From positions 1 through 38,943 of the IMG/VR virus record IMGVR_UViG_3300009443_000015: a stretch of 38,943 bases of DNA; one strand, written 5' to 3'. Position 1 is the first letter of the stretch. Each line of letters begins with the position of its first letter. Shown piece after piece: positions 1 to 38,943 of the stretch. A program made the translations under genes and the position numbers. Under the pieces are notes generated by a model. The model was not told the DNA's origin. It searched no databases and saw only the letters and a program-made list of their open reading frames with translations. The DNA is from a virus.

Positions 1-2
1 TA

Positions 3-368
3 GAGATACTTGGACTTATGCACCACCCTAGAGATGCTGTATATACATCGTATAGTTGTTCTACTAAGTGCTACAGTGTAAAGGATGAGATGAATAACTT
101 GTATTGTTCCTTTGGTGTAGCTCCTATTGAAGGTACTAATATCGGAAGTGCTTGGTTATTAGGTACTAGAAGATTACCGACGATTAAGAAGTTCTTCTTG
201 AAACACTCTAAGGAACGTATGGAAGGATTGTTAGACGGCTTTGATTACTTAACTAACTTTGTTATGAAGAGTAACACGTTGAGTTATAGGTGGTTGAAGT
301 GGTTAGGTGCAGAGTTTAACGATTGTCACTTGGACGGCTATATGTCATTTATATTAGAGAGGAAGTAA
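3..368 (+). CDS. gp13-like internal virion protein, 5' end cut off by window
   Basis: The frame is open to the left edge, so the N-terminus is missing; the first internal ATG is at 18, but the codons before it read on without a stop. The visible residues resemble the T7 gp13 family, which has an acetyltransferase-like fold of unknown function: a central stretch reading FGVAP...GSAWLLGT, followed by an amphipathic helix and a conserved RWLKWLGAEF segment near the end. T7 gp13 is 138 aa and is needed for proper virion assembly. The gene sits directly before gp14-, gp15- and gp16-like genes, exactly as in T7. The call rests on motif and synteny; probably 20-40 residues lie outside the window. 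Confidence 0.7.
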   Translation, partial: EILGLMHHPRDAVYTSYSCSTKCYSVKDEMNNLYCSFGVAPIEGTNIGSAWLLGTRRLPTIKKFFLKHSKERMEGLLDGFDYLTNFVMKSNTLSYRWLKWLGAEFNDCHLDGYMSFILERK

Positions 369-372
369 GTAT

Positions 373-1029
373 ATGTGTAGCATTGGATTAGCAGGTTTAG
401 CATTAGGAGCAGCGTCAGCTGGTGCGTCGGCTATAGGCCAGCGTCAGCAAGCCCGTATGCAGTATCAAGCGGCTAAACAACAAGCTGATATGCAACGCCA
501 ACTGCAAGCACAATCTATTGCTGCTGCTCAAAGAAAAGCAGGGTTCCAAAGAAGTGCCGCCGTATTAGAAAGACAACAGCAACAAGAAACAATACGACAA
601 GAAAAAGGTAGAGTATCAAAAGCTGGTGAAGCTATAAAGTCGAAGGCGGTAGTAGCAGCAGGTGAGGCAGGTGTGTCTGGCTTATCTGTTCAAGCATTAA
701 TGGATGACTATATAAGACAACAAGCAGGGCAAGTAGCAGCCCTTACATCGCAAGATAAACTATATGCTTTACGTCACGGTTTAAATCTTGAGCAATTAGG
801 ATTAGCATCTCAGCAGGAGATAATGGGACTAAGTAGACCGATCCTTGATCCGATTAAAGATGAACCAAGTGTTTTAGGTATGGGTTTAAGTATAGCACAA
901 GGAGGACTGAGTGGTTACTCGATGGGTAAAAGTTTTCAAAATACACTACGACCTGCTTACATAGACACAGGCATGGGAACTTCTAGTTATATGCCCGACA
1001 CGGATCAATACACATTACCAGCTCGTTGA
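373..1029 (+). CDS. gp14-like internal core/ejection protein
   Basis: A 218-residue protein comparable to T7 gp14 (196 aa), which is part of the internal core and is ejected to form the outer-membrane part of the DNA channel. It begins MC followed by about 20 small hydrophobic residues (G/A/S-rich), then a long Gln/Ala-rich helical region (residues 22-90). Next comes a segment EAGVSGLSVQALMDDYIRQQ (about 98-117) that matches the family's SM(L)EGSS-type helix and following RE/Q-rich helix. A GAGG-like purine Shine-Dalgarno sequence lies just upstream. It starts 4 bases after the gp13-like stop and precedes the gp15-like gene. Similarity is in pattern and position, not close identity. Confidence 0.8.
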   Translation: MCSIGLAGLALGAASAGASAIGQRQQARMQYQAAKQQADMQRQLQAQSIAAAQRKAGFQRSAAVLERQQQQETIRQEKGRVSKAGEAIKSKAVVAAGEAGVSGLSVQALMDDYIRQQAGQVAALTSQDKLYALRHGLNLEQLGLASQQEIMGLSRPILDPIKDEPSVLGMGLSIAQGGLSGYSMGKSFQNTLRPAYIDTGMGTSSYMPDTDQYTLPAR

Positions 1030-1052
1030 CCACTTGCAATAGGGGGAAGATA

Positions 1053-3299
1053 ATGACAACTAAGAAACGAGTAGAAGTCCAAGGATTAGGCGAAGCCCCT
1101 AGCGTTAAACCTGTTGGTCTGCCTAGCTATCAATACGGGATTACACAACTACAAGCACCTAAGCCACAAGTAGGAACTTCTAAGTTACTAAAGTTTGCAG
1201 GTGACCTCAGTAAGGTTGGTAAGCTAAGTGAAAGTTATCTGGGGTTCCGGCAGAAAGAAGCTATAAGAGAGCAACAAATAGATAAAGCACAAGCTGCACA
1301 GTTTCAAGAGGAGCAAAGAGAACAAGAGAAGTTCGATCAGGTGTTATTAAAGCAGCACTTAAATACGGTTACGCTTCCTAGTTTACAGCAACAAGCAGAA
1401 TCTTTAGTAGACATACAGAAGTATACAAAGAGGGAGCAAACATCACAAGCTATCGACGAAGCGATTAGTAAAGAGTGGGAGTCGTTAAGTGAGACTTTGG
1501 GTGGTGATGTAGCAGATAGCTTGGCTTCTAAGGCTTTGTGGAACTCAGTCGTTCCTGGTGTAAAAGCAAAGTTAATGTCTCAGTACGAGACGAACAGGGA
1601 AGGGTTTACTATAGCAAGCCAAGGTCAAGATTTAATAACTCAGCTTGGGCAAGCTACAGTGAACGGTTCGATCGATCCCTTTAGCCTAGAACTCATAGCC
1701 GAACAACGAGAAGCTATAATGGTAGAGCAGGGCATAACTGACCCAGCTACTAGGCAGAAAATACTATTAGACGGTTATACAGCACAGCTTGACACTCTAA
1801 TAACAAAAGATAAATTTAAAGATGCTAGGTCTTTCGTTACTGCTATGGAGTTAATGAAAGTTAACGGCAGACGTGTTTTTGGTTCCGCTCAGTCTGTTAA
1901 AACCATTAATGATTTCATAACAACTCTAGAGACAGCTGAGTCAAAACAAGGAACAGTATCTAAAGCTACGCAACAACAGAACTTTGGTGGTTTCTACGAA
2001 GCCGCATTAATTGGTTTACATGGAAAGCAAAAGTTTGGAGGTGCGATAGAACCTAACCAGATTTCGGCTTTAAAAACTAGTTTACAAACTTTGAGCTCAG
2101 AGCTTAAAAATAACCCAAAAACTTTAGATGAGGTAGTTTCCTCTATTGTGGAATCTAGAAATCCTGTAGCTGCGTATGAAAATAAATTATCTGAACTCTC
2201 TCAATCAAAGGACGCTCCTGATCTTGCTTTAGAATTATACATGGGTAATAGGGCGAGGTTGAATAGTATCAGAGAAGATGTATTAGTAAGACCTCGCCAA
2301 CCGCTTAATTTATCTGCTGATTATAAAAAGCAACAAGAAGAAGAGTTCTTGGAGTGGGCTGAAAGTCAGACGGATAAACCACCTACTGTTAAAGATTTTA
2401 TATTAAAGCAAAAGAAAGATTATGTATCTTGGGACACACTGGATCAATTAGGCATAGAAGCGGAAGAAAGAGGTGCGATCCTAAACTCCACCTATTACAA
2501 GGGCGTAGGTTCTTCTATAGGTAAAATGATTAAGAATGAAACAGAAACATACTTCGCTGAAGACTACTTGAGTACCGAAGCCGAGGTTGAGGAAATTTAT
2601 AAAGGTACATCAGGACGGGAGTTTCAACGTAGTGCCACTGAGAGGATACAAGAAGCTTTAAAGAACGCTGCACCCAAAGACGACAAGGAAACTATTAAGC
2701 TTGTAAACCAACTGGAAAGACAAGAGAAAGAGCGTTGGTTGAGAATTGTTGAAGCCAAAAACGATGTGTTAGAAATGAAGCCTGAGAGTCAAATATCCGT
2801 CGAGGGGGAAGTTCAGAGAGCTGAGTTAGAAGTGGATATTAAACAAGTACGCACTAAAGAACTAAAAACATTTGGTAAAGACGTAGCTTACGAATCTTTA
2901 ATGCGAGTTAAAAGAGGAGCACCTATAAGTTCTATAAAACGTCAAACTATAGAGGATGATAGAATAGATATGGAGTCAAAGAATTTCATAAACCAACAAA
3001 GACTTTCATATTATAACTTTGGTTTATCTAGTTACAGTAGGGATGGAGTTAAGAAAGTAAGTGAACTAGATTTAGATACTGATGATGTTGTGTTGTTTGG
3101 TAGTAGATCGGAAGCTGAAATTAAATTAAATGAATGGGCTGACATCCTAACTAAAGATACAGAAGGCGTGCAACTGACTGCTGAAGAAAAAGAAATAGCA
3201 GAACAATACATTGAGTTAGGGATTACGAATGTTGACGATCTACTAAGATTCGGTATTGTGCAGCTTGATTTAATAGATAGACCTAAGAAACCTTTATAA
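1053..3299 (+). CDS. gp15-like internal virion protein
   Basis: A 748-residue, mostly alpha-helical protein, almost exactly the length of T7 gp15 (747 aa), which forms the periplasmic tube of the ejected DNA channel. I chose the ATG at 1053 because a strong AGGGGGAAGA site ends just before it; an in-frame TTG at 1026 would overlap the gp14-like stop and has no ribosome-binding site. The sequence has long charged helices, several Gln/Glu-rich stretches, no signal peptide and no membrane segment. It sits between gp14- and gp16-like genes and its stop is one base before the next ATG. Function is inferred from length, composition and synteny; I recognise no catalytic motif. Confidence 0.75.
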   Translation: MTTKKRVEVQGLGEAPSVKPVGLPSYQYGITQLQAPKPQVGTSKLLKFAGDLSKVGKLSESYLGFRQKEAIREQQIDKAQAAQFQEEQREQEKFDQVLLKQHLNTVTLPSLQQQAESLVDIQKYTKREQTSQAIDEAISKEWESLSETLGGDVADSLASKALWNSVVPGVKAKLMSQYETNREGFTIASQGQDLITQLGQATVNGSIDPFSLELIAEQREAIMVEQGITDPATRQKILLDGYTAQLDTLITKDKFKDARSFVTAMELMKVNGRRVFGSAQSVKTINDFITTLETAESKQGTVSKATQQQNFGGFYEAALIGLHGKQKFGGAIEPNQISALKTSLQTLSSELKNNPKTLDEVVSSIVESRNPVAAYENKLSELSQSKDAPDLALELYMGNRARLNSIREDVLVRPRQPLNLSADYKKQQEEEFLEWAESQTDKPPTVKDFILKQKKDYVSWDTLDQLGIEAEERGAILNSTYYKGVGSSIGKMIKNETETYFAEDYLSTEAEVEEIYKGTSGREFQRSATERIQEALKNAAPKDDKETIKLVNQLERQEKERWLRIVEAKNDVLEMKPESQISVEGEVQRAELEVDIKQVRTKELKTFGKDVAYESLMRVKRGAPISSIKRQTIEDDRIDMESKNFINQQRLSYYNFGLSSYSRDGVKKVSELDLDTDDVVLFGSRSEAEIKLNEWADILTKDTEGVQLTAEEKEIAEQYIELGITNVDDLLRFGIVQLDLIDRPKKPL

Positions 3300-3300
3300 T

Positions 3301-6300
3301 ATGCCTACTTTTGAAGAGTTAAGAAAGAGTAAATACGGTGATAGTAAACCTCAATTTGAGGAGGAGGAAGTTGACGACTCTACAGTACCGTTAGAAGAAA
3401 GATTACCCGCTCCGTATGAAGATGCGGCGGATATAATGGTAAGTGAACTTCTTAATCCAAACACTCAACTTACAACAAAGCAACAAGAACAAAGCACTAG
3501 TGAGGCGTTTTCAAGTGAGCAGTGGTTTGGTTTGACTTTAGGAACTAGCTTTGAACTCACTGCCCCTATAGCTAGTAATCTTGCTTACATTAAATGGTTA
3601 AATAGAGCAAAGGCTGCGGCTAAAGTTACGAAGCCTTTTAAAGCTACTCCGTTAGGATTACTTGGTTTTGGTGCTGCGGAAGTAACAGTTGGTGCGTTAT
3701 CTAACATAGCCAACCAAAAGATACAGTTACATTACAAATCGCAGAAAGCTTTTAAGTTATCCGAGGTAATGGCTGCTGGTGTTTTTAACGCTAGTCCTGT
3801 TGTTAAAGTTATAGACGGATTGCCTGTGTTTAAATTCCTACAACCAAAAACAGGAAGTAAGTTTTCTTACAGAAACATCGTAACAAAAGGAGGGGAGAAA
3901 CTTGTTAGTGGAGCTGCTATAGGTATTCTTGAGTCTGCTTTCAGGCAATCGGTTTCCGGTTTATTACAAGAACAAGATTTATTCGATGAATCAGGTAATG
4001 TTAAAGAAGGTGTTTACAGGGACTTATTAGTATCAGCGGGAGTGGGTGCGACTTTAAATACAGCTTTACACGGAGGTGTTGGGTTATTCAGTTACTGGAG
4101 GACAAAAGGAAAAGCAGGTAGAGCTGAAGCTGTAAAACTCACTGATTTAATGGAGAGTGAGTTAGTTAAGCAGGTAGACGACATCAACAAAGAGATACAG
4201 AAAGAAGCTGATGATGTTGGGATTTTTACTAACTTTGCGAAAAAGAATGCTAAAATAGCTAAACTAAAGAAACAGCGAAAGCAATTAGAGGAAGCTAAAG
4301 AATTAAACCAACAGCTTAAAGAGGAAATACAAGAAGAGAATGCTAGAGTTGATGAGGCAGAAGCTAACCCTAAACCTATAGAGGAAGAACAAAGTTTAAC
4401 GGAAGAAGAGTTAGACGCTCCAGATGAGAAACTTAGAGAGGTTGAGGAAGAGGTAGTTGAGGAGCCTAAAACCGTAGAGGAAGAAGTAGAGGTCGAAACT
4501 GAAGAACCTACGAAAGTAGAAGAGCCAGTACAACCTACAGCTAAAGAACCTGAGACTGCAGTTCAAGAAGAACCTATTAAGGAGGCTGAACCTCCTAAAC
4601 CCGAAGCAGTACCAACACCTAAACCTAAAGTATTAAAAAGAGATAATGTATTACAAAGCCTGATAGACAGAACTAAAGCTGCTTTTTCAGGTGGGGACGT
4701 ACCAACCATTGAGGGTGCTAATATTATCCGAGAAGGTAAAAAACTTTACGATAATTCTATTTCTATATTCACAAAAGCTATACATACTTTCAGAGAAGGA
4801 GGTAATAAAGATGTCAGGGCTTTACAGATTGCTTTAGATGAAGTCGTATTTTTAAGGAAGTTAAATCAAAAAGTTAGCGACCCATTATCGACTTTAATAG
4901 GTAGAGGGATGCAATCACATAGACAGGATGCTGCTAAATATAACTACCAAACAGTACTTAGTGAAAGAGCTGGGGCGGAGAGTGACGCATGGAGTGATGT
5001 AGAGAAGTCATTAAGGCAAACAATAGAGAATGAAGCTGATGTTACTTTATTTAAAAACATACAAGATGCTCTAGATGTAAGACCTCGTTTTAAAAGACTA
5101 GGCGAAGAACTAGACAGACAAGCTACTCAAGATTTTAAAAATAAACTAAGGGAAGCTACTGAAAAGAAACCTAAAGAAATACCTCAAGAAGTTATAATAT
5201 CTAGGTTACAGAAGAAGTTAAGAGAAGCACAACAAGAGTTTGCGGGTTTAAAACCAGAACAAAAAGCTAAGAAAGGAAAAGATAAGTCCCAGGAAGAGAT
5301 AGACATACAGAAAAAGTTAGATTTCTATGCCACCGGTAAACGAGAAGCTAAACAATTAGCACAAGAAGAGAGCCGCCTAGAGACTTACTTGGAGTTACTT
5401 GAGGAAGGAGACATAGCTAAGATTAGGCAGCAAGTAGGACCAGCACCTGATTGGACTAATAAGAAAGCTGTTGGATCGTACTTAGCTACTATCCGTAAGG
5501 TAAATAACAAAACAAAAAAGTTATTACAGAAACAAGTAGTCGAGTCAGACATATCTTTACAAGACCCCAGTAAGGTAGCTAAAGCACAAGCTAAACAGAA
5601 AGCACAGCTGGAGAAGCGTCTTAAAGAATTACAGAAAAGGTTTGGTGATATAAACAAGATACGCCCTAAAGATAAACCTAAGAAAGCAGAAGCAGACGCT
5701 GAGATAGAAGATTTAAAGAATAGAATAAAGTTTCATGAAGCCAATGAAGCAGATGCTTTAAAATTAGAAGAGGCGTTAAAGGAACGTGCTAGACTCTTAA
5801 AGGTAGAAACAGGTCCATTGGGACAACAGCGAGCTGAGATAACTAAACCTAAAGGACCAAGTAAAGTTCCGGGCGAGTTAGAGAAAGTAAATAAAGATAT
5901 TGCTTTCCTTCGTAAAAATATGCGTCAACGTGTTGATGATATTGATAGAGCTAGGTTGGAAATGGATGAGGCCTATCAGGAAGCTAAGATGTTGGAATCT
6001 ATCCGTAAAAGAAGAGCTATTGCACAGAAACGATTAGACGAAAGACGAGCGAGGTTAGGTGATGACGATGACTTAGATAGCAGGGCAGCTGAAAGAGCGG
6101 GTAGAAAGATAGAAGAAACTGATCCTGTACTAGTAGAGACGCAAGAGAAGATTAAGTTTTACGATGAGTTGGAAGCAGAAGCTTTAAAGAAAAAAGAACT
6201 TAAAGAAGAGTTAGCTAGAAGAGCTGAGATGGAAGGTAGGGGTGTAGTATCAGAGATGAGAGCACACTTAGCACCTAAACCAACTGGCCCCCAAAAGGTA

Positions 6301-8778
6301 AGAAGCACGGATAAAATTAGACAAGAGATACGAGACTCTGATAAAAGAATGCGTGACAAGTTGAAAGATATAGACGCAGCCCAAGATTCTTTTAGGGAGG
6401 AGCGGATATATGAATCTGTACGTAAACAAGCGATGCTTGCTGCACAAAGAGATGTTGAGACTAAACTATCTAGGTTCTTTAAGGGGTGGGGTAATAACAG
6501 AGTTTACGCAATGATATGGCAGACTAGTTCTGTTATTGCTAGTGCTTTAGGTGGAATCGCTAGTACATTCAAGCAGTTTGCTAAACTGGGAGCGGAACCT
6601 ATTGCTGACTTGATGAGTACTAAAAAATACAGAGGCACTCAGATAGGTGCTTTACAAGTTTTAAAAGCTAATGCTTACGGTTTAAGAGAAGGACTTAAAA
6701 ACTGGAAAGGAACAGGCAGGGCTGTAGCTATGACGGCTAAGAATTTAGAAAGTGCAACAGGTGCAGCAGGGGCGAACAGATTAACTGGAGATATTTCACT
6801 AGGAGACCCTGAGAAGTTGTTTGAGGCAGCCGAAGAATTAGCGAGAAGAAAGAGGTTACGTGGGGAAAAAGTTACTGGAGTTCAACATATATTTGCTCGT
6901 ATGCCTATTGGTAAGATGTTAAACGAATTACTTAAACTACCACTGCGTGGCATAATGCCTATAGATGAACTTTTCAGAAGACAGTTACTAAGGTCAGAGC
7001 TTATGTCTGAAGCGTGGAAGGATGCTTTTGAAGCTATACCTAATGACCCTAATAGAGCTAGTGAATTAGCTGCTGATCTTTACAAACAGAAATGGACTAA
7101 GGACCAAGGTATCGAGATATTAAGTCAAGAAGGTGTAAACGCTACTGCGACTGATACCATTAATAGAGAACTTTTGTTTGATTCTAATGTAGCTAATTTA
7201 GACCCAACCGAGATAGCACAGCCTATATCTGACACGGTGTTAAGGTTTGTTAAAGAATTGAAACTATTAAAGGATAATCCATCGGCAGGTGCGTTGATAC
7301 ATTTACTTGCTCCTATAATGACGGTTGTTGCTAGGGGTGCGGGTCGCTCGATACGTGTTGGGGTTCCTGTAATACCAGCAACACAAGCTATTAGAAACCC
7401 TTACAACCGTAGGATTAAAAGAGTAGAGGGTGAAATTAGGAACAAAGATAATTACATAGCACACGAAGAGACTACCCCTCAAAGACGACAAGAGTTACAA
7501 AAAGAGAAAGAAGAACTAGAACAAAAAATAAAAGAATTAAAAGGAAGAAGGATAGCATACCATAGAGACGCTATAACAGACACTTTGATGGGAAGCGGTA
7601 TGATGGCTGCGGGATACGGTATGGGTGCAGCCGGAGTCGCTCTAGGGACTTTAGCTTGGATGACCCCAGAACAACGTAGGAAGTTTGAACATAAAAACCC
7701 TAAAGCTAAAGCTAACACTATAGAGGGATGGGGATACAGGGAGTTATTTCCGTTGTCTATCGCATTTGCTATAGGAGCCGATTTAGCTAACTACGCTGAA
7801 ATGAAAGAGTTTACAGGTGAAGACGGAAAGCCTATTTTAACAGAAGACCAAAATCATTTAGGTTTCGTATTAAGGTCCATTGCGGAGCTTTTCAGGGAAG
7901 TCCCAGTTGCTGGAGGTATGAAGTCCATTGAAAGAATAATGAGCGGGAAAGATGAAAATATAAATTCAGTTCTTGCTGATTGGCTTGGTTCTTTTGCTTT
8001 AATGCCATCTCAAATAAATAAAGTATTAAAATTGTTTTTTGAAAAAGGAAGCGTTGAAGAACTTAAAGGGGGTACTTGGCAAGACAGAACAGCTTACAAA
8101 GTAACAGGCCACAACCCAACAGGTAATAAGAAGACAGACCACTTTGGGCATGATATGCAATCTCCTAAGACTTGGTTGAATACTTTTATTAGATGGGCTC
8201 CTGAAAGATCGGAGGAGTTAAATGCCTTTGATGAAGTGTATAAAAAAGACATAGAAGGAGATGGGCAGTTAATTAAACCACCTAATCAATTTCCTACAGG
8301 TAAAGGTTTAGTTAGCGGCATCGATATGTATAAGTTTATAGATAATAACGGAGTGTCTTTACATTATAGATTTAATCAAGAAGTTAAGAAATTAAATGTA
8401 GATAAAAAGATTATAGAAATTGTTAAGGACAAGAAATGGAGGAAGGCGTGGTTAAAAGGTTCTAAAAAAAGAACAGGCACAGCAGATATAGGCTCTGTCT
8501 CTAACCCTGCGTTGCAAGTTTTAAATACGACTTTCAGGAAATCTTATGAAGCGGCAGCTAAGAATATGATGAAGGATAAAAATTTATTAAAAGAATTTAT
8601 AAGCGAAGAGGAAAACGAAATAGGCACTTTGGATTACAATAAGTACGGACCTCATAAGACCCTCAAGCAAGTAATTGATTCCGCTAGAGGTAAATCCGTT
8701 TACACAGGGGAGCCTGTATCAGTAGAAAGAGCTTTAGGAAGAAACGACTTAAAGGAACTCATAGAAGCTAACCCTTAA
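3301..8778 (+). CDS. gp16-like giant internal core/ejection protein (1825 aa)
   Basis: The largest gene in the window, in the gp16 position. T7 gp16 is 1318 aa and carries an N-terminal lytic transglycosylase domain; here the first 300 residues show no SLT-type catalytic motif (no recognisable ES...N-G arrangement). Visible parts: acidic N-terminus; Gly/Ala hydrophobic stretches around 70-150; coiled coil about 280-350; a low-complexity Glu/Pro/Val linker about 345-445; long Lys/Glu/Arg coiled coils about 560-1070; hydrophobic segments near 1075-1100 and 1430-1455 (Gly- and Met-rich); a more globular C-terminal part. It probably spans the inner membrane during ejection. The start ATG lies one base after the gp15-like stop, indicating coupled translation. 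An antisense open frame within it is ignored. Confidence 0.75.
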   Translation: MPTFEELRKSKYGDSKPQFEEEEVDDSTVPLEERLPAPYEDAADIMVSELLNPNTQLTTKQQEQSTSEAFSSEQWFGLTLGTSFELTAPIASNLAYIKWLNRAKAAAKVTKPFKATPLGLLGFGAAEVTVGALSNIANQKIQLHYKSQKAFKLSEVMAAGVFNASPVVKVIDGLPVFKFLQPKTGSKFSYRNIVTKGGEKLVSGAAIGILESAFRQSVSGLLQEQDLFDESGNVKEGVYRDLLVSAGVGATLNTALHGGVGLFSYWRTKGKAGRAEAVKLTDLMESELVKQVDDINKEIQKEADDVGIFTNFAKKNAKIAKLKKQRKQLEEAKELNQQLKEEIQEENARVDEAEANPKPIEEEQSLTEEELDAPDEKLREVEEEVVEEPKTVEEEVEVETEEPTKVEEPVQPTAKEPETAVQEEPIKEAEPPKPEAVPTPKPKVLKRDNVLQSLIDRTKAAFSGGDVPTIEGANIIREGKKLYDNSISIFTKAIHTFREGGNKDVRALQIALDEVVFLRKLNQKVSDPLSTLIGRGMQSHRQDAAKYNYQTVLSERAGAESDAWSDVEKSLRQTIENEADVTLFKNIQDALDVRPRFKRLGEELDRQATQDFKNKLREATEKKPKEIPQEVIISRLQKKLREAQQEFAGLKPEQKAKKGKDKSQEEIDIQKKLDFYATGKREAKQLAQEESRLETYLELLEEGDIAKIRQQVGPAPDWTNKKAVGSYLATIRKVNNKTKKLLQKQVVESDISLQDPSKVAKAQAKQKAQLEKRLKELQKRFGDINKIRPKDKPKKAEADAEIEDLKNRIKFHEANEADALKLEEALKERARLLKVETGPLGQQRAEITKPKGPSKVPGELEKVNKDIAFLRKNMRQRVDDIDRARLEMDEAYQEAKMLESIRKRRAIAQKRLDERRARLGDDDDLDSRAAERAGRKIEETDPVLVETQEKIKFYDELEAEALKKKELKEELARRAEMEGRGVVSEMRAHLAPKPTGPQKVRSTDKIRQEIRDSDKRMRDKLKDIDAAQDSFREERIYESVRKQAMLAAQRDVETKLSRFFKGWGNNRVYAMIWQTSSVIASALGGIASTFKQFAKLGAEPIADLMSTKKYRGTQIGALQVLKANAYGLREGLKNWKGTGRAVAMTAKNLESATGAAGANRLTGDISLGDPEKLFEAAEELARRKRLRGEKVTGVQHIFARMPIGKMLNELLKLPLRGIMPIDELFRRQLLRSELMSEAWKDAFEAIPNDPNRASELAADLYKQKWTKDQGIEILSQEGVNATATDTINRELLFDSNVANLDPTEIAQPISDTVLRFVKELKLLKDNPSAGALIHLLAPIMTVVARGAGRSIRVGVPVIPATQAIRNPYNRRIKRVEGEIRNKDNYIAHEETTPQRRQELQKEKEELEQKIKELKGRRIAYHRDAITDTLMGSGMMAAGYGMGAAGVALGTLAWMTPEQRRKFEHKNPKAKANTIEGWGYRELFPLSIAFAIGADLANYAEMKEFTGEDGKPILTEDQNHLGFVLRSIAELFREVPVAGGMKSIERIMSGKDENINSVLADWLGSFALMPSQINKVLKLFFEKGSVEELKGGTWQDRTAYKVTGHNPTGNKKTDHFGHDMQSPKTWLNTFIRWAPERSEELNAFDEVYKKDIEGDGQLIKPPNQFPTGKGLVSGIDMYKFIDNNGVSLHYRFNQEVKKLNVDKKIIEIVKDKKWRKAWLKGSKKRTGTADIGSVSNPALQVLNTTFRKSYEAAAKNMMKDKNLLKEFISEEENEIGTLDYNKYGPHKTLKQVIDSARGKSVYTGEPVSVERALGRNDLKELIEANP

Positions 8779-8841
8779 ATACAACGTGTTAATGACTAAG
8801 GACTTGCTCTTCTCTCTCAATAATTAATAATATATATCATC

Positions 8842-11082
8842 ATGGCTAACACCTACGTAGACTATACAGCAACAGCAGCACAGCAGTACTTTGCTTTTAA
8901 CTTTCCGTATCTTGAGGACGAACACGTTATTGTGGAAATCGAGGGTGTAGATCAAACGATCACTACAAACTACACCATTGAAACATCTCCGTCTCAACGC
9001 ATCAATCTAAGCAATCCAACAACTGCTCTTGCTGGTGGTGAGTTAGTGCGTATAAAACGTAGGTCAGCACCTAACGCGAACCTCGTAGACTTCCAAAACG
9101 GATCGGTGTTAACAGAGTCTGAGTTAGACAGAGCGTACTTACACAACCGTTACTTAGCTGAAGAAGCTACTGAAGGTGCGGATTCCGGCTTGAAAGAACT
9201 GGAAGGTAGTACGAACTTTAACGCTAACAACAAGCAGATCAAGAACTTAGCGGACGGTACGCTTGCTACAGATGCAGTTAACAAAGGATACATAGACACA
9301 CAGATCGCACTTAGCGATACCAACTTAGCTGGGTTCTATAAATCTACACATACTGGTAACGGAACTGATAACGTCTTCACTCTTTCATTTACTCCGCAAA
9401 CAACAGACGCAAAAGCGTACATCGTATCGATAGATGGTCTTGTACAAGTTCCAGATACTGACTACACGATAGGTGCTACAGCTATTACATTTAATACGAT
9501 ACCTTCTAACTCTGCTGAGGTATGTGTGGTTGCTACTGCCGCTGCTAGTGTTACTACGGTTAATGAAGCACGAGTAACTGCATTAGGCACAAGCGATACG
9601 AGGTCTTTAGCTACTTGGACTAGGGATTTAGGAACACCTGTAGCTACAGGTTCAACGACCGCTAGGAGTCTTAGTGATAGGTTTACTGACGTTGTAAATG
9701 TCTTGGATTACGGAGTTAAGAATGACGGTACGGATCACACTACAGGAGATGATAACGCTACTCGGATTCAAAGTATTATAGATACCAAAAAATCTGTTTA
9801 CTTCCCTAAAGGTGAATATAAAATATCTACTGCCTTAAATTTAGATAGTGTTACAATTTATGGTGAGGGTATGGATAGTACCATAATAAAACCATACGAT
9901 TGTAAGGCTTTAATAATTGATGGTACAGGACTTGTGGGGGGTTATGCGAATTATGTTACTGTTCGAGACTTGACGATTGAATGCGACAATATTACTAATG
10001 CACAAACTGAAGCTGTATTAATTAAAGATTCTTACAGGATAAACTTTGAAAGAATTAAAGTATGGCAAATACCGATTGGATCGGGTGTTGATGTAGGTGT
10101 GAGACTATCGGGCAAATGTTTATTTAATTGTTTTAATAACTTGTCGATAGTCGGTAATGGTTCGGGCGGCAGTTTTACGAACTCTTGTTTATACCTAAAC
10201 ACATCTTCCGACGGACAATCAAAACCTACATTTTTTAACTTAGACGCAGAAAACGCAACAACGGCTGTTTATATTGATTCTGACGCTTCTACTGATGTTT
10301 ACAATATATACGTAGAAAGAACTAATAAAGGTGTTTATATAAAATCAAGTCCTACAAGTTCGTACCCCGTGGATGTTAATTTTATGGGCGGTACTATGAT
10401 TATACCCTACGCGGGTAGTAGGGGTTTTAGTTTTGACGGCACTTTTAGTAACGAAGAATCATACAATATAAGCAATATACAGTTTGGTTCCTCTGATAAA
10501 TTAACTAGAAATTTAGCTTTTGTAGAAAATGTTTCGTTTATTTGGAATAATAAATCTAAAATATCTTTAACAAATATAAATTGGGATTGGATTAGATATA
10601 GTAGAGTTCTTGAAAATGCTATAGCTTTTTATCCCGATCACCCCACAGCTACAAAAGAATTACAAAATTATAAAAGTATTATACGAAAAACAGGTATACC
10701 CGATCTTACTGCAACTGATATATTTAAATTAGACGGTCTAAATGCAGGAGGTGCGGGAGGGGGTAAGTCAGGAGTGTTTGTAACAGTCAAAGCCTTTTTA
10801 GATTTTAATGGTTATGGAAAGGCGTTAGAGCAAAGTGTTTTTGTAATTCAAGACAGAAGCGACCAAAACGCTTTTATTTGTGATAAACAGGTATTAGCGT
10901 CTACCGTTCATAATGATGTAGCTTCTAATTTTTCGGTACAATCACTTGAGGTGTCCGCTATAGAAGATACAGATAATATCAGATTTCAAGTCACCATAGA
11001 TTTCAACACAGCGGTTTTAACAACTGTTAATCCTGTTTTTGAAGTTGAAGTTATAGGTGAGTGCGATTTTACAAAACTTTAA
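8842..11082 (+). CDS. tail fibre/tailspike with T7-type N-terminal domain and beta-helix
   Basis: A 746-residue receptor-binding protein. Residues 1-110 match the T7 tail fibre N-terminal domain (Phage_T7_tail family): YxxxxxQxxFxFxFPYL, VRIKRRS, then LTESELDRAYLHNRYLAEEA. This part attaches to the tail. Residues 110-280 include a KQIKNLADGTLATDAVNKGYID segment and a beta-rich repeat-like region. From about 285 (NVLDYGVKNDGT, FPKGEYKIS near 322) it has the entry signature of pectate-lyase-type beta-helices found in tailspikes, so polysaccharide binding or cleavage is possible; no catalytic residues are identifiable. Base composition becomes more A/T-rich after about 9720, suggesting module exchange. 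The leader is A/T-rich without a clear Shine-Dalgarno site. Confidence 0.85.
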   Translation: MANTYVDYTATAAQQYFAFNFPYLEDEHVIVEIEGVDQTITTNYTIETSPSQRINLSNPTTALAGGELVRIKRRSAPNANLVDFQNGSVLTESELDRAYLHNRYLAEEATEGADSGLKELEGSTNFNANNKQIKNLADGTLATDAVNKGYIDTQIALSDTNLAGFYKSTHTGNGTDNVFTLSFTPQTTDAKAYIVSIDGLVQVPDTDYTIGATAITFNTIPSNSAEVCVVATAAASVTTVNEARVTALGTSDTRSLATWTRDLGTPVATGSTTARSLSDRFTDVVNVLDYGVKNDGTDHTTGDDNATRIQSIIDTKKSVYFPKGEYKISTALNLDSVTIYGEGMDSTIIKPYDCKALIIDGTGLVGGYANYVTVRDLTIECDNITNAQTEAVLIKDSYRINFERIKVWQIPIGSGVDVGVRLSGKCLFNCFNNLSIVGNGSGGSFTNSCLYLNTSSDGQSKPTFFNLDAENATTAVYIDSDASTDVYNIYVERTNKGVYIKSSPTSSYPVDVNFMGGTMIIPYAGSRGFSFDGTFSNEESYNISNIQFGSSDKLTRNLAFVENVSFIWNNKSKISLTNINWDWIRYSRVLENAIAFYPDHPTATKELQNYKSIIRKTGIPDLTATDIFKLDGLNAGGAGGGKSGVFVTVKAFLDFNGYGKALEQSVFVIQDRSDQNAFICDKQVLASTVHNDVASNFSVQSLEVSAIEDTDNIRFQVTIDFNTAVLTTVNPVFEVEVIGECDFTKL

Positions 11083-11093
11083 AACTATAAGAT

Positions 11094-11228
11094 ATGAGTA
11101 ACGTACAAGTACAACTTCGCAGAGGAACGACCGCCCAACACGCCGTTTATACGGGGCCACAAGGCGAGGTCACAGTAGACACCGATAAGAACGCCCTGGT
11201 GTTGCACGATGGAGCTACGGACTGCTAA
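11094..11228 (+). CDS. 44-aa truncated tail-fibre adaptor domain (QLRRGTTAQHA type)
   Basis: A very short frame beginning MSNVQVQLRRGTTAQHAVY, followed by GEVTVDTDKNALVLHDGAT and then a stop. This is the well-known N-terminal module of many phage tail-fibre and tropism-determinant proteins (Mtd-N-like), which normally continues after HDGAT with GG and a long distal domain. Here it ends after two further residues. It may be a decayed fibre gene or a free-standing adaptor. It starts 11 bases after the tail fibre stop, and its stop overlaps the next ATG (TAATG). Its G+C is visibly higher than in the flanking genes. Confidence 0.6.
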   Translation: MSNVQVQLRRGTTAQHAVYTGPQGEVTVDTDKNALVLHDGATDC

Positions 11229-11479
11229 TGACCGAAACCCTCTCACACTTCCTCGACACCGCCCTTGCCGTCGTTATAGCCGTCATTGGGTGGGCGATTA
11301 AAAAGTTCTCTGACCGGCTTGATACCGACGAGAAACGCCTGACCAGGATCGAGGTTGAACTCGCCGCTCAACGCGAGAGGGATAACGCCGTTGAAAACCG
11401 TATGAGCGGGTTGGAATCGACGATCAAAGAAATTAATCATAAGATTGACCGCATGATGGAAATGCTAATGAGGAAATAA
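11228..11479 (+). CDS. small membrane protein with coiled coil (holin- or spanin-like)
   Basis: An 83-residue protein with one predicted membrane helix at about 9-26 (Leu/Val/Ala/Ile-rich, ending in GWAIKK) followed by a charged coiled coil from 30 to the end. An N-terminal anchor plus coiled coil is the topology of inner-membrane spanins and of some phage holin-like proteins; I cannot choose between these. The start overlaps the previous stop as TAATG, so translation is probably coupled. The segment 11094-11479 is more G+C-rich and uses C-ending codons more than its neighbours, hinting at separate origin. An antisense open frame over the same bases is taken as a shadow. Confidence 0.6.
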   Translation: MTETLSHFLDTALAVVIAVIGWAIKKFSDRLDTDEKRLTRIEVELAAQRERDNAVENRMSGLESTIKEINHKIDRMMEMLMRK

Positions 11480-11481
11480 TT

Positions 11482-11610
11482 ATGCCAAAAGGATTATACG
11501 CAAACATTAACAGAAGAAAGAAACTCGGTATTAGCCGTAGTAAGAAGAAATCAACTATAGCACCTAAAGCGTACGCTAATATGAAGCGTGGATTTCCGAA
11601 GAAGAAATAA
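11482..11610 (+). CDS. 42-aa basic phage protein (MPKGLYAN family)
   Basis: A short, strongly basic protein beginning MPKGLYANINRRKK and ending GFPKKK. Proteins starting MPKGLYANI with a Lys/Arg-rich body recur in aquatic T7-like and related phages near tail-fibre genes; their function is unknown to me. The ATG is 2 bases after the previous stop and its own stop overlaps the next start (TAATG), so it belongs to a tightly coupled run of small genes. Confidence 0.7.
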   Translation: MPKGLYANINRRKKLGISRSKKKSTIAPKAYANMKRGFPKKK

Positions 11611-11849
11611 TGAGGTCTGCTTCTATATCTTTAAGGGCATCCGATAAGTCCGCTAAAGGCGGGCTCAGTGAGTCGGGAAGGAAGCGTATTAACAAGCTTA
11701 CTGGTTCCAAACTTAAAAGACCTCAGCCTGGCGGTGGTCCACGTAAGCGTTCCTTCTGTGCTAGGATGAGCGGTAACAAAGGACCGATGAAAGACAGCAA
11801 GGGTCGTCCTACTCGTAAGGCTTTGGCGTTGCGTAGGTGGAAGTGTTAA
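11610..11849 (+). CDS. DUF6321-like small basic protein
   Basis: A 79-residue basic protein with a clear family signature: KGGLSESGRKRINKLTGS, then KRPQPGGGPRKRSFCARM, and a C-terminal LALRRWKC. This pattern (GGL...G...TGS.LK.PQ..GGPR..SFCARM...ARASL.RW.C) is common in phages and has been called DUF6321; the role is unknown, possibly virion-associated. It has two cysteines (FCARM and the C-terminal residue). It is coupled to the previous gene by a TAATG overlap and followed after 3 bases by the next start. Confidence 0.8.
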   Translation: MRSASISLRASDKSAKGGLSESGRKRINKLTGSKLKRPQPGGGPRKRSFCARMSGNKGPMKDSKGRPTRKALALRRWKC

Positions 11850-11852
11850 CAC

Positions 11853-12119
11853 ATGGCTAGACCGTACAGAAGACCTCGTGTTGTTAGACCGAGTCCATTA
11901 ATCGCTCAGTACAATACACTTGGTGCAGTTGCTGCTGGTGGTGTAACGGAAGCGGTAACTACAGCAACAGCTGCTAAAGCAGTGACAGATTCCATTACAG
12001 CTGACCCTGACATCATCGGGTTAAGTGGTGGTAATGCACCGTTGAGTGACCCACAGATTGATTCTTTAGGAGCAACTGCTAGTGATAACTTAGATGTTTA
12101 CAATGGAGGAGGAGCATAA
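11853..12119 (+). CDS. hypothetical 88-aa protein
   Basis: Not recognised. The N-terminal 18 residues are Arg/Pro-rich (RPYRRPRVVRPSP); the rest is Ala/Thr/Gly-rich, with short hydrophobic helices around 22-50, and ends in an Asp-containing segment and GGGA. No cysteine, no convincing membrane helix. It lies inside a run of tightly spaced small genes between the tail fibre and terminase, so an accessory virion or tail role is plausible from position only. Confidence 0.6.
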   Translation: MARPYRRPRVVRPSPLIAQYNTLGAVAAGGVTEAVTTATAAKAVTDSITADPDIIGLSGGNAPLSDPQIDSLGATASDNLDVYNGGGA

Positions 12120-12122
12120 CAA

Positions 12123-12356
12123 ATGGCAACTTTTAGCAAAAGAATACAACTTAGACGAGACACCGCAGCTAACTGGGCATCCGAGAACCCTGTACTTTTA
12201 GAAGGTGAACTGGGTCTTGAATTGGATGACAGTCGTAACAGGATGAAGATCGGAAACGGGACGGATGCTTGGAACGACTTACCTTACTTCTTAGATGCAC
12301 GTGAAGAGGAAGTCGGAGATTACGACGACTTCTTAGATGGTTTAAGCACACCGTAA
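12123..12356 (+). CDS. short tail-fibre adaptor protein (IQLRRDTAANW type)
   Basis: A 77-residue protein with the motif FSKRIQLRRDTAANW, then NPVLLEGELGLE and a KIGNGTDAWNDLPYF ending, followed by an acidic tail. This is the compact beta-structured module found at the N-terminus of many phage fibres and hyaluronidase-like tail proteins, here as a stand-alone gene. A run GGAGGAGGAG near the end of the preceding gene can serve as ribosome-binding site. Together with the 44-aa protein at 11094 it is one of two separate copies of this type of module downstream of the main fibre. A role as a fibre adaptor or cap is inferred. Confidence 0.7.
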   Translation: MATFSKRIQLRRDTAANWASENPVLLEGELGLELDDSRNRMKIGNGTDAWNDLPYFLDAREEEVGDYDDFLDGLSTP

Positions 12357-12366
12357 CGAGAGAGAG

Positions 12367-12711
12367 ATGAGTAGTTTATTAACACAGTTAGGTCAGAAGG
12401 TTAAAGCCAAGCTTGATAACAAGTTTGATAAGTCCGGAGGCTTGATTAGTGGTTCGGTAAATATATCACAATCTCTGCAAATTGGATCATATCTAACATC
12501 TAGTTTACCGGAACCAGGAACGTCAGGACGTTTAATATACGTTACTGATGGTGACGGCAGTGGTGGTCCTTGTATAGCCGTTGACGATGGGGATGAGTGG
12601 AAAATAGTAGAGCTAGGTGGTGCGGTTCCTACTGCTACTCATATACTTGCGGAAGACGGAGACAGTTTAACTACTGAGGCTGGAGCTATTTTAATAACCG
12701 AGGCTACTTGA
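12367..12711 (+). CDS. small virion/fibre protein sharing its N-terminus with the 12778 gene
   Basis: A 114-residue protein whose first 11 residues, MSSLLTQLGQK, are identical to those of the larger protein encoded at 12778-13752. After that the two diverge: this one continues with a Lys/Asp-rich helix, a serine-rich beta segment and a C-terminal beta-rich part (LIYVTDGDGSGGPCIAVDDGDEWK) that resembles the small domains seen in phage tail appendages. It ends with a Thr/Ala/Glu-rich tail. The shared leader suggests both proteins dock at the same place, or descend from a duplicated start. A GAGAGAGA purine run lies just before the ATG. Confidence 0.65.
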   Translation: MSSLLTQLGQKVKAKLDNKFDKSGGLISGSVNISQSLQIGSYLTSSLPEPGTSGRLIYVTDGDGSGGPCIAVDDGDEWKIVELGGAVPTATHILAEDGDSLTTEAGAILITEAT

Positions 12712-12741
12712 CAGTTATAACCTGAGCTTATACTCTTTATT

Positions 12742-12777
12742 CACATTCATTAACCTCAAAAAGAAAGTATATATATT
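12742..12777 (+). promoter_or_regulatory. leader of the repeat-rich fibre gene, matching the capsid leader
   Basis: CACATTCA at 12742-12749 is followed 28 bases later by the start codon, with TTAAC in between and ATATATTATG spanning the start. The capsid gene has the same CACATTCA, a TTAAC and ATATATTATG with 29 bases between the octamer and the ATG. The match in sequence and distance suggests a shared promoter or translation leader. Which of the two it is cannot be told from sequence. Confidence 0.35.
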
Positions 12778-13752
12778 ATGTCTAGTTTGCTTACCCAGTT
12801 GGGTCAAAAAACAAAAGTAGAGCTTGATAAGAAGCTCGCCCTCGCAGGTGGAACAATGACTGGGGCTTTGACCCTCAGCGGTGCTCCAACTGCTTCCCTT
12901 CACGCCGCTACCAAAGCATACGTTGATTCAGTATCTTCAACTGCTTCCGGTCTGCAAACTGAACTTGACGCTACTCAAGCTGGTGCAGGGCTCGGTGCTA
13001 ACGGTGCTTACACAGCTAATGGTTCTGCCAACTACATCAGTTCGGTAACAACTCTTCAAGCTGCTGATAACGCCCTTGATACTCAGATTAAAGCCAATGC
13101 TGATGCAATTGCTTCTAACGATACTGACATCTCCACCTTACAATCTAACGTAAGCAGCAATGACTCGGACATCGCCACCCTTCAATCGAACGTTAGCTCG
13201 AACGACAGCGACATCGCTACTCTTCAGTCCAACGTTTCTTCGAATGATAGTGACATCGCTTCCTTACAGTCCGATGTATCCGCTAACACTTCTGCTATCA
13301 GCAGCAACGACAGCGACATCTCTGCTCTGCAAACTCAAGCTGGTTCCCTCGCTTCTGACGGTAACTCCGCTTCCTTCTCCGGTGACATCTCAGCTGCTAA
13401 CGCTGTATTCTCCGGCAACTTAACAGTACAAGGAACAACTACTTCAGTACAGACCACCAACATCGATGTTTCTGACTCGTTGATGAATCTGTCTAAAGGT
13501 GCTGCTTCTGGTGCTAACGCTTCTAATGACGGTGGTTTCATCGTTGAGCGTGGTTCTTCCGAAAGCAATGTTGCATTCATCTGGGACGAAGGAGACGACA
13601 AGTTCAAGGTTCTTTCAACCTCCGCAACTGCTGCTTCTTCCGACATCTCCGGAACTGACGGTTCGGCTGCTCTTGCTGATCTTGACGCTAATCTCTACCA
13701 CAACGGTACAGAGTTAGGAACAGTCGCTGAGTTTGAATCTGCTTTAAGCTAA
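12778..13752 (+). CDS. repeat-rich fibre-like structural protein, probably abundant
   Basis: A 324-residue protein. Residues 1-11 repeat the N-terminus of the upstream 114-aa protein. Residues 20-55 contain GGTMTGALTLSGAP...AATKAYVDS, a module common in phage fibres. Residues 113-187 hold a 14-residue repeat of the SNDSDIATLQSNVS type (four near-perfect copies, a half unit, a final copy) with I/L/V at heptad spacing, expected to form a trimeric coiled coil. The C-terminal third has the beta-rich appendage domain NLTVQGTTTSV...SDSLMNLSKG...GFIVERG...AFIWDEGDDKF found in marine phage virion proteins. Codons favour C-ending forms as in the capsid gene, and it has its own leader and a strong terminator, so high expression is likely. 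Exact virion location unknown. Confidence 0.75.
   Translation: MSSLLTQLGQKTKVELDKKLALAGGTMTGALTLSGAPTASLHAATKAYVDSVSSTASGLQTELDATQAGAGLGANGAYTANGSANYISSVTTLQAADNALDTQIKANADAIASNDTDISTLQSNVSSNDSDIATLQSNVSSNDSDIATLQSNVSSNDSDIASLQSDVSANTSAISSNDSDISALQTQAGSLASDGNSASFSGDISAANAVFSGNLTVQGTTTSVQTTNIDVSDSLMNLSKGAASGANASNDGGFIVERGSSESNVAFIWDEGDDKFKVLSTSATAASSDISGTDGSAALADLDANLYHNGTELGTVAEFESALS
13114..13338 (+). repeat. 42-bp in-gene tandem repeat (14-residue coiled-coil units)
   Basis: Four consecutive 42-bp units encode SNDTDISTLQSNVS-like segments, followed by a half unit and one partial unit. The DNA copies differ mostly at synonymous positions, so the protein repeat is selected while the DNA has diverged. 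This is a protein-structural repeat and not a CRISPR array. Confidence 0.8.
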
Positions 13753-13776
13753 GCTTTATAACTCATCATCCATTAA

Positions 13777-13810
13777 AGGGGCGGTTCTTAGGAGCCGCCT
13801 CTTTTTGTTT
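13777..13810 (+). terminator. strong intrinsic terminator after the fibre-like gene
   Basis: An 11-bp stem (13777-13787 with 13792-13802, containing two G-T pairs), a 4-base loop and a T-run TTTTTGTTT. It lies 24 bases after the stop at 13752 and before the terminase genes. Confidence 0.9.
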
Positions 13811-13842
13811 ACAAAGATAACAAGCTTTATTACTATAACACT

Positions 13843-14103
13843 ATGCTCAGTCACAAAGAGGGAAGTAAACTGCACGACAAGATTGCAGACGCATATAGGA
13901 ACAGTATAGATATGATGGACGAACACGGAGAGTACAACGCTGCTCTACTTAACGGTGCTCGTCAGTTCCTTAAGGATAACAATGTTACTATGGACAATGG
14001 CTTAGGTACACCCTTACAAGCGTTAAACAGTCAGATAGAAGCGTTACCATTTGAAGAAGAAGAACAACAACATCGAGATACCACCCAAGCTCAAGGACTT
14101 TAG
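13843..14103 (+). CDS. terS: terminase small subunit (gp18-like DNA maturase A)
   Basis: An 86-residue acidic protein of the same size as T7 gp18 (89 aa), placed immediately before the large terminase as in T7. It has an N-terminal helix (EGSKLHDKIADAYRNSIDMM), a central YNAALLNGARQFLKDNNVT segment comparable to the LYNAINKLLDRHKF helix of gp18, and an acidic C-terminal tail (PFEEEEQ). The small subunit recognises concatemer DNA and regulates the nuclease. The last 53 bases overlap the large subunit frame. Sequence similarity is weak; synteny carries much of the call. Confidence 0.8.
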   Translation: MLSHKEGSKLHDKIADAYRNSIDMMDEHGEYNAALLNGARQFLKDNNVTMDNGLGTPLQALNSQIEALPFEEEEQQHRDTTQAQGL

Positions 14104-15748
14104 AAACTTTCTATACCTAGTTTGGAAACACCTTAATCTGCCAGACCCTACACCGCTTCAATACGATATAGCGGAGTACATGCAACACGGTCCTAAGAGA
14201 TCGTTAATCATGGCGTTCCGTGGTGTGGGTAAGTCCTGGGTATGTAGTGCGTATGTAGTACACCAGCTACTGCTAGACCCGTCTAAGAACATACTTGTTG
14301 TATCAGCCAGTAAGAATAGATCAGATGACTTCTCTACGTTTACTCTTCGTATCATTCAAGAGATTCCTATTCTTCAAGGATTAAAGCCATCAGAGAACCA
14401 ACGCTTTAGTAAGATAGCTTTTGATGTAGGCCCTGCTCCGGCAGCTCACGCTCCCTCCGTTAAGTCATTAGGTATAACATCACAGCTTACAGGTTCTCGT
14501 GCTGATATAATCGTAGCAGATGACGTAGAAGTTCCTAACAACTCAGCTACACAAGGTATGCGTGACAAGCTAGACGAACAAGTAAAAGAGTTTGAAGCTA
14601 TCCTTAAACCCTTAGACACCTCTCGTATCCTCTTCTTAGGTACTCCACAGTGTGAAGACTCTATCTATAACAAACTACGAGAAAGAGGCTACAACGCTCG
14701 TATATGGCCTTCTGAGTATCCTAACGCTAAAGAAGCTGCTTACAACTATGCTGGCGATCTAGCACCCCTTCTAGCGGACGCTATAGACGAAGACACTGTA
14801 GGTACTACAACAGAACCTCTTAGATTCTCTGACTTAGACTTAGAAGAACGTAAGATGTCCTACGGACGTACAGGATACGCTCTACAGTTCATGCTTAATC
14901 CTAAGCTATCAGATGCTGATCGATACCCATTAAAGATTAACGATCTTATTATAATGGATGTAGATGTAGACTTAGCTCCTGAAAAAGTAGTGTGGTCTAG
15001 TGACGATGATAACACAGATAGAGAACTGCCTAATGTAGGACTCAGTGGGGACCGCTATAGACGACCTTCTAATACTGTAGGTGATATGATACCTTATACC
15101 GGTTCTGTACTCTCTATCGATCCCTCTGGACGTGGTAAGGATGAAACAGGTTATGCAGTAGTTAAGATGCTTAACGGTCAACTATACGTTCCCGATGCCG
15201 GAGGTATAAAAGGTGGTTACGACGAAAAGACGTTAAAGCATCTGGTCGCTATAGCTAAGGATAACAAAGTTAATAAAGTAGTTATAGAGTCTAACTTTGG
15301 TGACGGTATGTTTATGGAGCTTATAAAGCCTCTATTTAGAACAAGCTATCCTGTAACTATAGAAGAGGTACGTCATAACAAACAAAAGGAACTTCGTATA
15401 GTAGATACTTTAGAACCAGTTCTTAATAGCCATCGCTTAATCATCGACCCTTCTGTTATAACTTATGATTACAAATCAGCTCTTACATATCCTATAGAAC
15501 AACAAACTAGGTATATGCTGATGTATCAATTATCTAGAATAACAAGAGATAGAGGTAGCTTAGTTCATGACGACCGTCTAGATGCTCTATCTATAGCTAT
15601 AGCTTATTGGGTAGAACAAATGGCTAATGATGTAGATCAAAGTATGTTAGATCGTAAACAAGAACTACTACATAAAGAACTTCAAACGTTTACTGATAGC
15701 TTCCATAAGACTAATAATAACAAAGCTGTAGCTAACCTTTGGATGTAA
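14051..15748 (+). CDS. terL: terminase large subunit (gp19-like DNA maturase B)
   Basis: A 565-residue packaging ATPase-nuclease (T7 gp19 is 586 aa). Walker A AFRGVGKS at about 55-62; Walker B IIVADDVE at about 153-160, preceded by the hallmark SLGITSQLTGSRAD. The nuclease domain has SIDPSGRGKDETGYAV with D357, VIESNFGDGMF with E413, and HDDRLDAL with D507/D511. The only usable initiation codon before the conserved N-terminal helix (KDFRNFLYLVWKHLNLP) is a TTG at 14051, inside the small subunit gene, without a clear Shine-Dalgarno site; an in-frame stop at 14036 excludes anything earlier. The next ATG would remove 43 conserved residues. Translation by coupling to the small subunit, or by +1 frameshifting, is possible. 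Confidence 0.95.
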   Translation: MKKKNNNIEIPPKLKDFRNFLYLVWKHLNLPDPTPLQYDIAEYMQHGPKRSLIMAFRGVGKSWVCSAYVVHQLLLDPSKNILVVSASKNRSDDFSTFTLRIIQEIPILQGLKPSENQRFSKIAFDVGPAPAAHAPSVKSLGITSQLTGSRADIIVADDVEVPNNSATQGMRDKLDEQVKEFEAILKPLDTSRILFLGTPQCEDSIYNKLRERGYNARIWPSEYPNAKEAAYNYAGDLAPLLADAIDEDTVGTTTEPLRFSDLDLEERKMSYGRTGYALQFMLNPKLSDADRYPLKINDLIIMDVDVDLAPEKVVWSSDDDNTDRELPNVGLSGDRYRRPSNTVGDMIPYTGSVLSIDPSGRGKDETGYAVVKMLNGQLYVPDAGGIKGGYDEKTLKHLVAIAKDNKVNKVVIESNFGDGMFMELIKPLFRTSYPVTIEEVRHNKQKELRIVDTLEPVLNSHRLIIDPSVITYDYKSALTYPIEQQTRYMLMYQLSRITRDRGSLVHDDRLDALSIAIAYWVEQMANDVDQSMLDRKQELLHKELQTFTDSFHKTNNNKAVANLWM

Positions 15749-15887
15749 GTCGTTCTACTGTTGTAGACACACCTATCCTTAAAAACGTGCGTTATAACGA
15801 AACCTTCAATACTTAAAACGTATAAAGCTGTTAGAGGTAACGATTGAATGAACCAAGTAGCTATAGTAGCTTTACCGTTAACACTGT

Positions 15888-16005
15888 ACTTACGCTTTGC
15901 TTACGTTTAAAGAGGACGAGCTAATGTACCTTATAGATATAGCTATAGCTTATGAAACCTCTAACGAAACGATGTACTTACGATGTACTTACTCCTTTAC
16001 TTACG
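15888..16005. repeat. ACTTACG short-repeat cluster
   Basis: ACTTACG or a one-base variant occurs at 15888, 15899 (GCTTACG), 15976, 15987 (ACTTACT) and 15999. Two copies form a perfect adjacent 11-bp tandem, GATGTACTTAC, at 15971-15981 and 15982-15992. Position after the terminase recalls the short-repeat arrays next to the T7 terminal repeat. Confidence 0.5.
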
Positions 16006-16055
16006 TAGGATTAATTATAACGATCTCAAGCCGAAGGAAAATTGTCAACCCTTAA
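15924..16055 (+). CDS. possible 43-aa small protein
   Basis: A weak candidate. The ATG at 15924 has a purine site AGAGGACGAG about 7 bases upstream. The product begins MYLIDIAIAYETSNETM and ends with a short hydrophobic stretch (YVGLIIT) and a basic tail (SSRRKIVNP). Part of the frame consists of the ACTTACG repeats, so it could be a chance open frame. Not recognised. Confidence 0.25.
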   Translation: MYLIDIAIAYETSNETMYLRCTYSFTYVGLIITISSRRKIVNP

Positions 16056-16133
16056 AGTTAAATCACTAAGTAAAAAAAGTATAATACTTATAACCTAGTA
16101 CATCTTCTCAACTTTTGTTATAGTACAGTCGTT

Positions 16134-16343
16134 ATGGATATAAACGAACAGACAGACACTTTTCAATACGAGCTATTCAAACTTATACATAGGTTCAAAA
16201 GTGAATACGATCTTAACGATTACACGATAGCGGGTAGCCTTGACTTCGCTAAACTGTCTGTACTGACTGAAACAGATGATGTTATCTTTACAGGGGACGA
16301 TATAGTAGAAGACGATCCAGACGACCTATCGCCGATGTTCTAA
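16134..16343 (+). CDS. hypothetical 69-aa acidic protein
   Basis: A short acidic protein with a helical N-terminus (FQYELFKLIHRFKSEYDLNDYTIAGSLDFAKL) and an Asp/Glu-rich tail (DDIVEDDPDDLSPMF). Small proteins with an HRFxxEYDL-type helix occur in other aquatic phages, so I consider it real, but the function is unknown. It stands alone between two gene-poor stretches, preceded by an A/T-rich segment containing TATAAT (16080-16085). No Shine-Dalgarno sequence is evident before the ATG. Confidence 0.55.
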   Translation: MDINEQTDTFQYELFKLIHRFKSEYDLNDYTIAGSLDFAKLSVLTETDDVIFTGDDIVEDDPDDLSPMF

Positions 16344-16448
16344 ATCCAGAAGACTGACTCCCAGGCGTACATCGGAAAAGACGGAGGAGGTTCCGCTATA
16401 GGTATAGGATCACATTCAGTAAAGGTTGCCATTAACATATACGTATAA
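16344..16448 (+). pseudogene. possible C-terminal gene remnant without a start codon
   Basis: Directly after the TAA of the preceding gene, in the same frame, 34 codons read IQKTDSQAYIGKDGGGSAIG and then IGSHSVKVAINIYV before a stop. The glycine-rich turn and alternating hydrophobic ending look protein-like, but there is no ATG, GTG or TTG. It could be a remnant of a larger gene, a stop-codon read-through extension of the 69-aa protein, or chance. Confidence 0.25.
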
Positions 16449-16590
16449 CGTAGCACAAACGACACACACCTGTCGAAAGGTTTGATCGAAAAAATCTGAG
16501 GGGCTTACGCTATATACGCCCGCGTTAATTACCCCCGCGTGTACCCGCAAGATTCTTATAGGGGAGGGGGTATTCTATCGTACAATAAAG

Positions 16591-16620
16591 TTGAACTATT
16601 GTTATTCTATTGGACATAAT
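16591..16620 (+). promoter_or_regulatory. candidate sigma70 early promoter
   Basis: TTGAAC at 16591-16596 and CATAAT at 16615-16620 are separated by 18 bases, a reasonable match to host sigma70 elements. A T7-like phage needs host-recognised promoters upstream of its RNA polymerase gene, and this lies in the right region. Confidence 0.4.
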
Positions 16621-16837
16621 GCATATAGTGCGACCTAATTACACGAGTAAAGCAAGCTTGTTAGTTTAAGTATGGCGTTAATCGTACTGTTTTATTATAT
16701 AATTACCATAGCAAGCCGTCTAATATCTATGTACTTAGTTTATTTAGTGTAAGTATGAATGGCTTGTTAGTTGTTTCGTTGTTAGTTTAAATATGTATTT
16801 AGTCCTTTATGTGTTTTACCTTTTCTTGGTTCGCTAA
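16619..16837 (+). other. chain of four micro-ORFs with 2-base stop-to-start spacing
   Basis: Four tiny ATG-initiated frames follow one another: 16619-16669 (16 aa), 16672-16752 (26 aa, MALIVLFYYIITIASRLISM then YLVYLV), 16755-16790 (11 aa, MNGLLVVSLLV) and 16793-16837 (14 aa, MYLVLYVFYLFLVR). Every junction is TAA, two bases, ATG. The last three products are almost entirely hydrophobic. The junction sequence TTGTTAGTTTAA followed by G/A and TATG is repeated at 16658 and 16779. No Shine-Dalgarno sites are seen. They could be membrane micropeptides, a translational leader, or A/T-rich coincidence. Confidence 0.35.
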
Positions 16838-17006
16838 ACGATCACAAACGATCATCTAACTACTTAAAACGATCAATAACGCTCACAAACGATCATCACT
16901 ATTTTCCATTACTACCTACTCAAATCCGCTTAGGTATCACTATCTCACTAAATCAATCTCGCCAAGTCTTACAACATCAACAACTTACAACAATACTTAA
17001 CGATCA
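16837..17006. repeat. AACGATCA iteron-like array
   Basis: AACGATCA occurs five times, at 16837, 16847, 16868, 16888 and 16999. Two of the copies lie in a longer 15-bp direct repeat, TCACAAACGATCATC, at 16842-16856 and 16883-16897. Spacings of the first four are 10, 21 and 20 bases, about one and two helical turns. Such phased repeats suggest a protein-binding site, for example an origin or early regulatory site. Confidence 0.5.
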
Positions 17007-17081
17007 AAAAGACTTCATCAAACAAGCTCTAGACCGCTTAGGTATCGGTATTGCACTTTTTATTTGCAATTGTTTGGAAGC

Positions 17082-17110
17082 TTGGCACTGTGGGAAGTCT
17101 ACTTTAAATT
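17082..17110 (+). promoter_or_regulatory. candidate sigma70 promoter for the early gene cluster
   Basis: TTGGCA at 17082-17087 and TAAATT at 17105-17110 with 17-base spacing, 27 bases upstream of the first early gene's ATG (17137). The -35 match is good, the -10 match is moderate. Confidence 0.35.
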
Positions 17111-17114
17111 AACC

Positions 17115-17330
17115 AAACACCAAAATACCTAATATAATGAATAACACTATCAATACTATCTTATCTATGTTTGCTAAATACGGCTTCACATCATCACCGC
17201 TTACAAAAAAACATATCGCATTACTAATTGCACGCGGTTTTGATAACGAATCAATCTATTCAATCGGCTGTGATGTCAATTCCGGCTTATTTTCCACTAA
17301 GTATTAAATCAATAAACACCAAAATACCTA
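17115..17330. repeat. 17-bp direct repeat as leader of two early genes
   Basis: AAACACCAAAATACCTA occurs at 17115-17131 and again at 17314-17330. Each copy ends 5-6 bases before an ATG (17137 and 17337). Neither gene has a Shine-Dalgarno site, so the repeat is likely to act in translation initiation or as a binding site for an early regulator. Confidence 0.6.
17137..17307 (+). CDS. hypothetical 56-aa early protein
   Basis: First gene of the early cluster. The product is a small, soluble-looking protein (MNNTINTILSMFAKYGFTSS, then PLTKKHIALLIARGFDNESI and a C-terminal GCDVNSGLFSTKY). The pattern 'helix, KKHIALLIARGFDNESIYSIG' resembles a helix-turn-helix arrangement, but it is too short for a firm assignment. 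The leader is the 17-bp repeat shared with the next gene. Confidence 0.55.
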   Translation: MNNTINTILSMFAKYGFTSSPLTKKHIALLIARGFDNESIYSIGCDVNSGLFSTKY

Positions 17331-17336
17331 TACAAA

Positions 17337-17513
17337 ATGAATCAACAAATTGAAAAACTCTGGGATTTAATCGTCAACGATGAACTAGCAACTGTGCAAT
17401 CCTTGCAACTTGTAACTCGCTTAAACGGTTACACCTTAGAAACTATGGAAGACATATTGTACGCCCTAACTGGATATCACTCCTATGAGCAATTTATGGA
17501 AAACGAAAGGTAA
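17337..17513 (+). CDS. hypothetical 58-aa early protein
   Basis: A small acidic helical protein (MNQQIEKLWDLIVNDELATV ... TRLNGYTLETMEDILYALTG ... FMENER). It has the same 17-bp leader repeat as the upstream gene and is followed 4 bases later by a membrane micro-protein gene. Not recognised; early position suggests host takeover or anti-defence, by inference only. Confidence 0.6.
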   Translation: MNQQIEKLWDLIVNDELATVQSLQLVTRLNGYTLETMEDILYALTGYHSYEQFMENER

Positions 17514-17517
17514 GACT

Positions 17518-17625
17518 ATGAACAACACCAAACAATCCAAACTAGATGCCATCATAGCTAACTCATTCCCTTTGTTATATTTGGGGGGTTGGCTACTGGT
17601 GGTACTAAGCATCATTTTTTCATAA
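17518..17625 (+). CDS. 35-aa membrane micro-protein
   Basis: MNNTKQSKLDAIIANSFPLL followed by YLGGWLLVVLSIIFS: a short polar N-terminus and a hydrophobic C-terminal segment of about 18 residues, expected to be a single membrane helix. It starts 4 bases after the preceding stop. Function unknown; T7-like early regions often carry such small membrane proteins. Confidence 0.45.
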   Translation: MNNTKQSKLDAIIANSFPLLYLGGWLLVVLSIIFS

Positions 17626-17650
17626 TTAATCCAATGACCTATCTATTAAA

Positions 17651-17875
17651 ATGAACTATCAAATCAGAATTAAAGAATTAGAAGCTATTCAAGATAAAGC
17701 TTGGAAATTAATATGGGATGCGGAAAACACGAGCGAGGGCAGATTTAAGTATTCCTTGGATGAGTATTTTGAAGCTAAATCAGAATACAGAATAGCTCAG
17801 GAAGAAATCGACATTATAAAAGAAATTGAATATCCGGCTTGCTATGCAACTGTGAGCTATTCAAACAACGCATAA
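17651..17875 (+). CDS. hypothetical 74-aa early protein
   Basis: A charged helical protein (MNYQIRIKELEAIQDKAWKL, Trp-containing helix, then YSLDEYFEAKSEYRIAQEEI) ending in ECPACY-less segment EYPACYATVSYSNNA with one cysteine. Probably a two-helix coiled-coil protein. It is preceded by A/T-rich sequence without a Shine-Dalgarno site. Not recognised. Confidence 0.55.
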   Translation: MNYQIRIKELEAIQDKAWKLIWDAENTSEGRFKYSLDEYFEAKSEYRIAQEEIDIIKEIEYPACYATVSYSNNA

Positions 17876-17943
17876 ACCTTACCTGACCTTACTTATTAAT
17901 CAAAAGTTGTAAAAATGACTTACAACGCATCTTGTGTATCACA

Positions 17944-18075
17944 ATGAAAAAACAATACAGAATAACAGAAAACGGCTTTATTTGCCTATTTCACGGCGGA
18001 GTTAAAACCTCCACGCACTTCTATACTAAAGGCGACGAACTTGAACTTGAAAGGAACGGCTATGAAAGAGTTTGA
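17944..18075 (+). CDS. hypothetical 43-aa early protein
   Basis: A small basic protein (MKKQYRITENGFICLFHGGV, then KTSTHFYTKGDELELERNGY, ERV) that looks like a compact beta-rich domain. Its last 14 bases overlap the next gene, whose Shine-Dalgarno site lies inside this one. Not recognised. Confidence 0.5.
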   Translation: MKKQYRITENGFICLFHGGVKTSTHFYTKGDELELERNGYERV

Positions 18076-18235
18076 GGTTGAAATAAGTGCCACTACTTAC
18101 CGAACATTTACAATTACCGCTGAAAGTGCTGAACAGGCTGAAGAAATGGCTTGGAATGCGTTGGATGAAGACGAAGAAATAAGCGGAGCGTGGAAAGATA
18201 ATGCTAAACTGGAAAGTGTAGAGCAATGTCAGTAA
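18062..18235 (+). CDS. hypothetical 57-aa acidic early protein
   Basis: I place the start at the ATG at 18062, because AAGGAA lies about 7 bases upstream; an in-frame TTG at 18041 is less likely. The product begins MKEFEVEISATTYRTFTITA and continues with an acidic helix (ESAEQAEEMAWNALDEDEEI). This beta-beta-alpha arrangement with F-T-I-T-A-E-S-A-E-Q-A-E is typical of small phage proteins of unknown role that resemble DpnD/PcfM-type folds; I would not assign a function. The last 10 bases overlap the next gene. Confidence 0.6.
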   Translation: MKEFEVEISATTYRTFTITAESAEQAEEMAWNALDEDEEISGAWKDNAKLESVEQCQ

Positions 18236-18522
18236 CCTACTACCTAACCGATCACAACGGTAATCAAATCGCTTTCTTCTATCGAGTCGAGTCCGAGCGA
18301 TACAACACCGTCCCAAGTATTCTATGGGCTTGCCGTCAGTACCCGCAGTTCCAAGGAACGGCTAGTAGCAAGGGCGACTTCATAGAACAAGCTAAGCAAA
18401 CCTTAAAGGAAATTAAAAAGCTAAGTGTACAGACTTGTAAAGATTGTGGATTGACAAACCCTAAGCTTGAGTCTCAAGATGCGTGCCCCGAATGCTTAAC
18501 CGATAAAACTACTACTAAATAA
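18226..18522 (+). CDS. zinc-ribbon small protein
   Basis: A 98-residue protein. The N-terminal 65 residues form an unrecognised domain (MSVTYYLTDHNGNQIAFFYR ... WACRQYPQFQG ... FIEQAKQTLKEIKK). The C-terminus has two CxxC pairs, C71/C74 (CKDCG) and C87/C90 (CPEC), the spacing of a zinc ribbon, which often binds nucleic acid or protein. The ATG overlaps the end of the previous gene. It might modify host transcription, but this is conjecture. Confidence 0.6.
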   Translation: MSVTYYLTDHNGNQIAFFYRVESERYNTVPSILWACRQYPQFQGTASSKGDFIEQAKQTLKEIKKLSVQTCKDCGLTNPKLESQDACPECLTDKTTTK

Positions 18523-18529
18523 CTTATAA

Positions 18530-18748
18530 ATGACAACTGACCCCGAAAACTTACCTAGCTTAGATGACGAATCGTTACAAGCTCTCATCACTCACTACAC
18601 CGGCTTAAAGTACAAGCTAACCGATAATTTACGAGTCCGTGAAAGACTGGTTGAGCTACAAGACGAGCAACTTAAACGACAGATAGAATCACTCGGCAAT
18701 TACGAACCGATCGGAGACGATATAAAGAACCAATTGAATAACCAATAA
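18530..18748 (+). CDS. hypothetical 72-aa early protein
   Basis: A short acidic protein (MTTDPENLPSLDDESLQALI ... YKLTDNLRVRERLVELQDEQ ... QIESLGNYEPIGD) predicted to be two helices with a coiled-coil tendency. No cysteine, no membrane segment. It begins 7 bases after the previous stop, with an A/T-rich context (ACTTATAAATG) and no Shine-Dalgarno site. Not recognised. Confidence 0.5.
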   Translation: MTTDPENLPSLDDESLQALITHYTGLKYKLTDNLRVRERLVELQDEQLKRQIESLGNYEPIGDDIKNQLNNQ

Positions 18749-18752
18749 GATA

Positions 18753-18938
18753 ATGAATACTACTACTACAACTTACATACTAGCTTATATGTTCAAAGAT
18801 ATAAAAGGTAACATACAAGATACTTACATTACTTACGAAACACTAGCAGAAGCACAAGAAGCATACGACAATCAAACTATTTTAGATAATTGTTATTCAT
18901 GCAACATCTGCAAAGTTATCAAGTCAACCGACTATTAA
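18753..18938 (+). CDS. hypothetical 61-aa early protein
   Basis: A small protein (MNTTTTTYILAYMFKDIKGN ... YITYETLAEAQEAYDNQTIL ... NCYSCNICKVIKSTDY). Beta-beta-alpha layout followed by a short C-x2-C-x2-C cluster, which might bind a metal but is too short to be sure. It starts 4 bases after the previous gene. Not recognised. Confidence 0.5.
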   Translation: MNTTTTTYILAYMFKDIKGNIQDTYITYETLAEAQEAYDNQTILDNCYSCNICKVIKSTDY

Positions 18939-18942
18939 ACCT

Positions 18943-19038
18943 ATGACCGAAGGAGAATACATAATTATGACAAGTCTTACATTCCTATCCATCATCTTAA
19001 TAATAATAATCTTTACAGCTTGGATGTACCGTGATTAA
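18943..19038 (+). CDS. 31-aa membrane micro-protein
   Basis: MTEGEYIIMTSLTFLSIILI followed by IIIFTAWMYRD: a single hydrophobic helix with a charged end. An alternative start is the ATG at 18967, with AAGGAG upstream at somewhat long spacing, which would leave 23 residues. The last 8 bases overlap a GTG start of the next gene. Second single-helix mini-protein of the early region. Confidence 0.4.
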   Translation: MTEGEYIIMTSLTFLSIILIIIIFTAWMYRD

Positions 19039-19321
19039 TACAGGCTTATTTACTACTAACCGATCTTGGGACATACCTGAAGAGATTAAATATAATAAGA
19101 TGAACAACTACGACAACTGGTTAAACAGCAACAACCCATACGACTTATACGATGAAGAAGAAAGAGAAAGAGAATATCATTTGGAAGCGATTGAAGGCTT
19201 GGATGAGGACGAAGTTCAAGACTACCTGTTCGCCAACCGAATCGATGACCCAAGAGAACAAGCAACCATTCGTAGTAGACGGGCAGTTTTGGGAGGCGGA
19301 GAACGACATACTGAGACATGA
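19031..19321 (+). CDS. hypothetical 96-aa acidic protein, possibly frameshifted at its end
   Basis: Starts with GTG at 19031 overlapping the previous stop; an ATG at 19100 is an alternative. The body is strongly acidic (WLNSNNPYDLYDEEERERE, then LEAIEGLDEDEVQDYLFANR). The last 25 residues (ATIRSRRAVLGGGERHTET) look less natural than those of the +1 frame, which read QPFVVDGQFWEAEND and end at 19337. Either a +1 frameshift, an indel or an overlapping second gene could explain this. The annotated stop forms an ATGA overlap with the next start, which argues for the frame as given. Not recognised. Confidence 0.5.
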   Translation: MINTGLFTTNRSWDIPEEIKYNKMNNYDNWLNSNNPYDLYDEEEREREYHLEAIEGLDEDEVQDYLFANRIDDPREQATIRSRRAVLGGGERHTET

Positions 19322-19337
19322 GCTTCGACATAAATGA
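19245..19337 (+). other. alternative overlapping 30-codon frame
   Basis: An ATG at 19245 in the +1 frame opens MTQENKQPFVVDGQFWEAEN followed by DILRHELRHK and a stop at 19337. It may be an overlapping mini-gene or the true 3' end of the preceding gene after a frameshift. Listed because its composition is more protein-like than that of the overlapping frame. Confidence 0.3.
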
Positions 19338-19563
19338 AGAGATAACTGACTGTCCGTTTGACTGGAGCGGTATCGATCATCGAGCTATAGCGGATGGATG
19401 GTATCACTTTTGGGGTAACACGCAGATCACTAGCTTCGAGACGGATAAGAAGGGTAAGTATGTACGAGATGAGGACGGTAAACTTATCGCACATCGTACT
19501 AAAATTCCTCGTAAGTTACCTCGTACATGGTTTAATAAACAACAAGAAGGACAGGAATACTGA
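19318..19563 (+). CDS. hypothetical 81-aa protein before RNA polymerase
   Basis: A small soluble protein (MSFDINEEITDCPFDWSGID, DGWYHFWGNTQITSFETDKK, GKYVRDEDGKLIAHRTKIPR, ending KQQEGQEY) with several tryptophans, suggesting a compact fold. It overlaps the preceding stop (ATGA) and its own stop overlaps the RNA polymerase start (TGATG). Coupling to the polymerase gene suggests co-expression; the function is unknown. Confidence 0.6.
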   Translation: MSFDINEEITDCPFDWSGIDHRAIADGWYHFWGNTQITSFETDKKGKYVRDEDGKLIAHRTKIPRKLPRTWFNKQQEGQEY

Positions 19564-21914
19564 TGACCGAAGAGAAGAAAACAAAGGGTAAGGCTTGGCG
19601 TATGCGTGAGTGGGGACGGGCACAATATCGTAACCGACAAGCAAAGCTACGGATGGATGGTGAGTCCAGTAAGACCGAGGCATCTAAGCGTATGTTACGT
19701 GTCCAAGCTCCTAAGTTAGGAAAGAAAGTGGAGGACTTTATAGATACCTTTGGTGGTAGTACAGAGCATACGACTCCATTGTTTCTTACCTTCGTGTTGG
19801 ATATGTGTCCGTATCAGATAGCTAGTCTAGCTCTTCAAACTTTTCTAGATAACTTACAGTTTAATTTACCTGTTGGTAGGATGGCGTATAAGATAGGTAA
19901 GGCTTTCGAGAACCAAGCACGATGGGACAAGGCATTAGATACTATGCACCCTAGTAAGCTTGACCTACTGGCGATGGATGACCGCTCTAAAGCGATGAAA
20001 CTGAAACAGTTCTACGACTACGAAGAAGAACGATTCACGCTGTGGGATAGCAAGTGCAAGGCGGGGTTAGGTGCTTGGTTGTTAGAGGAAATAAGAATAG
20101 AGACAGGCTTATGGGTCATGGGCTTTGCTACAGGCCGACAAAAGGGACACAAAGCCGAGCGTATTGTCCGTGCGACTAACGAATTTACGGATTGGGTGAG
20201 TCGTTTTGATAGTTGGAAGGAGACGACACGTGTCTTTAAGATGGCACTACCAGAAGAACCAGTTGATTGGTACGGTTTAGTAGGTGGAGGATACAGCGTT
20301 AAACAGATGCCACCACAAAAGCTATTCACGGGTAAACCTGTAGCTAATTTCAAACCTTACGAGAGTTCTTACCAACACGCTATGTCTGCTCTTAACAAGT
20401 TACAGAAGACAGCTTGGCAAATTAACAAAGATGTATTAGCTATAACTTTGAAGTGTTGGGAAAACAAACGAGTCATCGGAAACATACCAAACTTTGGTGA
20501 GATAGACGAGCAACCTAGATATACTGGTGATTGTCCGCATGAGTTCAGAGCTTGGAAGTTAAAGCAAAAGGACATCAGAACAGCGAACGAATCTAATAGT
20601 AGTAAGAGGTATCAAACCTGTCGTATCTTACACCTAGGCAAAGTATATAGTGAGTGGGACAAGTTCTACTTTCCATATCGTTGTGACTACCGAGGTAGAG
20701 TGTATGCTTTGCCTTACTACTTACATCCACAAGGCAGTGACTTAGCTAAGAGTTTGTTAGACTTCAGCAGAGGTGAACAAGTAGTAGATGAAGATGACCT
20801 TATGTCGATATTAGTCCACGGTGCGAACATGTGGGGAGTAAAAGGTACACGCGATGAACGTATCGAATGGATAGGTAAACGACAGAAGTTTATATTGGAA
20901 GCAGCGAATGATCCACACGGTACTGACTGGTGGACCGAAGCTAGTGATCCGTTCTGTTTCTTACGCTTCTGTTTAGAGTACAAGAAGTTTACCGAGGAAG
21001 GGTACGGCTATGTATCTTACCTACCTGTCCGTCAAGATTGTAGTAACAATGGTATGCAAATCCTATCGTTATTACTGAGGGACAAGGACACAGGTAGGAT
21101 GTGTAACTTAGTAGATAGAGATAAGGCTAACGATATGTACGCTGAGTTTGCTGATCGGGTGTACGAAGAACTAAAGAAAGACGGTGGTGTACTAGCCCAG
21201 GAGTGGATGAAGTATGGATTTTCTCGTAAGTTAGCTAAGTTAGCTGTGATGAATAAACCATACGGAGCTACACATTATAATTTAGTACAAGATATATTTA
21301 AAAGTATAGGTATCAATCATCCTTGGACAGGGATAGGTGAGATGTTAACAGCTGTTATCTGGCTTAGTAAGATAGTAAATAGATTAGCTACTCAGATGTG
21401 TCGTCCAGTCAATCAAGTCATGCAGTTCTTACGTGAAAGTGTACGAGCTATAGGCTACGACCAACCGATCATGTGGACTACACCTACAGGCTTTAAAGTA
21501 ATACAAAGTTTTCACAGGTACAAGAAGGTGAATGTAGAATCTGTCTTTCAAAACCTAAGTATAACTATACAGACTGATGACTTTGAAGATAACATCGATC
21601 CGAAGGGACAAACAAATGCAGTCACTGCTAACTTTATACACAGCTTAGACGCATCAATCGTACATCAAGTTGCAAACGTTGTTGACTTCGACGCAGCTTA
21701 TATACATGACTGTTTCGTAACACACGCTTGTAACGCCAGAGCTATGAACGCAATCGTAAGAAGAACCTACTCTCAAACATTTAACGTTGAGCTCCTGACC
21801 GAGTTCCGAATGGAGCAAATCAACACCAACCCAGAAGCAGAACTTCCGTCAGTGCCGGAGCTTGGAGACTTAGATGTCTCTGCAATAACACAGATGAAGT
21901 ATCTGCTTTCTTAA
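19563..21914 (+). CDS. T7-type single-subunit RNA polymerase
   Basis: A 783-residue DNA-dependent RNA polymerase (T7 gp1 is 883 aa, so the N-terminal domain is shorter). Catalytic residues are in place: motif A RQDCSNNGMQ with D492, motif B FSRKLAKLAVMNKPYG with K559 and Y567 (same 8-residue spacing as T7 K631/Y639), and motif C YIHDCF with D716. Motif A has RQDCSNNG where T7 has AFDGSCSG, a variation seen in aquatic relatives. The specificity region (around 640-680) differs from T7, so the promoters are expected to differ. GAAGGACAGGAA before the TGATG start provides a ribosome-binding site. It should transcribe the middle and late genes from phage-specific promoters. Confidence 0.97.
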   Translation: MTEEKKTKGKAWRMREWGRAQYRNRQAKLRMDGESSKTEASKRMLRVQAPKLGKKVEDFIDTFGGSTEHTTPLFLTFVLDMCPYQIASLALQTFLDNLQFNLPVGRMAYKIGKAFENQARWDKALDTMHPSKLDLLAMDDRSKAMKLKQFYDYEEERFTLWDSKCKAGLGAWLLEEIRIETGLWVMGFATGRQKGHKAERIVRATNEFTDWVSRFDSWKETTRVFKMALPEEPVDWYGLVGGGYSVKQMPPQKLFTGKPVANFKPYESSYQHAMSALNKLQKTAWQINKDVLAITLKCWENKRVIGNIPNFGEIDEQPRYTGDCPHEFRAWKLKQKDIRTANESNSSKRYQTCRILHLGKVYSEWDKFYFPYRCDYRGRVYALPYYLHPQGSDLAKSLLDFSRGEQVVDEDDLMSILVHGANMWGVKGTRDERIEWIGKRQKFILEAANDPHGTDWWTEASDPFCFLRFCLEYKKFTEEGYGYVSYLPVRQDCSNNGMQILSLLLRDKDTGRMCNLVDRDKANDMYAEFADRVYEELKKDGGVLAQEWMKYGFSRKLAKLAVMNKPYGATHYNLVQDIFKSIGINHPWTGIGEMLTAVIWLSKIVNRLATQMCRPVNQVMQFLRESVRAIGYDQPIMWTTPTGFKVIQSFHRYKKVNVESVFQNLSITIQTDDFEDNIDPKGQTNAVTANFIHSLDASIVHQVANVVDFDAAYIHDCFVTHACNARAMNAIVRRTYSQTFNVELLTEFRMEQINTNPEAELPSVPELGDLDVSAITQMKYLLS

Positions 21915-21936
21915 AAACATAAACACCCATAGAGAT

Positions 21937-22563
21937 ATGACAGTAAAAGCACGAAAGAAACACGACATAATAAAAGTAGGAGGTACTACAAAGTTCTGCC
22001 ACTTGAATGAACCAAACAAGACATACAAGAAAGAGTACGGTGAGTACCAATGTGATGTTATCCTTACACCTGAGGTAGCGGATCAAGTTAAGAAACAACT
22101 ACGCCCTATATATGAGCAAGAGTTGAAAGCTAAACAAGATGAGTTAGGTAAAGAAGTAAAGAAGGCTGAGATTCCTATCGTTGAGAAGGACGGTCAGCTC
22201 ATCATTAAGACTAAGTTAAAAGGTGGAGTGATGACCAAGGCAGATAAGGAGTATCTATTCAGTGTAGCTATGTACGATGCACAAGGTAAACCGTTACCTA
22301 AAGATGTACAGGTATGGGGAGGTAGTAAAGTTAATGTAGCTTTTCGTCCTAACTTCTGGTACACAGCTTCACTTGGTTTTGGTGTGTTGTTTGAGATTGC
22401 AGCTGTCCAAGTATTAGAGTTAGCTAACGGTGGAGTGAGTGAACAGTCCGCTGAATCGTTTGGCTTTACAGCTGAAGAAGGATACGTAGCTAACGGCGGT
22501 GAAACACTTGACTCAGCATTCGATGCGGAAGAGACGGAAGAAACGCTCACAGCGAACTTCTAA
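21937..22563 (+). CDS. single-stranded DNA-binding protein (gp2.5-like)
   Basis: A 208-residue protein (T7 gp2.5 is 232 aa). It has an OB-fold-like beta-rich body (FCHLNEPNKTYKKEYGEYQC; KDVQVWGGSKVNVAFRPNFW; TASLGFGVLFEIAAVQVLEL) and the typical acidic tail ending in a terminal phenylalanine (DAEETEETLTANF). In T7 this tail contacts DNA polymerase and primase-helicase. The family binds ssDNA and anneals strands in replication and recombination. It lies directly after RNA polymerase as part of the replication block. The DNA encoding the acidic tail is also the start of the endonuclease gene in another frame. Confidence 0.9.
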   Translation: MTVKARKKHDIIKVGGTTKFCHLNEPNKTYKKEYGEYQCDVILTPEVADQVKKQLRPIYEQELKAKQDELGKEVKKAEIPIVEKDGQLIIKTKLKGGVMTKADKEYLFSVAMYDAQGKPLPKDVQVWGGSKVNVAFRPNFWYTASLGFGVLFEIAAVQVLELANGGVSEQSAESFGFTAEEGYVANGGETLDSAFDAEETEETLTANF

Positions 22564-23020
22564 TTACCGTTCTGGATTTGAAGAGACATTAGCATCTCAG
22601 CTTAAGCGAGGTGGTGTTAACTTTGAATACGAAACAGTTAAGTTAAAGTATGTTAAGACAGCTACATACACTCCAGACTTCATCTTACCTAACGGCATCA
22701 TCATAGAAGCTAAAGGTTTATGGACAGCGGAGGATAGAACTAAACATATACTTATAAGAGAGCAACATCCTCACCTTGATATACGCATGGTGTTTATGAA
22801 CGCTCACAATAAGTTACGTAAAGGAAGTAACACCACCTACGCTCGCTGGTGCGAAAAGAAAAACATACAATATGCACACAAAACTATACCTAAATCATGG
22901 CTTTTACAGCAACACACCAACCATGCAATAAGTGCGGAAGTTCAGATGCACTCTCCACTAACGACGACGGTAGCACCCATTGTTTCAGTTGCGACGATCA
23001 CGTTGGAGGAGGAGGACTAA
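22523..23020 (+). CDS. endonuclease I / Holliday-junction resolvase (gp3-like)
   Basis: A 165-residue nuclease similar to T7 gp3 (149 aa). The active-site pattern is intact: E20 (YRSGFEETL), D52 (TYTPDFILPNG), E62 and K64 (IIIEAKGLW), followed by the conserved DRTKHILIREQHPHLDIRMV and RKGSNTTYARWCEK. It cleaves branched DNA and helps degrade host DNA. I take ATG 22523 as start because the basic N-terminus (MRKRRKKRSQR) fits; GTG 22499 is an alternative. It overlaps SSB by 41 bases and the primase-helicase gene by 124 bases, so its last 40 or so residues share DNA with the zinc domain of the primase. Confidence 0.92.
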   Translation: MRKRRKKRSQRTSNYRSGFEETLASQLKRGGVNFEYETVKLKYVKTATYTPDFILPNGIIIEAKGLWTAEDRTKHILIREQHPHLDIRMVFMNAHNKLRKGSNTTYARWCEKKNIQYAHKTIPKSWLLQQHTNHAISAEVQMHSPLTTTVAPIVSVATITLEEED

Positions 23021-24477
23021 GTAAACAAACCAATACCCCAACACCGAGAGATTATGTACAAGGAGAACCCGAAGCGATAGCCCGTCGTAGCCTTACCGAA
23101 GACACCTGTCGGAAGTGGGGCTACTGGTTGGGCAATCATAACGGACAGCCTTGTCAGATAGCTAACTATAAAACTAGAGACGGTAAGACTTGCGGTCAGA
23201 AGATACGCTACGCCAATAAACAATTCGCTACTAAAGGAGAGCTGATCGGACTGTATGGTCAGCACCTCTGGCGTGACGGTGGTCGTCGTGTCGTTGTGAC
23301 TGAAGGTGAGATCGATGCACTTAGTACCAGTCAAGCTATGGATAACAAGTGGCCTGTAGTTAGTGTACCTAACGGAGCCGGAGCAGCTAAGAAGTTTGTA
23401 GCTCAAGCTATCGATTGGTTAGACAGGTACGAACAAGTAGTATTCTGTTTCGATATGGACGATGTCGGACGGAAGGGAGCAGCTGAATGTGCAGCACTTC
23501 TAACCCCAGGCAAAGCGTACATCGCAGAGCTACCACTCAAAGACCCGAACGATATGTTAGTAGCTGGACGAGCTAAGGAGTTAGTCGGTTGCTTGTTCGA
23601 TGCAAGAGAGTACAGACCAGACGGTATTGTAAACGGTAAGGAGCTATGGGATGTTATAGCTGACAGAGAACACAGTAAATCTATACCGTATCCGTACAAT
23701 GGATTGAATGAGTTAACTCTAGGTATGAGACAAGGCGAACTAGTAACCGTATGTGCGGGTAGTGGGATTGGGAAGTCCTTGTTCTGTCGAGAGATTGCTC
23801 ATCATATACTAGGGTTAAACGAGAAGGTAGGATACATAGCACTAGAGGAGTCAGTCAGGCGGACGGCACTTGGTATTATGGGTATCCACATCAACAAACC
23901 TATACACCTAGAAGAGGACGACACAAGTGAGGAGGTACTACGACCTGCGTTTGAAGAGACAGTAGGTAACGGGAACTTCTACACCTACGATCACTTCGGT
24001 AGTATGGATAGTGATAACCTACTAAGTAAGATCAAGTATCTAATTAAAGGATACGATTGTAAGTGGATATTCTTGGACCACCTATCGATTGTAGTTAGTG
24101 GCATCCAAGGAGACGACGAGCGTCGCTTGATTGATAACACAATGACCAAGCTTAGAAGTCTAGTTGAAGAGACTGGCTGTGGTATGGTACTAGTCAGTCA
24201 CTTGAAGCGTGTCGATAGCGGTCACGAAGAAGGAGGACGAGTAAGTCTTCACCACCTACGCGGGTCACAAGCTATAGCACAGCTATCTGATATTGTTATA
24301 GGCTTAGAACGTAACCAACAAAGTGAGACAATCAGTAACGAAACAAGAGTACGTGTATTGAAGAATAGATTCAGCGGACAAACTGGACACTGTGATACAC
24401 TGCACTACGACAATGCAACGGGACGATACAGTCCTGATGTGTTTAAACCAAACGATGAAACCAATAACCCATTCTAA
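22897..24477 (+). CDS. primase-helicase (gp4-like)
   Basis: A 526-residue bifunctional enzyme (T7 gp4A is 566 aa). N-terminal zinc domain with C10, C13, C29, C32 (CNKCG...HCFSC) that recognises primer sites; TOPRIM primase core with VVTEGEIDAL (E136) and VFCFDMDDVGRKGA (D186, D188); linker; then the RecA-like helicase with Walker A AGSGIGKS (about 287-294), Walker B KWIFLDHLS, and LVSHLKR and RGSQAIAQLSD motifs. It unwinds DNA and makes primers at the fork with gp5-like polymerase. Its start lies 124 bases inside the endonuclease gene. All catalytic motifs are present, so it is expected to be active. Confidence 0.97.
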   Translation: MAFTATHQPCNKCGSSDALSTNDDGSTHCFSCDDHVGGGGLSKQTNTPTPRDYVQGEPEAIARRSLTEDTCRKWGYWLGNHNGQPCQIANYKTRDGKTCGQKIRYANKQFATKGELIGLYGQHLWRDGGRRVVVTEGEIDALSTSQAMDNKWPVVSVPNGAGAAKKFVAQAIDWLDRYEQVVFCFDMDDVGRKGAAECAALLTPGKAYIAELPLKDPNDMLVAGRAKELVGCLFDAREYRPDGIVNGKELWDVIADREHSKSIPYPYNGLNELTLGMRQGELVTVCAGSGIGKSLFCREIAHHILGLNEKVGYIALEESVRRTALGIMGIHINKPIHLEEDDTSEEVLRPAFEETVGNGNFYTYDHFGSMDSDNLLSKIKYLIKGYDCKWIFLDHLSIVVSGIQGDDERRLIDNTMTKLRSLVEETGCGMVLVSHLKRVDSGHEEGGRVSLHHLRGSQAIAQLSDIVIGLERNQQSETISNETRVRVLKNRFSGQTGHCDTLHYDNATGRYSPDVFKPNDETNNPF

Positions 24478-24480
24478 ATA

Positions 24481-24729
24481 ATGAAGGACGAATTATCTTT
24501 TGAATCAGCTCACATGGTGTTACACGCATCAGAGTTATTATATAAAGCGGCGATGAAAGAACCATTACCCGATCAAGACTACTTAGAGTTTTGGGCAGGC
24601 ATAATAGAGGAAGTAGCGAACCGATCCATAGAATCTTACATAGAGAGTTGTGATGAAAGCGTACAGAATTTATTGCCTAAACACACGGACTTCTTCGCTT
24701 GGAAAAATATAACTAAGGACTTACTATGA
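24481..24729 (+). CDS. hypothetical 82-aa protein in the replication block
   Basis: An acidic helical protein (MKDELSFESAHMVLHASELL ... AAMKEPLPDQDYLEFWAGII ... SYIESCDESVQNLLPKHTDF). It begins 3 bases after the primase-helicase stop and overlaps the polymerase start by ATGA, so it is translated with them. No known motif; a replication-accessory role is suggested only by position, where T7 has small genes such as 4.3-4.7. Confidence 0.6.
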   Translation: MKDELSFESAHMVLHASELLYKAAMKEPLPDQDYLEFWAGIIEEVANRSIESYIESCDESVQNLLPKHTDFFAWKNITKDLL

Positions 24730-26639
24730 CACGAACACTATTCTTTGATATAGAGACCAACAAGATTAACGATTGGGCTACACTATCTGACGTACACACC
24801 TGCCATTGCTTATCGATCTACGATCCTATGCTCCCTAAGATGCTGACGTTTCACGGGGAAAGTATAGAGCGTGGTCTACTGCTGTTATCACAAGCAGAAC
24901 GATTAGTCGGACACAACGTTATCGACTTCGATATACCTGCACTGAAGAAGCTTTACGGTTTCTCACCTCCACTAGTTAATGTACTTGATACTCTTGTACT
25001 ATCTAGGTGTACCTTCCCTGACTTACGTAACGATGACTGGTCCCGTAACGACTTCGATAAGGAGTTAGTAGGTAGTCACAGCTTGAAGGCTTGGGGACAC
25101 AGGATGGGCAGTGCTACTAAGTTAACGTACGGAGAGGACGACGAGGCGTTCGAGGTGTACGATGAAGAGATGCGTAAGTACTGTGAACGTGACGTAGTTG
25201 TGACACAGTTGTTATACGACCACTTGTTCAAGCAAGACCCTAACCCACAGATGATAGCTATCGAACATTGGTTTAAGTTTATCATCAGTCAACAGGAACG
25301 ACACGGGTTTAAGTTAGACATGGACAAGGCTGACTACTTAACTGCCAAGCTTATGGGTATACGAGCCAAGCTAACTACTGACTTACAGACTCAATGGAAA
25401 CCTACAAAGGTAGAGATGAAGAGTCCGGCAGGTTGGACGTTAACAACAGACCAAGCAACCTACGAAGGTAAGACTAAGAACGAGATTAAGCTGAAGTTAA
25501 AGGAAGCAGGTGAAGTACAATCTCTAGTTAAGAACGCAGTTAAGACAGGCAACGCAGTCAAAGAGATACCGTTTAATCCAGGCAGTCGTAAGCAGATAGC
25601 TGAACGATTGATGGGCTTAGGTTATGAACTACCTACTGAGAATGACGGTAAGACATACAAGGTAGATGAAGCTGTACTTAAAGGCATCGATCATCCAATA
25701 GCAGCAGACTTGTTATCTTTTCTTTTAGTACAGAAGAGACTAGGTCAGTTAGCTGAAGGTCAACAAGCGTGGCTCAAGCTACAGAAGAACGGAGTGATAC
25801 ACGGTAGAGTAAATACTAACGGTGCAGTTACAGGTAGATGTACGCACAGCACACCCAATGTAGCACAAGTACCTAGTGTACGAGCTGACTACGGCAAGGA
25901 GTGTCGTGAGTTATTCACAGTACGTAAAGGTTACAAGTTAGTAGGGTGTGACGCTAGTGGTCTTGAGCTTCGTATGCTTGCACACTACATGGCGTTCTAC
26001 GATAGAGGTGAGTACGCTAAGATTGTAACTGAAGGAGATGTACACACCGTCAATCAAAAGGCAGCAGGACTAGAGACTAGGGACCAAGCTAAGACATTCA
26101 TCTATGCTTTGTTATACGGAGCAGGTGATGAGATGATAGGTAATATAGCAACAGGAAATAAAGCCTACCAAATAGAACAAGAAGGTAAAACATATAAGTA
26201 TAGTAACGCTGATATAGGGCAGAGATTAAAGCGTAAGTTCTTCAGTAGCCTACCTGCACTAGCTCGTTTACAATCTGATGTACAACGCAAGACGAAAGCA
26301 GGTGGAGAACTCAAAGGTTTAGACGGACGCATACTACCGATACGCAGTAGTCACGCAGCTCTCAATATGTTATTACAAAGTGCAGGTGCTGTATGTATGA
26401 AGGTAGCTTTGATTCAATTGTTTCATAAGCTTAACCAACTGAAGTGGCAACACGGTAGAGAGTATAGCTTTGTAGCTAACGTACATGATGAGTTCCAAGC
26501 TGAGGTAGTACCAGATAAAGCACAGACGTTCGGAGTGCTAGCAGTCGAAGCTATAGCAGCAGCAGGTAGACAGTTAAAGATGAACGTACAGTTAGATGGT
26601 GAGTTCAAGATTGGTAACAACTGGGCGGAGACACACTAA
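24726..26639 (+). CDS. DNA polymerase (family A, gp5-like)
   Basis: A 637-residue replicative polymerase (T7 gp5 is 704 aa). The 3'-5' exonuclease domain has DIET (D8, E10), VGHNVIDFDIP (D67/D69) and YCERDVVVT. Polymerase motif A GCDASGLELRMLAHYM with D409, motif B QAKTFIYALLYGAG with K456, Y460, Y464, and motif C NVHDEF with H587, D588 are intact. Tyr in motif B at the T7 Y526 position predicts tolerance of dideoxynucleotides, a T7-family property. No thioredoxin gene is present; a host factor may serve as processivity factor. The start overlaps the preceding gene (ATGA). Confidence 0.97.
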   Translation: MTRTLFFDIETNKINDWATLSDVHTCHCLSIYDPMLPKMLTFHGESIERGLLLLSQAERLVGHNVIDFDIPALKKLYGFSPPLVNVLDTLVLSRCTFPDLRNDDWSRNDFDKELVGSHSLKAWGHRMGSATKLTYGEDDEAFEVYDEEMRKYCERDVVVTQLLYDHLFKQDPNPQMIAIEHWFKFIISQQERHGFKLDMDKADYLTAKLMGIRAKLTTDLQTQWKPTKVEMKSPAGWTLTTDQATYEGKTKNEIKLKLKEAGEVQSLVKNAVKTGNAVKEIPFNPGSRKQIAERLMGLGYELPTENDGKTYKVDEAVLKGIDHPIAADLLSFLLVQKRLGQLAEGQQAWLKLQKNGVIHGRVNTNGAVTGRCTHSTPNVAQVPSVRADYGKECRELFTVRKGYKLVGCDASGLELRMLAHYMAFYDRGEYAKIVTEGDVHTVNQKAAGLETRDQAKTFIYALLYGAGDEMIGNIATGNKAYQIEQEGKTYKYSNADIGQRLKRKFFSSLPALARLQSDVQRKTKAGGELKGLDGRILPIRSSHAALNMLLQSAGAVCMKVALIQLFHKLNQLKWQHGREYSFVANVHDEFQAEVVPDKAQTFGVLAVEAIAAAGRQLKMNVQLDGEFKIGNNWAETH

Positions 26640-26642
26640 CAG

Positions 26643-27104
26643 ATGGACGAAATACAATACGATAGCTACACTACCCTCGCCACTCTATACGATACCCAAG
26701 ACTTAACCATGCCATCATCAAACTCACAGAGAATAGGAGCTATAGCTGAGACACGTTTCGTAGCTGAATGCTTAGAGAGAGACTTCGAGCCACACACACC
26801 TACAACACCTATGCCTTGGGACTTCATCGTTCACTGTCCGGCGGGTGATCTAAAGGTACAAGTAAAGAGTACGTCAACGAAAGTTAGAAACCACTACGCA
26901 GTTAACACAGGTACAGGCACAGGCACTAAGGAACACATGTCAGCTGTTATCGATGTAGTAGCTATATACCTAGCACCTCTTAAACAATGGTGGATGATGC
27001 CAAGGAATGCAGTGACTAGTAAAACAATTAAGCTGTATCCTATCAACCCAACTAAATCAAGATTCAAAAAATACCAAGACAACTGGAGTATATATTATGA
27101 GTAA
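26643..27104 (+). CDS. PD-(D/E)XK nuclease-like protein
   Basis: A 153-residue protein with the pattern of small PD-(D/E)XK nucleases: helix with GAIAETRFVAEC (E36), PMPWDFIV (D60), LKVQVKST (Q73-x-K75), then a hydrophobic VVAIYLAPLKQWWMMPRNAV strand-helix. This layout is similar to intron-associated or Holliday-junction-resolvase-like nucleases of the PDDEXK_5 type. The ATG at 26709 (MPSSNSQRIG) is an alternative start that keeps all motifs. It lies between polymerase and exonuclease and overlaps the latter by 8 bases (ATGAGTAA). Role could be recombination, host DNA degradation or defence against competing DNA; no direct evidence distinguishes these. Confidence 0.65.
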   Translation: MDEIQYDSYTTLATLYDTQDLTMPSSNSQRIGAIAETRFVAECLERDFEPHTPTTPMPWDFIVHCPAGDLKVQVKSTSTKVRNHYAVNTGTGTGTKEHMSAVIDVVAIYLAPLKQWWMMPRNAVTSKTIKLYPINPTKSRFKKYQDNWSIYYE

Positions 27105-28014
27105 AACAACATTATTAATTGACGCAGATGTCCTAGCTTTTGAAGCATCTGTTGTCGCAGAAGAATCAATCAACTGGAAGGACGAGATGTGGACAGTACA
27201 CGCAGACATGGCCTTAGCTAAAGCTCGTGTAATCAATCGCATACAAGAGTTCAAAGAACAATTAAAGACTGAGTATGTCGTACTGTGTTTGTCTGACCGT
27301 GCTAACTTCCGTCGTAAACTTAATCCTGATTACAAATCTAATCGTTCTAAGTCCCGCTTGCCTATCATCTTGCGACAAGTCAAGCAATGGATCATCGATG
27401 AACTGGGTGGTGTAATGTGGGCGAACCTAGAAGCTGATGATGTTATATCTATCTTAGCTACTGACAAAGGCATGGATGAAGAAACGATTATAGTATCTAT
27501 AGACAAGGACTTCAAAGGAGTGCCGGGTATCTACTACGACTATAACCGTGGCGAGTATCACCAACCAAGCGAAGAGGAAGCAGATAACTTCCACTTAATA
27601 CAAACAATAATGGGAGATACGACAGACGGCTTTAAAGGAGTACCCAAGATGGGACCAGTCGGAGCTAAGAAAGTTTTAGATAAGGACGGATACACTTGGG
27701 AGACTGTAGTAAAGTGCTACGAGAAAGCAGGACTAACAGAACAAGACGCATTGATGAACGCTTGGATGGCACGGCTACTCCGAGCTGATAACTATTGCTT
27801 CAGAACAAATACTATTAAAAGATTATGGACACCAAAGAACTACCAAACCAAGGATATACTAAAGATTTCTCAACAGGGGCTAAGCGTGACGGGGACATTG
27901 GACGGGGACGACCCAGCCTTATTCCTCCAATCGCCTTACGCAGTCTCGCCAAACGATTTGAAGATGGCGGAAAGCTTTACGGAGACAACAACTGGAAGCA
28001 AGGCTTCCCACTAA
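27097..28014 (+). CDS. 5'-3' exonuclease (gp6-like, FEN family)
   Basis: A 305-residue exonuclease of about the length of T7 gp6 (300 aa). FEN-type acidic residues are visible: D9 and D11 (LLIDADVLAFEA), E112, D114, D115 (LEADDVIS), D136 and D138 (SIDKDFKG), D174 and D177 (MGDTTDGFKGVPKMGPVGAK, the helix-hairpin-helix region). It removes RNA primers and takes part in recombination and host DNA breakdown. The last 190 bases overlap the next gene in another frame, so its C-terminal 60 residues (Ser/Thr/Asp-rich, no motif) may be little constrained. The ATG sits in the context TATATATTATG. Confidence 0.93.
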   Translation: MSKTTLLIDADVLAFEASVVAEESINWKDEMWTVHADMALAKARVINRIQEFKEQLKTEYVVLCLSDRANFRRKLNPDYKSNRSKSRLPIILRQVKQWIIDELGGVMWANLEADDVISILATDKGMDEETIIVSIDKDFKGVPGIYYDYNRGEYHQPSEEEADNFHLIQTIMGDTTDGFKGVPKMGPVGAKKVLDKDGYTWETVVKCYEKAGLTEQDALMNAWMARLLRADNYCFRTNTIKRLWTPKNYQTKDILKISQQGLSVTGTLDGDDPALFLQSPYAVSPNDLKMAESFTETTTGSKASH

Positions 28015-28193
28015 GTAGATTGTATGATAGTATTTTTAGACATCTGTTGGCGTTGGGGGAGGGCGATAGTACTGAGGACCATGCGGCAGCTATCCTTTGG
28101 AATGCGTCAGCTTGGGCGTGGACAGAAGAACAAATCAAGAACGGGAAACTCCCGAAGGAACTAGACGATCTAGGATATAGAGAACATGAGTAA
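27825..28193 (+). CDS. dATP/dGTP diphosphohydrolase N-terminal-domain protein
   Basis: A 122-residue protein with the family signature TGAKRDGDIGRGRPSLIPPIAL, then KLYGDNNWKQGFPLSRLYDS, RHLLAL and DHAAAILWNASAWAW. This matches the N-terminal (DUF5664-type) domain of phage dATP/dGTP diphosphohydrolases, an all-alpha MazG-like fold containing conserved His and Asp/Glu residues. In phages such enzymes adjust the nucleotide pool; free-standing forms like this are of uncertain activity. It overlaps the exonuclease gene by 190 bases, and the conserved start region lies in the overlap, so the overlap appears genuine. The next gene starts within its last 8 bases. Confidence 0.75.
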   Translation: MDTKELPNQGYTKDFSTGAKRDGDIGRGRPSLIPPIALRSLAKRFEDGGKLYGDNNWKQGFPLSRLYDSIFRHLLALGEGDSTEDHAAAILWNASAWAWTEEQIKNGKLPKELDDLGYREHE

Positions 28194-28395
28194 CGAAGAA
28201 ATAGTACTACCTGCTCTATCACAAGAGCTTATCAATAAACTTGACAAACTGTTCCCAGATAAATGTCCCCTCTTGACAGACGAAGACAGAGTGATATGGT
28301 ATAAGTCAGGACAACGTCATGTAATTGACTACCTCCAACAGACTTACGACGAACAACTTCAACAAGATATAGTAACCAAACAAGTACAGAATTAG
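28186..28395 (+). CDS. conserved small phage protein, 69 aa
   Basis: A helical protein (LPALSQELINKLDKLFPDKC, PLLTDEDRVIWYKSGQRHVI, DYLQQTYDEQLQ). The pattern 'LI.KLDKLFP..CP.L.D.DR.iW..AGQR.Vi.fL' is recurrent in T7-like phages in this position between exonuclease and portal, but I know of no function. It overlaps the preceding gene by ATGAGTAA. Confidence 0.7.
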   Translation: MSNEEIVLPALSQELINKLDKLFPDKCPLLTDEDRVIWYKSGQRHVIDYLQQTYDEQLQQDIVTKQVQN

Positions 28396-28397
28396 CC

Positions 28398-28622
28398 ATG
28401 TGTTTCAGTCAACCTAAGATGCCCGCTATGCCGGAGATACCACCACCACCTCCTCCGCCAGCACCACCTCCACCTCCATTAGCTATGGCTGAGAAAGCAC
28501 CAACAAAGCGAGCTACTCAACCTACTAAACGTCGTAGAGGTACGGCTCAAGTTACTGCTCGTCGTCGTCCTAGTATCGGAATGGGTGGAAGCGGTGGTAC
28601 TGGTGTACAGTTTTCTTCATAG
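28398..28622 (+). CDS. proline-rich small virion-associated protein candidate
   Basis: A 74-residue protein: MCFSQPKMPAMPEI, a run of prolines interrupted by alanines (about 14-29), an Arg/Lys-rich segment (TKRATQPTKRRRGTAQ, TARRRPS) and a Gly-rich tail. Small proteins beginning MCF with a polyproline run lie before the portal gene in many T7-like phages and are thought to be head-tail or tail assembly factors, comparable in place to T7 gp7.3. Assignment is by position and composition only. Confidence 0.55.
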   Translation: MCFSQPKMPAMPEIPPPPPPPAPPPPPLAMAEKAPTKRATQPTKRRRGTAQVTARRRPSIGMGGSGGTGVQFSS

Positions 28623-28652
28623 TAGTAAATTAACAAAGTAATATAAATAAAC

Positions 28653-28976
28653 ATGAGTCTTCGCACACTTGATAAAAAGACTTTACTCTCAGATGGCACT
28701 GCGTCAGGGGCGGGTAATAGTTTCTCAGTTGAGCGTTCTAAGGGATGGACGTTCTTAATAGCAACAACAGTTTCAGGCACTGCAACAGTAGACATCGAAG
28801 CTTACTTCAGTGAGTCGTCTGCTTGGCACGTTATACACAGTCAATCTGTTACAGCTGCTGGATCGCTTATGATTCGTGACGACCACGGACACTACGAAAA
28901 GATTAGAGCTAACATCAGTGCTTACACATCTGGAACTCACAGCGTCTACGCTTCTGGTACTGTTGACTCTCTATAA
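28653..28976 (+). CDS. beta-rich virion structural protein, 107 aa
   Basis: A Ser/Thr/Gly-rich protein (MSLRTLDKKTLLSDGTASGA, GWTFLIATTVSGTATVDIEA, HSQSVTAAGSLMIRDDHGHY, ANISAYTSGTHSVYASGTVD) with alternating beta strands. Similar small proteins that read like 'W.f...v.gtatv.ie...s.dg..W......vtaag' are common in phage structural modules. It has an A/T-rich leader (AAATTAACAAAGTAATATAA) and opens the second appendage cassette before the portal gene. Exact position in the virion is unknown. Confidence 0.6.
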   Translation: MSLRTLDKKTLLSDGTASGAGNSFSVERSKGWTFLIATTVSGTATVDIEAYFSESSAWHVIHSQSVTAAGSLMIRDDHGHYEKIRANISAYTSGTHSVYASGTVDSL

Positions 28977-28979
28977 GAT

Positions 28980-29180
28980 ATGTCGCTTGAGTTTCCGTCA
29001 ACGCTTGAAAAGCCCAGCAGCATTATCGCTTTGCCCGGCAACTTCATACGACCTGCCTTTGAAAAGCTCTACGGATTTGACGCACCACAAGAAGAAGTCA
29101 TTGACGGAGCAATCTTTACAGAAGCAAGTGAACCATTGACAACTGAACTAAAAGAAATATTATTATTTGAACCCGCTTAA
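28980..29180 (+). CDS. hypothetical 66-aa protein
   Basis: A small protein (MSLEFPSTLEKPSSIIALPG, NFIRPAFEKLYGFDAPQEEV, IDGAIFTEASEPLTTELKEI) with no motif I recognise. It begins 3 bases after the previous stop and ends 5 bases before the next start, in a cassette of structural proteins, so a virion or assembly role is inferred. Confidence 0.55.
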   Translation: MSLEFPSTLEKPSSIIALPGNFIRPAFEKLYGFDAPQEEVIDGAIFTEASEPLTTELKEILLFEPA

Positions 29181-29185
29181 TACTT

Positions 29186-29713
29186 ATGGCCAATAAAAAG
29201 ATTAGTGAACTCGGAGTTTTATCAACAGTAGCTGGAGCTGATTTCCTGGCTGTTGTAGATGATACCGATAGTACGACAAAACAATTAACCGTTACCAACC
29301 TAATGGCAGCGGCTCCCGTACAGACAGCAGACATAAGCAGTTTTATAACAGGAGTAACTGCGGGAGAACTTGGAGACTTTGACTTTGATGATAATGCAAT
29401 CAAAGGATTTAGTGCTGAAGTACCTACAGAAAAAACGACAGACCATACATTAACTAATGACAATAACGGTACGGTTGTTGTTATGAACTCAGGTAGTGCG
29501 ATTAAAGTTATCGTTCCATCGGGTTTAGCTACAGGTTTTAATTGCTCAGTAATACAAAAGGGAGCGGGTCAAGTTGAGTTTGATAACAACTCAGGAGCTT
29601 CCACCATCAACAACAGACAGTCCCACACTAAGATCAACGGTCAATACGGAGTAGCGAGCATTGTTGCTTACGATACCGACACCTACATCTTAGCCGGAGA
29701 CACCGCTTCTTAA
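29186..29713 (+). CDS. tail-fibre/appendage-like protein (KKISELG type)
   Basis: A 175-residue protein beginning MANKKISELGVLSTVAGADF with LAVVDDTDSTTKQLTVTNLM, a start very common among phage tail-fibre and baseplate-appendage proteins (K-ISEL...agtD.l.vvD...t.k.t..nL). The second half (NNNGTVVVMNSGSAIKVIVP, GLATGFNCSVIQKGAGQVEF) is the small beta-rich domain seen in fibre proteins. It is followed closely by two more adhesin-like genes. Probably a fibre or spike component attached near the connector, but this is inference. Confidence 0.65.
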   Translation: MANKKISELGVLSTVAGADFLAVVDDTDSTTKQLTVTNLMAAAPVQTADISSFITGVTAGELGDFDFDDNAIKGFSAEVPTEKTTDHTLTNDNNGTVVVMNSGSAIKVIVPSGLATGFNCSVIQKGAGQVEFDNNSGASTINNRQSHTKINGQYGVASIVAYDTDTYILAGDTAS

Positions 29714-29718
29714 TAGGT

Positions 29719-30321
29719 ATGTTCGTACTTCCTACATTTGGATTAGGTGTAATCGCTAGTCCTACTGTATTACCAGGAACCTTTGATACAGCTACGCTTG
29801 AGAACGGACAAACGAATCTGGATAACACAAACATCCTTGCCTTTACCGTTCAACCGAGTAGAGACATATCCGCTGGAGATTCTATTACACTTGCTGGACT
29901 TACAGGATCACAAACAGCAGACAGCTCGTTAACTTTAAGCGGGTCAGGAGCATCTGTATTTGGTAGTGCTGGTTCTTGGACACAGTCAACAGGCACACTT
30001 GTACTTACAGTAGATACGGGTCAGACATTAAGCACAGGCTCAGATACTGTTATTACATTTAATCTTACCAACCCAGCTACCGTATCGAGTGGGGTGAGTG
30101 GCATTACATTATCTTCTAGTGGGTTCACACAAGCAAGTCTTAGTGGTACATTCTTGAACGCTGTTGATCTATTCAATGTAACGACAAGAGATACCGAGGC
30201 TAACATTAAAGCAAGCACACCAACTAATCCTAGCGGAGAAGTTAACATTGCTTATGGAACAGATACTAATGATTTTTATATTTGGGACGGAAGTGCCTGG
30301 TACATTTTCAATAACGACTAA
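29719..30321 (+). CDS. beta-sandwich adhesin-like protein, 200 aa
   Basis: After a short hydrophobic start (MFVLPTFGLGVIAS) the protein is Ser/Thr/Gly-rich with alternating strands (ISAGDSITLAGLTGSQTADS, TGTLVLTVDTGQTLSTGSDT, VITFNLTNPATVSSGVSGIT), resembling immunoglobulin-like surface domains. It ends with NIAYGTDTNDFYIWDGSAWY, which is echoed at the start of the next protein (YFETDTKNYIIYDGASWYGY). The shared YxxxDG.sWY element suggests that the two proteins belong to the same appendage. No enzymatic motif. Confidence 0.55.
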   Translation: MFVLPTFGLGVIASPTVLPGTFDTATLENGQTNLDNTNILAFTVQPSRDISAGDSITLAGLTGSQTADSSLTLSGSGASVFGSAGSWTQSTGTLVLTVDTGQTLSTGSDTVITFNLTNPATVSSGVSGITLSSSGFTQASLSGTFLNAVDLFNVTTRDTEANIKASTPTNPSGEVNIAYGTDTNDFYIWDGSAWYIFNND

Positions 30322-30326
30322 TAGCT

Positions 30327-31199
30327 ATGCCAACAACAATACCAACAACCACTTCATTCACTCGTCCAGGCTCGCCGTCTGCGGGTGATGCTTACTTTGA
30401 AACAGACACGAAGAACTACATCATCTACGATGGTGCGAGTTGGTACGGTTATAAATACGATGAAACGACTGCTTTTACAAATAGGTATAAGCTGGCTTTC
30501 GATGGAAGTGGGGATTACGCAAATACTGGTTATATATCAAGTTCTACTACTGGATTTAGTTACTCACTTTGGTGGAATACTACAAATACTAGTAGTAGTA
30601 TTACGCCTTTTAGTAACAATGGTACTGGGAATATAGCTTCATGGCTTAGACCGTCTAACGGTAATTTGTATATAATATTCAAAAGCGGTGGAACATCGCA
30701 TAATTTTTACCCTCAAACACCTGACAGCAATGCATACTCAACAACTAACAGTACAGGGTACAACAGAGATTTATGTGACGGTAATTGGCATCACATAGTA
30801 ATAACCTTTTCAGGTACTACCGTTAAAGTGTACACAGACGGAACGGAGTGGATAAGCGACACTTTAAACGCTAGTTATGCTGGTGGAGGTTCTGAGTATG
30901 TGATGGGAAGAAATGGAAATTCTAGCGGTTATTATATGAATGGGTCGGTGGATGAAATATCTACTTTTGAGTATGAGTTAACATCAACACAAGTGTCTGA
31001 TATTTATAATAGCGGCACTCCTGTTCATGTCGGAAGTTTTGGCTTAAATCTAAGTCCGAGTGGGTATTGGCGTGGCGGTGATAACGATAACGGAACAGGT
31101 TCTACAGTTACTGATTTAGGCAGTGGTGGAAATAACGCAACATTGAGCGGTAATGCAGCAATAGCAAGTATAGGAACAGGAGAGTCGATCTATGTATAA
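30327..31199 (+). CDS. LamG/concanavalin-like adhesin, 290 aa
   Basis: Residues 1-45 form an adaptor with GDAYFETDTKNYIIYDGASW. Residues about 53-230 match a laminin-G/concanavalin-type jelly roll: YKLAFDGSGDYANTGYISSS, FSYSLWWNT, then DGNWHHIVITFSGTTVKVYT, and GSVDEISTFEYELTSTQVSD followed by IYNSGTP, the classic closing strand of such domains. The fold usually binds carbohydrates, so this is a good candidate for recognising host surface glycans. It lies between exonuclease and portal, away from the main tail fibre gene. It overlaps the next gene by 8 bases. Confidence 0.75.
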   Translation: MPTTIPTTTSFTRPGSPSAGDAYFETDTKNYIIYDGASWYGYKYDETTAFTNRYKLAFDGSGDYANTGYISSSTTGFSYSLWWNTTNTSSSITPFSNNGTGNIASWLRPSNGNLYIIFKSGGTSHNFYPQTPDSNAYSTTNSTGYNRDLCDGNWHHIVITFSGTTVKVYTDGTEWISDTLNASYAGGGSEYVMGRNGNSSGYYMNGSVDEISTFEYELTSTQVSDIYNSGTPVHVGSFGLNLSPSGYWRGGDNDNGTGSTVTDLGSGGNNATLSGNAAIASIGTGESIYV

Positions 31200-31428
31200 T
31201 TCACACACTTATGTTATCATTGAGGCATCCGAGGTGGACTCTGTTGATTTTAATGAAGTAATAAACACTTCCAAAGAAATGCTTCGCTACTCACTAGATG
31301 GTATTAAAACATTCGTTAAGTACGAAGGCACACAACCATTCTTTCTGCTCGGTAAGACGGAGTACACACACGAAGAGATACTTACGATCTTGAGTGGTCC
31401 TGAGTGGACGAGCGAAGACGACATCTAA
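31192..31428 (+). CDS. hypothetical 78-aa protein before portal
   Basis: A small acidic protein (MYNSHTYVIIEASEVDSVDF, NEVINTSKEMLRYSLDGIKT, FVKYEGTQPFFLLGKTEYTH, EEILTILSGPEWTSEDDI). Proteins of the form 'yviid..ev..vdF..v...s.et.r.S.Dg...ivKw.g..P' are a recurrent small phage family linked to the structural block; function unknown to me. It overlaps the LamG protein gene and its stop is 5 bases before the portal ATG. Confidence 0.65.
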   Translation: MYNSHTYVIIEASEVDSVDFNEVINTSKEMLRYSLDGIKTFVKYEGTQPFFLLGKTEYTHEEILTILSGPEWTSEDDI

Positions 31429-31433
31429 ACGAT

Positions 31434-32999
31434 ATGCACGAAACAGCTCAAGGGCTATATCATAGCTTAGAGAACCAAAGGTGGTCTTTCTTGGATAGAG
31501 GTAGAACCTCATCTGAGTTGACACTTCCGTATGTCTTACCACCTGACGGTCACAGTCACGCTAGTAAGTACTACACACCGTACCAAGGTATAGGAGCTAG
31601 AGGTGTACTCAATCTAAGCAGTAAGTTATTACTGGCATTACTTCCACCTAACGCTCCCTTCTTTCGACTTGTTATAGATAAGTATGAGTTGGATAAAGCT
31701 AAGGAAGACATCGGAGTAGAAGGAGCAGAACAACTACGTACTGACTTAGAGAAAGCATTAGCTGATGTAGAGCGTAGTGTATCACAGGAAGTAGAAGTAC
31801 AGAACTTTAGGAACGGTATATTCCAAGCACTCAAGAACTTACTTGTTACTGGTAACTCTTTATTATACCTACCGGACGAAGGTGGTATGCGTGTCTTTAA
31901 ACTTGATCGTTATGTTATCAAGCGTGATCCAATGGGTAACGTTACACACATAGCTATTAAAGAAACTGTAGCTCCTATGATGCTCCCTGAGAGTGTTCGT
32001 GAGGAAGTATACAAGCAAGAGAAGGAAAACACTTGTGATCTATATACAGCGGTAGTACGAGAAGGAGATCACTTCAACGTTTATCAAGATGTCAAAGGTA
32101 TCCTCATTGAAGAAAGTGTGGGTAAGTATCCAATCGATAAGTCCCCATGGCTCCCTTTACGTTACACCCAGATTGATGGAGAGGACTACGGCAGAGGTTT
32201 TGTTGAAGAGTACATCGGAGACCTCAAGTCGTTGGAAGCACTTACAAAAGCTATCGTCGAAGGTAGTGCAGCGGCTGCTAAAGTATTGTTCATGGTCAAC
32301 CCGAACGGTACAACAAGATCGAGAACCTTAGCAGAAGCACCGAACGGAGCAATCGTACAAGGTAGTGAAGCAGATGTATCGGTGTTACAACTTAATAAGT
32401 TTAATGACTTCCGTACTGCTCAAGCTACTATGGCTGGCATAACAGATAGACTTAGCCAAGCTTTCCTACTTACATCAGGAGTAGTTAGAGATGCAGAACG
32501 AGTAACAGCTGAAGAGATACGTATGCTCAGTCAAGAGTTAGAAGCTGCATTAGGGGGTCTTTACTCTTTGTTATCACAGGAGCTACAGCTACCCATCGTT
32601 ACTAGGTTGATGGCTAAGATGTCTAAGGACAAGCGTCTACCTAAGATACCTAAAGATATTGTTAAGCCTACTATTGTTACTGGTGTTGAAGCTCTAGGTC
32701 GTGGTAATGATCTTAATAGATTAGATATGTTCCTGGCTGGAGCTAACCAAGTAGTAGGACCACAAGCTGTTACTCAATACTTAAACGTTAGTGATTACTT
32801 TAAACGTCGTGCTACTGCTCTAGGTATAGAGACTGAAGGCTTAATCAAGACGGAAGAAGAAATTCAACAAGCTATGCAGCAAGCTCAACAACAAGAGATG
32901 ATGATGAAGTTAGGCGGACCTGCTGTAGCACCTGCTATCAATGCTGCACAAGAGCAGTACATGGCAACCCAACAACAAGAACCACCTCAAGAGGAATAA
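31434..32999 (+). CDS. portal / head-tail connector protein (gp8-like)
   Basis: A 521-residue portal protein (T7 gp8 is 536 aa). Clear family segments: YTPYQGIGARGVLNLSSKLL, LKNLLVTGNSLLYLP, VIKRDPMGNV, IDGEDYGRGFVEEYIGDLKS, ERVTAEEIRMLSQELEAALG, LGGLYSLLSQELQLPIV, a Gln-rich C-terminus. It forms the dodecameric ring through which DNA is packaged. I chose ATG 31434, 5 bases after the preceding stop; a GTG at 31404 in frame would add 10 residues and overlap the preceding gene. The order portal, scaffold, capsid matches T7 apart from an insertion between the last two. Confidence 0.97.
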   Translation: MHETAQGLYHSLENQRWSFLDRGRTSSELTLPYVLPPDGHSHASKYYTPYQGIGARGVLNLSSKLLLALLPPNAPFFRLVIDKYELDKAKEDIGVEGAEQLRTDLEKALADVERSVSQEVEVQNFRNGIFQALKNLLVTGNSLLYLPDEGGMRVFKLDRYVIKRDPMGNVTHIAIKETVAPMMLPESVREEVYKQEKENTCDLYTAVVREGDHFNVYQDVKGILIEESVGKYPIDKSPWLPLRYTQIDGEDYGRGFVEEYIGDLKSLEALTKAIVEGSAAAAKVLFMVNPNGTTRSRTLAEAPNGAIVQGSEADVSVLQLNKFNDFRTAQATMAGITDRLSQAFLLTSGVVRDAERVTAEEIRMLSQELEAALGGLYSLLSQELQLPIVTRLMAKMSKDKRLPKIPKDIVKPTIVTGVEALGRGNDLNRLDMFLAGANQVVGPQAVTQYLNVSDYFKRRATALGIETEGLIKTEEEIQQAMQQAQQQEMMMKLGGPAVAPAINAAQEQYMATQQQEPPQEE

Positions 33000-33005
33000 C
33001 AAACA

Positions 33006-33776
33006 ATGGCTGAATTACACCGAGTAGAGATAAATGAGAAAGCACCAAGCGAAATCGAACCCGAAGAAGAAACCAACACCGAGAGCGAGGAACTACCGCA
33101 AGAGCAAAGCGACCGCCCGGAATGGCTCCCCGAAAAGTTCAAGAGTCCAGAGGATATGTCGAAAGCGTACTCCGAATTGGAAAAGAAACTTGGACAAAGT
33201 CCTGAAGAAGGTACGGAAGAGTCTGAACAAGTTGAAGAGAAAGCTAAGGACCAAGAAGAACAAACTGAAGAGAATACTAGTGAAGCATACCAAGCGGTTG
33301 CGGAGGCAAGTAAAGAGTTCTTTGAAAACGACGGTCAACTTAGTGAGGAAACTTATAACACTTTAGAGAAAGCTGGACTACCTAGAGACTTAGTAGATAG
33401 CTACGCCGCTGGTCAACAAGCATTGTTACAATCTGAAGAAGGACAAATCAAAAGCGTGGCTCAAGGGAACTACGAAGCGATGGCTGAGTGGGCGAACGAG
33501 AATTTACCACAGGAAGAAGTTGAAGCTTTTGACGAGGCCGTTACGGGTGGTACAGTTTCGCAAGCTAAGTTAGCAGTCCAAGGTCTTTACGCTCGCTATC
33601 AAAATGAGGTAGGAGCTAAGCCGAAGCTTACGCAAGGAGGAGTCAATGGTGCATCTACTATGCCTTTTCGTTCTATGCAAGAGCTTGCTCGTGCTCAGTC
33701 AGACCCCAGGTACAAGAGCGGTGATAAAGCTTATCACGAAGAGATTGACAGACGTTTGCAAGTAAGTAGTATTTAG
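33006..33776 (+). CDS. scaffolding/capsid assembly protein (gp9-like)
   Basis: A 256-residue, very acidic protein (T7 gp9 is 307 aa). The first 100 residues are Glu/Gln/Ser-rich with the conserved WLPEKFKSPEDMSKAYSELE segment typical of phage scaffolds. A helical middle and a C-terminal basic helix (RSMQELARAQSDPRYKSGDK, ending RRLQVSS) complete the pattern; in the family the C-terminal helix contacts the coat protein. It directs procapsid assembly and is lost at maturation. It lies 6 bases after the portal stop and is followed by a terminator. Confidence 0.93.
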   Translation: MAELHRVEINEKAPSEIEPEEETNTESEELPQEQSDRPEWLPEKFKSPEDMSKAYSELEKKLGQSPEEGTEESEQVEEKAKDQEEQTEENTSEAYQAVAEASKEFFENDGQLSEETYNTLEKAGLPRDLVDSYAAGQQALLQSEEGQIKSVAQGNYEAMAEWANENLPQEEVEAFDEAVTGGTVSQAKLAVQGLYARYQNEVGAKPKLTQGGVNGASTMPFRSMQELARAQSDPRYKSGDKAYHEEIDRRLQVSSI

Positions 33777-33802
33777 TTGTTCATTCATATATAGGTAGAG
33801 TT

Positions 33803-33844
33803 CCCCTAGCGTTGGTTATTGGTTTGCTGACGCTAGGGGTTTTT
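33803..33844 (+). terminator. intrinsic terminator after scaffold
   Basis: A perfect 10-bp stem CCCCTAGCGT / ACGCTAGGGG (33803-33812 and 33830-33839) with a 17-base loop, followed by TTTTT at 33840-33844. It separates scaffold from the membrane-protein pair, so these and the capsid probably need their own promoter or read-through. Confidence 0.85.
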
Positions 33845-33848
33845 CGTT

Positions 33849-34172
33849 ATGATGACTGTAATGAAAGAGTTAAACGAGAACACACAGGTTAAAGCTAACC
33901 TTGCATTTGTTGCTAAAGTAATAGGTATAGTCGGTACAGCTGTGTGGGGTTATAGCGTCCTGTGGAACAAGCTTAATACGTTAGACCTAGAGATCATGCG
34001 TATCAAACACGACGTAGAACTTAATGCGGAGTTCCGAGTGAAGTGGCCTAGAGGAGAGCTTGGTGCATTACCTGCTGATGCTACTCAAGATATGCGTTTA
34101 ATGTTCATGGAAAAGCAAGTAGGCAAACATGAAGAACTACTTGAGAACTTACGATACGGAGACTTAAAGTGA
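33849..34172 (+). CDS. single-pass membrane protein with periplasmic coiled coil (i-spanin candidate)
   Basis: A 107-residue protein with one membrane helix at about 18-38 (FVAKVIGIVGTAVWGYSVLW), then a helix (LNTLDLEIMRIKHDVELNAE), a conserved-looking FRVKWPRGELGALPADATQD segment and a C-terminal coiled coil. Proteins with the WPRGELGALPAD motif occur in other aquatic T7-like phages, with no proven function. The N-terminal anchor plus extended helix is the topology of an inner-membrane spanin. It lies one base before the holin-like gene that contains the lipoprotein frame, which supports a lysis role, by inference. Confidence 0.6.
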   Translation: MMTVMKELNENTQVKANLAFVAKVIGIVGTAVWGYSVLWNKLNTLDLEIMRIKHDVELNAEFRVKWPRGELGALPADATQDMRLMFMEKQVGKHEELLENLRYGDLK

Positions 34173-34173
34173 G

Positions 34174-34641
34174 ATGGGTGAGTTACTTATGTTATTTATC
34201 ACGGGCGGTGGCAGCACTGCTATGGGGGCGATTCTTAAAGGCGTGTTCGGATATGTCTTTGAAGCCAAACAGAACAAGCATGATCTTGAAATGGCGAGAG
34301 AGGCTCGTTCGTCTGATAATTTCCTTCGACTACAAGCTGAAATCGCTAAAGGAGGTACTGGTGAGTTTGTTTCTTTTACTCGTCGTATTCTTGCTGTTAT
34401 CGGGGTGTCTACGCTCTGTAGCTGTATCATCCTTTGCACCCTCTATCCCCAAGCAGAAATCGTTACCTTTACAAACGCAGACGGAGAAGGTGTCAACGAG
34501 TTCTTCTTTGGACTCATCAGTTTCCAAGCCCACCAAACACCGATCACCATCTCTTCTGGACACATCAGCCTTATGGGATGTACGGTAATATTGCCTTGTA
34601 TCTTAGGGTTTTACTTTGGTCCGAGTGGTCGAAGAGGTTGA
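34174..34641 (+). CDS. holin-like membrane protein
   Basis: A 155-residue protein. The N-terminus has a small-residue hydrophobic segment (about 8-28), followed by a charged helix (EAKQNKHDLEMAREARSSDN), then a membrane helix at about 70-91 (RRILAVIGVSTLCSCIILCT) and another at about 130-150 (ISLMGCTVILPCILGFYFGP), ending in a basic SGRRG. The combination of a charged helix before RRxLA and a closing GFYFGxS is seen in three-segment holin-like proteins of marine phages and gene-transfer agents. The second half also encodes the lipoprotein at 34361 in another frame. Function as a holin is plausible but unproven. Confidence 0.6.
   Translation: MGELLMLFITGGGSTAMGAILKGVFGYVFEAKQNKHDLEMAREARSSDNFLRLQAEIAKGGTGEFVSFTRRILAVIGVSTLCSCIILCTLYPQAEIVTFTNADGEGVNEFFFGLISFQAHQTPITISSGHISLMGCTVILPCILGFYFGPSGRRG
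34361..34588 (+). CDS. embedded lipoprotein, o-spanin (Rz1-like) candidate
   Basis: A 75-residue frame lying entirely inside the holin-like gene in another frame. It starts with GTG at 34361 preceded by a perfect AAAGGAGG (34348-34355) at 5-base spacing. The product begins MSLFLLLVVFLLLSGC: a short hydrophobic signal peptide with lipobox LSGC, so Cys16 would be acylated and the mature 60-residue chain would begin at it. The mature part is Ser/Pro/Lys-rich (about six prolines), as in short outer-membrane spanins such as lambda Rz1 and T7 gp18.7, which are also encoded in overlapping frames. It would bridge to an inner-membrane spanin, most likely the protein at 33849, to fuse the membranes at lysis. 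Confidence 0.7.
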   Translation: MSLFLLLVVFLLLSGCLRSVAVSSFAPSIPKQKSLPLQTQTEKVSTSSSLDSSVSKPTKHRSPSLLDTSALWDVR

Positions 34642-34811
34642 CAGTCAATCATTTTTCCTGTTTACTAATAGATAAATTTAATCGACAACTAGCAACAACT
34701 AGTCCCTCGACCCGCTGCGGCGGACAATCCTGTGAAGACGAACGAAGTGAAAGTCAAACGGTAATCAAATAACACACATTCACAACTAATTAACATAGGA
34801 GATCATATATT
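34642..34811. promoter_or_regulatory. capsid upstream region and leader
   Basis: This 170-base gap has no gene. It holds a small CCGC/GCGG hairpin without a T-run (around 34710-34725), an ACAACTAG direct repeat, and near its end CACATTCA (34775-34782), TTAACATAGGAGA and the start context ATATATTATG. AGGAG lies about 10 bases before the ATG. The ATAGGAGA piece resembles the initiation end of T7 promoters, and the CACATTCA-to-ATG layout repeats that of the 12778 gene. A phage promoter for the capsid is expected here. Confidence 0.45.
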
Positions 34812-35870
34812 ATGGCAAATGGAAATACTTCCCCCAGTCGTGTAGGTCTTATTGAAGGCGGATCAGATAACGATGCGTTGTTTCTCAAGAAGTTCAGCGG
34901 AGAAATTCTGCAAACCTTCGAGGAGTCTAACATCTTCAAACCTCTACACACAATCAGAACCATCGACAGCGGCAAGTCTGCACAGTTCCCAGTAACTGGA
35001 ATCGCTTCTGCTTCGTACCACACTCCCGGCGAAAACATTGCCGACGGTGGAAACAGCTACCTCAGCGACGTTAAGAAAAGCGAGAAGATCATCAACATCG
35101 ATAAGATGCTTGTTGCTTCTACTTTCTTGGCTAACATCGACGACGTAAAGAATCACTACGACATCCGCAGCGTTTACGCTAACGAGTTGGGTAAAGCTCT
35201 TGCCGTCCGTTTCGATACTGCTATCGCTAAAACATTCTTAGCTGCTGCTCGCGACTCTGCTAACCTTACAACTACTTCCGCGGGTTCTACCTACGATGTA
35301 GCTGGAGAAGCTTTCGGTCGTGGTAGCCTTGACCCAACTGCTGTTGATACCTTCACTGGTGCTCAGTTAGTAGGTGCTTTGTTTGCTGCTGCTCAAAGGC
35401 TTGACGAACAAGACGTTCCTTCTGACGGTCGTTTCTGCGTTCTTCGCCCTGCTGAATACTACAAGTTAGTAACAGGTGCTGACGCTTCTAACACCTTCAG
35501 CCTTACTTCTGTTATTAACTCCGACATCGGAGGTCAAGGAAGTATCGCTTCTGGTAACGTTCCACAAATCGCTGGTATCAGCCTCTACAAGTCCAACCAC
35601 CTCCCATCAACTGATTTGTCTGGTGGAACTGGAGTTGACGCTGGTAGTAGCAATGATGTATTCGGCGGTAACGGAGTAGGGTACGACGGAGACTTCCGTA
35701 ATACCTTCGGTATCGTTTCTCACAGTGCTGCTGTAGGAACCGTTAAGTTACTCGACTTGGCTACTGAGTCTGAATATCAGATTGAGCGTCAAGGTACATT
35801 GTTTGTTGCTAAGTATGCTATGGGTCACGGAATCCTCCGTCCTGAGTGTGCTATCGAACTAGCTTCGTAA
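34812..35870 (+). CDS. major capsid protein (gp10-like)
   Basis: A 352-residue coat protein of HK97-type fold, close to T7 gp10A (345 aa). Family segments: DNDALFLKKFSGEILQTFEE, IRTIDSGKSAQFPVTGIASA, YHTPGENI, INIDKMLVASTFLANIDDVK, HYDIRSVYANELGKALAVRF, and a Thr/Gly/Ser-rich loop before RNTFGIVSHSAAVGTVKLLD. Codons are biased to C-ending forms and the gene has its own leader and a strong terminator, consistent with very high expression. It is separated from the scaffold gene by the proposed lysis cassette, unlike T7. I see no evidence for a frameshifted 10B-type extension. Confidence 0.97.
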   Translation: MANGNTSPSRVGLIEGGSDNDALFLKKFSGEILQTFEESNIFKPLHTIRTIDSGKSAQFPVTGIASASYHTPGENIADGGNSYLSDVKKSEKIINIDKMLVASTFLANIDDVKNHYDIRSVYANELGKALAVRFDTAIAKTFLAAARDSANLTTTSAGSTYDVAGEAFGRGSLDPTAVDTFTGAQLVGALFAAAQRLDEQDVPSDGRFCVLRPAEYYKLVTGADASNTFSLTSVINSDIGGQGSIASGNVPQIAGISLYKSNHLPSTDLSGGTGVDAGSSNDVFGGNGVGYDGDFRNTFGIVSHSAAVGTVKLLDLATESEYQIERQGTLFVAKYAMGHGILRPECAIELAS

Positions 35871-35877
35871 CTCTTCT

Positions 35878-35930
35878 CTCGGTGTTGGGGAGGTCTGGAT
35901 TCGTTCCGCTCCCCTTCACTGAGTATTTTT
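35878..35930 (+). terminator. terminator after capsid (T-phi position)
   Basis: A two-part stem: CTCGGTG/CACTGAG (35878-35884 with 35917-35923, one G-T pair), a 2-by-2 internal TT/TT loop, then GGGGAG/CTCCCC (35887-35892 with 35909-35914), followed by TATTTTTA. In T7 the late terminator also lies directly after the capsid gene, limiting expression of the tail genes. Confidence 0.85.
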
Positions 35931-35946
35931 ATACTTATAACTTATC

Positions 35947-36525
35947 ATGGCTCTGACGACTAAACTAAACGCAGTAAATACAATGATCAGTGTTATCGGG
36001 GAAGCTCCTGTTAATACGTTAGGAGGTACAGCAGTACCCGTATCAGTCGTCCAAGCCGAAGCCGTACTCGACGAGACTAGTAAAGCTATACAGTCAGAGG
36101 GTTGGCATTTCAATACAGAGCACGAGTATCCACTTACTCCCGATGCTTCAACGTCTAAGATTAACCTACCAAGCAACACGCTAAGAGTAGACTTAGACCC
36201 AGAAATTTATACAGACAGCGATCCAGTACAACGTGGGCTTTTGTTATACGACAGAAAGAATCACACGGATGTATGGACGAAAGAGGTGAAAGCCTCTATT
36301 ACTTTTGATTTAGACTTCACGGATATACCCGAACAATTCCGTCATTACATAACAGTTAAAGCAGCTCGTATCTTTGCTAATAGATTCTTAGGTAGTAGAG
36401 AGATAGAAGGCTTTGCTTTAAGAGATGAGATAGAAGCTAAAGCACGTGCGATAGACAGCGACTCAGAGAATGCTGATCGTACAATATTTGACCACTACAG
36501 CGTACTTAGAGTTTTAGATAGATAG
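35947..36525 (+). CDS. tail tubular protein A (gp11-like)
   Basis: A 192-residue protein (T7 gp11 is 196 aa). Typical segments: LNAVNTMISVIGEAPVNTL near the start, AVLDETSKAIQSEGWHFNTE, and RHYITVKAARIFANRFLGSR in the C-terminal half, followed by acidic helices. It forms the ring between connector and nozzle. It begins 77 bases after the capsid stop, after the terminator, so it probably depends on read-through. The start is preceded by an A/T-rich ACTTATAACTTATC without a Shine-Dalgarno site. Confidence 0.93.
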   Translation: MALTTKLNAVNTMISVIGEAPVNTLGGTAVPVSVVQAEAVLDETSKAIQSEGWHFNTEHEYPLTPDASTSKINLPSNTLRVDLDPEIYTDSDPVQRGLLLYDRKNHTDVWTKEVKASITFDLDFTDIPEQFRHYITVKAARIFANRFLGSREIEGFALRDEIEAKARAIDSDSENADRTIFDHYSVLRVLDR

Positions 36526-36532
36526 TAGATAT

Positions 36533-38943
36533 ATGCCTCTGTTAGTAAACAGTGTACCGAATCTCGCACAGGGCGTATCACAACAGCCTGACAACTTACG
36601 GTTTCCCGGTCAGTGCGACGAACAGATTAACGCTTGGGCTACGGTAGTTGAAGGCTTGGTTAAACGACCTCCTACTGAATATACAAAGAAGATAAATACA
36701 GATAGCACGAATGCTGATAAGTTATTCACACACTTCGTTAAACGATCCGAACAGAATCAATACTGTGTAGCTGTATCGTTAGGTGGTATAGGTGTTATCA
36801 ATGTAGCAGACGGTACAAAGGTATCAGTAGCTGTAACTTCTATAGCTAATAGTTATCTGAGCTTAGGAGGACAAGCATCGTTAGGTGCTGTAGCTAATCC
36901 GTTATCTGACTTACGAGCGTTAACAGTAGCTGACTATACGTTCCTTGTTAATAAGAATAGATTCATACAACGAAGTGAAGCTACTGAACAAAAGTCTACA
37001 CCACCTACTGATGAAGCTTTAATTGTTGTTAAGTTAGGAGACTATGAAAAAGCTTACAGTATATATGTAGATGATAAGTTAGTACCTGTAGCCGCAGCGT
37101 TACAAGGACAACATCACGATTACAGTAGTACGAGCCACGGTAATACATCTGTTCAACCTGCTACTTATATAAGTGGTCCCGCTGATGTGGAGCCTAAAGG
37201 CAACCACGCAGATACAGGTTTTATAGCTAGGGATTTGTACGACTGCATAAATGAAAGTGTAGTTAATACAAACTCAGGTGTATCTGCTATCACTATAAAT
37301 CCAGGACCATCTGCTACAGGTGACGGTTGGTTAGGCGGACACTCTACAGGTACTTATACTTTAGAAACAGAGGAACCTGTTGATAGGAGTGGAGCTAGTG
37401 CTAGAATAAGCTATGGTAGAAGCAGGAAAGTTAAGACTGAGTACCAAGTAAAACTACAAGTTAATATCATACAGTCAGGAGCTGCTACTGCATCAGCTGA
37501 ATTAATAGTAACTAAAGGAGTTATAACAGCTGCTAGAAACTTAAAGAAAGGCAGTGGTTTCAACCCATCTAATCCTGTATCTTTACAGTATAAAGCATAT
37601 AGGAGGGTAAGGAAAAAAGATGTTTTTGGTGGTCGTGATATAGGTTGGCACGGCTGGATAGAAGTAAAAACAGGAGATAGAGATTACTACGTACCCCCTG
37701 CTACCTTTAACTCATCCACTAATGTAGGCACTGACCCTGTACAAGTAACCACTGTATCGTTTGTTGATGGAGGTTTCCAAGTAAGCTTAGGTGGTTCTGT
37801 TATTAAACTTACAAGTACAGAAGGTCCATTTAATATACGAGCAGAAGACGGTTTGGGAGACCAAGCGTTAGGTATTGTATACAGAGAAGTAAGTAACATT
37901 ACAGAGTTACCTATAAAGTGTTACAATGGGTTCGGCCCTGTTAAAGTAATAGGTGATGCAGACATCGACCAAGACGATTACTATGTACGGTTTTCCACTA
38001 AAGATAAGACTGACTTTGGTGATGGTAGCTGGATAGAAACAGTTGGTTATTTCCAAGACGAATCAGAAACTAGTGCGTTAGAAGGTATCGATACATTGTT
38101 AACAACTGATACGATGCCTGTAACTCTTACTCCATTCTTTAATGGTGATACAATAACAGACTTTAGACTATCTACTCCTAATGATGTTTTATATGTAAAG
38201 CACAATAGCAACTACTACAGATTAGATGTAGAAAACAGAGCAGCTGCTGATACTGAGCCTGGTGTAGGTACTGACTGGGAAGATGTATGGACTGAGGTAG
38301 ACGAGACAAAAGATACAGCAGCTACTGTAGGTTATCTACCTTGGAAGTTGGGTACATTATACTATGGTCCTACTGACAGAAACGCACGAGGTGGTTGGGC
38401 GGCTAGATCAGCAGGTGACGACAACACCAATCCCTTTCCGTCGTTCGTCGGTAAGCGTATACGAGACCTATTCTTCTTTAAGAACCGGTTAGGTATACTT
38501 ACAGATAGCAACATTATCTTCTCTGAGGCTGATGAGTACTTTAACTTCTTTCGTACTACTACACAGCAGTTACTAGACAGTGCAGTTATCGATGTCGGAC
38601 TTAGTCACACAAAGGTAGCTATACTAGAACACGCTGTACCATTCCAAGAGAAGCTGATGTTATTCAGTCAAGGGTCACAGTTTGTACTTCGTGGAGCAGA
38701 TGTGTTATCACCTAAGACTGTAGCTATATCTCCTGTAACTGAGTACGATCTATCAGACGGTATACAACCAGTAGCATTAGGTAACTATATATACTTCCCA
38801 TTTAAACGAAAAGACTTTGAAGGAGTATATGAATACTTTGTTGATAACAATACTGAGACGTTTAACGCTGAAGAGATAACCCAACAAGTACCTAAGTATA
38901 TTACATCAGATGTAAATAGAATCGTAGGTTCACAGTCTGAGAA
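36533..38943 (+). CDS. tail tubular protein B / nozzle (gp12-like), 3' end cut off by window
   Basis: The frame opens at ATG 36533, 7 bases after the gp11-like stop, and runs without a stop to the window edge (803 codons). The start MPLLVNSVPNLAQGVSQQPD, RFPGQCDEQINAWATVVEGL and KRPP is the hallmark of T7 gp12. Near the right edge come GKRIRDLFFFKNRLGILTDS, VGLSHTKVAILEHAVPFQEK, LMLFSQGSQFVLRGADVLSP and AEEITQQVPKYITSDV, all gp12-like. In T7 gp12 (794 aa) the last of these lies far from the C-terminus, so a few hundred residues are probably missing here; the protein is longer than in T7. It forms the tail nozzle. Confidence 0.95.
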   Translation, partial: MPLLVNSVPNLAQGVSQQPDNLRFPGQCDEQINAWATVVEGLVKRPPTEYTKKINTDSTNADKLFTHFVKRSEQNQYCVAVSLGGIGVINVADGTKVSVAVTSIANSYLSLGGQASLGAVANPLSDLRALTVADYTFLVNKNRFIQRSEATEQKSTPPTDEALIVVKLGDYEKAYSIYVDDKLVPVAAALQGQHHDYSSTSHGNTSVQPATYISGPADVEPKGNHADTGFIARDLYDCINESVVNTNSGVSAITINPGPSATGDGWLGGHSTGTYTLETEEPVDRSGASARISYGRSRKVKTEYQVKLQVNIIQSGAATASAELIVTKGVITAARNLKKGSGFNPSNPVSLQYKAYRRVRKKDVFGGRDIGWHGWIEVKTGDRDYYVPPATFNSSTNVGTDPVQVTTVSFVDGGFQVSLGGSVIKLTSTEGPFNIRAEDGLGDQALGIVYREVSNITELPIKCYNGFGPVKVIGDADIDQDDYYVRFSTKDKTDFGDGSWIETVGYFQDESETSALEGIDTLLTTDTMPVTLTPFFNGDTITDFRLSTPNDVLYVKHNSNYYRLDVENRAAADTEPGVGTDWEDVWTEVDETKDTAATVGYLPWKLGTLYYGPTDRNARGGWAARSAGDDNTNPFPSFVGKRIRDLFFFKNRLGILTDSNIIFSEADEYFNFFRTTTQQLLDSAVIDVGLSHTKVAILEHAVPFQEKLMLFSQGSQFVLRGADVLSPKTVAISPVTEYDLSDGIQPVALGNYIYFPFKRKDFEGVYEYFVDNNTETFNAEEITQQVPKYITSDVNRIVGSQSE

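Follow-up and report, generated by a model that had tools for sequence, protein, structure and literature searches.

A lipoprotein-like coding frame under selection very probably lies in the +1 frame of the gene at 34174-34641 in the IMG/VR virus record IMGVR_UViG_3300009443_000015 (the window, i.e., the whole analyzed stretch of 38,943 bases). The best explanation of the locus as a whole, which in our judgment stands just past the point of balance, is a dual-coding gene whose frame 0 specifies a holin-like protein with multiple transmembrane (TM) stretches and whose +1 frame specifies a small lipoprotein with an LSGC lipobox and an o-spanin role. An earlier sequence-only reading of this DNA had pointed to such an embedded lipoprotein frame within a holin-like gene. 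This part of the reading is borne out by a frame that is stop-free and keeps its lipobox in relatives of the gene.

The window carries T7-like genes for a head-tail connector, a scaffold, and a Gp10A-like capsid protein. The locus runs from the scaffold gene (33006-33776; PF05396, E=1e-10) through a 107-aa gene (33849-34172) and the outer gene (34174-34641) to the major capsid gene (34812-35870; Gp10A-like match, E=1e-68), which agrees with the placement between scaffold and capsid in the sequence-only reading. The outer protein is small, with hydropathy peaks near residues 72-90 and 128-150 and at least two TM stretches as in holins, and only this topology makes it holin-like. Neither Pfam nor PHROGs returned a holin match for members of any of the four clades defined below (A, B, C, and D), or anything convincing for the outer or the nested product. 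The AlphaFold model of the outer protein is poor (pLDDT 50.6), too low to serve as a fold-search query. As a separate observation, the connector gene (31404-32999) contains a 91-codon open +1 run (expected, 44; length reached in 0/2000 synonymous shuffles) and is depleted in +1 stops relative to its shuffles, a possible second overlapping ORF.

Features of the dual-coding locus (positions in the window).
Feature	Position	Strand	Description
Upstream gene, candidate i-spanin partner	33849-34172	+	107 aa; N-terminal TM, charged coiled-coil-like tail; TGA overlaps the +1 ORF start
Outer gene	34174-34641	+	155 aa; conserved membrane protein, two clear TM stretches (~70-90, ~128-148), hydrophobic N-terminus
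Full +1-frame ORF	34169-34588	+	GTG start, 139 aa; stop-free across the outer gene; GTGA overlap with the upstream stop; stop avoidance
CTG, likely internal start position (+1 codon 46)	34313-34315	+	ATG in 14/14 B, 7/7 C, 32/46 D; CTG, ATG, ACG, GCG, or GTG in A
Suppressed synonymous change, clade A	34318-34416	+	Outer codons 49-81, covering the +1 product's n-region, its hydrophobic core, and its lipobox
Shine-Dalgarno-like AAAGGAGG	34348-34355	+	5 nt (TACTG) before GTG 34361
Short nested ORF of the sequence-only reading	34361-34588	+	75 aa; start kept only in the window's subclade (31/81)
TTG codon	34367-34369	+	Only internal ATG/GTG/TTG beside the signal peptide found in 81/81 of clade A
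Lipobox LSGC	34397-34408	+	Cys codon 34406-34408
Predicted mature chain	34406-34588 (including stop codon)	+	60 aa; Ser-rich, lacks Asp at +2 and any further conserved Cys
Invariant patch TCTTCTGGACACATCAGCCTTATGGGA	34552-34578	+	Outer codons 127-135; free of synonymous change in clade A and almost invariant in B and C

The nested ORF that was read from the sequence, i.e., a GTG preceded by AAAGGAGG at 5-base spacing and followed by a lipobox inside the outer gene, is present exactly as described. Its 75 codons lie in frame +1 of 34174-34641, end at the stop codon 34586-34588, and specify the product MSLFLLLVVFLLLSGC..., and a six-frame scan of the whole window ranked it as the most hydrophobic ORF with a lipobox. 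The +1 frame is also open 5' of GTG 34361, back to GTG 34169. The third base is T in each of outer codons 65-75, so that the +1 residues are hydrophobic (codon-frequency product, 1.4e-5). The Gly and Cys of LSGC are carried by outer-frame GGG and GTG, whose third-base G is infrequent in the rest of the gene (9% and 15%, respectively).

IMG/VR yields many relatives of the outer protein. The comparison covered 176 distinct outer-gene relatives: 81 in the window's own clade A, 14 in B, 7 in C, and 74 of D type, with identities to the window's outer protein of ~64-69% (B and C) and ~45-52% (D type); the most distant relatives of the set are 44-49% identical. Throughout this set (176/176), no stop occurs between codons 46 and 135 of the +1 frame, which contains a lipobox-like Cys with G, A, or S at -1. 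Within clade A, the nested frame has no stops (0/81), the Cys and the preceding Gly are invariant (81/81), and Ser precedes the Gly in 80/81, so that the lipobox reads LSGC in 80 sequences and LLGC in one. Members of B and C have no lipobox at the clade A position; they share a conserved Cys at +1 codon 86 (21/21), kept by an outer codon 87 that is CTG, TTG, or ATG, in looser lipoboxes (VLSC, VSSC, QLSC). The notion of B and C as clades devoid of the lipoprotein was dropped in view of this shifted Cys, held by wobble choice. In D-type sequences, the Cys falls on codon 71 of the +1 frame, on codon 77, or on both (74/74) and follows residues such as MSSRLSSKKASTAVMAVLLLAQLAGC, which resemble ordinary lipoprotein signals. 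Among the 46 clade D genes examined in detail, +1 stops occur solely at codons ≤37 or ≥137, and codons 114-126 form a conserved stretch in the mature chain (0.92 versus 4.16 changes per codon). Every nested-frame copy found sits within the outer gene, and 21 additional loci inspected held no copy of the lipoprotein outside it. The gene contexts of the outer/nested pair at loci L250, L226, and L257 differ widely (T7-like scaffold-capsid, tail-fiber regions, unrelated structural genes), as those of a mobile module would.

Low synonymous change over the signal peptide is a prediction of nested constraint, because any wobble substitution in the outer frame falls on the second base of a +1 codon. 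We scored synonymous change by counting third-position substitutions under parsimony and expressing them as a ratio to the gene mean. In clade A, the ratio falls to 0.46 at codons 49-64, 0.18 at codons 65-81, and zero at codons 127-135, with values of 1.1-1.4 over most of the rest; the lowest ratio among 2145 comparison windows of 17 codons from six neighboring genes is 0.39, and none of them (0/2145) reaches 0.18. Synonymous change is not suppressed over most of the clade A mature chain (ratio 1.37 at codons 87-126). B and C together have no dip at codons 65-81 (0.93) and show one at their own lipobox (codons 82-86, 0.39). The cross-relative check that accompanied the sequence-only reading thus speaks for the nested frame, with no stops, a retained lipobox, and added synonymous constraint. 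The invariant patch at 34552-34578 could represent a motif (LL[DAG]TS[AP]LW) at the C-terminus of the +1 product or else a DNA/RNA element; it was withdrawn as support for the nested frame because, with its conservation at the DNA level in B and C, the patch is ambiguous. A recurring promoter motif was not supported either, the DNA of the patch being unrepeated in the window. Independently of this locus, clade A relatives also show reduced synonymous change at the 3' end of the capsid gene (codons ~333-352; ratio ~0.39-0.45).

Stop avoidance in the +1 frame was addressed at several levels. Recoding of the outer gene with genome codon usage gave a start, a hydrophobic core, and a lipobox in 0.02% of trials and a frame free of nested stops in 0/20,000 (mean, 7.2 stops), a model that overstates expected stops in biased genes and flagged the capsid gene too. 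The stop test was therefore redone by synonymous shuffling within the gene and then by a context test. When recoding drew on the codon usage of the gene itself, 0.3-5% of the recoded sequences had both an open frame and a lipobox, as compared with the 176/176 relatives observed. Codon bias alone cuts the expected stops from ~12 to 2-6, and own-gene shuffling of single sequences returned P values mostly from <0.001 to ~0.1. In the context test on A/B/C, wobble A is absent before A/G (0/130 versus 26/141 elsewhere, P=1e-8) and wobble G before A (0/79 versus 34/192 elsewhere, P=4e-6), P values that are indicative given that site-states within a clade are not fully independent. This avoidance holds both before and after codon 62, is specific to frame and context, and is absent from the +2 frame. 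In clade D, it follows the limits of the nested ORF, with 11 stop-making codons seen and 12.3 expected upstream versus none seen and 12.6 expected inside.

Given a selected lipoprotein frame, an o-spanin role is the leading inference from these sequences, and we hold it with moderate confidence. The +1 product would be exported and lipidated on the Cys encoded at 34406, and the lack of Asp at +2 suggests sorting to the outer membrane; by this rule, which is that of Escherichia coli, the 148 tabulated sequences all conform, with L, S, V, A, P, or R as the +2 residue. The lipoprotein would then act like an o-spanin, paired with an inner-membrane TM/coiled-coil protein such as the product of 33849-34172, and both partners would fuse or disrupt the envelope at lysis. 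The predicted signals conform to the lipobox pattern [LVI][ASTVI][GAS]C, with LSGC or LLGC in clade A and a lipobox-like Cys in 74/74 D-type sequences, and the mature chain is short (60 aa in A, 66-70 aa in B, C, and D), with 28% Ser and 7.5% Pro over clade A.

We consider it rather unlikely, though less so than the other alternatives, that the product is a genuine outer-membrane lipoprotein with a different late function, e.g., superinfection exclusion or envelope protection. The lipobox and the sorting signs would suit any outer-membrane lipoprotein, and the outer gene is placed in structural regions of differing phages. Furthermore, neither the window's mature lipoprotein nor the product of the upstream gene 33849-34172 has a periplasmic Cys, unlike most spanin pairs; at least one such residue is present in 507/528 pairs and lacking in 21, a feature that is near-universal, not strictly defining (PMC6139136). 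Two C-terminal Cys residues do occur in 27/46 clade D sequences. Spanin profiles gave no sequence match for the nested product, and no endolysin was recognized in the window. Parts of the gene neighborhood point to a spanin instead. A small gene of the N-terminal TM/coiled-coil type lies directly upstream at 94/94 A/B/C loci with enough upstream DNA, and B and D loci also feature a 49-aa holin-like TM protein, although about half of clade D has a different kind of upstream neighbor, often the scaffold gene. Homologs of the upstream gene are found close to lysozyme or peptidase M15 genes in Pelagibacter phages, and in phage HTVC027P they share a block with a peptidase M15 gene. A 74-aa neighbor in B/D has a weak Rz-like profile match (E=0.026).

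Some features of these neighbors are recorded in their own right. The 49-aa TM protein (MIDRVSVLGMSGTAATFGLS...) is specified 3' of the outer gene at several B/D loci (L241, 5465-5614; L246, 5462-5611; L137, ~6465-6614) and has a very weak holin profile match (phrog_920, E=0.21). The clade A upstream TM/coiled-coil genes, including that of the window, have a common N-terminus and at least two dissimilar C-terminal types, which suggests domain swapping. Elsewhere in the window, an 83-aa gene after the tail fiber gene (11228-11479) specifies an N-terminal TM and a coiled coil, with weak matches to a lipoprotein (phrog_462) and an Rz-like spanin (phrog_739, E=0.0018), and is a second i-spanin or holin candidate.

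Where translation starts bears on the nature of the product. The sequence-only reading was right about the lipobox and, by this comparison, not about the initiation site: AAAGGAGG with GTG 34361 occurs in 31/81 clade A sequences, the Shine-Dalgarno-like site is degenerate in many relatives (AAAAGCGG, AAAGCAGG, AAAGGCGG), 17 clade A sequences have AAAAGCGG and GGG at these positions, and constraint begins upstream, at outer codon 49. A better fit is offered by GTG 34169 or by a near-cognate codon close to 34313. In A/B/C, an ATG or GTG opens the +1 frame 5, 8, or 11 nt before the outer ATG (102/102), and the sole canonical start present in every member is the one preceding the outer ATG (GTG 34169 in the window). 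A +1-frame start overlaps the upstream stop by 4 nt, as ATGA or GTGA, at 98/99 loci where the upstream gene is visible. Such start/stop overlaps are typical of translational coupling. Translation in these clades would probably proceed from this rTGA overlap, possibly with extra internal starts, and the product may comprise 139 residues; ~79 of them would precede the lipidated Cys, an atypical arrangement for a signal peptide. Most of clade D could use only an internal start, and every D sequence has either an internal ATG, GTG, or TTG at +1 codons 44-59 or a full-length start. The frame may yield a long product, short products, or both.

It is improbable that A/B/C use the +1 frame only as the long product of 34169-34588, an unprocessed N-in membrane protein composed of a basic N-terminus, a single TM, and an outer tail rich in Ser, with an incidental LSGC. 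The universal start, the lack of stops from the first codon onward, and an ATG at -5 in 8/8 D-type genes with an open upstream frame are all consistent with such a protein. However, a plain TM would not need the rare wobble bases that hold the Gly and Cys of LSGC in 81/81 clade A sequences, and the lipobox persists in 74/74 D-type genes even though most of D has a closed upstream frame. Ribosomal frameshifting out of frame 0, which would fuse the outer N-terminus to the lipobox region, is very unlikely: no +1 stop interrupts the junction region, and TTG 34367 is the only fully conserved internal canonical start beside the signal peptide in clade A, but the D sequences have starts of their own, and a shift would not need the upstream stop avoidance seen in A/B/C. 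Equally remote is a nucleotide-level element or the codon bias of a highly expressed gene with no second protein, for which the DNA-level conservation of the 34552-34578 patch in A, B, and C and the drop in expected stops with codon bias can be invoked, against a stop avoidance that is specific to frame and context and, in D, bounded by the nested ORF, and a lipobox found in every relative at clade-specific positions.

The o-spanin-like lipoprotein that we favor resembles known overlapping lysis genes in part. As in embedded Rz1-type genes (lambda Rz/Rz1), a short lipoprotein is specified in the +1 frame of a membrane-protein gene, its lipobox is LSGC, also the box of T1 gp11, and its mature chain looks disordered and evolves fast. 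Unlike in Rz1-type genes, the host gene is multi-TM and holin-like, with two or three TM stretches instead of the single N-terminal TM of an i-spanin; the mature chain is Ser-rich and not strongly Pro-rich, with no extra Cys in the window; and in A/B/C, the open frame and its canonical start reach back before the host gene. The T7 18.5/18.7 spanin pair consists of an Rz-like gene with an overlapping lipoprotein gene. Here, too, a lipoprotein gene of a T7-like phage overlaps another gene, but it lies between the scaffold and capsid genes, and the host gene differs. In phiX174, the lysis-type membrane protein E, which blocks cell-wall synthesis and has no lipobox, is overprinted in another frame of the conserved gene D. 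The present locus would likewise hold a lysis-type membrane protein gene in an alternative frame of a conserved gene, an arrangement shared with other overprinted phage lysis genes, and differs from E in its lipobox.

Searches of 50,697 deposited phage records and of 84,980 prokaryote species, each represented by one genome, returned no relative of the outer gene; thus, the gene pair is apparently missing from these collections despite being common in viral metagenomes. Gene callers easily miss such nested genes. The relatives form a natural series of one overlap with three lipobox positions, and the extended N-terminus is present in some and absent in others, so that the evolution of lipoprotein signals and dual coding become testable. 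We tentatively suggest, as a possibility that we would not yet favor, that uncultured marine phages harbor a conserved overlapping pair of a holin-like protein and an o-spanin-like lipoprotein, with starts 5-11 nt apart in A/B/C and a lipobox that slides among +1 codons 71, 77, and 86, as an "o-spanin embedded in a holin-like gene." Three spanin architectures are recognized, in which the o-spanin gene is embedded in the i-spanin gene, overlaps it, or lies apart from it, and 182 embedded pairs have been tabulated (PMC6139136). If the nested product is a spanin, a fourth architecture is needed beyond these three, in which the host is a holin-like gene and not an i-spanin gene.
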